Assembly (NCBI GenBank): GCA_013822425.1
Contig: PNKL01000002.1
Coordinates: forward strand, 1 to 64,000
Length of the DNA stretch: 64,000 bases
Direction: 5' to 3'
Source: Gemmatimonas sp.
Lineage (GTDB): Bacteria > Gemmatimonadota > Gemmatimonadetes > Gemmatimonadales > Gemmatimonadaceae
Shown here: piece after piece, positions 1-64,000 of the stretch
How positions within the stretch are numbered: the first letter of the stretch is position 1
Layout: each line of letters opens with the position of its first letter
Made by a program: the position numbers and the translations under genes
The notes under the pieces: model-generated
The model's input: only the letters and a program-made list of their open reading frames with translations
What the model was told of the DNA's origin: nothing
Databases searched by the model: none

Positions 1-554
1 AAGCGGTTCATCTTGTTGGCGATCGCCTGGTGGCACGAGGCGCAGAGCTTGCCCTGCGTCGCCTCCTTGAGGCCCTTGTCGCCCTTGGTGTTGTGCACGC
101 TGTGGCACGAGACGCAGCCCACGTTGCGGGCTTCATGCTTGCTGTTCGCCCAGAACGCATGCTCGCTCGTGCTGTGGCACGACGTGCAGGTCGCCGAGGC
201 CTCCACCGCGCTCACCTTGCCGAACTGCATCGGCTTCACCTTCTCCGGGTCATCGGCGTGCTTGCTGCCGGGGCCGTGACAGGACTCGCAGCCCTTGGCG
301 CCCGCGGGTGTCCGGAGGTCGGCCTTGATGCCGTGCAGGCCGGTGGTCTTCACGCTCTCGTGGCAACCGACGCAGGTCTCCTGACCAACGTAGGTCGCGC
401 CGCCGACCGCCGCGTCTGCCTTCTGCGACCTGGTGGCCTGGCCGTTGACCGCGAGTGGCACGAACGCCACCGCTGCCACGAGCGCACCGCTCACGAGCCA
501 GGACATCGGCCGCATGGAGCGAATGCCACTACCTCGTACATAGGGAAATGTCAT
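1..554 (-). CDS. Multiheme c-type cytochrome, DmsE/MtrA-like (3' end outside window)
   Basis: The protein starts at ATG 554 behind a strong AGGAGG site and runs off the left edge after 184 codons. An N-terminal signal peptide (about residues 14-40) precedes five haem-binding motifs: CVGCH, CESCH, CTSCH, CVSCH and CASCH. Spacing and the HGIKAD, GPGSKH and SVHN contexts match the DmsE/MtrA decahaem family, which carries electrons across the periplasm to an outer-membrane or extracellular acceptor (family knowledge). The remaining haems would lie beyond the window. No porin partner is visible here, so the electron acceptor cannot be named. The long plus-strand open frame over the same bases is a shadow. 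Confidence 0.88.
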   Translation of the reverse strand, partial: MTFPYVRGSGIRSMRPMSWLVSGALVAAVAFVPLAVNGQATRSQKADAAVGGATYVGQETCVGCHESVKTTGLHGIKADLRTPAGAKGCESCHGPGSKHADDPEKVKPMQFGKVSAVEASATCTSCHSTSEHAFWANSKHEARNVGCVSCHSVHNTKGDKGLKEATQGKLCASCHQAIANKMNR

Positions 555-903
555 GGCACCCTCCTGAGGTGCTCACACTAAATGGAGTTGCTGGAGCTGC
601 CCGCCTGATGAAATGGAGCGCTGCCGAATGGCAGTGGGGCAGGAAGTAATCTGAGAGTGAGAGCGCATCTCATCTGTCGGGCAGCGTACGCAACCTGTTG
701 GGGTACATACTTATACAGCCATTCAGGTCTTTCCCTACGTAACTCTACCATTCGCGGCGCCCTCGACGCCGCGGCTACGTCTGTGGGGTCTTCTCCGACG
801 CAGAAGCAGGGACTTCGCCCCACCACCATCGCCTGATCCCTCCGTTACTATGCCTCTGTCGGCGGCCGAATGACCGCCGCGTCATTACGGAACGGGAAGG
901 CAC
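555..903. other. Divergent intergenic region
   Basis: This 349-base spacer separates the divergent cytochrome and oxidoreductase operons and must hold both promoters. An AT-richer patch with TATAAG on the minus strand (710-715) is a possible -10 for the cytochrome. TACTAT at 846-851 is a weak candidate for the plus-strand operon. Short open frames across it have no ribosome-binding sites and no recognisable product. Confidence 0.4.
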
Positions 904-1128
904 ATGATTGTCGCCCCTGCAGTTCCAGCGCGCGCTGCGGACACGCCGCAGGCCGGCACCGGCGTCCCCTGCCAGGTCGCACAGTGCGACGGCGTGCCAT
1001 GCGCCGAGGTACAGGTGGATTGCGAGTACTGTGATCGGTCGACAAACAGGCTGTGCGACGAGCACCGTGACGCGACCGGCGACGCCGCGCGCGAGCCCAC
1101 CCCGCGACTGAAACCAGCCCATGCGTGA
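904..1128 (+). CDS. Small Cys-rich putative zinc-binding protein
   Basis: This 74-residue protein follows a GGGAAGG ribosome-binding site, and its stop overlaps the start of the next gene by 8 bases, so it is very likely translated as the first gene of the oxidoreductase operon. It has Cys at 23, 28, 33, 40, 43 and 51 and His at 54. The pattern C-x11-C-x2-C-x7-C-x2-H loosely resembles half of an AN1-type zinc finger (inference; the final H-x-C of AN1 is missing). The first 20 residues are Ala/Pro-rich and look disordered. It may bind zinc or an Fe-S cluster and help assemble or regulate the Fe-S enzyme encoded downstream. Function unknown. Confidence 0.6.
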   Translation: MIVAPAVPARAADTPQAGTGVPCQVAQCDGVPCAEVQVDCEYCDRSTNRLCDEHRDATGDAAREPTPRLKPAHA

Positions 1129-1714
1129 ACTGCGATTGCACGGCCGCGGCGGACAGGGCACCGTCATCGCCTCCAAGCTGCTGGCCGTGGCGCTCTTTCT
1201 CGAAGGACGCGAAGTGCAGTCCTTCCCCATGTTCGGCGTCGAGCGCCGCGGCTCGCCGGTCACGGCGTTCCTGCGCGTCGACGATGCGCCGATCAAGCTC
1301 CGCTGCGAGATCCAGGAGCCGGACAACCTGATCGTGCTCGATCCGACCCTGATCGGCGCAACCGACATCACCGCCGGCCTCAAGCCGGGCGGACGGATTC
1401 TCATCAACACCGACCAGGCGCCCGAGGACTTCCCGCGGCTGCTCGAGCGCTTCCACGTCAGCACCATCGACGCCACCGGCATCGCCATTCGCCACGGGCT
1501 CGGCGGCAAGAGCCAGCCCATCGTGAACACCGCCATCCTCGGCGCCTTCGCCGCCGACTCGGGGACGATCACGATGGCGAGCGTGCGCGACGCCATCCGC
1601 GAGGAAGTGCCGATGCAGATCGACGCCAACATCGCCGCGGCGGCGGAGGCGGTCACCGCCGTGCGCCACGCCGCGATGCGTGACGCGCACCTGACGGAGG
1701 TGGCCCGTGCCTGA
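1121..1714 (+). CDS. porG: 2-oxoacid:acceptor oxidoreductase gamma subunit
   Basis: 197 residues of the pyruvate/ketoisovalerate oxidoreductase catalytic (gamma) family. GRGGQG at residues 8-13 opens the domain, followed by the FGVERRG segment typical of gamma subunits, which help form the CoA-binding site of the thiamine-dependent complex. It oxidatively decarboxylates a 2-oxoacid to the acyl-CoA with the alpha and beta subunits encoded downstream. Start ATG 1121 overlaps the upstream small gene, and its stop overlaps the next start, giving a continuous operon. The substrate (pyruvate, branched-chain or aromatic 2-oxoacid) cannot be read from the sequence. Confidence 0.88.
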   Translation: MRELRLHGRGGQGTVIASKLLAVALFLEGREVQSFPMFGVERRGSPVTAFLRVDDAPIKLRCEIQEPDNLIVLDPTLIGATDITAGLKPGGRILINTDQAPEDFPRLLERFHVSTIDATGIAIRHGLGGKSQPIVNTAILGAFAADSGTITMASVRDAIREEVPMQIDANIAAAAEAVTAVRHAAMRDAHLTEVARA

Positions 1715-3461
1715 GACGATCACGACGACGGACGGCGCGCGCGCCATCCCCGAAGTGGCGATGAGCACGACGTCCACGCTCGTCACGCGCACGGGCTCGT
1801 GGAAGTACACGCGTCCCGCCTACCACGACCGCGTGGCGCCGTGCAACGCCGGGTGCCCGGTGGGCATCGATATCGAGGGGTACCTCAACCTGCTCCGCGA
1901 AGGGCGCGTGGATGAGGCGCGCGACCTGCTGCTCGCCGAGAACCCGCTCCCCGCCGTCACGGGGCGCGTCTGCCACCATCCCTGCGAGAATACGTGCAAC
2001 CGGCGCACCTTCGACGGCGCGGTGGCGATCCACGCGGTGGAGCGCGCGATGGGCGACCTCGCACGCCAGCGGCCGGCGCCGGTGCTGAAGGGCAAGCGGC
2101 GTACGGAGCGCGTGGCGGTGGTGGGCTCGGGACCGGCGGGCCTGGCCTGCGCCTACCACCTGGCGCGATTCGGCTACGGCGTGACGATCTACGAGTCGGC
2201 ACAGGAGGCGGGCGGGATGCTCCGCCTCGGCATCCCGGAGTATCGCCTGCCGCGCGAGGCGCTCGACGGCGACATCGCACGCGTCGTCGCGCACGGGGTG
2301 GAGATCAAGTGCGGCGTGCGCATCGGCGAGCACGTGACGTGGAAGGAACTGACCGAGCTGTTCAGCGCGGTGTGCATCGCCACGGGAGCGCATACGAGCC
2401 GCGCGCTCGGCGTGCCGGGCGAGCAGCTCCCCGGCGTGCAGCCGGGGCTGGTCTTCCTGCGCGACGTCAACAGCGGCAAGCGCCCCGACCTCGGCCGGCA
2501 CGTGGTGGTGGTGGGCGGCGGCAACACCGCGATGGACTGCGCCCGCTCCGCGATGCGGCTGGGCGCGAAGGTGACGGTGGCGTACCGGCGCACACGCGAG
2601 CAGATGCCCGCGATCAAGGAAGAAGTGGATGACGCGATGCGCGAGGGGGCTGAGTTCGTGTTCCTCGCCAATCCCGTGGAATTCCAGGAGGCGAATGGTC
2701 GCGTCTGCGCACTCGTCGCCGAGCGCATGGCGCTGGGCGAGCCCGATGCGAGCGGCCGGCGGCGGCCGGTGCCGACGGGCGAGCATTTCACCATCGAGGC
2801 CGACACCGTGCTCACCGCCATCGGCGAGTCGTCGGCGCTGGAGGGGTTCTTCGGCGACGTCGAGGGGAGCGACTCGGGCCTGCAGGTGGACGCGCTGGGC
2901 GGCACGAATCGCGACATGCTGTACGCCGGCGGCGACGTCACCGACCTGGCGCGCACCGTGGCCGATGCGCTGGGCGCCGGCAAGCGCGCCGCCATCGGCA
3001 TCGACCGGCACCTGCGCCGCCATCACGGCGACACGGCCGAGCTGAACGCGCTGCGCTTTGCCGACGGAAACCTGAGCGCGGTACGGTGGATGGGGCGCGA
3101 CCCGATCCGCCGCGTGAATCCCGTCAACGCCGTGGTTGGCGTGGACGACCTGAACTTCGCGCAGTACCAGCGCGTCCCGCGTCACGCCGATCCGCACCTG
3201 GACAGCGACCGCGCGCGCGGCGGCTTCGACGAAGTGAACGCAGGGCTCTCGACGGCGGAAGCGATGGACGAGGCGAAGCGCTGCCTCAACTGCGGCGTCT
3301 GCACCCAGTGCGACGTCTGCCTGATCTTCTGCCCCGATGCCGCCATCACGCGCGCGGCCGACGGCTCGTACACGATTGCGCTCGACTACTGCAAGGGGTG
3401 CGGCCTCTGCGCCGCCGAGTGCCCGCGGGGTGCGATTACCATGACGCAGGACCGGCCATGA
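1707..3461 (+). CDS. GltD-like FAD/NAD(P)-binding subunit fused to a 2x[4Fe-4S] ferredoxin domain
   Basis: 584 residues, GTG start with GGAGG seven bases upstream. The N-terminus carries the GltD/DPD-type Fe-S region (C46, C50, then CHHPC and C). Two Rossmann folds follow: VVGSGPAGLACAY for FAD and VVGGGNTAMDCA for NAD(P). The last 65 residues carry CTQCDVCLIFCP and CKGCGLCAAECP, a two-cluster ferredoxin like the delta subunit of 2-oxoacid oxidoreductases. The fusion would pass electrons from the thiamine enzyme to NAD(P), as PadF plus PadH do in phenylglyoxylate:NAD oxidoreductase (known enzyme; equivalence inferred). Overlaps its neighbours by 8 and 4 bases. Confidence 0.88.
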   Translation: MPETITTTDGARAIPEVAMSTTSTLVTRTGSWKYTRPAYHDRVAPCNAGCPVGIDIEGYLNLLREGRVDEARDLLLAENPLPAVTGRVCHHPCENTCNRRTFDGAVAIHAVERAMGDLARQRPAPVLKGKRRTERVAVVGSGPAGLACAYHLARFGYGVTIYESAQEAGGMLRLGIPEYRLPREALDGDIARVVAHGVEIKCGVRIGEHVTWKELTELFSAVCIATGAHTSRALGVPGEQLPGVQPGLVFLRDVNSGKRPDLGRHVVVVGGGNTAMDCARSAMRLGAKVTVAYRRTREQMPAIKEEVDDAMREGAEFVFLANPVEFQEANGRVCALVAERMALGEPDASGRRRPVPTGEHFTIEADTVLTAIGESSALEGFFGDVEGSDSGLQVDALGGTNRDMLYAGGDVTDLARTVADALGAGKRAAIGIDRHLRRHHGDTAELNALRFADGNLSAVRWMGRDPIRRVNPVNAVVGVDDLNFAQYQRVPRHADPHLDSDRARGGFDEVNAGLSTAEAMDEAKRCLNCGVCTQCDVCLIFCPDAAITRAADGSYTIALDYCKGCGLCAAECPRGAITMTQDRP

Positions 3462-4618
3462 AGAAGGTGATGGTGGGAAACCACGCGGTAGCGTGGGGGG
3501 TGCGGCTGGCGCGTGTCGAGGTGATCTCGGCGTACCCGATCACGCCGCAGACGCAGGTGGTGGAGAAACTGTCGGAGATGTGCGCCGACGGCACGCTCGC
3601 TGCGCGCTTCATCAAGGTGGAGTCGGAGCACTCGGCGATGGCGGCGGTCATCGGCGCGTCGGCCACCGGGGTGCGCGCGTTCACGGCGTCGTCATCGCAT
3701 GGCCTGCTCTACATGCACGAGATGCTGCACTGGGCGGGCGGGGGACGCCTGCCGATCGTCATGGCGGACATCAACCGCGCGGTGGGCCCGGGCTGGAACA
3801 TCTGGACCGACCAGAACGACAGCCTGTCGCAGCGCGACACGGGGTGGGTGCAGCTCTACTGCGAGACCAACCAGGAAGTGGTGGACACCACGATCATGGC
3901 GTTCAAGCTGGCCGAGCAGCTCAACGTGCCGGTGATGCTGATGCTCGACGGCTTCTACCTGTCGCACACGGCCGAGCCGGTGGACGTGCCCGACCAGGAA
4001 CTGGTGGACCGGTTCCTGCCCAGGCGCGTGGCGCCCTACAAGCTCGACGTGGACAGCCCGCACGCCTTCGGCGCGCTGGTGCGGCCCGACGCCTACATGG
4101 AAATGCGCTTCCTGCAGCAGGACGCACTCAACAAGGTGCCACAGGCGCTCGAGGTCATCGAGAAGGACTGGCTGCGGATGTTCGGCCGCTCGTACGGCGC
4201 GGTGGAGTCGTATCGGGCCGAGGACGCCGAGCTGCTGCTGGTGACGTCGGGGACGGTGACGAGCACGGCGCGCGCCGTGGTGGATGCGCGGCGCGGGGCG
4301 GGTGAGGCAGTGGGCCTGCTGAAGATGAAGATGTTCCGTCCGTTCCCCACCGCGCTGCTGCGCGATGCCCTGCGCGGCGTTCCGCGCGTGGCGGTGCTGG
4401 ACCGCAACGTCTCGCCGGGGCACGGTGGCATCTTCGCGGAGGAACTGCGGTCGGCGCTCTATGACCTGCCGGACGCGGAGCGCCCCGAGCTCTTCGGGTT
4501 CGTGCTCGGGCTCGGCGGGCGCGACATCACCCCCGCGGTGATTGACGAGGTGATCGAGAAAGCGCGAACGGGGACGGTGCCCGGTCGCGAGGACCTTTGG
4601 GTGGGAGTGAATCCGTGA
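3458..4618 (+). CDS. porA: 2-oxoacid:acceptor oxidoreductase alpha subunit
   Basis: 386 residues. The start is ATG 3458, which overlaps the preceding stop as ATGA and has CAGGA upstream; a longer in-frame reading to 3086 lies inside the previous gene and is rejected. AYPITPQT near residue 25 and the ESEHSAM segment (Glu that activates thiamine diphosphate) identify the alpha subunit of the pyruvate:ferredoxin oxidoreductase family. The C-terminal domain II ends with the GHGGI element. It forms the active site together with the beta subunit that follows with a 4-base overlap. Confidence 0.92.
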   Translation: MKKVMVGNHAVAWGVRLARVEVISAYPITPQTQVVEKLSEMCADGTLAARFIKVESEHSAMAAVIGASATGVRAFTASSSHGLLYMHEMLHWAGGGRLPIVMADINRAVGPGWNIWTDQNDSLSQRDTGWVQLYCETNQEVVDTTIMAFKLAEQLNVPVMLMLDGFYLSHTAEPVDVPDQELVDRFLPRRVAPYKLDVDSPHAFGALVRPDAYMEMRFLQQDALNKVPQALEVIEKDWLRMFGRSYGAVESYRAEDAELLLVTSGTVTSTARAVVDARRGAGEAVGLLKMKMFRPFPTALLRDALRGVPRVAVLDRNVSPGHGGIFAEELRSALYDLPDAERPELFGFVLGLGGRDITPAVIDEVIEKARTGTVPGREDLWVGVNP

Positions 4619-5523
4619 GCCAGCTTCGCATCGCAGACTGCGTGCCCGAGGGCGACCTGCTCACGTCGGGGCATCTCGCGTGCCCCGGCTGCGCGGCGCC
4701 GCTCGCCATGAAGCTCGCGCTCAAGGCGCTCGGCCCCAACACGATCGTCGTGATGCCGGCCTGCTGCTTCACGATCATCGCCGGACCATGGCCGCAGAGT
4801 TCGCTGCAGGTGCCCGTGTTCCACACCGCCTTCGCGACGGGACCGGCGGTGGCGTCCGGCATCCGGGCCGCGCTCGATACGCAGGGGAAGTTCGACACCA
4901 CGGTGCTGGTGTGGGTGGGCGACGGCGGCACGTTCGACATCGGCCTGCAGGCGCTGTCGGGGGCCGCCGAACGCAACGAGAACATCCTGTATGTCTGCTA
5001 CGACAACGAGGCGTACATGAACACGGGGATCCAGCGCTCCTCGGCCACACCGTGGGGGGCGTGGACCACCACGACGCCGGCGCAGTACCCAGAGGCGACG
5101 AACAAGAAGGACATCCTCGCCATCATGGCCGCACACAACATCCCGTACGCGGCAACGGCGACGGTGGCGTATCCGGTGGATCTCATCGACAAGGTGACGA
5201 AAGCCAAGGCGATGCGCGGGACGCGGTTCATCCACCTGTTGTCCCCGTGCCCGCCCGGGTGGAAGTGCGGCGATGATGAAGGCGTCGAACTGGCGCGCAT
5301 GGCGGTGCAGAGCCGCGTCTTCCCGATGCTCGAGGTCGAAGACGGCCGGCGCTGGCGCTTCACGATGGAGCATGCCGGTGACCCGGTGGAGCCGTACCTG
5401 CGCCGGCAGGGGCGGTTCCGGCACCTGAGCGCGGAGCAGGTCTCGCACATTCAGGCCGAGATTGACGCGCACTGGCAGCAGTTGGTGCAGCGGACCGCGC
5501 AGGATGCGCTGGTGCCGGCGTAG
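4615..5523 (+). CDS. porB: 2-oxoacid:acceptor oxidoreductase beta subunit (TPP-binding)
   Basis: 302 residues from GTG 4615 (GTGA overlap with the alpha gene, GGGAG seven bases upstream); a TTG 18 bases earlier is possible. CPGCAAP near the N-terminus supplies Cys ligands for the [4Fe-4S] cluster of beta subunits. GDGGTFDIG followed by YDNEAYMNTG is the thiamine-diphosphate/Mg motif, and ATPWGA is the usual next element. CPPGWK lies near residue 218. Last gene of the operon; a long hairpin repeat follows. Confidence 0.92.
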   Translation: MSQLRIADCVPEGDLLTSGHLACPGCAAPLAMKLALKALGPNTIVVMPACCFTIIAGPWPQSSLQVPVFHTAFATGPAVASGIRAALDTQGKFDTTVLVWVGDGGTFDIGLQALSGAAERNENILYVCYDNEAYMNTGIQRSSATPWGAWTTTTPAQYPEATNKKDILAIMAAHNIPYAATATVAYPVDLIDKVTKAKAMRGTRFIHLLSPCPPGWKCGDDEGVELARMAVQSRVFPMLEVEDGRRWRFTMEHAGDPVEPYLRRQGRFRHLSAEQVSHIQAEIDAHWQQLVQRTAQDALVPA

Positions 5524-5837
5524 CTTTTCGGTGGTGCGCTGGACTTTTTCACCACGGAGCACACGGAGAACGACCTGAGGGCCTCACCCATCAGCGCTTC
5601 TCTTCGTGTGCTCCGTGGTGAAAAAGCCCGCTCCGCGGTAAAAGAGCTCCCTCGCCACACCGCACTGATCAGACGGCCGTGGTATTGCCCGCGTGCGCCC
5701 GACTTTACCTTATACCGGGATGGCAACTTCCCTGTCGCCGTCCGGCTGATCACCGCGATACTCTCATAGGCAGCAGCTGTCACACGCTCGTCACCACGGT
5801 GCTCTTCGGAGCTCTGCATACCCAGGAAGCGGACCAC
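5524..5837. other. Intergenic region between porB and gdhA
   Basis: The 314-base spacer holds a 22-bp perfect inverted repeat just after porB, then about 200 bases leading to gdhA. TTGCCC (5685) and TTATAC (5710) are promoter-like but 19 bases apart, so only a weak candidate for the gdhA promoter. The in-frame upstream extension of gdhA to 5679 has no family similarity and is not counted as coding. Confidence 0.45.
5544..5626. repeat. Inverted repeat of the CACCACGGAG family (hairpin after porB)
   Basis: Arms 5544-5565 and 5605-5626 are perfectly complementary over 22 bases (CTTTTTCACCACGGAGC... and its reverse). A loop of 39 bases separates them. The same core forms longer hairpins at 31923-32078 and 47861-48040. 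It begins 21 bases after the porB stop, so it may act in 3'-end formation, although no T-tract follows. Confidence 0.85.
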
Positions 5838-7238
5838 ATGACCGCCATACCCTCGCGCGACGCGCGCACCCATAGCCAACTCAAGAACTTGACCGGCAAG
5901 GCCTATGTGGCCGCCGTGATGGAGAAGGTCGTCGCGCAAAACCCGGCCGAGCCCGAGTTCCACCAGGCCGTGCACGAAGTCGTCGACTCGCTGAGCCTCG
6001 TGCTCGACCAGCATCCGGAGTACAAGGCCGCGCACATCATGGAGCGGATGATCGAGCCGGAGCGGGTGATCCTGTTCCGCGTGCCGTGGGTGGACGATCA
6101 CGGCGAAATCCAGATCAACCGCGGCTTCCGCATCGAGATGAACAGCGCCATCGGCCCGTACAAGGGCGGCCTGCGGTTCCACCCGTCGGTGAACCTCGGC
6201 ATCCTGAAGTTCCTGGCCTTCGAACAGGTCTTCAAGAACTCGCTCACGACGCTGCCCATGGGCGGCGGCAAGGGCGGCAGCGACTTCGATCCGAAGGGGA
6301 AGAGCGACACGGAAGTGATGCATTTCTGCCAGAGCTTCATGACGGAGCTGTTCCGGCATATCGGCGCCAACACCGACGTCCCCGCCGGCGACATCGGCGT
6401 AGGCGGGCGCGAGATCGGTTTCCTGTTTGGTCAGTACAAGCGCCTGAGAAACGAGTTCACGGGCGTGCTGACGGGGAAGGGGCTCAACTGGGGCGGGTCG
6501 CTCATTCGTCCCGAGGCCACCGGGTTCGGCACGGTCTACTTCGCGCAGGAGATGCTGGCGTCGAAGGGGACCGACTTTCAGGGCAAGGTCGTGTCGGTGT
6601 CGGGCTTCGGCAACGTGGCGTGGGGTGCCGTGAAGAAGGTGGCCGACCTGGGCGGCAAGGTCGTGACACTCTCGGGCCCTGACGGATTTGTGCACGATCC
6701 GGACGGCGTGACCGGCGAGAAGTGGGAGTTCATGCTCAAGCTGCGCTCGTCGGGCCAGGATGTGGTGGCGCCGTACGCGGAGAAGTTCAAGGGCACGACG
6801 TTCCACGCCGGCAAGCGGCCGTGGGGCGTGAAGGTGGACGTGGCGCTTCCGTGCGCCACGCAGAACGAGCTGGACGGCAGCGACGCCGCCGAGCTGGTGA
6901 AGAACGGCTGCATGTGCGTGGCAGAGGGCGCCAACATGCCGAGCATGCCAGAGGCGGTGGAGACGTTCCAGAAGCACGGCGTGATGTTCGCGCCGGGCAA
7001 GGCGGCCAACGCCGGCGGCGTGGCGGTCTCGGGGCTGGAGATGTCCCAGAACAGCATGCGCTACAACTGGTCGCGCGACGAGGTGGATGCCAAGCTGCAC
7101 ACGATCATGAAGAGCATCTACAAGGCGTCGAGCGAGGCGGCCGCGACGTATGGCACGCCGGGCAACCTGGTGAACGGCGCGAACATCGCCGGCTTCCTGA
7201 AGGTGGCCAATGCGATGATGGACCAGGGAGCGGTGTGA
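5838..7238 (+). CDS. gdhA: Glutamate dehydrogenase, NADP-type
   Basis: 466 residues from ATG 5838 with AGGAAG upstream. Hexameric-type GDH features are clear: YKGGLRFHPSVN, the catalytic-lysine loop PMGGGKGGSDF, PAGDIGVGGREIGF, and the Rossmann element SGFGNVAWGA. Length fits the NADP-dependent GDH50 class (about 450 residues). It interconverts 2-oxoglutarate plus ammonia and glutamate in the cytoplasm. It follows the 2-oxoacid oxidoreductase operon on the same strand but across a 314-base gap, so it is probably a separate unit. Cofactor preference is inferred from overall class. Confidence 0.95.
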   Translation: MTAIPSRDARTHSQLKNLTGKAYVAAVMEKVVAQNPAEPEFHQAVHEVVDSLSLVLDQHPEYKAAHIMERMIEPERVILFRVPWVDDHGEIQINRGFRIEMNSAIGPYKGGLRFHPSVNLGILKFLAFEQVFKNSLTTLPMGGGKGGSDFDPKGKSDTEVMHFCQSFMTELFRHIGANTDVPAGDIGVGGREIGFLFGQYKRLRNEFTGVLTGKGLNWGGSLIRPEATGFGTVYFAQEMLASKGTDFQGKVVSVSGFGNVAWGAVKKVADLGGKVVTLSGPDGFVHDPDGVTGEKWEFMLKLRSSGQDVVAPYAEKFKGTTFHAGKRPWGVKVDVALPCATQNELDGSDAAELVKNGCMCVAEGANMPSMPEAVETFQKHGVMFAPGKAANAGGVAVSGLEMSQNSMRYNWSRDEVDAKLHTIMKSIYKASSEAAATYGTPGNLVNGANIAGFLKVANAMMDQGAV

Positions 7239-7303
7239 GCGGTCCCGTTCCGTAGCAGTCAAGAAGCGCGGGGTGGGCGGTTGCCACTCCGCGCTCTTAC
7301 ATT

Positions 7304-7373
7304 GACGGCAGACGGCAGACGGCAGACGGCAGACGGCAGACGGCAGACGGCAGACAGCGGACGGCGGACGCGA
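7304..7373. repeat. Tandem 7-bp repeat (GACGGCA)n
   Basis: Seven exact copies of GACGGCA from 7304 to 7352 are followed by three decayed ones ending about 15 bases before the GTG start of the next gene. The same or closely related units occur at 13657, 31783, 54018 and 58981, nearly always just upstream of a start codon. Confidence 0.9.
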
Positions 7374-7387
7374 GGGGGAGAGTTGGC

Positions 7388-10300
7388 GTGAGCGAACGAG
7401 AGCCGGTGACGAAGCTGGACGAGGCCCTGCCGAGCGAGCTGTTCCAGGACCTGATGCCGTATCGCGTGCAGGACATCCTGCTCGTGTCGAGCCTGTACGA
7501 CGCGTTCACGTTGCAGGAAGACGGCCGGCTGAACGAGCTCGTGATGCGCGAATTCGTCGATCTCGACACGCATCACACCCCGCACATCACGCATGTGGCG
7601 AGCGGCGCCGAGGCGATCGCGAAGGCCAAGGCCCAGCGCCAGTTCAACCTGGTGATCACCACGATCAACCCGGGCGACATGGACGCCACGCAGCTCGCGC
7701 AGCGGCTGGCCGACGCCGGGCTCGACGTGCCCGTGCTGGTGCTGGCGTACGACCACCGCGAGTTCAAGGACTTCGAGTCACGCGTCGACCTGTCGCGCAT
7801 TGACCGCTGCTTCATGTGGCAGGGCGATGCCCGCATCCTGCTGGCGATGGTCAACTACGTGGAAGACCAGCGGAACGTGGCGCACGACACGTCCACTACG
7901 GGCGTGCGCGTGGTGCTGCTGGTGGAAGACAGCATGCGCTTCTACTCATCGCTGCTGCCGGTCGTCTACACCGAGATCATCCGCCAGTCGGCCAACGCGC
8001 TGGGTGAGGGGAGCAACATCTCGCACAAGCTGGTGCGCCTGCGCGCGCGTCCCAAGATCCTGCTCTGCACGTCGTACGAGGAAGCCTGGCGGCAGTGGTC
8101 GCGGTACCGGGAGCACGTGCTGGGCGTGATCACCGACGTGGAGTTTCCACGGGACGGAGTGGTGGCGCGCGACGCGGGCTTTGCGCTGGCCCGCGCCATC
8201 CGGGACGAGGCGCCGGACGTGCCGGTGCTCATGCAGTCGGGGCGCGCCGAGTACTTCGCGCGCGCGGCGGCGGCGGGACTGCCGTTCGTGCTGAAGGGGT
8301 CGCCGACGATGCTGCACGAGCTCCACGGCTTCATCGTCGAGCACTTCGCCTTCGGCGATTTCGTCTTCCGCCTGCCCGACGGCCGCGAGGTGGGGCGCGC
8401 CGAGGACCTGCGCAGCCTCGAGGAGAAGGTCGCGACGGTCCCGGCGGAGAGCCTCGTCTATCACGGCGAACGGCACCACTTCTCCACCTGGCTTGCGGCG
8501 CGCGCCGAGTTCGGCGTGGCCCAGCGCCTGCGGTCGCAGCACGTGTCGGACTACCGGTCGCCGGAGGAGCTCCGCACCAAGCTGATCGCCGCGATTGCGG
8601 AATACCGGAACGACCAGGCGCAGCTGCAGGTGGGCGATTTCGACCGTGACGTGTTCGACGCATCGGTGCCGTTCTTCGCGCGCATCGGTGGCGGGTCGAT
8701 CGGCGGCAAGGCGCGCGGCCTGGCCTTCGTGCGACGCCTCGTCGGCCTGTACGGGGTGAACCGCCGCTTCGAGGGCGTCCACGTGAGCGTGCCTCCCGCG
8801 GTGGTGATCGGCACCGACGTCTTTGACCGGTTCCTCGCCGAGAACGATTTGCTCGAGATCGCGTTTCACGGGACGGACGACGCGGAGCTGCTGCGGCGCT
8901 TCCACGCGGCGCGGCTGCCGGACGACGTGCTGGCCGACCTCGACACGTTCCTGCGCCAGGTGCGATGGCCGCTCGCCGTGCGCTCGTCGAGCCTGCTCGA
9001 GGATTCGCAGTACCAGCCGTTCACGGGCGTGTACGACACGTTCATGCTGCCGAACCGGCACCCCGACCACGATGAACGCCTCGCGCGGCTCGTCGAGGCG
9101 GTCAAGCGCGTGTACGCCTCCACCTTCACGCACAACGCCAAGTCGTACCTTCGGGCGACGCCGTACCGCCTGGAGGAAGAGAAGATGGCGGTCATCATCC
9201 AGAAGATCGTGGGTGCCGAGCACGGCCAACGCTTCTACCCGGATCTGTCGGGCGTCGCGCGATCGTACAACTTCTATCCAGCGGCGCCGCTGAGCGCCGA
9301 GGATGGAGTGGCGGCGGTCGCGCTCGGCCTGGGGCGCGCGGTAGTGGAAGGCGGGCGGGTGCTGACGTTTTGCCCGCGCGCGCCGCGCAACATCATCCAG
9401 TTCTCCTCGGTCAGCGACATCCTCGCGAATTCGCAGCGGAACTTCTGGGCCGTGGATTTCGGCGACGCGGAGGGCCCGGGGGAGGTGGCGGAGCAGGGCA
9501 TGCGGGAGCGGAGCTTCGATCTCGACACCGCGGAAGCAGACGGCACGCTGCGCGCCCTGGGTTCCACGTACGACGTGGAGAACGACGTCATCTACGACGG
9601 CCTCTCGCGTCCCGGCGTGCGACTCGTGAGCTTCGCGCCCATCCTCAAGCACAATCTTTTCCCGCTGGCCCCGCTCATCTCGGACCTCCTCGAGATTGGC
9701 GTCGGGGGCATGAATCGCCCGTGCGAGATCGAGTTCGGCGTGCGCCTCGCGCAGCAGCCCGGCGAACCGCATGAGTTCGGCTTCCTGCAGCTGCGGCCGC
9801 TGGTGCTGTCGCGGGAGATGCACGACCTCGAACTCTCGACGGTGGAGCCGGCGAGCGTCCTCTGCCGCAGTCCGCGGGTGCTGGGCGACGGCATCATTGA
9901 CCACCTGAAGCACGCCGTCGTGGTGGACTTCCATCGCTTCGACCGGTCGGCCACGCGCGAGGCCGCGCGCAGCATCGCGGGGTTCAACGCCACCCTGCTG
10001 GAGCGCGGCCTGCCGTACATGCTGATCGGCGTCGGTCGCTGGGGCTCGGCGGACCCGTGGCTGGGCATTCCGGTGCGGTGGGACGAGATCTCCGGAGCGC
10101 GCGTGATCGTCGAGGCGGGGTTCCGCGACTTCCGCGTCACGCCGTCGCAGGGGAGCCACTTCTTCCAGAACCTGGTCTCGTTCCAGGTCGGCTATTTCAC
10201 GACGAACCCGGAGTTCGGTGACGGGTTCGTGGATTGGGAGTGGCTCGCGGCCCAGCCCTCCATTGCCGAGGACGGGCACGTGCGCCTGCTCGAGTTCAAC

Positions 10301-10405
10301 CGCCCGCTGGTGGTGCGCATGAACGGACGGCGCAGCGAGGGCGTAATCCTCAAGCCGGAGCAGGGTGATACGCTGTCGACCGCGGCCGCGGCCGCGGGTG
10401 CATAG
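7388..10405 (+). CDS. Receiver-domain / PEP-pyruvate-binding (PEP synthase-like) protein
   Basis: 1005 residues, GTG start with GGGGGAGAG upstream. Residues about 20-150 form a receiver-like fold lacking the phospho-Asp (LVSSLYD, ITTINPGD). A second receiver at about 175-310 keeps VEDS, the acceptor Asp in VITDVEFPRDG (about 250) and Lys in VLKGS. From about 430 a PEP/pyruvate-binding ATP-grasp domain begins with GGGSIGGKARGL and contains AVRSSSLLEDS and the FTGVYDTF loop. The PEP-utilising swivelling His domain of true PEP synthase is not evident, so it may be a phospho-regulated ATP-grasp protein rather than PpsA. The partner histidine kinase is unknown. Confidence 0.75.
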   Translation: MSEREPVTKLDEALPSELFQDLMPYRVQDILLVSSLYDAFTLQEDGRLNELVMREFVDLDTHHTPHITHVASGAEAIAKAKAQRQFNLVITTINPGDMDATQLAQRLADAGLDVPVLVLAYDHREFKDFESRVDLSRIDRCFMWQGDARILLAMVNYVEDQRNVAHDTSTTGVRVVLLVEDSMRFYSSLLPVVYTEIIRQSANALGEGSNISHKLVRLRARPKILLCTSYEEAWRQWSRYREHVLGVITDVEFPRDGVVARDAGFALARAIRDEAPDVPVLMQSGRAEYFARAAAAGLPFVLKGSPTMLHELHGFIVEHFAFGDFVFRLPDGREVGRAEDLRSLEEKVATVPAESLVYHGERHHFSTWLAARAEFGVAQRLRSQHVSDYRSPEELRTKLIAAIAEYRNDQAQLQVGDFDRDVFDASVPFFARIGGGSIGGKARGLAFVRRLVGLYGVNRRFEGVHVSVPPAVVIGTDVFDRFLAENDLLEIAFHGTDDAELLRRFHAARLPDDVLADLDTFLRQVRWPLAVRSSSLLEDSQYQPFTGVYDTFMLPNRHPDHDERLARLVEAVKRVYASTFTHNAKSYLRATPYRLEEEKMAVIIQKIVGAEHGQRFYPDLSGVARSYNFYPAAPLSAEDGVAAVALGLGRAVVEGGRVLTFCPRAPRNIIQFSSVSDILANSQRNFWAVDFGDAEGPGEVAEQGMRERSFDLDTAEADGTLRALGSTYDVENDVIYDGLSRPGVRLVSFAPILKHNLFPLAPLISDLLEIGVGGMNRPCEIEFGVRLAQQPGEPHEFGFLQLRPLVLSREMHDLELSTVEPASVLCRSPRVLGDGIIDHLKHAVVVDFHRFDRSATREAARSIAGFNATLLERGLPYMLIGVGRWGSADPWLGIPVRWDEISGARVIVEAGFRDFRVTPSQGSHFFQNLVSFQVGYFTTNPEFGDGFVDWEWLAAQPSIAEDGHVRLLEFNRPLVVRMNGRRSEGVILKPEQGDTLSTAAAAAGA

Positions 10406-10535
10406 GGCGTCGCGTGAGGTGACGGTGCCGGATTTTGATTTTCCAGCGGGTTGGCCGTACCATTTGACCGCGTGCCCTTTCGCCTTCTGCCTGCATGCGA
10501 ATCGCTTACCGCGTCCCTGATGGAGGAGCAGATCG

Positions 10536-11570
10536 ATGACCGATGAACTGACCAGGCGCGACTTCGTCAAGCTGGGCCTCGCCAGCGCTGCCGGCCTCGC
10601 CGCGGCTCCTGTCGTCGCCGGGGGCACCGGCCCCGCGAGCGTGCCGCCCCTGGCGCTTCCGACGCGCCCGCTCGGCCGCACCGGGCATCATCCGTTCATC
10701 TTCAGCCTCGGCGGGCAGGCGTCGCTCGAGCAGGCGGACAAGCACGACGTGTCAATCGCGATCGTCAATCGCGCCCTTGACCTCGGCGTGAACTACATCG
10801 ACACGGCGGCGGCGTACGGACGCCCGCGCGACGCGAGCAAGCCGCGCTGGGAGCTGAACGGCATCTCGCAGACGTTCATCGGCGAGGTCATGGCGACGCG
10901 CCGCAAGGAGGTGTACCTCGCGAGCAAGGCCGACGACCGGACGCGCGACGGCGCGCTGCGCCAGCTCGACCAGAGCCTGCGCCTGCTGCGCACGGATCAC
11001 CTGGATCTCTGGCAAGTCCACAATGTCCAGTCGGAGGCGCAGCTCGAGCAGATCTTCGGCCCGGGCGGCGTGATGGAGGCGATGGTCAGCGCCCGCGACC
11101 AGAAGATGGTGCGGCACATCGGCATCACGGGGCACTTCGATCCCGCGGTGCTCATCAAGGCCATTGACCGCTTTCCGTTCGACGCCATCCTGATGGCGCT
11201 CAACGCCGCCGACGCACACCACCTCCCGTTCAAGCAGGAACTGCTGCCACTGGCGAACAAGAAGAACATGGGCGTGATCGGCATGAAGATTCCGGCGCGC
11301 GACCGCCTGTTCAAAGAAGGCGCGGTCACCACCATGAAGGACGCGATGGACTACGTCCTGACGCTCCCGGTGAGCACCGTCATCGTCGGATGCAAGACGG
11401 TGGAGCAGCTGGAGGAGAACGTCGCGCTCGCCAAAGCATTCAAGCCGCTGCCGGCGGCCGAGCTGGCACGCATCGAGGGACTGGCGGCCAACAACCTGCC
11501 CGCCGGCCACTGGTTCAAGCGGCCGCCCACGGCCACGGGCGCCGCGGAAGACGACCAGAACATGGAGTAG
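10536..11570 (+). CDS. Tat-exported aldo/keto reductase
   Basis: 344 residues from ATG 10536 (GGAGCAGATCG upstream). The N-terminus TRRDFVKLG plus an Ala-rich stretch is a twin-arginine signal (RR at 7-8), so the enzyme is likely exported folded with its nicotinamide cofactor. The TIM-barrel AKR fold is shown by LGVNYIDTAAAYG with catalytic Asp/Tyr, the lysine in YLASKAD, and the C-terminal VIVGCKTVEQLEENV. Substrate not predictable. A perfect 30-bp palindrome follows at 11629. Confidence 0.85.
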   Translation: MTDELTRRDFVKLGLASAAGLAAAPVVAGGTGPASVPPLALPTRPLGRTGHHPFIFSLGGQASLEQADKHDVSIAIVNRALDLGVNYIDTAAAYGRPRDASKPRWELNGISQTFIGEVMATRRKEVYLASKADDRTRDGALRQLDQSLRLLRTDHLDLWQVHNVQSEAQLEQIFGPGGVMEAMVSARDQKMVRHIGITGHFDPAVLIKAIDRFPFDAILMALNAADAHHLPFKQELLPLANKKNMGVIGMKIPARDRLFKEGAVTTMKDAMDYVLTLPVSTVIVGCKTVEQLEENVALAKAFKPLPAAELARIEGLAANNLPAGHWFKRPPTATGAAEDDQNME

Positions 11571-11576
11571 AACTAC

Positions 11577-11610
11577 GGGCACAGGCACGGGCACAGGCAC
11601 AGGCACAGTG
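11577..11610. repeat. Short GGCACA tandem array
   Basis: Degenerate 6-bp units (GGCACA/GGGCACA) begin seven bases after the aldo/keto reductase stop. Low-complexity spacer, one of many in this window. Confidence 0.7.
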
Positions 11611-11628
11611 GAGGCACGGGATTCGGAT

Positions 11629-11658
11629 GGGGGCGCAGGCCAATTGGCCTGCGCCCCC
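11629..11658 (+). terminator. 30-bp perfect palindrome, probable terminator
   Basis: Arms of 15 bases, GGGGGCGCAGGCCAA and its exact complement, meet with no spacer; as RNA this is a 13-bp GC stem with an AATT loop. It lies 59 bases after the aldo/keto reductase stop. Only two T residues follow, so termination is plausible but not classical, and a dimeric protein-binding site is an alternative. Confidence 0.6.
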
Positions 11659-11726
11659 TTCGCCGATTGGCGTCATCGTGTCGCGCCCCTGTGACGCGGC
11701 GCACAGCCAGGAGGTAGTTTAGTACA

Positions 11727-11755
11727 GTAGTATCTCAGTATTGAGGTAATATCTC
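11727..11755 (+). promoter_or_regulatory. Putative operator/promoter motif of cupredoxin gene 1
   Basis: The AT-rich motif GTAGTATCTCAGTATTGAGG (11727-11746) contains an imperfect dyad TATCTCA-GTAT-TGAGGTA, with a third half-site TATCTCA at 11750. It ends 26 bases before the start codon. An 18/20 match lies upstream of the second cupredoxin gene (57341-57360). Shared placement suggests a common regulator or promoter class (inference). Confidence 0.55.
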
Positions 11756-11772
11756 AGCCCCCCGGAGGACCC

Positions 11773-12153
11773 ATGTCAGTGATGGTTCGGAAGTGTGCAG
11801 CAGTTGCCGTGCTGGCCCTGCTCTCGGCCTGCGGCGACGGCAGCTACGGCTCGCCGACAGCCCCAAGCAACAATACGCCGGGCACGCCGTCGACGCCCGC
11901 GGCCAACGAGGTCATTGCGACCACGTCGAACACCTTCACCCCGTCGACCCTCACCGTGGCCAGGGGGACGACCGTGACCTTCACGTTCCAGGCCACGATC
12001 CACAACGTGATCTTTGCCAACGTGGCCGGCGCACCGGCCAACATCCCCAACACCGCGAACAGCGGCGTGCAGCGCCTCTTCGCCACCGCGGGAACGTTCG
12101 GTTATGACTGCAGTCTGCACGCCGGCATGACGGGCACGGTGATCGTGAACTGA
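11773..12153 (+). CDS. Cupredoxin (plastocyanin/azurin-like) lipoprotein
   Basis: 126 residues; GGAGG eight bases before ATG. A short signal ends in the lipobox LLSAC (Cys20), so the protein is probably lipid-anchored, followed by a Ser/Thr/Pro linker to about residue 45. Type 1 copper ligands are visible: His77, then Cys113, His116 and Met119 in C-x2-H-x2-M. It would shuttle single electrons at the membrane surface; the partner is unknown. A paralogue lies at 56942-57301. Its stop is ten bases from the convergent glpK stop. Confidence 0.87.
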   Translation: MSVMVRKCAAVAVLALLSACGDGSYGSPTAPSNNTPGTPSTPAANEVIATTSNTFTPSTLTVARGTTVTFTFQATIHNVIFANVAGAPANIPNTANSGVQRLFATAGTFGYDCSLHAGMTGTVIVN

Positions 12154-12163
12154 CGCGGCGGCG

Positions 12164-13648
<1,485 letters not shown>

Positions 13649-13656
13649 AGAGTCAG

Positions 13657-13720
13657 AGGACGGCAGAGGACGGCAGAGAACGGCAGAGAACGGCAGAGAA
13701 CGGCAGAGTACGGCAGTGAC
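13657..13720. repeat. Degenerate GACGGCAGA tandem array upstream of glpK
   Basis: About seven 8-9 bp units (GGACGGCAGA, GAACGGCAGA) fill the gap between glpK and the next minus-strand gene, ending nine bases before the glpK start. Same family as 31783-31850. Confidence 0.85.
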
Positions 13721-13735
13721 GGGAGGGGAGAGGAC

Positions 13736-13999
13736 TCAGCGGGGCTTCGGCCGGGGTGGCTTGGCGGTTGGCTTCGGCTCCGGCGGGCCTTGCGCCGCGC
13801 GTTCTTCGCGCTCCTCGCGCTCGTCGTCGGCCAGGTGAATGCTCAACGGAAAGAAGACGGCGCGGTTCACGCCGGGGTATTTCACGTTCCAGCCGCGGGC
13901 GTCGTGCCAGAGAATGACATTCAGCCGGTCGGACGGCGCGGCGTCGGGATCGGCGAAGTTCATGCGCGGTGGGCCACCGAGGGCGAGCGTGATGAGCAT
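13736..13999 (-). CDS. Hypothetical protein (87 aa)
   Basis: Reading from ATG 13999 gives 87 residues with a plausible globular core (NVILWHDARGWNVKYPGVNRA) followed by an acidic DEREERE patch and a Pro/Lys-rich tail. No known family is recognised. The frame stays open upstream as far as 14278 and reads sensibly for about 20 residues before this Met, so the true start may be a non-ATG codon nearer 14080. It is divergent from the cytochrome gene at 14122. A shorter start at ATG 13963 is also possible. Confidence 0.5.
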   Translation of the reverse strand: MLITLALGGPPRMNFADPDAAPSDRLNVILWHDARGWNVKYPGVNRAVFFPLSIHLADDEREEREERAAQGPPEPKPTAKPPRPKPR

Positions 14000-14121
14000 G
14001 CGGGAGAATTGAGGGGCGCCGGCGAGGTTCGGGAAGTGCCACGCACGGTGCGGTGGAGTCCAAGGACAAGGCGCGCGCGCCGCGTGTTGCCGCTCGTGGG
14101 TACAGCGGCGAGAATTATCAG

Positions 14122-14985
14122 ATGCCTTCTGCCACGCGCCGCTGGTTGCTCGCGCTGCTGCCGATTGCGGCGGCGTGCGGCCGCGGCTCGGCGCCCGAGA
14201 TGGCCACGGCGCGCGCCGCCGACACGCTGCTCCTGCCGGCGCCGGCGGCGTCGTGGCTGGGCAACGACCCCGTGTCACGCTCGATCAAACGCGGCCTTGC
14301 CCTGGTGAGCGCCACCCGCGACTCGCTGCCGTCGCACGTTGGCGCCGACATGCGGTGCGTCTCGTGCCATCTCGACAGCGGGCGGCGTGCCTTCGCCATG
14401 CCGTGGGTTGGCGCGTACGGCCGGTTTCCGCAGTACCGGTCGCGCTCGGGTCGGGTCATTCGCCTCGAGGAGCGCATCAATGACTGCATTCGACGCAGCC
14501 TCAATGGCACGCCCCTCGCAGTGGAGGGCGACGACATGCGCGACATCGTGTCGTACATCTCGTGGCTTTCCCGCGGTACGGTGTCGGGGGCGCGCATGCG
14601 AGGCACGGGCATCGACTCGCTCGTGCCGCTCGCGTCCGACACCGTCCGGGGCCGCGTGGCGTACGGGCAGCACTGCGCCCGCTGCCATGGGCCCGATGGC
14701 GAGGGGATGCTCCGGCGTGGGCTCGTCAATGCGGGGCCGCCCCTGTGGGGGGCGGGTTCGTTCAACATCGGGTCCGGCATGGCGCGCGTCCGCGTGATGG
14801 CCGCCTTCGTGCACCGGAATATGCCCATCGATATGCCCGGCACCGTATCGGCGCAGACCGCCTTCGATGTGGCGGCATACATCGGATCGCGTCCGCGTCC
14901 GGACTTTCCGGGCAAGGAGCTGGATTGGCCGAACGGCGACGCGCCGGTGGATGGGGCGTATCTGACGCGGGGCAGGGTACCGTGA
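14122..14985 (+). CDS. TsdA-like dihaem cytochrome c lipoprotein (copy 1)
   Basis: 287 residues; start chosen at ATG 14122 because a lipoprotein signal follows directly (lipobox IAAAC, Cys19). Two haem sites are present: CVSCH (79-83) and CARCH (185-189). The segment ERINDCIRRSLNG, with Cys122, matches thiosulfate dehydrogenase TsdA, in which a Cys serves as axial ligand of haem 1 (family knowledge; residue equivalence inferred). TsdA converts thiosulfate and tetrathionate. A paralogue follows directly. No sox genes are nearby, so another sulfur or electron-transfer role is possible. Confidence 0.8.
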   Translation: MPSATRRWLLALLPIAAACGRGSAPEMATARAADTLLLPAPAASWLGNDPVSRSIKRGLALVSATRDSLPSHVGADMRCVSCHLDSGRRAFAMPWVGAYGRFPQYRSRSGRVIRLEERINDCIRRSLNGTPLAVEGDDMRDIVSYISWLSRGTVSGARMRGTGIDSLVPLASDTVRGRVAYGQHCARCHGPDGEGMLRRGLVNAGPPLWGAGSFNIGSGMARVRVMAAFVHRNMPIDMPGTVSAQTAFDVAAYIGSRPRPDFPGKELDWPNGDAPVDGAYLTRGRVP

Positions 14986-15000
14986 GGTAGCAGGGTGACG

Positions 15001-15058
15001 GTAGACGGTGGATGGTAGACGGTGGATGGTAGACGGTGGATGGTAGACGGTAGACGCG
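15001..15058. repeat. Tandem 14-bp repeat (GTAGACGGTGGATG)
   Basis: Three exact 14-bp copies (15001-15042) and a partial fourth lie between the two TsdA-like genes. Related sequence occurs at 54018-54055 upstream of paaG. Confidence 0.88.
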
Positions 15059-15126
15059 GTCTGGTATCGGCGTGAGCGATTTGTCAGATTGCACCTTCAC
15101 GATTTCTCGTCCCGGGGATCAGGTCG

Positions 15127-16029
15127 ATGATTCAGCAAGCGATTCAAGCAGGACTCGTGCGACACCTTTGGCGCGCACGGCGTGGTATGTCGCTGGTCTG
15201 CTCGCTCGCGCTGGCGACGGCGTGCGGCGGTGGCGGTTCGGGAGAGCCGGCCGCGGAGACGGCGGTAGCGCCCGACACGCTCCTCCCGGCGCCCGCGGAG
15301 TCGTTGCTGACGCAGGACTCGGCGTCGCGCTCCATCCAGCGCGGCCTGGCGCTCCTGGTGTTCACGCGGGACTCGCTGCCGTCGCACGTGGGCAATGCAC
15401 TCCACTGTACGTCGTGCCACCTGGACAAGGGGCGGAAGCCGTTCGCGAATCCGCTCGTCGGCGTGACGAACCGCTATCCGGCGTACTGGGCGCGCACGGG
15501 TACCGAGGTCACGGTGGAAGACCGGGTCAATGACTGCTTCCGCCGCAGCCTGAACGGCAGGCCGCTGCGGGCAGGCGGCGCCGACATGCGTGACATCGTC
15601 GCCTACCTGACCTGGCTCTCCAGCGAGATGCCGAAGGGCCCGCATGCGGGCCTGGGCGTTGACTCGATCCCGCCGCTGCAGCCTGACACGGTGCGCGGAA
15701 AGACGCAGTTTGCCATGTACTGCTCGCGCTGCCACGGGGCTGATGGACAGAGCGGAAGCAGGCTCGGCATCGAAAGGTACGGCCCGCCGCTGTGGGGCCC
15801 GCAGTCGTTCAGCATCGGTTCGGGGATGTCGCGCCTGCGCATCGTGGCGGCGTTCGTGCACCACCACATGCCGTTCGATGCCCCCGGCTTCGTGGCCGAT
15901 TCGATCTCCTATGACGTGGCAGGCTTCGTGTTGTCGCGGCCGCGCCCCGATTTCCCCGGCAAGGAGCTCGACTGGCCCAAGGGCGGAGCGCCGGAGGATC
16001 TAGCGTATAAGACGAAGGCGAAGCGATAG
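15127..16029 (+). CDS. TsdA-like dihaem cytochrome c lipoprotein (copy 2)
   Basis: 300 residues, paralogous to the preceding gene along its whole length. The signal ends in the lipobox LATAC (Cys33); starting at the internal ATG 15187 would shorten the basic n-region. Haem motifs are CTSCH (94-98) and CSRCH (199-203). EDRVNDCFRRSLNG carries the conserved Cys137, the likely thiolate ligand of haem 1 in TsdA-type enzymes. Both copies end with RPRPDFPGKELDWP. The tandem pair may form a heterodimer or serve different substrates (inference). A long repeat hairpin follows the stop. Confidence 0.8.
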   Translation: MIQQAIQAGLVRHLWRARRGMSLVCSLALATACGGGGSGEPAAETAVAPDTLLPAPAESLLTQDSASRSIQRGLALLVFTRDSLPSHVGNALHCTSCHLDKGRKPFANPLVGVTNRYPAYWARTGTEVTVEDRVNDCFRRSLNGRPLRAGGADMRDIVAYLTWLSSEMPKGPHAGLGVDSIPPLQPDTVRGKTQFAMYCSRCHGADGQSGSRLGIERYGPPLWGPQSFSIGSGMSRLRIVAAFVHHHMPFDAPGFVADSISYDVAGFVLSRPRPDFPGKELDWPKGGAPEDLAYKTKAKR

Positions 16030-16168
16030 AGAGAAACAACAGAGAAACAACAGAGAAACAACAGAGAAACAACAGAGAGACAACAGACGAAACGGGGCCC
16101 GGGAAACGCGGTTCGAGCCCTGTTGTCTCTCTGTTGCCTCTCTGTTGTTTCTCTGTTGTCTCTCTGTT
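16028..16168. repeat. Inverted arrays of AACAGAGA units
   Basis: About five GAGAAACAACA units on the left and the complementary TGTTGTTTCTC/TGTTGCCTCTC units on the right flank a central GC block near 16092-16126. The whole folds as a hairpin of about 140 bases that starts at the stop codon of the second cytochrome. The same unit recurs at 59161-59211. Confidence 0.88.
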
Positions 16169-16188
16169 CACGCGCCTATGTTTATTGA

Positions 16189-16863
16189 ATGACTTCTAAG
16201 CCTCCGTCGGGCCCACGCCGCCGCGCCCGCGGCGGGAAAGGAGGGGGCGCGTACGCCCCCACGCCCAAGGTCACGCTGACCTCCGTACCGACGGGACGCG
16301 CCGCGTATACCGACACACGCGAGTGGCTGCTGCACGAGCATGGACCCATCTGTGCGTACTGCGAGAGCGTCATCCCGGTACGCTCGGTGACGCTCGATCA
16401 CGTCACACCGCGTCGCGGCCAGACCGCCTACGACCGGCGCGACAACCTCGTGCTCTGCTGCAAGGCGTGCAACGCGGCCAAGAAGGACAAACCGCTCCTC
16501 GCGTTCCTGCTCGGCAACAAGAAGCGCGTCGTCGCGCTCTACAAGTATGGGCAGCACCTGAGCCATCAACTGGTCGAGATGGTCAAGGACCTCCTGCCGC
16601 CGGACGAGCGGCCGCCGCTGCCGACGCTTCCACATGCCAAGCGCGTGCGCCGGAAGTCGGCGGCCGAGATATTCGGCCATCGCGGCCACGAAGCGTCTCC
16701 GTACCTGGACGACCCGCCGGCGCCGCCTTCGCGCCATGCCCCGCATGCACGTCGGGCCGTCCCCTCAGCACCCGTCGTCGCGGCGCCGTTGCCGGTCGCG
16801 TCGGCCCCAGCCGCCAAAAAGAAGCGCCGCCGCGGCGGACGCGGCCGGCGGCCGAAGCCGTAG
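16189..16863 (+). CDS. HNH endonuclease
   Basis: 224 residues. The zinc/HNH core is visible: CAYC (residues 64-67), LDHVTPRRG, then DNLVLCCKACNAAK, giving paired Cys-x2-Cys knuckles around the catalytic His. The C-terminal third is low complexity (Pro/Ala-rich) and ends in a highly basic KKKRRRGGRGRR tail that could bind nucleic acid. No obvious ribosome-binding site precedes ATG 16189. Stand-alone HNH proteins of this size are common and their role is usually unknown; no methylase or phage genes are adjacent. Confidence 0.8.
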   Translation: MTSKPPSGPRRRARGGKGGGAYAPTPKVTLTSVPTGRAAYTDTREWLLHEHGPICAYCESVIPVRSVTLDHVTPRRGQTAYDRRDNLVLCCKACNAAKKDKPLLAFLLGNKKRVVALYKYGQHLSHQLVEMVKDLLPPDERPPLPTLPHAKRVRRKSAAEIFGHRGHEASPYLDDPPAPPSRHAPHARRAVPSAPVVAAPLPVASAPAAKKKRRRGGRGRRPKP

Positions 16864-17004
16864 GCCGACCGCGCCCCCGCTCATGTTTCGGCGACGCGCA
16901 TGTGCTGCCGGCGGGGCGAAGGTTCTGGCGCGTCGTGCAGGTAGTCGCGACCATAGGTGATCAGATCCGCGAGCCGAACCACGCCATCACATCCGGAGCC
17001 TCTC

Positions 17005-18060
17005 ATGCGCCGCGCCGCGCTGCTGCTTGCCCTTGCGTTCACGTCAGTTCCGCTCGTGGCCCAGGTCGCCCCGCTAACCGTCGCCCCGCTAACCGTCGGC
17101 CCGGTAACGGCACGGGCCGGGGAGAGGGCATCGGGCTATCTCGATGTGCCGGCCGGCCGCGACGCAGGCACGCGCATTCCCATCACCGTGGTGCGTGGCG
17201 CGCAGCCGGGTCCGACGCTCGCGCTGATCGGCGGCACGCACGGCGTGGAAGTGGCGCCCATCCTTGCGCTGCAGCAACTGCGCGAACGCGTGGTTCCCGC
17301 CGAGCTCAAAGGCACCCTGCTCATCGTCCACATCGCCAACCTGCCGTCGTATCTCGGGCGCACCATCTATTACAGCCCCGTGGACGGCAAGAACCTGAAT
17401 CGCGTCTATCCCGGCGACGCCAACGGCACCGTGTCGCAGCGCATCGCGCACATCATCACCACGCAGATCATCGACCGCTGTGACTACCTGGTGGACATGC
17501 ACGCCGGCGACGGCAACGAGTCGCTCCGTCCGTATCTCTACTGGAACAAGCTTGGCGTCGATCCCGCGGTGGACGAACGTGCGCGGCAACTGGCGCTGGC
17601 CTGGGGGGCGGATCACATCATCATCGACACCACGCGTACCAGGGACGTCGGCAACTCCATCTACACGCAGAACACCGCGCATCTGCGCGGCAAGCCGGCC
17701 ATCACCACGGAGACGGGTGCCATGGGCCTCGCCGAACCCGAGATGGTGCAGCGCAACGTGGATGGTGCGCTCCGCGTCATGCGCCATCTCGGCATGCTCG
17801 ACGGCGCGGTGACGCTAACGCCGGCCCCCGTCTGGCTGGGGAAGTACGCGGTGCTCACCAGCCCGGAGACCGGCGCATGGCACCCGGTGGTCGAGCGGGC
17901 GCATACGGTCTCGAAGGGCGCCGTGATCGGGCGCATCACGGACCTCTTTGGCACGGTCATCGCCGAGGTCAAGGCGCCGTTCGATGGCGAGGTCATGTAC
18001 GTGATCGGCACGCCGGCCATGAGCAAGGGCGAGCCGGTGGCGATGATCGCCACGCGCTGA
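17005..18060 (+). CDS. Exported succinylglutamate desuccinylase/aspartoacylase family (M14-like) hydrolase
   Basis: 351 residues from ATG 17005 (GGAG upstream); an earlier in-frame Met at 16957 precedes the signal and is rejected. A signal peptide ends near residue 22. Zinc-site motifs of the family are visible: GGTHGVE, LNRVYPG and DMHAGDGNE, then TETGAMG. The mature N-terminus repeats PLTVAPLTV. The C-terminal biotinyl-like barrel (KGAVIGRITDLFG) is typical. It would remove an acyl or amino-acid group outside the cytoplasm. A 14-bp tandem duplication (18046-18073) spans the stop codon. Confidence 0.82.
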   Translation: MRRAALLLALAFTSVPLVAQVAPLTVAPLTVGPVTARAGERASGYLDVPAGRDAGTRIPITVVRGAQPGPTLALIGGTHGVEVAPILALQQLRERVVPAELKGTLLIVHIANLPSYLGRTIYYSPVDGKNLNRVYPGDANGTVSQRIAHIITTQIIDRCDYLVDMHAGDGNESLRPYLYWNKLGVDPAVDERARQLALAWGADHIIIDTTRTRDVGNSIYTQNTAHLRGKPAITTETGAMGLAEPEMVQRNVDGALRVMRHLGMLDGAVTLTPAPVWLGKYAVLTSPETGAWHPVVERAHTVSKGAVIGRITDLFGTVIAEVKAPFDGEVMYVIGTPAMSKGEPVAMIATR

Positions 18061-18124
18061 TCGCCACGCGCTGATTGGCAGGCACCGCCTCGCGCCGGGG
18101 GCCCTTGACTCGTAGTTTGCCCCC

Positions 18125-19447
18125 ATGCAACGACGCGACTTTGCCCGCACCATCGCCGCGACCGCCGCAGCGGCCGCCCTCCCTGTCTCGCGACTCGCCG
18201 CGTCGCCGGCGCGCCGCGCAGCGGGCGTCAACGGCGAACGCCTCAATGGCTGGCTGACCGCGATCGGCGAGTTCGGCAAGACCCCCGCCGGCGGCGTGCA
18301 CCGGCTGGCGTACAGCGAGGCCGACATTGCCGCGCGCGCCTACACCATGCAGCTGATGCGCGAAGCCAGGCTCGACGTGTCCGTGGATGCGGCGGGCAAC
18401 ATCTTCGGCAAGCGCGCGGGACGCGATGCCGCGGCGAAGCCCATCATCTTCGGGTCGCACGTGGACTCGGTGCCCGACGGCGGCAACTACGACGGCAACG
18501 TCGGGACGCTGGCCGCCATCGAAGTGACGCGCACGCTGGGTGAACGGGGCACGCTGACCCGGCACCCGCTGTGGGTGGCGTGTTGGCAGAACGAGGAAGG
18601 CGGTACCTGGGGCAGTCACCTCGTGACGGCCGAGACAACAACGGCCGAGCGGGCCACCGTGGCGCGCAGCGGCAAGAGCATCGACGAGGGAATCCGCCTG
18701 CTCGGCGGCGACCCGGCGCGGCTCTCGTCAGCCCGCCTGCGCAAGGGCGACGTGCATGGCTACCTCGAACTGCACATCGAGCAGGGTGGCAACCTGGACC
18801 GTCAGAAACTCGACATCGGCGTCGTCGAGGGCATCGTCGGCCTGCGCCAGTGGGAAGTGACCATCGAGGGCTTCGCCAATCACGCCGGCACCACGCCGAT
18901 GAACGAGCGCCGTGACGCGATGCTCTCCGCGGCGCGGTTCACCGAGATGGTGCATCGCGTCGTCACGTCGGAGCCCGGGCGCCAGGTCGGCACGGTCGGG
19001 CGCATGCAGGCCTTCCCTGGCGCGCCCAACGTCGTGCCCGGCAGGGTGGCCTGCACCCTTGAGCTGCGCGACCTCGACGACCGCAATATCCAGCGCCTCT
19101 ACGACACCATCGTGGTCGAGGCCAAAGCGATTGGCGAACGCAACGGGACCACTTTTGCGTACCACGAGTTCGTGACGCACGAGTCGGCACGGTGCGACGA
19201 CCGCGTGCGCGCCCTTGTGGCGGATTCGGCGAAGGCGCTGGGCTTCTCGACGCTGAGCCTGCCCAGCGGCGCTGGGCACGACGCGCAGAATCTGGCGCGG
19301 GTCTGCCCCATGGGCATGATCTTCATTCCGTCGGTGGGCGGCATCAGTCACTCGCCGCGCGAGTTCTCTCGAGCCGCCGACATCACCAACGGGGCCAACG
19401 TGTTCCTGAGCGCGCTGCTCGCAATGGACGCGACCGCGTTCGGATGA
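18125..19447 (+). CDS. Tat-exported N-carbamoyl-L-amino-acid hydrolase / allantoate amidohydrolase (M20)
   Basis: 440 residues. QRRDFART followed by an Ala-rich segment is a Tat signal. Di-zinc motifs of the M20 amidohydrolase family are present: GSHVDSVPDGGNYDG, QNEEGG and ELHIEQG, with SGAGHDAQ and ISHSPREF toward the C-terminus. It hydrolyses N-carbamoyl amino acids, allantoate or ureido compounds; which one cannot be read from sequence. Its stop overlaps the next start (ATGA), so it is cotranscribed with the GMC oxidoreductase. Confidence 0.86.
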   Translation: MQRRDFARTIAATAAAAALPVSRLAASPARRAAGVNGERLNGWLTAIGEFGKTPAGGVHRLAYSEADIAARAYTMQLMREARLDVSVDAAGNIFGKRAGRDAAAKPIIFGSHVDSVPDGGNYDGNVGTLAAIEVTRTLGERGTLTRHPLWVACWQNEEGGTWGSHLVTAETTTAERATVARSGKSIDEGIRLLGGDPARLSSARLRKGDVHGYLELHIEQGGNLDRQKLDIGVVEGIVGLRQWEVTIEGFANHAGTTPMNERRDAMLSAARFTEMVHRVVTSEPGRQVGTVGRMQAFPGAPNVVPGRVACTLELRDLDDRNIQRLYDTIVVEAKAIGERNGTTFAYHEFVTHESARCDDRVRALVADSAKALGFSTLSLPSGAGHDAQNLARVCPMGMIFIPSVGGISHSPREFSRAADITNGANVFLSALLAMDATAFG

Positions 19448-21039
19448 CCGCCGCCAGCTTCGACTACGACTGGATCATCGTCGGCTCCGGCTTCGGCGGC
19501 AGCGTCTCTGCGCTCCGCCTGAGCGAGAAGGGCTACCGCGTCGCGGTGCTCGAAGCCGGTCGGCGCTACGAAGACCACGAGTATGCCGAGAGCACGTGGC
19601 AGCTGCGCCGGTGGCTCTGGGCGCCGTCGCTCGGCTTGCGCGGCATTTTCCGGCTGACGCCGTTCAAGGACATCTTTATCGCGAGCGGCACCGCGGTGGG
19701 CGGCGGCAGCGCCGTCTATGCCAACACACTCTATCGCGCCAAGCCCGCGTTCTTCGAGAACCCACAGTGGAAGGGACTGGCCGACTGGGCCGCCGAACTG
19801 GCACCGCACTACGACACGGCCGAGCGCATGCTTGGCGTGCAGCGGGTGCCGTTTGCGTCGGACGCGCAGGACCTGTTGAAGGCGACGGCCGCGCATTTCG
19901 GCGTCGAGCACACGTTCACGCGCACGCCGGTCGGCGTCTTCTTCGGAAAGGCCGGAGAGGAAGTGCCGGACCCGTATTTTGGCGGGGAAGGCCCGCCGCG
20001 CACGGGATGCACCCGCTGCGGTAGTTGCATGGTTGGGTGCCGCGACGGCGCCAAGAACACCCTGCTCAAGAACTACCTCTGGTTTGCGGAGAAGAAGGGA
20101 GCCAGGGTCCTCGCTGAGCACGGCGTGGTGGACGTGCGTCCTCTCGGTGCAGCTGACGGCGGTGATGGCTATCAGGTGACGACGGAGCGTCCCGGCGCCT
20201 GGCTTGCCAAGGGCCGCCGCACCTTCACGGCGCGCGGCGTCGTCTTCGCCGCGGGCGCGCTGGGCACCGCCGAGCTGCTGGCCTCGCTCAAGCACGGCGG
20301 GTCGCTGCCTCGCATCAGCAACCGGCTTGGCGAACTCGTACGGAGCAACAGCGAGTCCATCCTCGCTCTCACGCTGCCGGACGACGCCAGGAAGCCGTGG
20401 GCGGACGTCGCCATCAGCGCCAGCATTCACCCCGACGCCGACACCCACATCGAGCTCTGCACCTACGGCAAGTACGGCGACGCCATTGCGCTGCTGCAGG
20501 CTCCGATGACGGGCAACGGCTCGCGGCTCACGCGCCCGCTGATGCTGCTCTGGCAGTTCGTCCGCCATCCCGTGCGCTCCATCGGAACACTGTGGCCGGT
20601 CGGGTGGAGCAAACGGTCGCTGATCATCCTCGTGATGCAGTCAAGCGACAATGCGATGGCGTTCCGGGCCAGGCGACGCTGGTTCGGCCGCGGCGTGACG
20701 ATCGGAACGGAGCAGGACGCCGAGAAGCCGAACCCGACGTTCATCCCGATGGCCAACGCCGCGGCCGAGTTCCTGGCGCGTCACACCGGTGGCGTGGCGC
20801 AGAGCAGCGTACTGGAAGCGGCGGCGAACATTCCGACGACTGCGCACATCCTGGGCGGCGCCGTCATCGGCGCCGACGCGACGCGCGGCGTGATTGACCG
20901 CGACCATCGCGTTTTCGGCTACCAGAACATGCTGATTTGCGACGGCGCTGCGATGCCGGCGAACCCGGGCGTGAATCCGTCGTTGACCATCACTGCGCTT
21001 GCCGAGCGGGCGATGGGGCAGGTGCCACCGCGCGCGTAG
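19444..21039 (+). CDS. GMC-family FAD oxidoreductase (cholesterol oxidase-like)
   Basis: 531 residues from ATG 19444, translationally coupled to the upstream hydrolase. The N-terminal VGSGFGGSVSALRLSEKG is the FAD Rossmann motif, and SGTAVGGGSAVYAN follows. CTRCGSCMVGCRDGAKN resembles the Cys-rich loop found in cholesterol oxidase-like members. The C-terminal DGAAMPANPGVNPSLT is the second FAD/active-site motif. No signal peptide is present. It oxidises an alcohol or sterol-like substrate; the specific one is unknown. Its stop is 16 bases from the convergent KAS III gene. Confidence 0.85.
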   Translation: MTAASFDYDWIIVGSGFGGSVSALRLSEKGYRVAVLEAGRRYEDHEYAESTWQLRRWLWAPSLGLRGIFRLTPFKDIFIASGTAVGGGSAVYANTLYRAKPAFFENPQWKGLADWAAELAPHYDTAERMLGVQRVPFASDAQDLLKATAAHFGVEHTFTRTPVGVFFGKAGEEVPDPYFGGEGPPRTGCTRCGSCMVGCRDGAKNTLLKNYLWFAEKKGARVLAEHGVVDVRPLGAADGGDGYQVTTERPGAWLAKGRRTFTARGVVFAAGALGTAELLASLKHGGSLPRISNRLGELVRSNSESILALTLPDDARKPWADVAISASIHPDADTHIELCTYGKYGDAIALLQAPMTGNGSRLTRPLMLLWQFVRHPVRSIGTLWPVGWSKRSLIILVMQSSDNAMAFRARRRWFGRGVTIGTEQDAEKPNPTFIPMANAAAEFLARHTGGVAQSSVLEAAANIPTTAHILGGAVIGADATRGVIDRDHRVFGYQNMLICDGAAMPANPGVNPSLTITALAERAMGQVPPRA

Positions 21040-21055
21040 GGCGGTCCGCGCGTGC

Positions 21056-22189
21056 TCAGCCGATACGCGTCTCCGCGAAGACCGGTGCCATCAGGCCGGC
21101 GAGCGACCGGTGATGGGGATCCTGCCTGGCGCGGATCTCGTTGACCATCTCGAGCGCGGTCTTGACGGGAGGCGCAAATTCGTCATCGAGCACGCCGAGG
21201 GGTGTCACGCGCTCGCCCCACTTCACCACGAGGGAGCAGAAGGTGAGGCCGGCGCCGAAGGCGGGCATCAGGAGCGTCGCCCCGGGGCGGATGCGCCCCT
21301 CCTCCAGTGCCTCGACGAGCGCCACGGGAACCGTGGCCGCGCTCATGTTGCCGTAGCGCTGCACGGTAAGCATCACCTTCTCCATCGGGACGCCGGCGTA
21401 CTTGGCGACGCCCTCGATGATGCGGAGGTTGGCCTGGTGCGGAACGCAGAGGTCCACCTGCTCCGAGGTGACGCCGCACTTGGCCATCACCTTCGCGGAG
21501 GCCTCACTCATCCCGCGCACGGCGCGCTTGAAGATCTGCGGGCCGTCAAAGTCCCACAGCGTGTCGCCATAGGTAACGCCCTGGTTGGCGTAGCCACAGC
21601 CAAACCCGCGAATGCGCAGCGTCGCGCGCCCCTCGGCGTCGCAGCCGAGGACGCTTCCCACCACGCCCTCCTCGCGATCGGTGGCCTGCAGCACAACGGC
21701 GGCGGCGCCGTCCCCGAACAGCACGGCCACATTGCGGTTGCTCCAGTCCATGTACCGGCTCACGAGCTCCACGCCGATCACCACGGCATTGCGCACCATG
21801 CCGGTGCGGATCATCGCCGTGGCCGACGAGAGGCCGTACAGGAAGCTCGTGCACGCGGTGTTCACGTCCATCGCGGCCGCCTGCTTCGCACCGAGCAGCA
21901 CCTGGACGCCCGACGCGCTGTTGGGCGCCTGTTCCTCATAGCTGGTGCTGCCGTAGACGATGAGGTCCACGTCGCCGGCGTCGACGCCCGCGCAGGCGAG
22001 CGCGCGCCGGGCGGCGGCCGTCGCCATGTCCATGGCCGACACGTGCGAGACACGGCGCTCCTTCATGCCCGTGCGCGTGGTGATCCACTCGTCGTTCGTG
22101 TCCAGGAACGTCGAGAGATCCTCATTCGTCAGGACGGCCGGCGGCATCCACTTGCCCCAGCCGGTGATGGCTGCGTAGGTCGAAGTCAT
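21056..22189 (-). CDS. 3-oxoacyl-ACP synthase III family (KAS III/FabH-like)
   Basis: 377 residues from ATG 22189; longer open reading upstream is Arg/Ser-rich noise. The thiolase-fold triad is visible: Cys113 in NTACTSFL, His in VPHQANLRI and Asn in RYGNMSAAT. It condenses an acyl-CoA with malonyl-ACP or a second acyl-CoA. At 377 residues it is longer than housekeeping FabH (about 320), and no fab genes are near, so it may belong to a specialised lipid or polyketide starter branch. Antisense-free and convergent with the GMC gene. Confidence 0.85.
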   Translation of the reverse strand: MTSTYAAITGWGKWMPPAVLTNEDLSTFLDTNDEWITTRTGMKERRVSHVSAMDMATAAARRALACAGVDAGDVDLIVYGSTSYEEQAPNSASGVQVLLGAKQAAAMDVNTACTSFLYGLSSATAMIRTGMVRNAVVIGVELVSRYMDWSNRNVAVLFGDGAAAVVLQATDREEGVVGSVLGCDAEGRATLRIRGFGCGYANQGVTYGDTLWDFDGPQIFKRAVRGMSEASAKVMAKCGVTSEQVDLCVPHQANLRIIEGVAKYAGVPMEKVMLTVQRYGNMSAATVPVALVEALEEGRIRPGATLLMPAFGAGLTFCSLVVKWGERVTPLGVLDDEFAPPVKTALEMVNEIRARQDPHHRSLAGLMAPVFAETRIG

Positions 22190-22358
22190 CAGAATTCGGT
22201 GCGTGAAGTGGGAACGGCCGGAGCGTCGGCCGCGGGAACTGACGGAGGAAGATGGCGCGCGGCGGCGAATCCACAATGGCCCGCGGGGGCAGGCCGGCAC
22301 GGAATAGACCCTGCGTCGCGCAGGACGCCGGAGGGGCGCCCGACGGCCGCGCCGCAGC

Positions 22359-23435
22359 CTACTGGTACTGGATGTAGAGCGGACGCGGATTGAGCCGCAG
22401 GATCTCCGCGATCGTGGTGCGCGGATTGTCGTTGCGCGGCTTGTAGAACTGCTTCCACCCCACGAACTGCACGGGCTCCGCCTTGATCCACGACCGGAAC
22501 GTGGCGCGCTTGAGCCGCGGCGACCCAAAGCCGTCCATGTGCATGACCACCTGCACGCGTGCGTCGAGCGTGATGTTCGGCGTGTTCGTCACGCCCTTGC
22601 GCGTGAAGCGGTGCACCACGAGCACCTTGGGCGGGAGCTTGTAGCGCGTCACCAGCTCCTGCAGGAAGCGCGACGCGTAGTTGATGTCCTCCGCATCGTA
22701 GGTGCCGATGCGCTTCCCCGGAATGCCGCCGTTCTTCATCGAGAACTCGGGGTCGATGCCGAGGTGGAAGTTCGGCCGCGAGAGGAACTTCTCGAGGCGC
22801 GGCAGCTCCTGCGCGAGCGTGCTCTTGCCCACCTGGATGTCGAGGAAGACGAGCGCGTTGCGGCGTGCCGCCCACGACGCCACGCGCTCGATGAGCGTGT
22901 CCGGCATCCGCGCGCGGTACATGCCGTCGGAGCCGGGACCCGCCTGCGCGACCACCGCGATGAGGTGGAGCGCGGGCTGCACCGGCGTCGAGGGATCGGC
23001 AAGCGTCCACGCCTTCACTTCGGCGTCGAGCATCGAGAGCATGTGGTCGGGTTCGTACTCGCCGAGCACGCCCATGCGCCTCGACAGCGGGTTGCCGTAG
23101 TACGCGATGATGCGCTTGGCCGGGAGAATGGAGCCGGGGAGCGGTTCCGGGCCCTTCACGGGCCAGCGCAGGTTGTAGATGGAGTCGAGCCTGGCTTCGC
23201 TGTCCACCGCAACGGCGGGCGCCTTGGTACCCTTGCCGGCACTCGTCTGGCGGGCGGTCGTGGTCTTCTTTGCCGCCGCCGGCTTGACGGCCGCCGGCTT
23301 GACGGCCGCGGGCTTCGCGGCAACGGCCTTGGGAACGGTATCGACGGCCGTGGCCGGTGCGGTGCTCTGCGCAAGCACCGGCAGCGCGACAGCGCCGAGC
23401 GCAGCGACGAAGGCGAGGGAGCGAGTTAAGATCAT
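22359..23435 (-). CDS. Secreted protein of unknown function
   Basis: 358 residues from ATG 23435, which begins a clear signal peptide (cleavage after VLAQ, about residue 23). A low-complexity linker with repeated AAVKP units spans about residues 35-75. The remaining 280 residues form a well-folded domain with conserved-looking acidic and aromatic motifs (IIAYYGNPLS, VFLDIQVG, HLGIDPEFSM, HMDGFG) suggestive of a barrel-type hydrolase, but no family is recognised with confidence. It is followed on the same strand by the KAS III gene after a 169-base gap that holds nothing obvious. Confidence 0.7.
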   Translation of the reverse strand: MILTRSLAFVAALGAVALPVLAQSTAPATAVDTVPKAVAAKPAAVKPAAVKPAAAKKTTTARQTSAGKGTKAPAVAVDSEARLDSIYNLRWPVKGPEPLPGSILPAKRIIAYYGNPLSRRMGVLGEYEPDHMLSMLDAEVKAWTLADPSTPVQPALHLIAVVAQAGPGSDGMYRARMPDTLIERVASWAARRNALVFLDIQVGKSTLAQELPRLEKFLSRPNFHLGIDPEFSMKNGGIPGKRIGTYDAEDINYASRFLQELVTRYKLPPKVLVVHRFTRKGVTNTPNITLDARVQVVMHMDGFGSPRLKRATFRSWIKAEPVQFVGWKQFYKPRNDNPRTTIAEILRLNPRPLYIQYQ

Positions 23436-23578
23436 GAATTGGCTTGGGGGGCGACGTGCGTGGCAAGAGTGGCAGCAACGAAAGCTAACGGCGGCGCAGC
23501 CCAAACCGGCCGTCGACCGTCCGCCGTCCGCCGGCGAACCTCAGCCCCCTTTTCCCTTCTTCACCACGGAGCGCGCCG

Positions 23579-25384
23579 TCACTTCTCGATGATCTCAATC
23601 CGGTGATCGGCGCGCAGCGGATACTGGCCCGCCACCTCGATCTCGAGCTGCACGATGTAGGCGCCCTTCTTGAGCGTGCCAATGTCGAGCTGCACGGCGC
23701 GGGGTGACGTGGTGCGTCCGCGCGCGGTCATGTCGTTCACCGACACGCTCACCGGAGTGGCCTGTCGCACCAGCCGAAGGTTCTGGTTCTTGCGTCGGAG
23801 GAAGCCGCCCTCCTCCACCTCGCGCACGACGGTCACCGTGAGCTTGATCTGCTCGCCGTCGGGGTTGGTACCGTACGTCTCCCAGTAGACGCCGAGCGGG
23901 GCGGACGAGCGTACCCGTTCGGTGGGCAGCGCGAGCGCAAGCGCCTCCTCCACCGACCCCGGCGGCGTACCGGATGGCCGGTAGAAGAGGAGGTCCGACA
24001 CGGTGACGCGCGTGTCCACCGCGTACGGCGGATGCACGCCGTACCGCGCGCGGGCGACGATGCCCGAATCCGGTGCCCACACCTCGCCGCTGAACAGCAG
24101 CGCCCCCCACGGCCCCGTCACCGACATCGTGTCGCGGGGGCTGGCGGGTTCGCGGGTGGTCATCCGCGGCCGGGGTTGGTCGCCCTGCGTAACCACCATC
24201 GCCGCGCGCCGGTGCCCGGCGCCGACGAGGCCGGGCACGGTGGATACGTCATAGGCCATCACGAGCAGCGCCGAGTCGCCGCGGCGGAACATCGCCTGCT
24301 GGTGCTCGAGTGCCACGAGGACGCGCGCGTAAGGCGGTGCGTAGCGGCCGATGACCGGAGGACGGTGCAGCCGCCAGTGCGCCGAATCGGAGAGCGCCGG
24401 ATTGCTCAGCACGTTGCCCGCGGGGATGTATCGGTAGGCGGGCGACGCCTCGTCGCTCTGGATGCTGAAGCCGCCGGCGCGCGGATCGCCGGGGCCCTTG
24501 GCCCAGTAGCGCGGCCAGCCGAAGCGCAGCAACAGTTCGCGCTCGTCGTCGTCAAAGCCGAACTGGTACGCGCCCGGGGCGTCCTGATACAGGCGCACCA
24601 TCAACTGGCGTGCATTCCACTCGCTGCGCGAGTCGTTGCCACGCAACCCGTAGAGCGTGCGCGAGTACCACCAGACGCGATCCTCAAAGGCGTCGCGCTC
24701 GGCGCCGCACGTCATGCGGCGATATGGCTGGCGCGTGTCGTCGTCAATGAGTAGCGAGATGTCGCGCCACTGACACCGCTCGCGTTCGCTCATCTGCGCT
24801 TGCACGGCGATGAACCCGCTGTCGGCGGCCGCGTAGTTGCCGCGCAGGTGCTGGCTGAACGCCACGAGCGCGTCGCACCACCATCCACCAGCGCGACACT
24901 GCTGGGCCGCGGCCAGCGCCGCGTCGTAGCGCTGCGATTCCGCGAGGTAGCGCACGCGCTGACCGGCAATCCACTGGTTGACGGGGACCAGCTGGGCGAG
25001 CGAGTCGAGTACGCGGATCAGCGAGTCGCGTCCCTGCGCCACGATTGGCAGCTCGAGCGACTTGGGCGCCTTTTCGTCGTACCAGTAGCACCAGCGGCCC
25101 ACCTGCTCGTCGCAGTTGCTGGGCCGACTGTTTTGCGCGTTGGGGAGATTGCCGCGGCGCAGCAGCTCGAACCGCCGCTGGGCGGCGCGCGCCGCTCCCT
25201 CGGGGGTCGTGGTATCGACGTTGATGGCGGGGATCGGGGCCGGCTCGACGCGCTGGCCCTGCGGTGGTCTGCCGGCCGGCATGCCGCCGCCGGGGTGCAG
25301 GGGGCGCTGCGCCGCGAGCGCCAGAGGCGCGCAGAGTGACGCGAGCAGCGTGACGCGGCGGAGGAACGGGAGTCGAGGTCTCAT
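23579..25384 (-). CDS. Large secreted protein, GWxTD-like
   Basis: 601 residues from ATG 25384, with a signal peptide ending ALAAQ (about residue 25). The middle has helical TPR-like segments rich in Cys/Trp (CDEQVGRWCYWYD, CRAGGWWCDAL). It includes RFGWPRYWAKGPG, reminiscent of the GWxTD motif seen in Gemmatimonadota and Bacteroidota secreted proteins (inference). The last 250 residues look beta-rich. Function unknown; periplasmic or surface location. About 140 bases upstream lies the kinase gene end on the same strand. Confidence 0.6.
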   Translation of the reverse strand: MRPRLPFLRRVTLLASLCAPLALAAQRPLHPGGGMPAGRPPQGQRVEPAPIPAINVDTTTPEGAARAAQRRFELLRRGNLPNAQNSRPSNCDEQVGRWCYWYDEKAPKSLELPIVAQGRDSLIRVLDSLAQLVPVNQWIAGQRVRYLAESQRYDAALAAAQQCRAGGWWCDALVAFSQHLRGNYAAADSGFIAVQAQMSERERCQWRDISLLIDDDTRQPYRRMTCGAERDAFEDRVWWYSRTLYGLRGNDSRSEWNARQLMVRLYQDAPGAYQFGFDDDERELLLRFGWPRYWAKGPGDPRAGGFSIQSDEASPAYRYIPAGNVLSNPALSDSAHWRLHRPPVIGRYAPPYARVLVALEHQQAMFRRGDSALLVMAYDVSTVPGLVGAGHRRAAMVVTQGDQPRPRMTTREPASPRDTMSVTGPWGALLFSGEVWAPDSGIVARARYGVHPPYAVDTRVTVSDLLFYRPSGTPPGSVEEALALALPTERVRSSAPLGVYWETYGTNPDGEQIKLTVTVVREVEEGGFLRRKNQNLRLVRQATPVSVSVNDMTARGRTTSPRAVQLDIGTLKKGAYIVQLEIEVAGQYPLRADHRIEIIEK

Positions 25385-25525
25385 CACGGAGGGCACGCGG
25401 AGCCCGGCGGGGGGAAGGGACGCGAACAGCACCCTCTTAATATGCCCTGACGTCGCCACAGTTCCCCAGGGTGGCGGCGGATCCCGTCAACTGACCTCTT
25501 GCGACTGCTGGCTCCAGCGCCGTGG

Positions 25526-27679
<2,154 letters not shown>

Positions 27680-27782
27680 AACGCCCCTCTCAGATTCTAC
27701 GCGGACCCGGCCGCGGCGGAAAGACCGTGGAGGCGCTGAGGGGGCTGTCGACGGCGAGGCGGGTGAAGGGTGAACCCGGTGC

Positions 27783-27838
27783 GCGTGGTCAGGCAGACAG
27801 ATCGTCGCACGCGTGGCCAGGCAGACGGATCGTCGCGC
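27783..27838. repeat. 28-bp tandem duplication
   Basis: Two adjacent copies (27783-27810 and 27811-27838) differ at three positions: GCGTGGTCAGGCAGACAGAT... and GCGTGGCCAGGCAGACGGAT.... They sit just upstream of the dut promoter, in the kinase/dut divergent spacer. Confidence 0.8.
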
Positions 27839-27866
27839 GCGTGGTACATTCCGCCCGTCAGTTTCT

Positions 27867-27896
27867 TTGACATTCTTTCGGCCTTCATCGTTTACT
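27867..27896 (+). promoter_or_regulatory. Probable sigma70-type promoter of dut
   Basis: TTGACA at 27867-27872 and TTTACT at 27891-27896 are 18 bases apart. A start point about seven bases downstream would fall at or next to the GTG start of dut, implying a leaderless or nearly leaderless mRNA; no Shine-Dalgarno is visible there. Confidence 0.55.
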
Positions 27897-27904
27897 GCCC
27901 GCCC

Positions 27905-28408
27905 GTGACGTCCATCATCTTCGAGCCGCTGCACCCCGATGTCGCGCCGCCATCGCGCGCCACGGAGCACAGCGCGGGTTACGACCTTGCTGCGTACCTT
28001 ACGGGGCGCACGGTGCGGGTGTTTCTCGGCGGCGTCGCTTCCGAGCGTCCCGTCGAGCAGCGCGACGGCGCGACGGTGCTCGTGCTCCACGCGGGCGAGC
28101 GCGCCCTCGTGCCGCTCGGCTTCCGCGCGCGGCTCCCCGTGGGCCTCGAGGCGCAGGTACGCCCGCGCTCCGGCACGAGCCTCAAGACCGACATCGTGAT
28201 TGCCAATGCGCCCGGCACGATAGATGCCGATTATCCCGACGAATGGTGCGTGCCGGTGCGCCACGGCGGCACGCGGGACCTCGTCATCACGCATGGCGAA
28301 CGCATCGCGCAGATGGTGCTGGCGCGGCATGAAGTCCTTGAGTTCGCGATTGGGACGGTGACGGTGACGACGGATCGGAATGGAGGGTTTGGGTCGACGG
28401 GGCGGTAA
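27905..28408 (+). CDS. dut: dUTPase (deoxyuridine 5'-triphosphate nucleotidohydrolase)
   Basis: 167 residues from GTG 27905. All five dUTPase motifs are present in order: SAGYDLAAY (23-31), RPRSGTS (86-92), NAPGTIDADYPDE (101-113), ERIAQMVL (132-139) and RNGGFGSTG (158-166). About 25 extra residues between motifs 1 and 2 (31-60) make it longer than typical trimeric enzymes; such inserts are a family variation. It hydrolyses dUTP to dUMP. The start is uncertain: codons upstream to 27770 are open but Arg-rich and non-homologous. Confidence 0.92.
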   Translation: MTSIIFEPLHPDVAPPSRATEHSAGYDLAAYLTGRTVRVFLGGVASERPVEQRDGATVLVLHAGERALVPLGFRARLPVGLEAQVRPRSGTSLKTDIVIANAPGTIDADYPDEWCVPVRHGGTRDLVITHGERIAQMVLARHEVLEFAIGTVTVTTDRNGGFGSTGR

Positions 28409-28413
28409 AGGCG

Positions 28414-28622
28414 AGATTGAGGATATGGACCGAGGATTGCGATTGCAGGATTGCATTGCAGGATTGCGATTGCAGGATTGCGATTGCAGGATTGCGATTC
28501 AGGATGACGATTGGCGATGGTGATGTCGAAGCGGGGAATCTTCTGAGACTCCCCGCTGTGGCGTTCATCGCAAGTCGCAATCCGAATTCGCGGTCCTGAA
28601 TCGCAATCCTGAGTCCAAATCC
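28414..28622. repeat. Composite GATT-type repeat element with central hairpin
   Basis: This element fills the space between convergent dut and the kinase remnant. The left half has tandem AGGATTGCGATTGC units. The right half carries the complement, and both ends match the inverted consensus GATTGAGGATNTGGAC. In the middle, GCGGGGA...TCCCCGC forms a hairpin. Related elements lie at 30137, 32105, 38553 and 44541, each starting at or within nine bases of a stop codon. Confidence 0.85.
28531..28556. terminator. Bidirectional terminator hairpin
   Basis: Arms GCGGGGA (28531-28537) and TCCCCGC (28550-28556) enclose a 12-base loop, between two convergent genes. No long T-tract on either side, so moderate support. 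Confidence 0.5.
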
Positions 28623-29289
28623 TCAATCAGCTTTCAGGAGCTTGGCCACTTCCGCGTGTCCAGCCAGCATCCGTTCCACCTCGGCGGAAATGTCAGCCGC
28701 CAGACCGATATGCGTGGTAAGCCCGGCCACCGTCAGGGCGCCTGCGTGCAGGCGGAGCAGGTTCAGCCGGATGGTCTCCAGCGCGGCCACCGTCTCGCCG
28801 AGCTTGGCCTGGATGACGTCGCGATCGCGGCGCACGGGTTCATACGGCTCGGTGGACGCCGACTCGCCCGCGTCATTGAGCACTTCCTGCAGGGTGTCGA
28901 GGTGGCGGCGCAGCGCCTGTGCGTCGTCCTGCAGGCGGTGCAGCACCGACGGCAGGTGTCGCCCAGCGCATCATGCGTGACGCGCGGCAGGCCGTGGCGC
29001 CGAGCGAGTACAAATCGCTGCGCGCGTCCAGCTCGTGGCCGAGCGCCTGCTCCGGACTCATGAACTCGGGCGTGCCGCTCACGCCGTCGCCGAGGTCGTC
29101 GCCGAGGGCAGCGGCAATGCCGAAGTCCGCCACCGGGAGCCGCTTGATGGCGACCGGGCGGTCGAGATGCACTTCGCGCGCCAGGTAGACCGCACCCATG
29201 CCGCCGCGCCCGAGTTCACGGTCGATCGAATACCGCCCCGCCACCGCGGTCTGGAAGGCGACGAAGAGATCGTCGAGGGGGGCTGCCAT
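28623..29289 (-). pseudogene. Degenerate Ser/Thr protein kinase (catalytic loop deleted, frame broken)
   Basis: From ATG 29289 the frame encodes a normal kinase N-lobe start ([15 protein letters not shown], Lys49 in VAIK) and then jumps at RLP-VADFG directly to the DFG motif. About 100 residues, including helix C and HRDxKPEN, are absent. [11 protein letters not shown] and [10 protein letters not shown] follow, after which the frame turns to noise (stop at 28873). The expected C-terminal part, with [17 protein letters not shown] and IGLAADISAEVERMLAGH, continues in another frame to 28623. Catalysis is impossible as written. It is last in the HPt-receiver operon. Either a decayed gene or two short separate products. 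Confidence 0.75.
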
Positions 29290-29296
29290 GTCTTGC

Positions 29297-29737
29297 TCAG
29301 CCCGCCCGCGGCGGCCCGGGCGGTGTCGGCGGCGTGGAGGGTTCCGTCGCGGCGGGCTCTGCAGGCAGCCCCAGCGCGCGCCGCAGCGCGGCGTCGAGCG
29401 CTTCTACGTCCACCGGCTTGTGCAGGTACTCGGCGGCGCCGAGCGCCATGACCTCGCCTACGACCTTTGGATCGGCGATGCTGCTCAACACGACCACCGG
29501 AATCTGGATCGTCTTCGATGAACCCTTCAATCGCTCGAGCACCGCGCGGCCGGTGCCGCCCGGCATCATTATGTCGAGAACGACCGCATCGGGCGGGCTC
29601 TTCATGGCGACCATGAAGGCGTACGTCGCGTCAAAGGCGGCGGCCACCGAATAACCCCTGGCCCGCAACTGCGACGAGAGCATCATGGTCTGCACCTTGT
29701 CGTCGTCGGCGAGGAGCACCGTGTACTTGCGCTTCAT
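29297..29737 (-). CDS. Single-domain response regulator (CheY-like)
   Basis: 146 residues. Receiver motifs are complete: acidic DDD at 11-13, phospho-acceptor Asp55 in VVLDIMMPG, Ser in VVLSS and Lys107 in LHKPVD. A Pro/Thr-rich tail of about 20 residues ends the protein and there is no output domain. Its start overlaps the HPt gene stop (ATGA), so the two are translationally coupled and probably form a phosphotransfer pair. The cognate histidine kinase is not in the window. Confidence 0.9.
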
Positions 29738-30093
29738 ACGGTGATCTCCCGCAGGGCAGGGGTGAGCCGTTCGAGGGCGGTTTCGAGTGTGCGTACACCG
29801 GCGGCGGCCTGCGAAAGGTCGCCCGAGCGTCCGAACGCCTCAAGTCGCGCTGCGGCCGCGGTCGCCTCGGTGGCCACGAAATTGCCGACCGACCCTCTCA
29901 AGAGATGGGCCGTCTGCTCAAGCGCTTGTGCGTCGCCGGCAGCGACCGCCTGTCGCACGGCGTCCAGTTGGCGCGGGTATTCGCTGAGGAACAACGCCGC
30001 CATGGCGGCCGCGAGCGCCGCATCGCCGCGCAGTGTGCGGAGAAACGCGTGCAGATCGAGAGGCGGTGAGGCAGGGTTTTCAGTCGGTCGCAT
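29734..30093 (-). CDS. Histidine phosphotransfer (HPt) protein
   Basis: 119 residues, mostly alpha-helical. The HPt signature TAHLLRGSVGNF carries His63 as phospho-acceptor. It would relay phosphate between a hybrid kinase and a response regulator, most simply the one encoded next with a 4-base overlap. First gene of a three-gene minus-strand unit that ends in the broken kinase. Confidence 0.85.
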   Translation of the reverse strand: MRPTENPASPPLDLHAFLRTLRGDAALAAAMAALFLSEYPRQLDAVRQAVAAGDAQALEQTAHLLRGSVGNFVATEATAAAARLEAFGRSGDLSQAAAGVRTLETALERLTPALREITV

Positions 30094-30136
30094 CAGGGTC
30101 CGGCGTTCGAGGGCGAATGCGGCTTAACAGTAGCGA

Positions 30137-30240
30137 TTGGGGGCCGCCGTCGCACATCCCGCTCAAGAATCCCCATCGCAAATCGACATCCGTAATCGCG
30201 ATCCCGAATCGTGATCCTCGGTCCATGTCATGAATCGGTC
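30137..30240. repeat. GATT-type repeat element after the M20 peptidase stop
   Basis: Read on the minus strand it begins three bases after the stop with GATTCATGACATGGACCGAG, then degenerate GGGATCGCGATTACGG units. GCGATGGGG pairs with CCCCAATCGC at its far end. Same family as 28414-28622. Confidence 0.75.
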
Positions 30241-31773
30241 CTACGGCGTCACCTTCGGCCAATGCGCGTTCATCCGCGTGAAGATGGCTGCGTACGCCTC
30301 GATGCCGTCCCACAGGTTCTGCAGGCGGAGGTTCTCGTCCTTGGCGTGCTGGTTGTCGTCGTGGTTGGCGATCGGGAAGATCACCAGTGGCACGCCCAGC
30401 CCGTGCTCGATCATGCTGGTCGGAAGCGAACCGCCCAGCGTCGGGACGCGCAGGACCGGCTTGCCGAGCAGCTCGTCGAGCGTGGCGGTGAGCGCCTGCG
30501 AGATCGGCTGGTCGAGGCTCACGCGCGTTGCCTCGTCGCCCGTCCCCCACGTCAGCCGCACGACCTTCCGGTGCGCCAGGCGCTCGGCGTCGGTGGCCGC
30601 CGCGTGCGTGACGAACCACCCGTGCGCCTTCAGATGCGCCTCGACGAGTCCGCGCACACGCGCGGGCGTCTGCCTGGGGACGAGGCGGAAATCGAACGAG
30701 GCCTTCGCTTCCGTGGCGATGGCGTTCGCCGCCAGCCCTTCCACCTGCCCGACGCGCATGCCGCGCATGTTGATCGCCGGATAGAGAATCCGCTCGGCGA
30801 GCAGCGCGTTGTCCGCCTCAGTAACGCCGAGGAGCAGCTCGCGCCGCAGGGCGCTGTCCACCGGGGGCAGGGCGCGCACAGCGGCCAGTTCCTTGGCGGT
30901 GGGGGCCGTCACGTCATCGTAGTAGCCCTTGATGAGGATGCGGCCGTCCACGTCGCGCATTGAGCGCACCAGGTCGGCGAGGAGCATGCCCGGATTGGGC
31001 GCCCAGTTGCCGTAATGGCCGCTGTGCAGCGCCTTGGCGGGGCCGTAGACGGTGAGCTCGAGCCCCATCGCGCCGCGCGCGCCGAAGGCGACCTGCATCT
31101 CGCGGCTCTGGTGCGTGGGGCCGTCGCAGAACAGCCAGGCGTCGGCCGCGAGCAGGCGCTTGTTGGCATCGAGGATCTGCGGGAGGTGCGCCGAGCCGGA
31201 CTCCTCCTCGCCCTCGAAGAAGAACTTCACGTTGATGGTCGGCGCCTTGCCCAGCGACTTGAGGGCGTCGAGCGCATTCAGGATGGCGATGATCGGCGCC
31301 TTGTCGTCGCCCGCGCCGCGCGCGAAAATGCGCGCCTCGGGGTTGAGCCGGCCACGATCCGGGAGCGGCACGTCCACCCACTCGTGGCCGCGCAACTCGC
31401 GGAGCTGCGCGGAGAACGGCGCGCCGCCGCGCCACTCGGCGGGATCCACCGGCTGGCCGTCGTAGTGTGCGTACACGACAATGGTGCGCGTCGCGCCCGG
31501 CGAGCGCAGTTCGCCGTACACCGCCGGCGGCCACGCGCCGTTCTCGAGCAGGTGCGCCGTCACGCCGCGCTTCGCCAGCATGCCGACGATGGCCGTCGCG
31601 TTCTTCCTCAGCGCGTCACCGTCGTTCTTGGTGTTCGGAATCGCCAGGAACTCGGCGTATTCCCGTACGATCTGCGGTTCGCGCACCTCGCGCCACGCGC
31701 GGACCTGCTCCCGCAGCGACTGGGCTTGGAGAGAGGTTGCGAATAGGGCGAGGACCAGGAAGCGGAAGGGCAT
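30241..31773 (-). CDS. Exported M20 metallopeptidase (dipeptidase-like)
   Basis: 510 residues from ATG 31773, signal peptide ending SLQAQ (about residue 18). Di-zinc ligands are recognisable in VVYAHYDGQPVD, GAGDDKAP and FEGEEESGS, and the C-terminal HDDNQHAKDEN holds the last His. GPAKALHSGHYG marks the dimerisation domain. Closest in layout to M20 dipeptidases of the CNDP/PepV-like group. It would cleave dipeptides outside the cytoplasm. A GACGGCAG-type array lies immediately upstream of the start, leaving no clear ribosome-binding site. Confidence 0.87.
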   Translation of the reverse strand: MPFRFLVLALFATSLQAQSLREQVRAWREVREPQIVREYAEFLAIPNTKNDGDALRKNATAIVGMLAKRGVTAHLLENGAWPPAVYGELRSPGATRTIVVYAHYDGQPVDPAEWRGGAPFSAQLRELRGHEWVDVPLPDRGRLNPEARIFARGAGDDKAPIIAILNALDALKSLGKAPTINVKFFFEGEEESGSAHLPQILDANKRLLAADAWLFCDGPTHQSREMQVAFGARGAMGLELTVYGPAKALHSGHYGNWAPNPGMLLADLVRSMRDVDGRILIKGYYDDVTAPTAKELAAVRALPPVDSALRRELLLGVTEADNALLAERILYPAINMRGMRVGQVEGLAANAIATEAKASFDFRLVPRQTPARVRGLVEAHLKAHGWFVTHAAATDAERLAHRKVVRLTWGTGDEATRVSLDQPISQALTATLDELLGKPVLRVPTLGGSLPTSMIEHGLGVPLVIFPIANHDDNQHAKDENLRLQNLWDGIEAYAAIFTRMNAHWPKVTP

Positions 31774-31782
31774 TCTAGAATG

Positions 31783-31850
31783 AGGCAGAGGACGGCAGAG
31801 GACGGCAGAGAACGGCAGAGGACGGCAGAGGACGGCAGAGAACGGCAGTG
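31783..31850. repeat. GGACGGCAGA tandem array
   Basis: Six or seven 9-10 bp units (GGACGGCAGA/GAACGGCAGA) just upstream of the M20 peptidase start. Nearly identical to 13657-13720 upstream of glpK. Confidence 0.85.
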
Positions 31851-31922
31851 CGAGCGGGAATCCGGGTGCAAGCGACTTGAGACCTGCTCTTCTGGCTTCG
31901 TTGCCGACACGCTGAACGTCGT

Positions 31923-32078
31923 CACCACGGAGCACACGGAACGGCTGAGGGCCACAGAGTACGCCACTTCTTGGGGGAATAGCGAGCGCCGCGCGAATTC
32001 TGCGTGGCGCACTGTCGTTCTCCCACGAGGTTGTAGTACTCCGTGGCCCTCCGTTTTTCTCCGTGGGCTCCGTGGTGA
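31923..32078. repeat. Long CACCACGGAG inverted repeat, copy B
   Basis: CACCACGGAG (31923-31932) and CTCCGTGGTG (32069-32078) close an imperfect palindrome of 156 bases. Read in reverse, it aligns end to end with the element at 47861-48040, sharing blocks such as AGTACTACAACC, CGACA-TGCGCCA and CCCCCAAGAAGTGGC. It is therefore a dispersed element, not a chance hairpin. Confidence 0.82.
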
Positions 32079-32104
32079 AGAGGGGATAGTGGTGGCTGAG
32101 GTAC

Positions 32105-32183
32105 GCGAGCGGCGGGGGATCTCCCACCGAAGTCCGATCGTTGATCGATATCCGAAGTCGCAATCCTGGGTCCAAATCCTCTA
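32105..32183. repeat. GATT-type repeat element after the D-aminoacylase stop
   Basis: On the minus strand, directly after the TGA (32184-32186), it reads TAGAGGATTTGGACCCAGG, then ATTGCGACTTCGGATATCG. Matches the start of the elements at 28414 and 38553. Confidence 0.75.
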
Positions 32184-33731
32184 TCATCTGCGAAGCCCCT
32201 TTCCCGCCATGACGCCCGTAGGCTGCCCGTCCGCCACCGCGGCCTGTCCATTCACGAAAACCCACCGCATCCCGACGCTCAGCCTGGTCGGCTCCACGTA
32301 CGTCGCCTCTTCACGAATCGTCTTCGGGTCGAAGACGATGACATCCGCGTAGTAGCCCGTCCTGAGCCAACCACGTTCCGTGATGCCGTACACGTCCGCC
32401 ACCTGCGCCGTTGCGGACTGCACCATGCGCTCCATCGTGATCACCGGCTTGTCGAGCACGTACCGCCGGATCTTGCGCGGATACGTGCCGTACAGGCGCG
32501 GATGGCCGCCGGAGCCGTCGGAGCTCGTCATCACGTACGGATCCTTCATGAACGTCTCGATGTCGGCTTCGGTCATGTTGAACGAGACCACGCCCATATC
32601 AATGCCTTGGCGAATCAGGTCGAGCGCCGCTTCGGGCGCCGGCATCCCCTTCTCGGCGGCCACCTGCTTCAGGAACTTGCCGATGTACGGCTGCGCATTC
32701 GCCCCGCCGTTGATGAGCAGCAGCGTGCTGTCGCCGCCGCGGCGGCGCAGGTTGTCACGCATCTGGACGAGAATCCTCGCGCGAGTCGTCGGGTCGGCGA
32801 TGCGCGCGAGCAGCGAGTCGCGGCCGCCCGCTTGCGCCCACCGCGGGAGCAGTGCGGCGCTCAGGCCGGTGCCGCTGGCCGTCCACGGGTACTGGTCGGC
32901 CACCACCATGTGGCCCGACGCGCGCGCCTCGCGCATCAGGCGCAGCACGCTGTCGGCGTACCCCCACACGTCCACGCCCAGGGCCTTCACATGGCCGAGG
33001 TTGGTGGTGAGCCCCGATTCCCGGCCAATGCGGATGGCCTCGCGCACAGAGTTCAGAAGACCGATCGTGTACGAGCTTTCGTCACGCTGGTGCGTGTCGT
33101 AGACACCACCGTACGGCTTGGCGGCCGAGATCACCGCGATCGCCTCTTCGATGCTGGCGTAGCTCTGCGGCGCGTAGAAGAGCCCGGAGCCCACGCCATA
33201 GGCGCCTTCGCGCATCGCCTTGTCCACCAGCTTCCGCATGCTGTCCACCTGTGCCGGTGACGCCGGCGCGGAGGACGCGCCCAGCACCAGGCTGCGCAAC
33301 GTGCCGAAGCCGACCATCGCGAAGGTGTTGGTGCCCAGCCCTTTCTGTTCGGTCTCCGACTGTATGCGGGCCACGTCCCACGGACCGCGACCGTCCGGAC
33401 TGTTCGTTACCGTGGTCACTCCCTGCATCAGCGCCGGGATGTTCTTGCGGCGTTCCTCGTTGTACCGGTCCACGCCCTCCATGGAGTGCGTGTGCGGGTC
33501 AATGAAGCCTGGCGCGACAATCAGTCCCCTGGCATCAATGACCTTCCCGGCCTTCAGCTGCGCCTTGGCCGCGTCGCCGATGAAGACGATACGGTCGCCG
33601 CGGATACCGATGTCGGTCACGCGCGCGGCGCTGCCAGACCCGTCATAGACGGTTCCCCCCTTCACGAGGATGTCCACCGAGTCGGCGCGGGCGACGGTGA
33701 AGGCAAGGAGCAGGGGAAGCAGCATGGGCAT
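32184..33731 (-). CDS. Exported N-acyl-D-amino-acid deacylase (D-aminoacylase, amidohydrolase family)
   Basis: 515 residues with a short signal (cleavage near ARA, residue 16). The amidohydrolase metal motif is GFIDPHTHSM. Family landmarks GVTTVTNSPDGRG, GVGSGLFYAPQSYAS, TNLGHVKALG and SSDGSGGHPRLYGTYPR match D-aminoacylase/dihydroorotase-type enzymes. It releases D-amino acids from N-acylated forms, perhaps from peptidoglycan or environmental peptides, outside the cytoplasm. Start ATG 33731; ATG 33725 is equally possible. Confidence 0.88.
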   Translation of the reverse strand: MPMLLPLLLAFTVARADSVDILVKGGTVYDGSGSAARVTDIGIRGDRIVFIGDAAKAQLKAGKVIDARGLIVAPGFIDPHTHSMEGVDRYNEERRKNIPALMQGVTTVTNSPDGRGPWDVARIQSETEQKGLGTNTFAMVGFGTLRSLVLGASSAPASPAQVDSMRKLVDKAMREGAYGVGSGLFYAPQSYASIEEAIAVISAAKPYGGVYDTHQRDESSYTIGLLNSVREAIRIGRESGLTTNLGHVKALGVDVWGYADSVLRLMREARASGHMVVADQYPWTASGTGLSAALLPRWAQAGGRDSLLARIADPTTRARILVQMRDNLRRRGGDSTLLLINGGANAQPYIGKFLKQVAAEKGMPAPEAALDLIRQGIDMGVVSFNMTEADIETFMKDPYVMTSSDGSGGHPRLYGTYPRKIRRYVLDKPVITMERMVQSATAQVADVYGITERGWLRTGYYADVIVFDPKTIREEATYVEPTRLSVGMRWVFVNGQAAVADGQPTGVMAGKGLRR

Positions 33732-33882
33732 GGCGGGCTCGGCTGGTGGAAGTGCTCACGGAAACTCGGTGACCATCTTTCACAACGGAAGAGGGAGGCG
33801 GAGCGCTGGGTCGGACAGGAAAGCAAAGGGCGGAGGGCGTCCGCATGCTGCACGCCCTCCGCTCCCTGCCAAACCCTGACCG

Positions 33883-36477
33883 CTAGTTCTTCGGATCCAG
33901 CATCTTCTCGATCTGGAACCGCACGTCCTGCAGGTGAGCGCGGGTGCCCGGGTCGCCGGCCTTGCCGAGGGCGGCGCGGGCCTGCGCGTCAATGGCGCGC
34001 ACCTCGGCGCGGAGCAGCGCCTTGGTGTCAGTGGACGGCCTGGCGGCGGCAGTGACCAGTTGGCCGTTCGACGCACCAAACGAGATGCGCGGCATGGTCG
34101 AAGGCGGAGCGGCCAGCTTGGCGGCGATCGCTTCCAGGTAGAGGCGCTGCAGCCCGCGGCGGAAGGCGTCAATGCGAACCGTGCCGCCGTTCAGCTCGCC
34201 CCAGATGCCGGCACGGACATCCCCCAGCAGCTCGGCGAGGGGGTACGTCGGCACACCTGCCACCGGGTTGGCGTCGTATTCCGACAGCCGGTTCATGCGC
34301 TCGTCGCTCAGCAGGCCGCCGAGAATGCCGCGCTGGAAGTTGTTGACGCGCGCCACGGCGCCCTCCGGTTCGATGCGCCGCAGGATTGCCGCGTCAAGCA
34401 GCCACGTCGGGGTCCTGAAGACCTCCGCATTCACGAACTGCACGGCCTCGCGCTGGCGATCGCGCGGGAACGGCGTGAATCGCGGCCCCGGTTGCGAGCC
34501 GTACTTCTCCCGCACCTGCGACCCGCCGACGAGAGACACGACGTGCCGCACCTCGTTGCCGAACTGGCCCCAGATGCGGCCGTAGCCCTCTCGCAGCATC
34601 GACACGTCATCGAGCGGCTTGTTCACGGCCGGCGACAGCATGGGGACGAGACGCTTGAGGTTCTTGATGCCAAGCCGCGTGCTCTTCACGGGGTCGGCAT
34701 CGCCCACCGCTTCGGTGTGCGTGAACGGATCGGAGCCGAACTCGTCCGGGCTCGCGTAGCGATACCACGGAATGGAATCCTGCAGCCGCGCCAGCTCGTC
34801 GAGGACGGGCCGCTCTTCGTCCGGCGTCTTCGCCGAGGGAATCGGCATGTACCCCCACTTGATCGCGTACTTGTCCCACGGACCGATGCGGGGAATCAGG
34901 TCCTCCAGGGCAATGCTGTCTTCCGGCTGCGCGACATAGTTGAAGCGCGAGTAGTCCATGATGGACGGCGAATGTCCCATCTTGGCGATCCACGTCTTCG
35001 AGCGAACGGAATCGGCCGGATACATGGCCGAGCCGATCTGGTTGTGCGGCAGGCCGATCGAGTGGCCCACCTCATGGGCCACGACGAACTGCACGAGACG
35101 CCCCTGCAGCGAATCGGGGAGTGGCAGCGTCTTCAGGCGCGGATCGACGGCGCCGACCTGCGTCCAGTACCACCACGTCTGCAGGTTCATAATGTTGTGG
35201 AACATGTGCACGTCGGCGTTGATGATCTCGCCGCTGCGCGGGTCGGACACGTGCGGTCCGTAGGCGTTCTCGATGCGCGAGGCGAGCCAGCGCACCGACG
35301 AGTAGCGCGCGTCTTCCGCCGACCAGTCGGGATCCTCTTCCTTGGAGGGCGCATCCTTCGCGAGGATGGCGTTCTTGAACCCCGCCGCCTCGAACGCGGG
35401 CTGCCAGTCCTCGATGCCCTTCTTCACCCATGGCACGAGCCACGCCGGCGTGGCGGGGTCCACGTACCAGACAATCGGCTTCACCGGCTCGGAGATCGCG
35501 GCCGAGGGATCCTTCTTCTCCAGCCGGAAGCGCGCGATGAAGGCGCGCTCCTGCGCGCGCTGCTCCGGGCGCGAGTAGTCAACGGTCGTCGTGTGGAAGT
35601 AGCCGACGCGCGAATCGCGGAGACGCGGCATCATCGGCTTCTCCGGCAGGCGCACCATCGACCAGTGCAGGACGTACGACTTCGAAAGGGGCGGTGCGCC
35701 CGGCGGCGGGGCCGCGGCCGGCACGCCCGGGAACGGCGACTGCGGTGTCGGAGTGACGTTCATGGTGAGCGTCGCCTGGACTTCGATGTTCGTCGGGTAC
35801 GCTGCCGCGCGATCGATGAACGTCCTGGCGGCGTCGAGCGTCCCCCGGACCTGAGCGGTGATCGACATCTCCGTGGGCGGCGCCGTGTACAGGCGTGTCA
35901 CGTCAATGACGGCCGACGAATCCGGACCATAGGCCTCGACATTGAAGGCCCCGAGAATCACGTCGAAGTTCGAGACTTCCACGGCCTTGGCCACCGGTGT
36001 CGATGGGTCGGCCATGATGGCGAACGACACCGACCGGAACAGAATGCGATGGTCGCGTCGCTCCCACCGGACCACGCGGTCGCCGATCTCGTCACCGCCA
36101 TAGCCCTGACCCTCACTGTTCCTGGCGATGGACGTCACGAGCAGCATGTCCTTGCCGAGTTCACTGCGCGGGATTTCGAAAAACAGTCTGCTGCCGATCC
36201 GGTGCGTCTTGAACAGCCCCGTCCTGGTCTTCACGTCGCCACGGATGACGGTGGCGTACGGGCGCGGGCTGGGCTCCGGCTGGGCGCCTGGCGTACCGGC
36301 TGGCGTCGTCGGGCGCGTGGTGTCGGCGCGGGCAGGGCCGGCGGCCGGTACGGCGGCGCCCGCTTCGGCGGCACCGGGTGCGGGGCCGCGCGCCGGCTGC
36401 GGCGCCGGCGTGGGCGCTGGCGTCTTGGTGCAGGAGGCCAGCGCAATCACTGCGATGGCGAGAGTCGAGAGGCGCAC
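33883..36477 (-). CDS. Zinc-dependent metalloprotease lipoprotein (DUF5117/DUF5118 type)
   Basis: 864 residues, GTG start at 36477. The lipobox IALASC puts the lipid-anchored Cys near residue 16, followed by a long Pro/Ala/Thr-rich linker to about residue 70. The extended metzincin motif HEVGHSIGLPHN lies near residue 464, with catalytic Glu and three His ligands. Flanking blocks (KTRTGLFKTHRIGSRLFFEIP, IMDYSRFNYVAQPED) match the large zinc-dependent metalloproteases of Bacteroidota/Gemmatimonadota carrying DUF5117 and DUF5118. It probably degrades extracellular proteins at the outer membrane. Confidence 0.9.
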   Translation of the reverse strand: MRLSTLAIAVIALASCTKTPAPTPAPQPARGPAPGAAEAGAAVPAAGPARADTTRPTTPAGTPGAQPEPSPRPYATVIRGDVKTRTGLFKTHRIGSRLFFEIPRSELGKDMLLVTSIARNSEGQGYGGDEIGDRVVRWERRDHRILFRSVSFAIMADPSTPVAKAVEVSNFDVILGAFNVEAYGPDSSAVIDVTRLYTAPPTEMSITAQVRGTLDAARTFIDRAAAYPTNIEVQATLTMNVTPTPQSPFPGVPAAAPPPGAPPLSKSYVLHWSMVRLPEKPMMPRLRDSRVGYFHTTTVDYSRPEQRAQERAFIARFRLEKKDPSAAISEPVKPIVWYVDPATPAWLVPWVKKGIEDWQPAFEAAGFKNAILAKDAPSKEEDPDWSAEDARYSSVRWLASRIENAYGPHVSDPRSGEIINADVHMFHNIMNLQTWWYWTQVGAVDPRLKTLPLPDSLQGRLVQFVVAHEVGHSIGLPHNQIGSAMYPADSVRSKTWIAKMGHSPSIMDYSRFNYVAQPEDSIALEDLIPRIGPWDKYAIKWGYMPIPSAKTPDEERPVLDELARLQDSIPWYRYASPDEFGSDPFTHTEAVGDADPVKSTRLGIKNLKRLVPMLSPAVNKPLDDVSMLREGYGRIWGQFGNEVRHVVSLVGGSQVREKYGSQPGPRFTPFPRDRQREAVQFVNAEVFRTPTWLLDAAILRRIEPEGAVARVNNFQRGILGGLLSDERMNRLSEYDANPVAGVPTYPLAELLGDVRAGIWGELNGGTVRIDAFRRGLQRLYLEAIAAKLAAPPSTMPRISFGASNGQLVTAAARPSTDTKALLRAEVRAIDAQARAALGKAGDPGTRAHLQDVRFQIEKMLDPKN

Positions 36478-36534
36478 GTGTGGAAATCCCCCGGTGAATG
36501 GTGAAGTGATGCGAAGGGCACTGGCGTGGAGGGC

Positions 36535-37032
36535 CTACGGATCAGGTTCGATGACGAGGCCGGCGGGCAAGGAGAAGGTGGCGTACATGCCCAGCGTAAC
36601 ACCGTGCGCCGCAAGCCACCCCTGGTTCACTTCAATTGCGTACCGCATCGGTCCAGCGTTGAACAAGCCAACCACCGTGGTGTCCCTTGGCGTCATGTCG
36701 GCCAGGAAGATGACTTTCTTGCTGGCGTCGAGAAAGGCGATGGAAAGCGGAATCGGGGTGTTCTTCATCCAGAATGGGCGCTGGCGGTCGTCGGCGAAGA
36801 CGAAGAGCATGCCGCTGTCGGCCGCCATCTGAGTGACGCCCATGAGCCCTTGCGCGCGGGACGCCCGCGTCGCGGCGATCGCCACCTTCACGGTGGCGCC
36901 GTTCAGGGTCACGGTGTTGGCGATCGGCGGGTTCGAGCCGGGAGGGCTGGACGGCGAGTCGCTGCAGCCAGCGGCGCCGAGCAGCACAACGGCGGCGACG
37001 CGGCGCAGGGAGAGCAGGGTCTGGAGTGCCAT
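36535..37032 (-). CDS. DUF192 family lipoprotein
   Basis: 165 residues from ATG 37032. The lipobox LLGAAGC (Cys 23) is followed by a short Ser/Pro linker and a DUF192 domain. Landmarks are RAQGLMGV, SGMLFVFADDRQRPFWMKNT (the family's F-x-MKNT motif) and ADMTPRD. The family is common in bacteria and archaea with unknown biochemical role. The open frame upstream of this Met is contributed by a dispersed palindrome and is not counted. Confidence 0.85.
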   Translation of the reverse strand: MALQTLLSLRRVAAVVLLGAAGCSDSPSSPPGSNPPIANTVTLNGATVKVAIAATRASRAQGLMGVTQMAADSGMLFVFADDRQRPFWMKNTPIPLSIAFLDASKKVIFLADMTPRDTTVVGLFNAGPMRYAIEVNQGWLAAHGVTLGMYATFSLPAGLVIEPDP

Positions 37033-37109
37033 GGCGCATGGAAGATGCGCGCTGGCCGGAACCGGCGCCACGTGTGCCGCGACTCTGGCGCGACGTGCAG
37101 TCGACTGAA

Positions 37110-37226
37110 CTGCTTTGCCGCGGATTACACGGAAACTAACAGATGGACGCGGATAGGGCTTTCGGGGGAACCCTCCCGCAGGATCCGCGTGCATCCGCCA
37201 GTCTCCGTGTAATCCGCGGCAAGCAG
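37110..37226. repeat. Inverted repeat of the GCCGCGGATTACACGGA family
   Basis: Arms 37115-37133 and 37204-37222 are perfect over 19 bases (TTGCCGCGGATTACACGGA). ACTGC flanks each arm (37110-37114 and 37223-37227). Inside, further complementary GGACGCGGAT/ATCCGCGTGCATCC blocks occur. It lies upstream of the DUF192 gene and just beyond the dinB stop (both on the minus strand). Confidence 0.8.
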
Positions 37227-37274
37227 TTTGCCGTTAGTCGAACCGTCTTCGGAGGTGCGAGTCGAGGTCGGCAC

Positions 37275-38552
37275 TCACCGCGGCTTGCGCGCCCCCTTCT
37301 CGCCGAGCGCCGCCGCGCGCGGCGCGCCGGCGCGAATGGCGGTGTCGCCGAATTTCTCCCGCACGCGGTCCACGGCGCGCGAGAGCTCGCGGTCGCGGAG
37401 ACTCTCGCCGCTGTCGCCCGCGCTGCCGCCGACACCCCCGACGCCCGCGTGGCCTCCGTCGAAGATGCCGAGCTGCTCCGCGTCGCGCGCCGGCGCGAAG
37501 TTCGAGAGCGCCACCCCGGCGAGTCGCACCGGTGCGCTCCACCCCTCGCGCAGGGCGCGCAGGAGGTCATCCGCCGCGGCGGCGATCGCCGGATCCGATG
37601 CGATGGGCGCCTCGAACGTGCGGCTCATCGTGCGGGTGGCGAACCGCTGATCGCGTACCTTTACGGTGACCGTGCGAGCCTCGAGGTGGTCGCTACGCAG
37701 GTCGGCCGCCACACGATGGGCGAGTTCCTGCAGTTCGCGCCGCAGCAGCGCCGCGTCCGCGATGTCGCGGTCAAAGGTCTCCTCGCGGCTCACTTGCTTG
37801 GCCGGCGTGCGCGGCTCGACGGCCGCGTCGCTCTCGCCGCGCGCCTTGCGAAGCACGCGGTAGGCGGTCTCCCGGCCCAGCCATCGGGCCAGGCTCGCCG
37901 CGTCGGATTCAAGGACGTCGCGCACCGCCACCAAACCGACGCTTGCGAGCTTCTCCTGCAGCTTGGGACCGATGCCCGGGATGTCGCCGAGCGCGAGCGT
38001 CTGCATGAACGTGAGCACGCCGGCCTCTTCCACCACGTACACTCCCGTGGCCTCCGTCCCCGGCTTCGGCTTGGCGCGCTCGGCGGCGAGCTTGGCCACC
38101 AGCTTGTTGGGGCCGACACCGATGGAGACGCGCATTCCCGTGGGTGTGAAGACCTCGTCGCGAATCCGCCGCGCCGTTTCCGCGATGGGCTCGTGGTGGT
38201 ACAGCGCCTCCGTTCCGGACAGGTCGAGATACCACTCGTCGATGCTCGCCGCCTCGACGAGCGGCGTAAAGCCGTCGAGCACGCGGCGAATCGCGCGGCT
38301 GGTGTCGGCGCAGGCGGTGCGTGGCACCGGTACGCAGGTGGCGGCGGGGCAGAGGCGCAGGGCTTGGGAGATGGGCATGCCGCTGCGCACCCCGAAGGCG
38401 CGTGTTTCGTAGGACGCCGAACAGACGACGCCGCGCGATCCCGGGCGGCCGCCGACGATCAGCAGCGGCGCGGCCCCGGCGCCCGCGGGATCTACGGCGC
38501 GGGCGACGGCGACGAAGAAGGCGTCGGCGTCGACGAGGAGGATGCGCGACAA
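37275..38552 (-). CDS. dinB: DNA polymerase IV (Y-family)
   Basis: 425 residues; the only sensible start is TTG 38552, because RILLVDADAFF must begin the palm domain. Catalytic acidic residues are in DADAFF and SIDEWYLD. The helix-hairpin-helix GDIPGIGPKLQEKL and little-finger domain (RTVTVKVRD) follow. The usual FFASVE is FFVAVA here, losing the Glu of that motif while keeping the metal ligands. The C-terminal 60 residues are Gly/Arg-rich and lack a clear beta-clamp motif. An error-prone translesion polymerase. Confidence 0.92.
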   Translation of the reverse strand: MSRILLVDADAFFVAVARAVDPAGAGAAPLLIVGGRPGSRGVVCSASYETRAFGVRSGMPISQALRLCPAATCVPVPRTACADTSRAIRRVLDGFTPLVEAASIDEWYLDLSGTEALYHHEPIAETARRIRDEVFTPTGMRVSIGVGPNKLVAKLAAERAKPKPGTEATGVYVVEEAGVLTFMQTLALGDIPGIGPKLQEKLASVGLVAVRDVLESDAASLARWLGRETAYRVLRKARGESDAAVEPRTPAKQVSREETFDRDIADAALLRRELQELAHRVAADLRSDHLEARTVTVKVRDQRFATRTMSRTFEAPIASDPAIAAAADDLLRALREGWSAPVRLAGVALSNFAPARDAEQLGIFDGGHAGVGGVGGSAGDSGESLRDRELSRAVDRVREKFGDTAIRAGAPRAAALGEKGARKPR

Positions 38553-38721
38553 GTGTTGATTGGTGATTTGGACTCAGGACTGCGATTCAGGATTACGATA
38601 CAGGATTACGATACGCGATGGGGGGCCCCCCGAAAGGAGCCCCCCATCCCAACTAATTCGTGAGTCGAAATCCTGAATCGAAATCCGGAATCCCGTTCCG
38701 GATTCCAGATCCTCAATCGTC
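38553..38721. repeat. Composite GATT-type repeat element with central hairpin
   Basis: Fills the whole gap between the DUF4397 stop and dinB. On the minus strand it begins GATTGAGGATCTGGAATCC, three bases after the stop, then GATTCAGGATTTCGACTC. The other side holds tandem CAGGATTACGATA units. A GC hairpin lies in the centre. Same plan as 28414-28622. Confidence 0.85.
38618..38647 (-). terminator. GC hairpin terminator after the DUF4397 gene
   Basis: Arms ATGGGGGGC (38618-38626) and GCCCCCCAT (38639-38647) enclose a 12-base loop, about 75 bases past the DUF4397 stop. Probable 3' end of the SusCD operon. Confidence 0.6.
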
Positions 38722-39519
38722 CTACCGGTTCGTCGTGTTATTCAGGGCCAGCGTCGTCGTCCCACGCAGCGTGATGGTGTACACGCGCCCCGCTGAGAAC
38801 GACACGGCCGTCCGGGTGACCTTGGTCACGCCGTTAGCGTCCCTGGCGGTCAGATCGTACACAGCGGTCGGGACCGACAGGAAAGCGCCCGCAGTCTTGT
38901 ACGCCACGTTTTCGCCCAGTCGGCCTTCCACCCCCGTCGCCTGTAACTTGGCGTACAGCGACAGAGGTGCCGACGTGGGGCTGGCATTCACGAACCGGAC
39001 ATACGCCTGCGTCCAGTCCATGTTCACGGGAAAGTTGTCTTCCACAATGAACGCCTCGGCCGACTTGGTGGCCGTGTTGTATGCGCCGCTGAGGTAATAC
39101 GAGTAGTACTTGCCGGAGGCGATGGCCGTGGAGAGCGTCGAAACGACCGTAGCGCGCTGCGTGGTGTCGGCGAGCTTCGCCGCGAGGTCGTACGACCCCG
39201 GGGCGATGGCGCTGTAATAGCCGCCTGCGGTGACACCGCCGTCGCTGGTGCTCGTCGCCGGGTAGGTGATGCCGGTGACCGACTCGGCGCCGCTGGTCAC
39301 GATGCCGGTCGCCGCGTCGATGACCACGGTACCCGTGATGCCGGCCACCTTGTTGTTATTGGCGTAGAAGTACACGCCAGGAGCGCCGACGCTGAAGTTG
39401 AAGAACTTGATGCGGGACTCAGCCATGGGACCCGTGATGTCCGGAAATGCCTCCTCTCCACAGGACGAGAGCGCGGTCGCGCTAAGCAGCAGCACCGCAA
39501 TGGATGTGAGTTTTTTCAT
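38722..39519 (-). CDS. DUF4397 domain lipoprotein
   Basis: 265 residues. The lipobox TALSSC (Cys 20) follows a KK-rich start. Two DUF4397 immunoglobulin-like units are visible (SRIKFFNFSVGAPGVYFYAN and AYVRFVNASPTSAPLSLYAK), each leading to a YDLAAK/YDLTARD strand. It lies six bases after the susD stop, so it is the third gene of the SusCD operon and likely an accessory surface lipoprotein that helps bind the imported substrate. Confidence 0.85.
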   Translation of the reverse strand: MKKLTSIAVLLLSATALSSCGEEAFPDITGPMAESRIKFFNFSVGAPGVYFYANNNKVAGITGTVVIDAATGIVTSGAESVTGITYPATSTSDGGVTAGGYYSAIAPGSYDLAAKLADTTQRATVVSTLSTAIASGKYYSYYLSGAYNTATKSAEAFIVEDNFPVNMDWTQAYVRFVNASPTSAPLSLYAKLQATGVEGRLGENVAYKTAGAFLSVPTAVYDLTARDANGVTKVTRTAVSFSAGRVYTITLRGTTTLALNNTTNR

Positions 39520-39525
39520 GGTCCG

Positions 39526-41094
39526 TTACGGTTGAGTGATCCAGAGCGGCTTGGTGTGATAATCGGTGGCGTCACCGCCGATCGTCTTGAGCGATGCCAG
39601 GTTCCACACGTACTCGGAGTTGTAGCGCGGACGGATGCGCTGCACCGGCTTGCCGGCATTGTCGGCGTAGAGCGTCGTCGTCGGCAGCACGAACCCCGGG
39701 TAGACCTGCATGCCGCTTGCCGGATCGATGTCGGTGTAGTGGTAGCGGCGCATGTCCATCCACGTCTCGTTGAATCCCCATCCCCACTGCGCGATGTACT
39801 TCTGCGACATGATCTGGGTCAGGGTGAGCCCGGCGGCGGCCGCCGGCACCACGCGCGTATCGGCAAGGAAGGCGTTCTTCTCCGCCGCCGTGATCTGCGT
39901 GGCGTTGGAGCTTGCGTCGAGGTTCCGCGCGTTCACGAAGTCGATGTGCGCGGCAATGGCGTTCCGGTACGCGGCCAGCGCGGTCGCCTTGTCACCTATC
40001 CTGTACGCCGCCTCAGACTTCACGAACTGCAACTGCGCGTAGGTCATGGCCGGGAAACGCGACTTGTCGTCAAAGATGTAGCGGGTCGGCGAGCCGGCCG
40101 CCGGCGACGCCGCATAGCCCCAGATGTTGTTCGGGCGCTGCGCCGTGGACAGCGCACCGTTCGTGCCGAGCGCCGGGTCGAGGCCGCGGTACTGGCTATC
40201 CGGCGCCGGCGACAGCATGCGGCTCATGCGCGGATCCACCGCCCCGAACCACCGCCCATTCATCAGATCCACGACGAAGTAGGTCTGGCGGTACGACGGC
40301 ATGTTGCCGCGTGTCGGGCCGAAGAAGTTGCGGTCGTCATTCACCGTCGCCGGGAACGGGAGTAGCGCGTCGTCGGCGTTGCTGGCGAACGAAAGGTCAA
40401 CGTTGGCGATCACATCCGCCGGCTTGTACGTGGACTTGTTGGTGAAGTGATTCAGTGCGATGGCCTTGAGGCCGTATGCCACCTTGAGCCACTTCGCCCG
40501 GTCGCCGCCGTAGATCTTGTCGCCCTTGCCGAGGTAGGCGGCGTTGACGGCGCCGTCGGTGCGCTTGAGGTTCTCGATCGCCTTGTCGAGGAGCCGCAGG
40601 GCCTCCTGATAGGCATACTCCTGCGTGTCGTAGTTGAAGTAGAACTTGGACTGGTCAATGGCCTCCTTGACGATGATCTCGCCATGGAGGTCGGTCAGCA
40701 CCATCCAGCCCCACCCTTTGAGGATGTAGCCCACGCCGAGCACGTCCCACCGCTCCTCCGCCTCGGCCTGCGTCATCATGTTGACAAGGTTCTGGCCGAA
40801 GGTCCAGTATACGTCGCGCCACTGCTGCGCGCCGTTGTCCAAGCCGGGGTCGTACCCCATGCGATCCCACGTGCTGGGGCTCGTGCCGACGAGGATGTAG
40901 TTCTGCGTGTAGCGGCCGACGAAGCGGCCGTCCCACTGAGGCGACGACACCCACCAGTGCAGCATCGGCGGGAGGTACAGGTTGGCCGACGCCGCTTGCG
41001 GGGCGTTCGGGTTCGTGTTGACGTCGAGGAAGTCCTTGCAGCTCGCCGTCAACGCGAGGGAACCCACGAGCAAGGTTGCGAAGAGTTTCTTCAT
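39526..41094 (-). CDS. SusD/RagB-family substrate-binding lipoprotein
   Basis: 522 residues from ATG 41094; an upstream in-frame Met is possible but the lipoprotein signal (KKLFATLLVGSLALTASC, Cys 19) begins here. DFLDVNTNPNAP is the characteristic start of mature SusD proteins, and TPR-like helices with WGWMVLTDLHGEI and the C-terminal WGWGFNETWMDMRRYHY follow. It caps the SusC barrel at the cell surface and delivers peptide or glycan ligands. The surrounding peptidases suggest a peptide ligand (inference). Confidence 0.92.
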   Translation of the reverse strand: MKKLFATLLVGSLALTASCKDFLDVNTNPNAPQAASANLYLPPMLHWWVSSPQWDGRFVGRYTQNYILVGTSPSTWDRMGYDPGLDNGAQQWRDVYWTFGQNLVNMMTQAEAEERWDVLGVGYILKGWGWMVLTDLHGEIIVKEAIDQSKFYFNYDTQEYAYQEALRLLDKAIENLKRTDGAVNAAYLGKGDKIYGGDRAKWLKVAYGLKAIALNHFTNKSTYKPADVIANVDLSFASNADDALLPFPATVNDDRNFFGPTRGNMPSYRQTYFVVDLMNGRWFGAVDPRMSRMLSPAPDSQYRGLDPALGTNGALSTAQRPNNIWGYAASPAAGSPTRYIFDDKSRFPAMTYAQLQFVKSEAAYRIGDKATALAAYRNAIAAHIDFVNARNLDASSNATQITAAEKNAFLADTRVVPAAAAGLTLTQIMSQKYIAQWGWGFNETWMDMRRYHYTDIDPASGMQVYPGFVLPTTTLYADNAGKPVQRIRPRYNSEYVWNLASLKTIGGDATDYHTKPLWITQP

Positions 41095-41162
41095 GGGCGT
41101 CTTCTTGGTCACAGTGTAGTAAGGTTCGTGACGCATGGGTGTTCTGAGTGAAGTGGTCATGG

Positions 41163-44100
41163 TCAGAACCCCACCTTGAGTCCGAACGCGAGCCCCTTCG
41201 GCAATGGGAAATTGCCCCAGTCGATGCCCGCGGCGCCCGCGCCACCAAGGGCAGCGGTATTCCCGTTGACCACCGGGTCGAGGCCGGTGTAGTTGGTCTC
41301 CAGCCAGAGGTCCGTGCCGGTGATGTAGACACTGGCGTCCCGCGCGTTCAGCCACTTGCCGGGGAGCTGGTAGCGCAAGGTCACGTCCTTCAAACGAATC
41401 CAGTTGATGTCCTTCTCGATGAACAACTCTTCGCTCATCGAGAGGTAGTAGTTGGTATTGACCGCCGGAATCACGACGATGTTATTCTTCGTCGGGTTCG
41501 CGGTGTTCTCAAGGCCATCGCGAAGAACGCCCTTGACGACGCGGGGCTCATTCCGGTCAAGCGTGCGCATGCTGAGACCGCGCTGCGTCAGATACCAGGC
41601 GGTCCCGTTCAAGACGTCGCCGCCCTTGCGAATGTCAAGCAAGAAGGAGAGCTGCAGCTTCTTGTAGCGAATCGTGTTCTGCAGCCCGAGCGTGAAATCG
41701 GGCTGTCGGTCGAAGCCGCGGTCCACGAAGACCGAGTTGCGGAGCGGCAGCCCCGTGGTCGGGTCGATCAGCAGGTCGCCGGCCTTGTTGCGCTGGTAGA
41801 AGTAACCGGTCAGCGAGCGCGTGCTCGTGCCGGGTTTCTGGCCGCTACGGATGTTGTTGATGATCCAGGTGTCGGCGTTGTACGACTCCGGCAGCTCGTT
41901 GGGCAGGGCGACCACGCGGCCGAACGAGTGATCGAAGTTGGCCACTAGGTCCCACGACACGTCACTCGTCAGATACGGCGTGCCGCGCAGGGTGATTTCG
42001 GTGCCTTCATTCTTCGTCTTCGCACCGTTCAGGTTGAACAGGATGAACCCCGTCGCGTACGAGCCGCGAATGTCATTGACGATCTGGTCCTCTGTCTGCT
42101 TGCGGTACCAGGTGACGTCGAGGCCAAGCCGGTCATCCAGGAACGTCAGCTCCGTGCCGAACTCATACGCCGTCGCGAACTCCGGCTTGAGCTTCAGGTT
42201 GGGGCCCCAGAAGCTGTACCCGTAGCCGCCGTACGACGTCAACTTGTATTCCAGTGCCGGCTTATAGGCGTACGGCCGGGCATCCTTGCCCGACTGGGCG
42301 TAGCCGGCGCGAAGCTTGCCGCTGGTCACGTACTTGGTGAGCGAGGGGAAGGCGTCGGTAAAGATGAAGCTGCCGTTGACGGAGGGATAGAAGAACGAGT
42401 TCCGCTCCTCCGGAATCGTCGACGTCCAGTCGTTGCGCCCCGTCACCGTGACGTACAGGTACTTGTTGTAGTCCACCGTCGCGCTGCCGAAAACGCTGAC
42501 CAGGCGGCGCTGTGAAATCGTGGTGCGCGCCGTGCGCGAGTTGGTGTTGTTGACCGAGACGAAGTTCGGGTCGAGGAACCCCAGCCCCTGTTGCGCGTCG
42601 GTATTCGACTTGAAGTCGTTGACCGCGTTGCCGAGGAGGCCGCTGATCGACAATCCCTGCCAGAGCTGCCGGCTGTTCACGTTGAGCAGCGTCTGGGTCA
42701 AGATGTTACGCGTCAGGTCGGTGTTGACGTCGAGGATGCCGCCATTGCTGTAGCCCCAGGTGCTCTCGGGGTGGCGCAGGATGAGATTCGAGTTGGTGTA
42801 GTTGTCCACACCAATGTTCGTCTTCAAGTTGCCCCACGAAAACGGCGCGACGGTCAGGCCGATGTTCGTGAAGATGCGGTTCGTCTTTGAGTTGATCTGG
42901 TTCTTGTTGACGCTGAAGTACGGATTGTCCTGCTCAACTGCGTCGCTCAGCGTTGTCAGGCGGCGGCGCGTTCCGGCGGGGGTCGCCCAGGCCGACGCGT
43001 CGTCATCCTGCGGCCACGCCATCAGGCCGAGCAACGGTCCGCCAGCGCCCTTAAGAGCCTGGTCATTGGTAGAGTAGGCGTACGCCATCGACAGGTCGGC
43101 CTTCAGCCACGAGTTCACGACCGCGCCGGACGCGCCCGTCACGTTGATGCGGTTGTAGTTCGTGTTCGGCACGACGCCTTCCTGCTTGTCGGCCGAGATG
43201 GCGATGCGGTAATTGATGCGGTTGTCCGGCGCCGCGCCGCTGAACGCCAGCGTGTGCTTTTGCGTCAGCGACGTCTTGAAGAAGCCGCTGACGTTGTCGT
43301 AGAACTTCGTGCCCGGGGCGTACGGCACGCCGTAGTACAGGTACGTCGAACTGCCGAGGATCGGGCTCCCCGACGCATTGATGGCGCTGTACACCCGCTG
43401 GATCTCGGGCTGGCCGCCCGGCTTGTCCATGCGGAAGAAGTTGCTGTATTCGAAACCGCCCGTCCCCGGCTTGCCGCGCTTGGTCGTAATGACAATGGCG
43501 CCGTTGGCGGCGTCAATGCCGTAGAGGGCGGAGGCTTCGGGACCCTTGAGGACGACGAGCGACTCGATGTCCTCGGGGTTGAGGTCGGCGGCACGGTTCG
43601 TGAAGTCCAAGCCGCGATTGTTGAACGCCGTCGGTGAGTTCGGCGCATCAGCCGCGAGCTGCGCGGTGTTCATCGTCTTGTTGTCGAGTGGCAGTCCGTC
43701 AATGATCATCAGCGGCTGGTTGCTGCTCGAAATCGAGCTGATGCCGCGGATCGTGATGGAGGTCGAAGCGCCCGGCACACCGGACGTGCTCGTCACCTCG
43801 ACGCCCGCCACGCGCCCTTGCAGCGCGTTGATGAAGTTCTGGCGGTTCGTCCCGGCGATGTCGGCGCCGCTCACCTGCTGCTGGGAGGTGCCAAGCGCAC
43901 GTTTGACGTTGGTCTGGCCCAGCGCCGAGACAACGACGGCATCGAGGCTCGTCGCCACCCGGCGGAACTGGACGTTGATGACGTCCGCGGCGCCAACCGT
44001 CCGTTCCTCGGGCGCATTGCCGATGAAGCGGAACTGCAGCACCTGGCCGACTTCCGCGCGGATGGAATAGTCACCGGAGGCGTCGCTGAGGACGCCGAGC

Positions 44101-44249
44101 CGGGTGCCCTTGATGACAATCTGCGCGCCCTGCACGGGTGCGCCGACGTCATTGGTCACCTTGCCGGTCACGGTCTTCTGCTGGGCGAATGCTTGCGCCG
44201 CACAGAACACCAGGGCCGTCAACGCCATGAGTACTCGTGTTTTCATCAT
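41163..44249 (-). CDS. SusC/RagA-family TonB-linked outer-membrane transporter
   Basis: 1028 residues with a signal peptide ending AFAQ. A carboxypeptidase-regulatory-like domain (about 25-105: VTGKVTNDVGAPVQGAQIVIKG) precedes the plug domain (about 115-250: NFINALQGRVAGVEV, IVLKGPEASALYG) and a 22-strand barrel ending in the aromatic-terminated LAFGLKVGF. It imports oligomers too large for porins using TonB energy. First gene of the operon, 68 bases upstream of susD. No sigma/anti-sigma pair is adjacent. Confidence 0.94.
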   Translation of the reverse strand: MMKTRVLMALTALVFCAAQAFAQQKTVTGKVTNDVGAPVQGAQIVIKGTRLGVLSDASGDYSIRAEVGQVLQFRFIGNAPEERTVGAADVINVQFRRVATSLDAVVVSALGQTNVKRALGTSQQQVSGADIAGTNRQNFINALQGRVAGVEVTSTSGVPGASTSITIRGISSISSSNQPLMIIDGLPLDNKTMNTAQLAADAPNSPTAFNNRGLDFTNRAADLNPEDIESLVVLKGPEASALYGIDAANGAIVITTKRGKPGTGGFEYSNFFRMDKPGGQPEIQRVYSAINASGSPILGSSTYLYYGVPYAPGTKFYDNVSGFFKTSLTQKHTLAFSGAAPDNRINYRIAISADKQEGVVPNTNYNRINVTGASGAVVNSWLKADLSMAYAYSTNDQALKGAGGPLLGLMAWPQDDDASAWATPAGTRRRLTTLSDAVEQDNPYFSVNKNQINSKTNRIFTNIGLTVAPFSWGNLKTNIGVDNYTNSNLILRHPESTWGYSNGGILDVNTDLTRNILTQTLLNVNSRQLWQGLSISGLLGNAVNDFKSNTDAQQGLGFLDPNFVSVNNTNSRTARTTISQRRLVSVFGSATVDYNKYLYVTVTGRNDWTSTIPEERNSFFYPSVNGSFIFTDAFPSLTKYVTSGKLRAGYAQSGKDARPYAYKPALEYKLTSYGGYGYSFWGPNLKLKPEFATAYEFGTELTFLDDRLGLDVTWYRKQTEDQIVNDIRGSYATGFILFNLNGAKTKNEGTEITLRGTPYLTSDVSWDLVANFDHSFGRVVALPNELPESYNADTWIINNIRSGQKPGTSTRSLTGYFYQRNKAGDLLIDPTTGLPLRNSVFVDRGFDRQPDFTLGLQNTIRYKKLQLSFLLDIRKGGDVLNGTAWYLTQRGLSMRTLDRNEPRVVKGVLRDGLENTANPTKNNIVVIPAVNTNYYLSMSEELFIEKDINWIRLKDVTLRYQLPGKWLNARDASVYITGTDLWLETNYTGLDPVVNGNTAALGGAGAAGIDWGNFPLPKGLAFGLKVGF

Positions 44250-44509
44250 GAGGTATACCGTGAGTTGGTGGACAGTGAGTCACGTTCCAGCCGCCCGCTC
44301 GCGCACCTGGACGCAGGGAGGATGCGGGGGGCCAGGTCCTTCGCGCCTTAAGGAGGCACTCGGCGAAAGCTCCTGGGGAAGATGATGACAACGTGCCATT
44401 CAGAAGATGCGGGTTTGGGGCGTGGGTCTGCAAGAGCGAAACGTACGGTTTCGGCGCAGGGTTTCAGCGGACGGGTTTGGCGGCCGTGCGGCTCGCCCCA
44501 CAACAAACA

Positions 44510-44530
44510 GGGGGCGCCGCCGGCGCCCCC
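44510..44530 (-). terminator. Intrinsic terminator of the OmpA-like gene
   Basis: GGGGGCGCC and its complement (9-bp arms, 3-base loop), followed on the minus strand by TGTTTGTTGT. It lies about 70 bases beyond the OmpA stop; the repeat element sits between. Confidence 0.75.
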
Positions 44531-44540
44531 CGCTTGCTTC

Positions 44541-44598
44541 GACAGTGGACTGCGATTCCGGTCGTCATCCGAATCCGTAACCCCAATCGTCCATCGCC
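44541..44598. repeat. GATT-type repeat after the OmpA stop
   Basis: On the minus strand, starting right after the stop: GGCGATGGACGATTGGGG, then TTACGGATTCGGATGACG and CCGGAATCGCAGTCC. A decayed member of the family at 28414 and 38553. Confidence 0.65.
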
Positions 44599-45630
44599 CT
44601 ACAACTCGATGATCACCACACGCCGGTTGAGAGCGCGCCCTTCCTTGGTGCCGTTGTCGGCGGCGGGGTCGGATTCACCGGCGCCGCGGATGGTCATCCG
44701 TGATCCATCGATACCGCGCGACTGGAGGTACTGCATGACCGTCGTGGCGCGGCGGTCTGAGAGCGACCGGTTGTACTCATCGGTGCCGTAGCTGTCGGTG
44801 TGGCCGACGATCTCCACCCGGGCGCCGGGGTTCGCGTTGAGGTACTTGACCGCGGCCTCGAGCGTGTCCTTGCCGGTCTGCTTGAGGTTGCTCTTGTCGA
44901 AGTCGAAGTACACGCCGGTCATGCGGAAGACTTCGCGCGGCTTGGGAGCGGGCGGCGGCGGCGGCGGCGGAGCCGGGGCGGGCTCAACCTTCGGGGCTGG
45001 CGGCGGCGGCGGCGGCGGGGCGGGGGCCGGCGCTGGCACGACAACCGGCGGCGGCGGGGGGGGTGGCACGACGACGATGCACGGCGACGAGCCGGCGCCG
45101 CCGAAGAAACGGCTCAGGCCGGCGCGCAGGCCCAGCGTCTGCGTCCGGTCGCCTGTCGGGATCTGGTCCGACGGATCCTTGAAGTCCATCACGGCGCTCG
45201 TGCGCAGCGCCCAGTTGTCGCTGAGGCACCAGCGCACGCCGACCTGTGCGTTGCCACCCGAGTCGTACTGGTTCTTGGTGGTGTCGGTCTTGTACTGCGA
45301 GCCGGTCCAGCCGCCGCCGAGGAAGACGGAGCGGCGCGCGCCCCAGGGAATGTGATAGACGAGGTCGAAGCGGTGGTTCCACGCGGTCAGGTCGCCGACG
45401 CGCGTGCTGTTGGTCGCCCCGAAGTCACCCTCGTACTGGAACGCGATGCGCTTGACGAGCGGGATGCTGATCATCCCGCCGAGCCCGAATGCGGGGTCGA
45501 GCTTGGTGACGTCGGCAAACTTGGTGTACTGCCCGTAGGCGCCGATTTCCACCGGCGTAAACGCTTCCTGCGCCGACAGCGGCACTGCCGTGGCCAGGAT
45601 GAGCGCCGTGGCGAACATTCGAGATCGCAT
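44599..45630 (-). CDS. OmpA-family outer-membrane protein
   Basis: 343 residues from ATG 45630, signal ending PLSAQ (about residue 21). An N-terminal eight-strand barrel-like domain (about 22-180) is joined by a Pro-rich linker (runs of seven prolines, about 185-225) to a C-terminal peptidoglycan-binding OmpA domain. The latter has FDFDKSNLKQTG, VEIVGHTDSYGTDEYN and SDRRA with the ligand-binding Asp/Arg. It tethers the outer membrane to the wall. Divergent from acetoacetyl-CoA synthetase. Confidence 0.92.
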   Translation of the reverse strand: MRSRMFATALILATAVPLSAQEAFTPVEIGAYGQYTKFADVTKLDPAFGLGGMISIPLVKRIAFQYEGDFGATNSTRVGDLTAWNHRFDLVYHIPWGARRSVFLGGGWTGSQYKTDTTKNQYDSGGNAQVGVRWCLSDNWALRTSAVMDFKDPSDQIPTGDRTQTLGLRAGLSRFFGGAGSSPCIVVVPPPPPPPVVVPAPAPAPPPPPPPAPKVEPAPAPPPPPPPAPKPREVFRMTGVYFDFDKSNLKQTGKDTLEAAVKYLNANPGARVEIVGHTDSYGTDEYNRSLSDRRATTVMQYLQSRGIDGSRMTIRGAGESDPAADNGTKEGRALNRRVVIIEL

Positions 45631-45816
45631 GAGTTGAGTCTCCGGCGTTGAGGTCTTCGAGGGGGCGTGAGTGATGCCGCCCGAACCGAGCAGTCGCCCA
45701 CCGTACGGCTGAGGGCCCAATGCAGCCAGCTCCACGGCGGCTCCAATGCCGTGGTGGACTTGCCGTCAACATAGCATCTTCTGCAGGCAATTTCTACATG
45801 GAGACCCCCCATTCCC

Positions 45817-47832
<2,016 letters not shown>

Positions 47833-47860
47833 TACCGCTGGCCTTTTTCACCACGGTGCT

Positions 47861-48040
47861 GGGCTTTTTCACCACGGAGCTCACGGAGGAAGAACCGGAG
47901 GGCCACGGAGAGTACTACAACCACTTGGGGGAACGACACTGCGCCAAGCAAGTTTCGAGTGGCGCTCGCTGTTCCCCCAAGAAGTGGCAGTACTCCGTGG
48001 CCCTCCGTCTACCTCCGTGAGCTCCGTGGTGAAAAAGCCC
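47861..48040. repeat. Long CACCACGGAG inverted repeat, copy A
   Basis: Arms 47861-47889 and 48012-48040 are perfectly complementary over 29 bases (GGGCTTTTTCACCACGGAG...). Inner complementary blocks (GGAGGGCCACGGAG, CACTTGGGGGAAC) lengthen the stem to near the whole 180 bases. An extra partial copy CTTTTTCACCACGG lies at 47843-47856. It separates convergent aacS and paaZ and is homologous to 31923-32078 in reverse orientation. Confidence 0.88.
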
Positions 48041-48077
48041 AAATGGCCCACGAGTGCCCGCTCCGACGCAGCAGGCC

Positions 48078-50174
48078 CTACGACGCCAGCCGCCGCACGA
48101 GCGTGAGGATCGTATACACGGCCACCGGCTCGTCCGTCTGGTTGCGCACCTCGACGTCCCACGCCACCACGCCCTGCGGGATGCCGTCGGGCGGCGTCTC
48201 CTTGGCGGTCTTCTGCTTGCACGTGAGCCGAGCGTGGATGGCGTCGCCGGGATACACCGGCTTCACAAAGCGCAGGCCCTCGAGCCCGTAGTTCGCAAGC
48301 ACGGGCCCCGGCGCGGGATCCACGAACAGCCCGGCGGACGCGCTCAGCACGAAGTAGCCGTGCGCCACCTTCCGCTCGAACACGCCCTGCCGCGCCATCG
48401 CGTCGCTCTGGTGGGCGTAGAAATGGTCGCCCGACAGCTCCGAGAAGCGGTCCACGTCCTCGTCGGTGATGGTGCGCGACGGCGTGTGATACGTCTCGCC
48501 GATCGCCAGTTCCTCGAAGTGCTTGCGGAACGGATGCACGGCATCGCCCGTGGTCGCGGCGCCGGGCATGTACTCGCGCACCACGTGGGAAAGCGTCGTG
48601 GGCGAGCCCTGCAATGCCGTGCGCTGCATGAAGTGCAGCACGCCGCGCGCGCCGCCCATCTCCTCGCCGCCGCCGGCGCGGCCGGGACCGCCGTGCACGA
48701 GGTGCGGCAGCGGCGAGCCGTGTCCGGTGCTCTCCTTGGCCGTATGCCGGTTGGCGAGCAGCAGGCGCCCGTGGTGCGCGGCGGTGCCGAGCGCCACCGT
48801 GCGCGCGACGGCGTCATCGGCGGTGAAGACGGAACCGACCAGCGAGCCGCGCCCACGCTTGGCGAGCGCGATCGCCTCGTCCACGCTCGTATACGGCATG
48901 AGCGTGTTCACGGGTCCGAATGCCTCCACGTCGTGCGGCGCCGTGCGATTGAACGGGTCACGCGACGCGAAAAGCAGGATCGGATAGAACGCGCCGCGCG
49001 CGGCGTCGGCGCCGGTGACGTCGGGCAAGCCCACCTCGCCGTACACGAGTTCCGTGTCGCGCCCGATCGCATCCACCGCGCGCTGCACCTCGCCCACCTG
49101 CGCCTGGCCCGCGAGCGGACCCATGCGCACGCCCTCCACCGCCGGGTCGCCAATGACGACGCCGCCGAGCCGCGCCGCGAGCGCAGCGCCCACCTCTTCC
49201 ATCAGGTTGGCCGGGACGAGCGTGCGGCGGATCGCCGTGCATTTCTGGCCCGCCTTCGCCGTCATCTCGTTCGTCACCTCGCGGATGAACAACGCAAACT
49301 CCTCGGTCCCAGGCGTCGCATCGGGCCCGAGCATCGAGAAGTTCAGCGAATCGGCCTCGGCGTTGAAACGCACGTTCTGCTGCATGATCGCCGGCCGCTG
49401 GCGCAGCAGGAGCGCCGTGCTGGCGCTCCCGGTGAACGCCACCGCGCACTGCTCGTCCAGGTGATCGAGCAGGTCGCCCGCGCTGCCGCAGATGAGCTGC
49501 ACGCTCCCGGCCGGGAGGATGCCGCTCTCGATGATCCCGGCGAAGACCGCCTCCGTGAGGAAACTCGTCACCGTCGCCGGCTTCACGATGGCGGGAACGC
49601 CGGCGAGCAGTGTCGGCGCCAGCTTCTCGAGCATCCCCCAGACGGGGAAGTTGAAGGCGTTGATGTGCACCGCCACGCCCTCGAGCGGCACACAGATATG
49701 CCGCCCCACGAACGTGCCGCCTTTCGACAGCGCCTCGGTGGGGCCCTCCACGTGGAACGGCTCGTCGGGGAACTCACGGCGCCCGCGCGATGCGTACGCG
49801 AACAGCGTACCGATACCGCCCTCGATGTCCACCCAGCCGTCGCGCCGCGTGGCGCCGGTGGCGGCCGACACGGCGTAGTAGCCCTCGACGCGCGCCATCA
49901 GGAACTGCGCCAACGCCTTGAGCATGCGGGCGCGCTGATGAAAAGTCATCGCGCGCAGGGCAGGGCCGCCCACGGTACGCGCATGCTGCACCATTGCGCC
50001 AAAGTCGAGGCCGCCGCTCCCCGCCTCGGCGATCATCGCGCCCGTCACCGCATGGTGCAGCGGCGTGCCGGTGCCCGCGCCGCGCACCCATTCACCGGCG
50101 GCGTAGTTGAACAGCGCGCGCGGGGCGCGGCCGGTGGGGTCAAGTGGAGTCGGGAACAGCTGGGTCGTGCTCAT
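48078..50174 (-). CDS. paaZ: Bifunctional oxepin-CoA hydrolase / 3-oxo-5,6-dehydrosuberyl-CoA semialdehyde dehydrogenase
   Basis: 698 residues from ATG 50174 (GAGAGG upstream). The N-terminal aldehyde dehydrogenase domain (about 1-520) has NAFNFPVWGMLEKLAP and the catalytic Cys in GQKCTAIRR. The C-terminal MaoC-like hydratase (about 545-698) carries DHFYAHQSD and KVAHGYFVLS. PaaZ opens the oxepin ring and oxidises the resulting aldehyde in aerobic phenylacetate breakdown. Last gene of the paaG-H-J-Y-Z block, 17 bases after paaY. Confidence 0.95.
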   Translation of the reverse strand: MSTTQLFPTPLDPTGRAPRALFNYAAGEWVRGAGTGTPLHHAVTGAMIAEAGSGGLDFGAMVQHARTVGGPALRAMTFHQRARMLKALAQFLMARVEGYYAVSAATGATRRDGWVDIEGGIGTLFAYASRGRREFPDEPFHVEGPTEALSKGGTFVGRHICVPLEGVAVHINAFNFPVWGMLEKLAPTLLAGVPAIVKPATVTSFLTEAVFAGIIESGILPAGSVQLICGSAGDLLDHLDEQCAVAFTGSASTALLLRQRPAIMQQNVRFNAEADSLNFSMLGPDATPGTEEFALFIREVTNEMTAKAGQKCTAIRRTLVPANLMEEVGAALAARLGGVVIGDPAVEGVRMGPLAGQAQVGEVQRAVDAIGRDTELVYGEVGLPDVTGADAARGAFYPILLFASRDPFNRTAPHDVEAFGPVNTLMPYTSVDEAIALAKRGRGSLVGSVFTADDAVARTVALGTAAHHGRLLLANRHTAKESTGHGSPLPHLVHGGPGRAGGGEEMGGARGVLHFMQRTALQGSPTTLSHVVREYMPGAATTGDAVHPFRKHFEELAIGETYHTPSRTITDEDVDRFSELSGDHFYAHQSDAMARQGVFERKVAHGYFVLSASAGLFVDPAPGPVLANYGLEGLRFVKPVYPGDAIHARLTCKQKTAKETPPDGIPQGVVAWDVEVRNQTDEPVAVYTILTLVRRLAS

Positions 50175-50191
50175 CCGGTGGACCTCTCTCG

Positions 50192-50794
50192 TCAGTCGCG
50201 CCGCGTTTCGTTCCACGTCTGATAGGTCGCCGCCTGCGCCGCGCGATCGGCGGGCACCTCACGCAGCGGCTCGCACGGCTCGCCGGCCGCGCGCCACCGA
50301 GCCGGCAGCGTCTGGTACAGCGCGGTGCCCGCGCTCTTCCACGCGAGCATCTCGTCGGTCACTCGCTTCACGATCTTTGCCGGGTTGCCCACCACCAGCG
50401 ACCGCGGCGGCACCTGCATGTCGCTCGGCACAAAGCACAACGCGCCGATGATGCTCTCGTCGCCGATCTCGGCGCGGTCCATCACCACGGCATTCATGCC
50501 GACGAGCACGTTGCGCCCGATGTGCGCCCCGTGCACCACCGCGCCGTGGCCGATGTGCGCCGCTTCCTCGAGCCGCACCACCACGCCCGGGAACATGTGG
50601 ATCACGCACCCCTCCTGCACGTTGCAGCCGTCGCCAATCTCGATGCCGCCCCAGTCGCCGCGGATCACGGCGCTCGGGCCCACATAGACATCGCGCCCGA
50701 TCACCACGTTGCCTACCACCGTGGCGTTGGGATGCACGAACGCTGTCTCGTGCACCACGGGGACGAAGCCCTCGAACGCATAGAAGTTCGCCAT
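50192..50794 (-). CDS. paaY: PaaY, gamma-carbonic-anhydrase-like hexapeptide thioesterase
   Basis: 200 residues from ATG 50794. Left-handed beta-helix hexapeptide repeats run from about residue 20 (VVGNVVIGRDVYVGPSAVIRGD), with metal-binding His in HMFPG, HIGHG and H of VVHGAHIG. PaaY hydrolyses dead-end or inhibitory CoA thioesters formed during phenylacetate catabolism (family knowledge). It sits between paaJ (2-base gap) and paaZ, which supports the assignment over other gamma-CA homologues. Confidence 0.9.
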   Translation of the reverse strand: MANFYAFEGFVPVVHETAFVHPNATVVGNVVIGRDVYVGPSAVIRGDWGGIEIGDGCNVQEGCVIHMFPGVVVRLEEAAHIGHGAVVHGAHIGRNVLVGMNAVVMDRAEIGDESIIGALCFVPSDMQVPPRSLVVGNPAKIVKRVTDEMLAWKSAGTALYQTLPARWRAAGEPCEPLREVPADRAAQAATYQTWNETRRD

Positions 50795-50796
50795 CG

Positions 50797-52008
50797 CTAC
50801 ACGCGCTCGAGCACGGCGGCCATCCCCTGGCCGACGCCCACGCACATCGTCACGAGCGCGTAGCGCCCGCCCGTGCGCTGCAACTGCCGCGCGGCGGTGA
50901 TGGCCAGCCGCGCTCCCGACATGCCGAGCGGATGTCCCAGCGCGATCGCGCCACCGTTGGGATTCACGCGCGCATCATTGTCGGCCACGCCCAGCGCGCG
51001 CAGCGACGCCAGCACCTGTGCGGCGAATGCCTCGTTGAGTTCGATCACGTCCATCTGCGCGATGGTGAGCCCGGCCTTGGCGAGCGCCGCCTGCGACGAC
51101 GGCACGGGTCCCATGCCCATGGTGCGGGGTTCGACGCCGGCGGTGGCCGTGGCGACGATGCGGGCGAGCGGCGTGAGGCCGTGCCGGCGCGCGCCGGCTT
51201 CGGAGCAGACAAAGGTCGCGGCGGCGCCGTCATTGAGGCCGGACGAATTGCCGGCCGTCACCGAGCCCTTGCCGTCCGTGCGGAACGCCGGCTTCAGGCG
51301 GGCCAGCCCCTCGGCGGTCGAATCGTCACGAATGAACTCGTCATGCGCCACCAGCCGCGGCTCGCCCTTCTTCTGCGGAATGGAGACCGCGACGATCTCC
51401 TCCGCCAGCCGCCCCGCGTCGCGCGCCGCCGCGGCCTTCCGCTGCGACCGGAGCGCGAACGTGTCCTGATCGGCGCGACTGATACCGTGCGCCTCGGCCA
51501 CGTGCTCCGCCGTCTGCCCCATCGAGTCGATCCCGTAGCGCTCCTTCATGACCGGATTCACGAAGCGCCACCCGAGCGACGTGTCGTACAGCTCCATGTC
51601 GCGCGCGAACGGCTTGCTCGCCTTCGACAGGACGTACGGCGCGCGCGTCATGCTCTCCACGCCGCCGGCCACGTACACCTCGCCGTCGCCCACGGCCACG
51701 CCGCGGGCGGCGCTTGCGATCGCGCTGAGCCCAGAGGCGCAGAGGCGGTTGACCGTCTCGCCGGGCACGCTCACCGGCAATCCGGCGAGCAGCGACGCCA
51801 TGCGGGCGACGTTGCGATTGTCCTCGCCCGCCTGGTTCGCACAGCCGAGGATCACGTCGGTGAGGTCATCGGGATCGAGGGCGGCATGCCGCCGCAGCAG
51901 TTCGCGGATGGCGTGCGCGGCGAGGTCGTCGGTGCGTACCTCGCTCAGCGCGCCGCCCAAGTTGCCGATCGGCGTGCGAATCCCGCCGGCGATGAAAGCG
52001 TGGGTCAT
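50797..52008 (-). CDS. paaJ: 3-oxoadipyl-CoA / 3-oxo-5,6-dehydrosuberyl-CoA thiolase
   Basis: 403 residues from ATG 52008, with AGGAGG 17 bases upstream and an ATGA overlap with paaH. Thiolase residues are visible: nucleophilic Cys in NRLCASGLSAI, His in GGAIALGHPLG and the second Cys in VTMCVGVGQG. It performs the two thiolytic steps of the phenylacetate pathway, giving acetyl-CoA and finally succinyl-CoA plus acetyl-CoA. Confidence 0.93.
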   Translation of the reverse strand: MTHAFIAGGIRTPIGNLGGALSEVRTDDLAAHAIRELLRRHAALDPDDLTDVILGCANQAGEDNRNVARMASLLAGLPVSVPGETVNRLCASGLSAIASAARGVAVGDGEVYVAGGVESMTRAPYVLSKASKPFARDMELYDTSLGWRFVNPVMKERYGIDSMGQTAEHVAEAHGISRADQDTFALRSQRKAAAARDAGRLAEEIVAVSIPQKKGEPRLVAHDEFIRDDSTAEGLARLKPAFRTDGKGSVTAGNSSGLNDGAAATFVCSEAGARRHGLTPLARIVATATAGVEPRTMGMGPVPSSQAALAKAGLTIAQMDVIELNEAFAAQVLASLRALGVADNDARVNPNGGAIALGHPLGMSGARLAITAARQLQRTGGRYALVTMCVGVGQGMAAVLERV

Positions 52009-53225
52009 GACCGGAAGCTCCTCCTGTCGCGCGCCGCCTGGCGCAGCAGTGGCGATGGCCGGTACCGCTCCTCGCCGTACTCGGCGCGCAGCCCCTCGAG
52101 CGTGGCGAGCACGGCGCCGGCGCCCAGTTCGTCGCACCAGGCCAGCAGGCCCTTGGGGTAGTTCACGCCGGCAACCATCGCGGTGTCGATGGCCTCGGCG
52201 CTCGCCACGCCGAGGCGCAGTGCGTCCACGGCTTCGTTGATGAGCATGGCGCGAATGCGATCCACGATCACCGCACCGGCGGCTTCGTCACGCGTCGGCT
52301 CGGGCGCGGGGGCGCCGTCGCGATAGTCGTAATAGCCGTGCCCCGATTTGCGCCCGAAGAAGCCCGACGCCACCAGCGCCTGCTGCGTGAGCGACGGACG
52401 GTAGCGTGGTTCGAAGAAGAACGCTTCGTAGATGGAGCGCGTGACGGCGAAATTGACGTCGTTGCCGATGAAGTCCATCAGCTCGAAGGGTCCCATCCGG
52501 AATCCGCCGATGGTGCGCATTGCCCAGTCAATCGTCGCGTAGTCCGCCGTGCCTTCTTCCGCGATGCGCAGTGCCTCGCCGTAAAATGGCCGCGCGACGC
52601 GGTTCACGATGAACCCTGGTGTGTCGGAACAGCAGACGGGAGTCTTCTTCCAGGCCGCCATCAGCGCCAGGCACGCGTCACGGACGTGCGGGCTCGTCCC
52701 CGCCCACGGAACGACTTCGACGAGGGGCAATAGCGGCGGTGGGTTGAAGAAGTGCAGGCCGATGACGCGCGCCGCCGCCGGACATCCCGCGGCGATGGCG
52801 GCGACGGAGAGCGACGAGGTGTTGGTGGCGAGCACGGCGTCGTCCGCCACCGTCGCCGCAAGCCGTGCAAAGAGGTCGCGCTTGGCGGCGCGATCCTCCA
52901 CGATGGCCTCGATGACGAGCCCGCAGCGCGCGAAGGCTCCCACGTCCACCAGTGTCGTGCGCGCCTCGATCGTCGCGCGGCCGGCCGCCGGCGGCTCCAC
53001 GACGGCGATCCGGCCCAGCGTCGCGTCACGTGTCGCGGCATCGAGCTTGCCCTTCGTCACGAGACCCGCGAGCGCACCGGCGATCGTCGCGTGCGCCTCT
53101 GCCGCAGCGCTGGGCCGGGCGTCGGCGAGCACCACGGCGTGGCCCGCCGCTGCCGCCACCTGCGCGATGCCGCGCCCCATGGCGCCGGCTCCCACCACGC
53201 CAACCGTCGTCGACACGTCGAACAT
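52005..53225 (-). CDS. paaH: 3-hydroxyadipyl-CoA dehydrogenase
   Basis: 406 residues from ATG 53225; GTG 53234, which would overlap paaG, is an alternative. VVGAGAMGRGIAQVAAAAGH is the NAD-binding motif, LHFFNPPPLLPLVEVV holds the catalytic His, and two 3-hydroxyacyl-CoA dehydrogenase C-terminal domains follow (DTPGFIVNRVARPFYGEAL and YPKGLLAW). At 406 residues it has the extra C-terminal domain seen in other PaaH proteins. NAD-dependent oxidation of 3-hydroxyadipyl-CoA. Confidence 0.92.
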   Translation of the reverse strand: MFDVSTTVGVVGAGAMGRGIAQVAAAAGHAVVLADARPSAAAEAHATIAGALAGLVTKGKLDAATRDATLGRIAVVEPPAAGRATIEARTTLVDVGAFARCGLVIEAIVEDRAAKRDLFARLAATVADDAVLATNTSSLSVAAIAAGCPAAARVIGLHFFNPPPLLPLVEVVPWAGTSPHVRDACLALMAAWKKTPVCCSDTPGFIVNRVARPFYGEALRIAEEGTADYATIDWAMRTIGGFRMGPFELMDFIGNDVNFAVTRSIYEAFFFEPRYRPSLTQQALVASGFFGRKSGHGYYDYRDGAPAPEPTRDEAAGAVIVDRIRAMLINEAVDALRLGVASAEAIDTAMVAGVNYPKGLLAWCDELGAGAVLATLEGLRAEYGEERYRPSPLLRQAARDRRSFRS

Positions 53226-53230
53226 GCCGT

Positions 53231-54013
53231 TCACTTGCCCGAGAAGCGCGGGGCGCGCTTCTCCAGGAAGGCGCGCACCCCTTCGGCGTAGTCGGCCGTG
53301 CGTCCTGCCTCGCGCTGCAGTTCCTCCTCGTACGCGAGCTGTGCGTCGAGATCCACGCCGAGCGAGTGGTTGAAGGCGCGCTTGATGAGCCCGAGCGCGC
53401 GCGTCGGCTGCGTGGCGAGGTGGGCGGCCGTGGCGAACGCCGTTTCGACCAGAGTTTCCGGCGCCACGACCTGATAGACGAGGCCAAGCTCTTTCGCCTG
53501 CTCGGCGGTCAGCTTCTCCGCGAGCATCGTCATCACCGTGGCGCGGTGGAGTCCGACGAGGCGGGGCAGAATGAAGGTGCCGCCACTGTCCGGCATCACA
53601 CCGATCTTCGCGAAGGACTGCACAAAGGTCGCGTTGCTCGCGGCGAAGACGATGTCGCAGGCGAAGGCGAGGTTCGCCCCCGCGCCGGCCGCCACGCCGT
53701 TGACCGCGCAGATGACCGGTTTCTCCAGGTGGCGAATGGCGCTGACGACCGGATTCCACGTCTCGCGCACGAAATCCCCGAGGTCGGGGATGGTGCCCTC
53801 GGCCGGCATCGCCTCGGCGAGGTCCTGCCCGGCGCAGAAGCCGCGTCCGGCGCCGGTGAGCAGCACGGCGCGCACCGCGTCATCCGCCGCCGCGGCGCGC
53901 AGCGCATCCAGCACCGCGCGCGAGAGCTCGCGCGTGAAGCTGTTGAGCACGTCGGGGCGGTTCAGTGTCAGGCGGGCAACGCCGGAGTCGTGCGAAACAA
54001 CTAGGGGGGGCAT
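53231..54013 (-). CDS. paaG: Ring 1,2-epoxyphenylacetyl-CoA isomerase (enoyl-CoA hydratase family)
   Basis: 260 residues from ATG 54013. Crotonase fold with GRGFCAGQDL (oxyanion hole), GVAAGAGANLAFACDI and PDSGGTFILPRLVG; Asp in the PDSGGT segment is the residue typical of PaaG isomerases. It converts the ring epoxide to oxepin-CoA. First gene of the second paa block; a GTAGATGG-type repeat lies directly upstream of the start codon and the fused E1 gene diverges from it. Confidence 0.9.
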   Translation of the reverse strand: MPPLVVSHDSGVARLTLNRPDVLNSFTRELSRAVLDALRAAAADDAVRAVLLTGAGRGFCAGQDLAEAMPAEGTIPDLGDFVRETWNPVVSAIRHLEKPVICAVNGVAAGAGANLAFACDIVFAASNATFVQSFAKIGVMPDSGGTFILPRLVGLHRATVMTMLAEKLTAEQAKELGLVYQVVAPETLVETAFATAAHLATQPTRALGLIKRAFNHSLGVDLDAQLAYEEELQREAGRTADYAEGVRAFLEKRAPRFSGK

Positions 54014-54017
54014 TACG

Positions 54018-54055
54018 GCAGATGGTAGATGGTGGACGGTAGATGGTAGACGGAT
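54018..54055. repeat. GTAGATGGTGGACG-type repeat upstream of paaG
   Basis: Two to three decayed 14-bp units begin four bases before the paaG start codon. Related to 15001-15058. Confidence 0.75.
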
Positions 54056-54166
54056 GGGGGCGGGCTCGTCCGGGGAATCGCGACCACGCCATGCAGGCAA
54101 CCCGTACAATAATGCCGCGGCGCCGCCGCTTCCGGCCACCCGTCGCGGCCCCGATATTTCCCGCAC

Positions 54167-56263
54167 ATGGCCGCCAAATCTGCTACCACGCCCGATCCGC
54201 GGTTCGACTGGGTCCGGATCGCCCGGACGGCCCTTGCGTCCCGCACCCTCGACGACCGCGAGGAGCTGCTCAATCGCTCCAAAGCGACGACGCCGAAGGA
54301 GCATCTGGTGCAGTACCAGTTCTCGGCGAAGGGACACGAGGTGGCGCAGGTGATCCTCGGCTCGCTGCTGACCGGCACGCACGACGCCGTGGGCGCGTAC
54401 TACCGCTCGCGGCCGTTGCTCCTCTCGCTCGGGCTCAGCATCGAGGATGCGCACGCCGGCCCACTCGGGCGCTCCGGCGGCTTCAGCGACGGCCGGGACA
54501 TCGGCGTCGTCTGCAACCTCCCGCGTCCCGACGGTGGCTGCACCGTGCTGCCGATGGCCGGCGACGTCGGATCGCAGTACACCCCGGTGGCCGGCTGGGC
54601 GCAGGCCATCACGTATCATCGCGACGTACTGAAGGACGCGTCGTTCGACGGCGCCATCGGCGCGGTGCTGGGTGGCGACGCGTCGGTGGCGACCAACGGC
54701 TTCTGGTCGGCGCTGACCATGGCGACGACGCTCGCGCTGCCGATGCTCTTCTACGTCGAGGACAACGACCTCGGCATTTCGGTGCGCGGCGCGATGCAGA
54801 CCCCCGGGGCGAACATCGCGCGCAACCTGGCGTCGTTCAGCCAGCTGTTCGTCCGCGACGGCGATGGCACCGATCCGCACGAGACGGCGCGGCTGCTGGC
54901 GGAGTGCGTGGCGCATGTGCGCGCCGGTACGGGGCCCGCGCTCGTCCACCTCACCGTCCCGCGCCTCAACAGCCACTCCGGTCCCGACAACCAGAAAGGC
55001 TATCGCACCGACGCGGAAATCGCCGAGGACTTCAAGCACGATCCGCTTCCCCGACTGAAGTCATACCTGGTGCCGGCCTTGATGACGGCGCGCGCATGGG
55101 ACGAGTTGGTTCGCGAGGTGGAAGACGAGGTGCGCGCGGGCGTGGACGCCGCGCGCGCGCGACCTGCCCCCAGCGCGGCCGACGTGTCGCGCTTCGTGTA
55201 TGGCGACGAAGAAGAAGCGGTGATGGGCGGCGTGCCGGCGGCCGAGCGGGCACGACTGCGCGGCACCGACACGCCGACGCCGGGCGGTACCGTGCTGCGC
55301 TTCCAGGAGGCGATCCGCCGCACGCTCGACGTGGAGCTGGCGGCGAATCCGCGCCTGCTCGTCTTCGGCGAGGATGTGGGGCGCAAGGGCGGCGTGCACC
55401 TCGTCACCGAGGGGCTGCAGAAGAAGCACGGCCGGGCGCGCGTGTTCGACACATCGCTGTCGGAGGAGGGGATCATCGGGCGCGCGTCAGGGATGGCGAT
55501 CGCCGGCCTGATGCCCGTGGCGGAGATCCAATTCCGCAAGTACGCCGACCCCGCCGCGGAACAGCTCAACAACCTCGGCACGATGCGGTGGCGTACGCGG
55601 AACCGCTTCGCCGCGCCGGTCGTGGTGCGGATGCCCGGCGGCTTCGGCAAGGACGTGGGCGACCCGTGGCACTCGCTCAGCGACGAGGTGCGCTTTGCGC
55701 ATGCGTACGGCTGGTATGTGGCGATGCCGTCCAACGCCGCCGACGCGGTGGGCCTGCTTCGCGCCGCGATGCGCGGTGTGGATCCGGCCATCTTCTTCGA
55801 GCATCGCTCGCTGCTCATGACCTCGGACGGCAGCGCGCCGTATCCGGGCGACGACTACGTGCTGCCGTTCGGATGCGCGCGCGTGGTGCGCGAGGGCGCC
55901 GACATCACCGTGGTGACGTGGGGGGCAATGGTGCATCGGTGCACGGAGGCCGCGGAGCGCTTCGGCGATGCGGTGGAACTGATCGACCTGCGCACCGTGT
56001 CACCGTGGGACAAGGCGGCGGTGCTCGCATCCGTGGAGAAGACGGGGCGCTGCCTCGTGGTGCACGAGGACAACCTGACGGCGGGCTTTGGGGCGGAGAT
56101 CGCTGCCACGCTGGCGAGCAAGGCCTTCTGGCACCTCGACGCGCCGGTGGAACGGCTGGCGCCGGCGGATATTCCCGTCGCGTATCACACGGACCTGCTG
56201 AATGCGATCGTGCCTACGGTGGAGCGGATCGGCGAACGCATCGAGGCGCTGCTGGCGGTGTGA
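54167..56263 (+). CDS. Fused alpha/beta E1 component of a 2-oxoacid dehydrogenase (branched-chain type)
   Basis: 698 residues. The first half is the E1 alpha subunit: SRSKATTPKEHL-like start, thiamine site GGDASVATNGFWSAL...EDNDLGISV, and RLNSHSGPDNQKGYR phosphorylation-loop region. The second half (about 370-698) is the E1 beta subunit: FQEAIRRTLDVE, LVFGEDVGRKGG and MPGGFGKDVGDPWHS. Fusion of the two subunits is known in Bacteroidota and relatives. It decarboxylates 2-oxoisovalerate-like acids, but E2 and E3 are not in the window. It splits the two paa blocks and is transcribed oppositely. Confidence 0.88.
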   Translation: MAAKSATTPDPRFDWVRIARTALASRTLDDREELLNRSKATTPKEHLVQYQFSAKGHEVAQVILGSLLTGTHDAVGAYYRSRPLLLSLGLSIEDAHAGPLGRSGGFSDGRDIGVVCNLPRPDGGCTVLPMAGDVGSQYTPVAGWAQAITYHRDVLKDASFDGAIGAVLGGDASVATNGFWSALTMATTLALPMLFYVEDNDLGISVRGAMQTPGANIARNLASFSQLFVRDGDGTDPHETARLLAECVAHVRAGTGPALVHLTVPRLNSHSGPDNQKGYRTDAEIAEDFKHDPLPRLKSYLVPALMTARAWDELVREVEDEVRAGVDAARARPAPSAADVSRFVYGDEEEAVMGGVPAAERARLRGTDTPTPGGTVLRFQEAIRRTLDVELAANPRLLVFGEDVGRKGGVHLVTEGLQKKHGRARVFDTSLSEEGIIGRASGMAIAGLMPVAEIQFRKYADPAAEQLNNLGTMRWRTRNRFAAPVVVRMPGGFGKDVGDPWHSLSDEVRFAHAYGWYVAMPSNAADAVGLLRAAMRGVDPAIFFEHRSLLMTSDGSAPYPGDDYVLPFGCARVVREGADITVVTWGAMVHRCTEAAERFGDAVELIDLRTVSPWDKAAVLASVEKTGRCLVVHEDNLTAGFGAEIAATLASKAFWHLDAPVERLAPADIPVAYHTDLLNAIVPTVERIGERIEALLAV

Positions 56264-56360
56264 ACCGTCACTCGCCCGCCCGCGCCGGAGAGCGCGACGA
56301 CCGCGCCCAACGATCGCAGGCAGGCGGACACGGACGACGGGTCGCTGGCGCGGGGCGCCG

Positions 56361-56879
56361 TTACTGCTTGAGTATCTGCCCGCGGATCTCTCCGCCGGGG
56401 AATTGCGTCGTGTGGATGTTCGCGTAGGTCAGTCCGGCGAAGAGCAGCTTCCGCAGCGAATCGCCGTTGATGGTTGCCGTGATCTGGTAGGCGGTGTTCA
56501 GCCGTGCGATGCCGCGCCCCGTGCCACTGGTCTGGCCGAAGCTGAAGGTGGCGCCGGACAGTGTATTGAAGTTGATCGTCGTGCCGGCGGTGGCGGTCGG
56601 CGAAGCGGGACCGTGAATATGCCCGTTGTTGACGCCCGACGTCAGGCCGGTGAACGTCAGATCATAGATGAAGTCCTGGGTGACCGTGTCGAGCGTGGCC
56701 GTGAAGGTCCCCGAGCCCGTCGACGCGACGGCCGGCACTTCACTGGCGCCGTTGAGCGTCGCCTTGAAGGTGACGAGGTTCGACTTTGGGGCGGGAGCGG
56801 TGGTGGACTTGTTGTCGCTGCAGGCGACCGCGGCAGCAAGGGTGGTGGCGGCAACGAGAAGGACGGCACGAGCACGCAT
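56361..56879 (-). CDS. CHRD-domain lipoprotein
   Basis: 172 residues. A signal ends in the lipobox AAVAC (Cys 20). After a Thr/Ala/Pro linker, a single CHRD domain (about 36-170) is marked by TLNGASEVPAV, FTGLTSGVNNGHIHGPA and the terminal FPGGEIRGQI. The domain, first described in chordin, occurs in many secreted bacterial proteins with unknown role; the conserved HIHG may bind metal. On the same strand, 62 bases downstream of the cupredoxin gene, so the two are probably cotranscribed. Confidence 0.88.
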   Translation of the reverse strand: MRARAVLLVAATTLAAAVACSDNKSTTAPAPKSNLVTFKATLNGASEVPAVASTGSGTFTATLDTVTQDFIYDLTFTGLTSGVNNGHIHGPASPTATAGTTINFNTLSGATFSFGQTSGTGRGIARLNTAYQITATINGDSLRKLLFAGLTYANIHTTQFPGGEIRGQILKQ

Positions 56880-56941
56880 GGGGGGCCTCGGGGGGAAGGG
56901 GGACGAGGAACGATGAACGACCTGCGACCGACGCGGCGCGT

Positions 56942-57301
56942 TCAGTGCACCACGACCGTGCCGCTCATGTTGGCGTGCAGGGAACAGAGAAAGCTGTACG
57001 TTCCCTTCGCGGGAAACGTGCGTGTGACCGTGGCGTTCGACGTGACCGCGATGTCGGCCGGCGCGGATGCACCGCTGAACCGCACGTCGTGCGGCAGCGC
57101 GCTGAAGACAAACCGGAGCACCCCGCCCTGCGCGATATCAATGCGATTTGGCCGGAACGACGTTCCGGGCATCGTGACGTCCACCGAGAGTGCCGTGCTG
57201 CTTCCGCCAGAAGAGCGGGACGGCTCCGTGGGTTCGGACGCCTTGCAGCCGGCAGCGAGACAGGCGAACGCAAGCACAGCCAGCACCGGGGGGCGGGGCA
57301 T
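56942..57301 (-). CDS. Cupredoxin lipoprotein (paralogue of the one at 11773)
   Basis: 119 residues from ATG 57301 (AGAGGTG upstream). Lipobox CLAAGC (Cys 19), a Ser-rich linker to about residue 37, and type 1 copper ligands His71, Cys106, His109 and Met112 in the same C-x2-H-x2-M spacing as the paralogue. Probably an electron carrier at the membrane surface. The gene is preceded by a motif nearly identical to that of the other cupredoxin gene. It lies inside the paa region but has no known role in that pathway. Confidence 0.86.
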   Translation of the reverse strand: MPRPPVLAVLAFACLAAGCKASEPTEPSRSSGGSSTALSVDVTMPGTSFRPNRIDIAQGGVLRFVFSALPHDVRFSGASAPADIAVTSNATVTRTFPAKGTYSFLCSLHANMSGTVVVH

Positions 57302-57340
57302 GGAGACACCTCTGGAATGGAGGCCAGTCGATCTGCGATG

Positions 57341-57360
57341 CTTCAATACTAAGATACTAC
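57341..57360 (-). promoter_or_regulatory. Putative operator/promoter motif of cupredoxin gene 2
   Basis: On the minus strand GTAGTATCTTAGTATTGAAG, an 18/20 match to 11727-11746, placed 39 bases before the start codon. The AT-rich patch stands out in this GC-rich DNA. Candidate site for a shared repressor/activator or an alternative promoter. Confidence 0.55.
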
Positions 57361-57422
57361 GGCTGTGGCGTCCACGTCACAAGGGGCCGTCCCGCGGCTG
57401 TCCCGCGGCGCCGCACCGGGCG

Positions 57423-57923
57423 CTAGATCGCCTTGAACTGCTCAAACGGTTGCGTGCATTCCTCACACACCCACAGCGCCTTGCAGGCCGTGCTCCCACA
57501 CTCGCTGCGCAGGGTCGTGCGCGCCGATGTGCAGAACGGGCAGCGGGGACCGCCGACCGAGCGCCGCAGCGGCACGAGCTCGTCATCCACCTGCGCCCGT
57601 CCGGGCGGCGCGATGCCGTAGGCCTCGAGCTTCGCCTTGGCCGCGTCGGGAATCCAATCGGTGGTCCACGCCGGCGTGAAGACTGTCGTCACCGTCACGC
57701 GGGGCGCGCCGTGCAGGAGCAAGGCGTCGCGGATGGACTCCTCGATCACGCGCATCGCCGGACAGCCGCTGTAGGTCGGCGTGATCGTCACCGCGATGCC
57801 GCCGTCGTCGCTGATGATGGCATCCCTGACGACGCCAAGCTCGACCACGGAAAGCACCGGAACCTCCGGATCTTTCACCTCGTCGAGCCAGGCGAACACC
57901 TGCTCGCGTGTCAACGCCTTCAC
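57423..57923 (-). CDS. paaD: Phenylacetyl-CoA epoxidase maturation subunit PaaD
   Basis: 166 residues from GTG 57923, overlapping the paaC stop as GTGA. The N-terminal DUF59/MIP18 domain is shown by VKDPEVPVLSVVELGVV and TYSGCPAMRVIEE. The C-terminal Cys cluster (CPFC ... C ... C ... CEEC, about 128-157) should bind zinc or an Fe-S cluster. PaaD is needed for Fe-S or di-iron maturation of the epoxidase. Last gene of the paaABCD block. Confidence 0.93.
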   Translation of the reverse strand: MKALTREQVFAWLDEVKDPEVPVLSVVELGVVRDAIISDDGGIAVTITPTYSGCPAMRVIEESIRDALLLHGAPRVTVTTVFTPAWTTDWIPDAAKAKLEAYGIAPPGRAQVDDELVPLRRSVGGPRCPFCTSARTTLRSECGSTACKALWVCEECTQPFEQFKAI

Positions 57924-58681
57924 CACTGGGCCCCCGGGTGCGACCGTGCGACGATCTGCATCTCGGCCAGCAGGTGGCCCAGGTGCTCCGTGTGCCGGCC
58001 GTCGCGCCCGCCGCGCTGCATCCAGACGCCATCGGGGACGCGCAGCGTGGCGCGGCGCATCACCTCGTCCACCTGGGTGCGCCACGACGGCTCGAGCAGC
58101 GAGACGTCGGTCGCGACGCCGGCACCCACGAGCTCCGCCTCGTCGGCCGGCTGCATGAAGAGCTCGCCGGTGTACGGCCAGAGCGCGTCCACCGCCTCCT
58201 GCGCGCGCCGATGGCTCTCCTCGGTGCCGTCGCCGAGCCGGATCACCCACTCGCCGGCGTGGCGCACGTGATAGCGGCTCTCCTTCAGCGCCTTGGCCGC
58301 GATGCCCGACAGCGTCTGGTCGGTCGACCGCGTCAGCGCGTCCCACTGCAGCACACTGTACAGTCCATGGAAGAAATGCCGCACGATGGTGACGCCGAAG
58401 TCGCCCTTCGGCAGTTCGCAGAGCAGCGCATTCCGGAACTCGATCGCCTCGCGGAAGAACGCGAGCGTGTCCTCGTCGCGCCCCGCTCCCTCTACGGTGC
58501 CCGCGTACTGCAGCACGAGGTTGGCCTGCCCGATGAGATCGAGGGCGATGTTGGCGAGCGCGATGTCCTCCTCGAGGATCGGGGCGTGGCCGCACCACTC
58601 GGACGTGCGATGGCCGAGGATCAGGCGGTCGTCGGCGATGCGCAGCAGGGCGGGGACGAGTGCGGGGTGCGGGGAACTCAT
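57920..58681 (-). CDS. paaC: Phenylacetyl-CoA 1,2-epoxidase structural subunit PaaC
   Basis: 253 residues, ferritin-like helical fold. LRIADDRLILGHRTSEWCGHAPILEEDIALANIALDLIGQA and KESRYHVRHAGEW are PaaC signatures. It pairs with PaaA as the non-catalytic stabilising subunit of the di-iron multicomponent monooxygenase. Start ATG shares one base with the paaB stop (TGATG), so the genes are coupled. Confidence 0.95.
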   Translation of the reverse strand: MSSPHPALVPALLRIADDRLILGHRTSEWCGHAPILEEDIALANIALDLIGQANLVLQYAGTVEGAGRDEDTLAFFREAIEFRNALLCELPKGDFGVTIVRHFFHGLYSVLQWDALTRSTDQTLSGIAAKALKESRYHVRHAGEWVIRLGDGTEESHRRAQEAVDALWPYTGELFMQPADEAELVGAGVATDVSLLEPSWRTQVDEVMRRATLRVPDGVWMQRGGRDGRHTEHLGHLLAEMQIVARSHPGAQW

Positions 58682-58974
58682 CAGAAGACCTTGACCCCTT
58701 TGGGCACCTTGTAGAACTGCGGGTGGCGGTATGCCTTGTCGTTGGCGGGGTCGAAGAACGGCCCCACGTCATCCGGCGTCGACGCCGTAATGGCCGCGCT
58801 CGGCACCACCCACAGGTTGATGGCCTCGTTGCGGCGCGCATACACGTCGCGCGCATTCTGCAGCGCATGCTCGGCGTCGGTTGCGTGCACGGAGCCCGCG
58901 TGCTGGTGCGGCGCGCCGTCCGTGCCCTGCGTGAAGACTTCCCAGAGGGGCCAGGACCGATCGGTGGTGTTCAT
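58681..58974 (-). CDS. paaB: Phenylacetyl-CoA 1,2-epoxidase subunit PaaB
   Basis: 97 residues from ATG 58974; the open frame upstream is translated repeat and is not coding. WPLWEVFTQGTDGAPHQHAGSVHA, ALQNARDVYARRNE and the terminal YRHPQFYKVPKGVK match PaaB, a small bridging subunit of the epoxidase complex. The start is separated from paaA by about 150 bases of tandem repeat, an unusual break in an operon that is normally tight. Confidence 0.94.
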   Translation of the reverse strand: MNTTDRSWPLWEVFTQGTDGAPHQHAGSVHATDAEHALQNARDVYARRNEAINLWVVPSAAITASTPDDVGPFFDPANDKAYRHPQFYKVPKGVKVF

Positions 58975-58980
58975 TGGAGC

Positions 58981-59122
58981 TGACGGTAGGTGGTAGATGG
59001 CAGATGGTAGAGGCGGACGGCAGACGGCGGACGGCCAAAGGCAGACGGCGGACGGCAGACGGCGGACGGCCAAAGGCAGACGGCGGACGGCAGACGGCGG
59101 ACGGCGGACGGCGGACGGCAGA
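58981..59122. repeat. Degenerate GGCAGACGGCGGAC array between paaA and paaB
   Basis: About 140 bases of 7-, 14- and 20-bp units (GACGGCAGACGGCGGACG, GCCAAAGGCAGAC) and a short GTAGATGGCAGATG start. It fills the paaA-paaB gap and ends at the paaA stop. Confidence 0.88.
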
Positions 59123-59127
59123 GGTTC

Positions 59128-60138
59128 CTACGCCGATGCGCCGTCGCCCAAGGGCGTCCCCATCTGTTGTTTCTCTGTTGCCTCTCTGTTGTCTCTCTGT
59201 TGTTTCTCTGCGAACGCCACAGCCGCTTCGCGCACCCATCGTCCCTCCGCGTGGGCGTTCCGTCGCGCGCCTAGGCGTTCGCTGTTGCACGGTCCGTTCC
59301 CCTTCACCACGCGCCAGAACTCGTCCCAGTCGATCGGGCCGGTCAGCCAATTGCCCGTCGCTTCGTCAAAGCGCAGGTCCGGGTCGGGCACCGTCAGGTC
59401 GATCGCCTGCACCTGCGCGACGGTCAGGTTGATGAATCGCTGCCGCAGCTCGTCGTTGCTCTTCCGCTTGATGCCCCAGCGCATCAGCTCGTCGCTGTTG
59501 GACGAGTCCTTGTCGTGCGGCCCGAACATCATGAGCGACGGCCACCACCAGCGGTTCAGCGACTCCTGCGCCATCGCCTTCTGCGCCGACGTGCCGCGCG
59601 CGAGCGTCGCCATGATCTCGTAGCCCTGCTTCTTGTGGAAGTTCTCTTCCTTGCAGATGCGTACCATCGCGCGGGCGTACGGGCCGTACGACGCCTTGGC
59701 CAGCATCGTCTGGTTGACGATCGCCGCGCCGTCCACGAGCCAGCCGATGGCGCCCATGTCGGCCCAGCTCAGCGTCGGGTAGTTGAAGATGCTGGAGTAC
59801 TTCGCCTTGCCATCGAGCAGCTGCTGCACGAGGTCGTGCCGGTCCACGCCCAGCGTCTCGGTGCCGCAGTAGATGTAGAGGCCGTGCCCGCCCTCGTCCT
59901 GCACCTTGGCGAGCAGAATCATCTTCCGGCGCAGCGAGGGGGCGCGGGTGATCCAGTTCCCCTCGGGGAGCATCCCCACCACCTCGGAATGCGCGTGCTG
60001 CGACATCATCCGGATGAGCTGCGCGCGATAGCGCTCGGGCATCCAGTCCTTCGGTTCGATGGACTCATCCGCGGCGATGCGCGCCTCAAAGGCGGCGAGC
60101 CGGGCGGAATCGTCGGCAACCGGGGGCATGGTCGTCAT
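59128..60138 (-). CDS. paaA: Phenylacetyl-CoA 1,2-epoxidase catalytic subunit PaaA
   Basis: 336 residues from ATG 60138. Di-iron ligands are recognisable in the ferritin-like bundle ([37 protein letters not shown]). [17 protein letters not shown] near the end matches the family C-terminus. About 30 residues after [11 protein letters not shown], rich in Gln/Arg/Glu ([15 protein letters not shown]), are encoded by an AACAGAGA repeat that has entered the 3' end. The enzyme epoxidises phenylacetyl-CoA with O2. paaE (reductase) and paaK (ligase) are not in the window. Confidence 0.95.
59161..59211. repeat. AACAGAGA repeat inside the 3' end of paaA
   Basis: On the plus strand four TCTCTGTTGT/TCTCTGTTGC units; on the minus strand they encode the Gln/Arg-rich tail of PaaA. 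Same unit as the hairpin at 16028-16168. Confidence 0.85.
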
Positions 60139-60199
60139 GCGGGGGGCCTCGTGACGGTCTGGGTTCCTGCGGGAGCCGCGGGACGCTCCGACATCGTAT

Positions 60200-60217
60200 C
60201 TTGGGTGACGTCCCAAG
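60200..60217. promoter_or_regulatory. Inverted repeat in the paaA/hydratase divergent promoter region
   Basis: CTTGGG-TGACGT-CCCAAG lies midway between divergent paaA (start 60138) and the hydratase (start 60261). A plausible dimeric operator for a paa regulator; no regulator gene is in the cluster. Confidence 0.45.
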
Positions 60218-60260
60218 CTACTGCGCGTGCCCTTCTTTCGGTATCACGACCCGCCCCGCC

Positions 60261-61040
60261 ATGACGACCACTTCCCAGTTTTCAGCCGACGGCTCCGTGG
60301 ACCTCCGCGAAGATGGGGGCATCGCGACCATCCGCTTTGGCCATCCCAAGAGCAACGCCCTGCCGGGGACGCTGCTCCGGTCGCTGGCCTCTACCATTGA
60401 ACACGCCGGCGCGCGGTCCGATGTTCGCGTGCTCGTGCTGCGCAGCGAAGGACACGGGGCGTTCTGCGCCGGCGCATCCTTCGACGAGCTGGCCAGCATC
60501 CGCGACGCCGAGGCGGGCCGCGAGTTCTTCCTCGGCTTCGCCCGCGTCATCGTGGCCATGATCGGTGCTCCCGTGCCCATCGTCACCGCCGTGCAGGGCA
60601 AGGTCGTCGGCGGTGGCGTGGGGGTCGTGGCGGCCTCCGACTACGCCGTCGCGGTGGAGAAGGCGTCGCTGAAGCTGAGCGAACTGGCCGTCGGCATCGG
60701 TCCGTTCGTCGTTGGGCCGGTCATCGTGCACAAGATGGGACTGGGCGCGTACGGCGCGATGGCACTCGACGCCGACTGGCGCGACGCCGCCTGGGCCGAA
60801 CGGCACGGCCTGTACGCCCAGGTCGTCGCCGATGCGAACGCGCTCGACCTCGCGGTCGCCGCCCGCGCGCAGCAGCTCGCCGCGTCGAACCCGGAGGCCG
60901 TGCGCGCCATCAAGCGCGTGCTCTGGGAGGGGACGGATGTTTGGGAGGAACTGCTCGAAGAACGCGCCGCGACGTCGGGGGAGCTGGTGGTGAGCGAGTT
61001 CACGCGCAAGGCGATCGCCAAGTTCAGGTCGTTGTCGTAG
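60261..61040 (+). CDS. Enoyl-CoA hydratase/isomerase of the phenylacetate cluster (PaaF-like)
   Basis: 259 residues from ATG 60261. Crotonase fold: GHGAFCAGASFDEL oxyanion-hole segment, GKVVGGGVGVVAASDYAVA and SELAVGIGPFVVGPV. SELAVGIGPFVVGP resembles the hydratase encoded in Bacteroidota paa clusters (recalled family similarity). Being divergent from paaA and the only other crotonase here, it is the best candidate for 2,3-dehydroadipyl-CoA hydratase (PaaF role, inferred). A terminator-like hairpin lies 135 bases beyond its stop. Confidence 0.8.
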   Translation: MTTTSQFSADGSVDLREDGGIATIRFGHPKSNALPGTLLRSLASTIEHAGARSDVRVLVLRSEGHGAFCAGASFDELASIRDAEAGREFFLGFARVIVAMIGAPVPIVTAVQGKVVGGGVGVVAASDYAVAVEKASLKLSELAVGIGPFVVGPVIVHKMGLGAYGAMALDADWRDAAWAERHGLYAQVVADANALDLAVAARAQQLAASNPEAVRAIKRVLWEGTDVWEELLEERAATSGELVVSEFTRKAIAKFRSLS

Positions 61041-61174
61041 TGCGGCTTTCCGTCCACGGTGCGCGATACGGCGCTGATACGGAGCGTCGAACCTGACCTG
61101 CACCAGACGATGGGCATGGTTGCGTTCGCCGAGCGAAGAACGTCAGAGGCAATCGTGTCGGCCAGAAAACAGAA

Positions 61175-61207
61175 ACGGGGCAGCGCCAGTGAAAGCGCCT
61201 GCCCCGT
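61175..61207 (-). terminator. Intrinsic terminator downstream of the tRNA gene
   Basis: On the minus strand ACGGGGCAGGCGC pairs with GCGCTGCCCCGT (one bulge), and TTTCTGTTTTC follows. It lies 92 bases past the tRNA 3' end, so it most likely ends the tRNA transcript; it could also serve the convergent hydratase gene. Confidence 0.75.
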
Positions 61208-61272
61208 GTCCGTTGCGAACTTCGTTCCCTAACGAGGACTTAAAGTTGCGTGAAACGGCGCGTTTGGTCAAT

Positions 61273-61300
61273 GGCGACTCGACCGTGGCGACTCGACCGT
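61273..61300. repeat. 14-bp tandem duplication at the tRNA 3' end
   Basis: GGCGACTCGACCGT occurs twice without gap (61273-61286, 61287-61300). The second copy ends at the discriminator base of the tRNA. Confidence 0.85.
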
Positions 61301-61383
61301 GCTCGGACCGGGAATCGAACCCGGACTCCCGTTAGGAAACGCGGTTCGCAGCCGCGCGCGTCTACCAGTTCCGCCACCCGAGC
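61300..61383 (-). tRNA. Class II (leucine-type) tRNA with anticodon GCG (Arg codon CGC)
   Basis: All 84 bases fold: acceptor GCTCGGG/TCCGAGC with discriminator A, D-arm GCGGAACTGGTAGACGC (near-identical to bacterial tRNA-Leu), anticodon stem CGCGG/CCGCG with loop CTGCGAA, variable arm TTTCC-TAAC-GGGAG, and T-arm CCGGG-TTCGATT-CCCGG. The long variable arm and D-arm are those of tRNA-Leu. The anticodon at 34-36 is GCG, which reads arginine CGC/CGU. No CCA is encoded. A terminator follows at 61175-61207, suggesting it is transcribed. Isotype is therefore ambiguous: leucine body, arginine anticodon. Confidence 0.88.
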
Positions 61384-61562
61384 CGGGCCCCGCACCATTC
61401 GTGCAAGAGGGCGACGCGCGCACTGCGCTGCACGCGCTACGAGTCGGGAGCGAACATAGGACAGGCCCTTGCCGGGCCCAGCATCGAATTCTCGCACGCG
61501 CCATCGACTTCACGCGCAGCAGTCGTGATTGCCGGCGGACAGCGACAGGGCCTGCGCTCTTC

Positions 61563-62060
61563 CTATCTCGGATCCGTGCCGAACCTCGGATTCCTCTTGT
61601 GCGAGAAGATGAGTGACGTCTCCATATGCGCCACTTCAGGCCGCGTCGCGAACGCCGACAGCGCGAAGTCCCGCAGGTGCTGCGCGTCCCGCACCCCGAC
61701 GTGCACCAGATAGTCGTTGGCGCCGGCCACATGAAACACGCCGCGCACCTCGGCCAGCGTGCCAAGGTGGCGCTCGAGCGAGGCGATGGCGGCGCGCGCG
61801 TGCTTCTCCAGCCGGATGGCGATGAATGCTTCGAGCGTGACGCCGTGCACGCGCGGATCCACCTCGGCGTGGTAGCCGAGCAGCGCTCCTGACGCCTCCA
61901 GCCGCCGAACGCGCGCCAGGCAGCTCGACGGCGCGAGTCCCACCTTGGCGGCGAGCTCCTTGTTCGAAATCCGCGCATCGTGCTGCAGGTAGGCCAGAAT
62001 ATCGCGGTCAATTCGGTCGAGAAGTGACGGATCGGGGTGTTTCCGAATATTATTCGTCAT
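61563..62060 (-). CDS. Lrp/AsnC-family transcriptional regulator
   Basis: 165 residues. The N-terminal winged helix is LDRIDRDILAYLQHDARISNKELAAKVGLAPSSCLARVRRLE; the C-terminal RAM ligand-binding domain follows (GVTLEAFIAIRL, HVAGANDYLVHVGVRD). It diverges from the PLP lyase gene with only 62 bases between them, the classic arrangement of an amino-acid-responsive Lrp protein controlling its neighbour, as MdeR/mdeA or BkdR do in pseudomonads (analogy, inferred). Confidence 0.92.
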   Translation of the reverse strand: MTNNIRKHPDPSLLDRIDRDILAYLQHDARISNKELAAKVGLAPSSCLARVRRLEASGALLGYHAEVDPRVHGVTLEAFIAIRLEKHARAAIASLERHLGTLAEVRGVFHVAGANDYLVHVGVRDAQHLRDFALSAFATRPEVAHMETSLIFSHKRNPRFGTDPR

Positions 62061-62080
62061 CTATCGGTTTGTCTGGAGGA

Positions 62081-62099
62081 TAGTGCTAATATAACACTA
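62081..62099. promoter_or_regulatory. Palindromic operator candidate between lrp-like and lyase genes
   Basis: TAGTGCTAATATAACACTA is a 19-bp near-perfect dyad with an A/T-rich centre, 23 bases before the lyase ATG. Such AT-centred palindromes are typical of Lrp/AsnC sites. A second small dyad, CGAATATTATTCG (62044-62056), overlaps the start of the regulator gene. Confidence 0.6.
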
Positions 62100-62122
62100 G
62101 AAATCAGAACAAGGAGCTGACC

Positions 62123-63343
62123 ATGGACAAGGCCTTCGCCACTCGTGCGGTCCACGCCGGGCGCCAGGACTTCATGAAACTGGGCGTGCACGCGCCGCCA
62201 CTCGACTTCAGCTCCACCTACCCGACACCCGACCTCGACATCGCCGCGCGCTCGTTCGACAGTCTCGTCGCCGGGGACCTTCCGATCGACGGGAGCTTCA
62301 TCTACCAGCGGCTCTTCAATCCGACGACCGACCGGTTCGAACGCGCCCTCGCCGAACTCGAAGGGGCCGAAGACGCCGCCGCCTTCGCCTCGGGGATGGC
62401 CGCCTTCAGTGCCGTGCTGCTCGCCGCCAAGTCGCGAGGCACGCACGTCGTCGCGGTGCGTCCGATCTACGGCACCGCCGACCACCTGCTCACGTCGGGG
62501 ATGCTCGGCATGGCCGTGACGTGGACCACGCAGGACGCCATCGCCGAAGCGCTGCGTCCCGACACCGCCCTCGTCGTCATCGAGACGCCGGCGAATCCGA
62601 CGCTGGAACTGGTGGACATCACGTCGGTCGTGCGGCAGGCGGGTTCGGTGCCGGTGATGGTGGATTCGACCTTCGCCACGCCGGTGCTGCAGCGGCCGCT
62701 CGCGCTCGGCGCGGCCCTCGTGCTGCACAGCGCCACGAAGTTCCTCGGCGGACACGGTGACCTCCTCGCCGGTGTGGTCGCGGGACCGCACGCGCTGGTG
62801 CGCGACATCAAGCATGTGCGCGCCGCCACCGGGGGGTTGCTGCATCCGCTCGCGTCATACCTGTTGCACCGCGGCGTCCCCACGCTTGCGCTGCGCGTGG
62901 AGCGTGCCCAGGCCACCGCGACGCTGCTGGCGGAAAGGCTCGCCGATGACCAGCGGGTCGCGGGTGTGCGCTACCCCGCACTGCCCGGGCAGGATCCGCG
63001 CGCGCTGCTCGGCCGCCAGATGCAGGGTCCTGGCAGCGTGCTCTCGTTCGAGCTGGCGACTGAGGATCCGGCCGTGATGCGTGACTTCCTCGGCACGCTC
63101 GAGATCATCACGCCGGCCGTGAGCCTCGGCTCCACGGATTCCCTCATCCAGCCGCCAGCGGCCCTGACGCACCGCGTCGTGGATCAGCAGGCGCGTGAGG
63201 CCGTGGGTGTGGGTCCGGGACTGCTTCGACTGAGCGTTGGCCTGGAGGACGCGCGCGACCTGTGGTGCGATCTCGACCACGCCCTGGCCGAGGTATCGTC
63301 GCGGCTGGAACTCCGCGACCGGGCGCTGATACTGGCACCGTAG
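62123..63343 (+). CDS. Cys/Met-metabolism PLP-dependent lyase (methionine gamma-lyase / cystathionine gamma-synthase family)
   Basis: 406 residues, AGGAG seven bases before ATG. PLP-binding Lys206 sits in LHSATKFLGGHGD, with VDSTFATPVLQRPL before it and YQRLFNPTTDRFERALAELEG as the substrate-side motif. Closest broad group: gamma-family enzymes of transsulfuration or methionine breakdown. No other Met/Cys biosynthesis gene is near, while the divergent Lrp regulator favours a catabolic lyase (inference). Confidence 0.88.
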   Translation: MDKAFATRAVHAGRQDFMKLGVHAPPLDFSSTYPTPDLDIAARSFDSLVAGDLPIDGSFIYQRLFNPTTDRFERALAELEGAEDAAAFASGMAAFSAVLLAAKSRGTHVVAVRPIYGTADHLLTSGMLGMAVTWTTQDAIAEALRPDTALVVIETPANPTLELVDITSVVRQAGSVPVMVDSTFATPVLQRPLALGAALVLHSATKFLGGHGDLLAGVVAGPHALVRDIKHVRAATGGLLHPLASYLLHRGVPTLALRVERAQATATLLAERLADDQRVAGVRYPALPGQDPRALLGRQMQGPGSVLSFELATEDPAVMRDFLGTLEIITPAVSLGSTDSLIQPPAALTHRVVDQQAREAVGVGPGLLRLSVGLEDARDLWCDLDHALAEVSSRLELRDRALILAP

Positions 63344-63396
63344 CGCACCCGAAGGGCAGATTGCGAAGCGCTCTCAAGTAGCGGACCCGGTGGACA

Positions 63397-63411
63397 GGAA
63401 GCCCGGCTTCC
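63397..63411 (+). terminator. Terminator hairpin of the PLP lyase gene
   Basis: GGAAGCC and GGCTTCC are separated by one base and followed by GTCATTTTAC. It lies 53 bases after the stop. A short but plausible intrinsic terminator. Confidence 0.55.
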
Positions 63412-63532
63412 GTCATTTTACATAGATGTTCCCGGGCAGGCGCAGCGTACTGCGCGGGGGCACCGCGACCAGAAGGTTTCCAGACGTCGCCGCCGTCGCG
63501 GGCGGCCCTGCACTTCGCTGCCGAGGAGCCTC

Positions 63533-64000
63533 ATGACGGTTGCGGCACTTCCCCTGATCATTCAGGGAGGCATGGGCATTGCCGTTTCCAATTGGAAACT
63601 GGCGAGTGCCGTGGCTGCCGCCGGGCAGTTGGGCGTGATCTCCGGGACCGCCCTCGATTCCGTCTTCGTGAGACGGCTCCAGGATGGTGATCCGGGCGGC
63701 GCGATCCGCCGGGCGCTGGCGAACTTCCCCAAGCCCGAGGTCGCCACCGAGATCCTGCGCAAGTACTTCAAGCCGCACGGCCGTGCGCCCGACGAGCCGT
63801 ATGCATCGCTGCCGATGTACAAGCAGGCGGTGAGCAAGTTCCGCGAGCAGGTGACGATCGCGGCCAACTACGTCGAGGTCTGGCTGGCCAAGGAAGGGCA
63901 CGGCGGACGGGTGGGCATCAACCTGCTGACCAAGGTGCAGATGCCCACGCTGCCGTCGCTGTACGGCGCCATGCTGGCCGGCGTGGACGTGGTGCTCATG
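63533..64000 (+). CDS. Nitronate monooxygenase / 2-nitropropane dioxygenase-like flavoprotein (5' part)
   Basis: The frame opens at ATG 63533 behind GAGGAG and is open to the window edge (156 codons). [37 protein letters not shown] is the FMN-binding TIM-barrel start of the NMO family, and [30 protein letters not shown] continues it. The residues around 85-110 ([19 protein letters not shown]) are an insert seen in the larger NMO-like proteins. Substrate unknown; the C-terminal two-thirds is outside. Confidence 0.82.

Follow-up and report, generated by a model that had tools for sequence, protein, structure and literature searches.

In type VIII toxin-antitoxin systems, to which we take SdsR-RyeA and CreTA to belong, both partners are RNAs, one toxic and one protective, as is putatively the case in the module described here. 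CreTA works through Cascade, which its antitoxic RNA directs to the toxin gene for repression (PMC9458426). In contrast, the putative toxin of the present module is a full tRNA, and its putative antitoxin pairs with the anticodon arm of that tRNA. Type I toxin-antitoxin systems also resemble the module, having an adjacent antisense small RNA with its own promoter that is expected to be labile, but their target is a toxin-encoding mRNA, whereas the module's target is a tRNA and no peptide is involved. The tRNA itself has two parallels. Nematode nev-tRNAs accept leucine and combine a long variable arm with non-Leu anticodons; however, they are eukaryotic, carry mainly Gly CCC and Ile UAU anticodons, and have no antisense partner mentioned in the accessible part of the source (PMC4300185). 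The tRNA-ProX of Streptomyces and other bacteria likewise puts foreign anticodons on the body recognized by one synthetase, but this is a Pro body, often encoded beside ProRSx, and the portion of the report available to us mentions no antisense RNA (PMC10365949). Finally, the leader of the module's tRNA is reminiscent of a T-box riboswitch, in which a hairpin loop presents a codon to an anticodon. Unlike a T-box, this leader precedes a tRNA gene, and no attenuator is seen before the tRNA. In Rfam, the T-box covariance model gave no match, and the leader and the small RNA matched no known RNA family. We know of no earlier description of an antisense RNA dedicated to a tRNA. Full-text searches of open PMC papers, and Rfam, gave no description of the module as a whole, and its novelty is stated within that scope.

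The window (the whole stretch of 64,000 nucleotides analysed here, from Gemmatimonas sp.) contains one such module. Its two-RNA architecture, a Leu-shaped tRNA followed by an antisense RNA matched to it, is practically certain, and its appearance is that of a switch or toxin-antitoxin made of RNA only, not described before and based on a mistranslating tRNA. The elements are as follows, in the direction of transcription:

61453..61485, minus strand: predicted tRNA promoter GATGCT-N21-TATGTT, by the family consensus GATGAC-N21-YANNNT
61384..61446, minus strand: leader at the 5' end of the tRNA transcript; 16 loci of the GCG/GTG class conserve it
61414..61438, minus strand: leader hairpin 1, a covarying stem whose loop carries CGCAG, complementary to the anticodon loop
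61387..61413, minus strand: leader hairpin 2, by consensus structure
61300..61383, minus strand: type II tRNA of leucine layout with A73, by ARAGORN, Rfam and isotype profiles
61347-61349, minus strand: anticodon GCG of this tRNA, within the loop CTGCGAA
61272..61299, minus strand: trailer directly after the tRNA 3' end, a perfect 14-nt tandem repeat found by repeat search
61243..61271, minus strand: sigma70-like promoter of the antisense RNA, TTGACC-17-CAACTT, comparable in position and spacing in most module loci
61214..61236, minus strand: antisense segment, by inverted repeat, with 0 of 300 shuffles as good
61166..61205, minus strand: intrinsic terminator, by inverted repeat, at which the antisense RNA ends, as would tRNA transcripts that read through

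The initial annotation, made from the letters alone, had proposed a leucine-type tRNA with a GCG anticodon at this locus, and this is confirmed by independent tools. ARAGORN calls a tRNA with anticodon GCG at 61299-61383 of the minus strand, and Rfam RF00005 matches 61300-61383 with 53.1 bits (E 1.9e-9). Isotype profiles, built from normal tRNAs of the same genome and its relatives (those for Arg and Ser from three sequences each), score it at 46.3 bits for Leu, 6.6 for Ala and 2.5 for Ser, with no match for Arg. It was reported that E. coli LeuRS does not read the anticodon, A73, A14, A15-U48, G18G19 and A20a being crucial instead (PMC9976931). The sequence of the window tRNA has a long variable arm, A14, A15, G18G19, U20 A20a, U48 and A73, that is, every E. 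coli LeuRS element tested; Leu anticodons have A35 with G or A at 36, and here there is GCG. Given this leucine identity outside the anticodon, LeuRS should charge the tRNA. The genome has 41 tRNA matches, including ordinary tRNAs for Leu (GAG, CAG, TAG, TAA) and for Arg (ACG, CCG, CCT). Since the normal Arg tRNAs are present, the GCG tRNA is dispensable for reading CGC.

A terminator had also been ascribed to the tRNA itself. The terminator at 61166-61205, about 95 nt past the tRNA, instead ends a separate small RNA, predicted to have its own promoter, that is antisense to the tRNA. In the antisense segment, 21 of 23 nt (two as G-U) pair with the anticodon loop, the 3' anticodon stem and the variable arm, and the same inverted repeat was recovered independently by repeat search. 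Among all the genome's tRNAs, the best partner of the antisense RNA is its own tRNA, and the cofold of the two RNAs is predicted at -86.6 kcal/mol, against about -72.9 kcal/mol apart. The -10 box of the antisense promoter in the window (CAACTT) is weak. No terminator is seen between the tRNA and the antisense RNA in the window, so read-through transcripts would carry the antisense segment in cis; in the minimum-energy fold of such a transcript, this segment pairs with the tRNA and the cloverleaf is broken. The tandem repeat of the trailer is represented by a single similar copy in related loci.

Similar tRNAs were sought with a pattern describing a Leu-shaped D arm followed by an anticodon with a base other than A at 35. 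Matches came from 20 of 179 genomes in the window's own taxonomic family and from 27 of 395 drawn from the phylum, and a version for NAC/NAT anticodons matched in 8 of 288 genomes of the order; the reversed pattern, used as a control, gave no matches. A scan of about 85,000 species with the GCG/GTG form gave 16 matches, 14 of them in Gemmatimonadota assemblies. According to the initial annotation, presence in this one assembly only would count against its reading; Leu-shaped GCG tRNAs are found in about a dozen other Gemmatimonadota genomes. Our module list comprises 43 non-identical loci from Gemmatimonadota, which are related and do not represent independent events; despite this kinship, the stems differ from locus to locus. 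One of the 14 Gemmatimonadota matches, locus L117, shares its module with G009, which is a congener of the window genome; this places the window in that phylum. Ten different non-Leu anticodons occur on the Leu-shaped body: GCG (12 loci), CGC (8), CAC (7), GTG (4), GGC (4), GAC (3), GCC (2), GTC (1), CGG (1) and GGT (1). All 43 have G or C at position 34 and read C- or G-ending codons; of the 10 codon types targeted, 8 rank first for their amino acid in the window's genes, or nearly so. Among the 41 readable module tRNAs, the LeuRS elements are kept almost without exception (A73 and A14-A15 in 41 of 41, U48 in 40 of 41). In 8 of the same 41, for example L038, L040, L046 and L078, the acceptor stem ends in G1-U72.

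Upstream of the tRNAs, GATGAC, with 5 or 6 of 6 matches and a YANNNT box, is present at 17 of 43 module loci compared with 2 of 67 normal tRNAs; the window promoter has 4 of 6 matches. From the different promoters, we infer that the tRNA and the antisense RNA are under separate control. In the GCG/GTG class, the loop of hairpin 1 is CGCAG where the anticodon is GCG and CACAG where it is GTG, each complementary to the anticodon loop. Over all classes, leader-anticodon complementarity is weak, yet stronger than with other anticodon types (paired test p 2e-4, for loci that are not independent). Across the 16 GCG/GTG loci, compensatory changes are found in 32 of 43 predicted pairs of the cloverleaf and leader hairpins, which shows that the tRNA fold is maintained; a dead relic is unlikely given the compensated cloverleaf pairs in relatives. 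The tree of these 16 loci is too unresolved for counting anticodon switches. Visual inspection suggested a closing helix that joins the 5' end of the leader to the tRNA trailer, but it was hardly better than swapped pairs and was dropped.

An antisense segment of 12 to 28 nt, directed against the anticodon arm of the adjacent tRNA, is present downstream in 40 of the 43 loci. It covers the anticodon plus the variable arm in the GTG class and in the window, and usually starts a few bases from the -10 box of TTGACN-17-YANNNT, with a poorer promoter fit in some loci. Against 300 dinucleotide shuffles per locus, the match was unequalled in 34 loci; in the six others, no more than 8 shuffles did as well. 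When partners were swapped among the 40 loci, the segment's own tRNA was the best in 37 and the second best in the other three, with a median ungapped score of 19.0 for own tRNAs and 9.9 for others. This score replaced a swap in which duplex energy was computed for the entire downstream region; there, the own tRNA was best in 24 of the 32 loci listed, a less clear outcome because terminators add pairing. In genomes with two modules, each antisense segment prefers its own tRNA; the preference is clear in five of six pairs, whereas in the sixth it is narrow in one direction. In G441, one of the two-module genomes, the margin is small (16.1 versus 15.2). Of 65 tRNAs treated as normal, two outdid all their shuffles, namely L056, whose match is weak (score 12.9), and L063 (score 18.1), which is itself a module outside the 43-locus list. 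No antisense segment of the module kind was seen at 80 viral loci with Leu-shaped off-anticodon tRNAs (L118-L197), or at the Domibacillus and alphaproteobacterial matches. Chance complementarity is rejected on the basis of the shuffles, the swaps, and the normal and phage controls. Viral Leu-shaped tRNAs with non-Leu anticodons, matched in at least 120 stretches, include the stop-reading TTA, CTA and TCA and come without an antisense RNA.

At L081 and L245, the tRNA is broken and the antisense segment is gone too, which would be expected of a segment that has a use only as long as its tRNA is live. This simple fit fails in two places: L079 has an apparently intact tRNA (GCC) and no good antisense match, and L243 retains the antisense segment beside a tRNA with a damaged T arm. 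The L079 tRNA is followed by a tandem of two antisense-like small RNA units, neither of which matches it; they look like partners of other anticodons and are perhaps orphan antitoxins.

Taken together, these data argue, with somewhat better than even confidence on our part, for a Leu-charged mistranslating tRNA that is silenced by a dedicated antisense RNA in an RNA-only, toxin-antitoxin-like arrangement. The first RNA, having full leucine identity outside the anticodon, would be charged with leucine by LeuRS and, when free, would place Leu at Arg codons (CGC) proteome-wide. The second would be transcribed from a housekeeping-type promoter of its own as a small RNA of about 70 nt. Its 5' end would pair with the anticodon arm of the matching tRNA (in the window also with the variable arm), so that the anticodon is hidden and the cloverleaf pulled open; read-through transcripts would allow this segment to do so in cis. 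The tRNA promoter differs from that of the antisense RNA and is probably conditional. Presumably, a stable toxic tRNA is held in check by a short-lived antisense RNA, and the pair may move between intergenic sites. A regulated mistranslating tRNA, one of the options offered by the initial annotation, is thus the one that fits best, its regulation being supported by the dedicated antisense RNA and not by a terminator. The combination of G or C at 34 with mostly commonest codons suits a poison better than fine tuning, which favours an RNA-only toxin-antitoxin; for this role of the pair, we see the case as balanced. Toxicity does not follow automatically from a wrong anticodon on a Leu-shaped tRNA: nev-tRNAs are leucylated in vitro yet give no detectable mistranslation (PMC4300185).

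The pair could also serve programmed mistranslation as a stress response, with the antisense RNA acting as a regulator and not as an antitoxin. We consider this unlikely, but it deserves attention. The GATGAC-N21 upstream element is unusual and unlike normal tRNA promoters, a leader hairpin loop that holds the decoded codon could sense the tRNA, and there is a precedent in tRNA-ProX of Streptomyces and other bacteria, reported to improve antibiotic resistance (PMC10365949). Such a response fits less well, however, with targets that are mostly the commonest codons, with a sporadic distribution (20 of 179 family genomes) in which sites and anticodons vary, and with the lack of a dedicated synthetase gene adjoining the window module. 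Strong and specific pairing would also be expected if the tRNA were a decoy or sponge titrating an antisense RNA with another target, or a bait for anticodon nucleases. This is quite improbable: the matched sequence varies by locus and tracks the local tRNA stem, making a common third target unlikely, and the conserved LeuRS elements would be superfluous.

The retention of LeuRS identity while the anticodon changes might instead point to a non-translational leucine donor for a tRNA-dependent transferase, with the anticodon drifting freely. The anticodons are non-random, however, all 43 having G or C at 34 and fitting common codons, and the five window neighbours (by Pfam, an enoyl-CoA hydratase (ECH), an Lrp-type regulator, a Cys/Met PLP enzyme, and PaaA/PaaC) and the flanking genes viewed at other loci, which by eye looked unrelated to one another, offer little for this reading, to which we give very little weight. 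As for the shifted isotype and charging by ArgRS raised in the initial annotation, a tRNA-Arg with an acquired long variable arm would account for C35, also an ArgRS element; the main element of bacterial ArgRS is A20 (PMC9976931). The Arg tRNAs of the same genome have A20 and the window tRNA has U20, its Leu profile is ahead by about 40 bits, and sister modules combine this body with His, Ala, Val, Gly, Asp, Thr and Pro anticodons. An ArgRS-charged or Arg-derived tRNA is rejected on the profile and the missing A20, and we attach next to no probability to it.

Eight congeners keep the order of the ECH, Lrp-type regulator and Cys/Met enzyme genes with no tRNA at the junction, which measures about 520 bp in the window and is short in most of the eight. 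This presence/absence site could also reflect loss in the relatives. Among the five Pfam-scanned window neighbours, there is no synthetase gene and nothing of the CRISPR/cas kind, whereas CreTA has an antitoxin RNA that resembles a CRISPR repeat and is linked to a CRISPR-Cas locus. There is an even chance, in our judgement, that these loci form a new class of RNA-only addiction or defence modules in Gemmatimonadota, in which a Leu-charged tRNA toxin directed at common codons is opposed by an anticodon-arm antisense antitoxin, and in which the anticodon varies in concert with the antisense segment and, in one class, with the leader loop, which would keep modules of one genome mostly insulated from each other. 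If this is true, a tRNA itself can be a toxin, and a silenced genetic element can carry a violation of the genetic code; tRNA control and switchable mistranslation could then be studied on about 40 natural tRNA-antisense pairs.

Ser-shaped off-anticodon tRNAs were absent from 99 family genomes, apart from one odd tRNA of the window's own genome. On contig C14 of that genome (C14:60800-60886; L035, L248), a Ser-shaped type II tRNA has the loop CTGATAA and therefore the anticodon GAT (Ile). It has a 2-71 mismatch, is followed by a terminator-like hairpin, and shows no antisense partner; perhaps it is a decayed tRNA-Ser(GGA).
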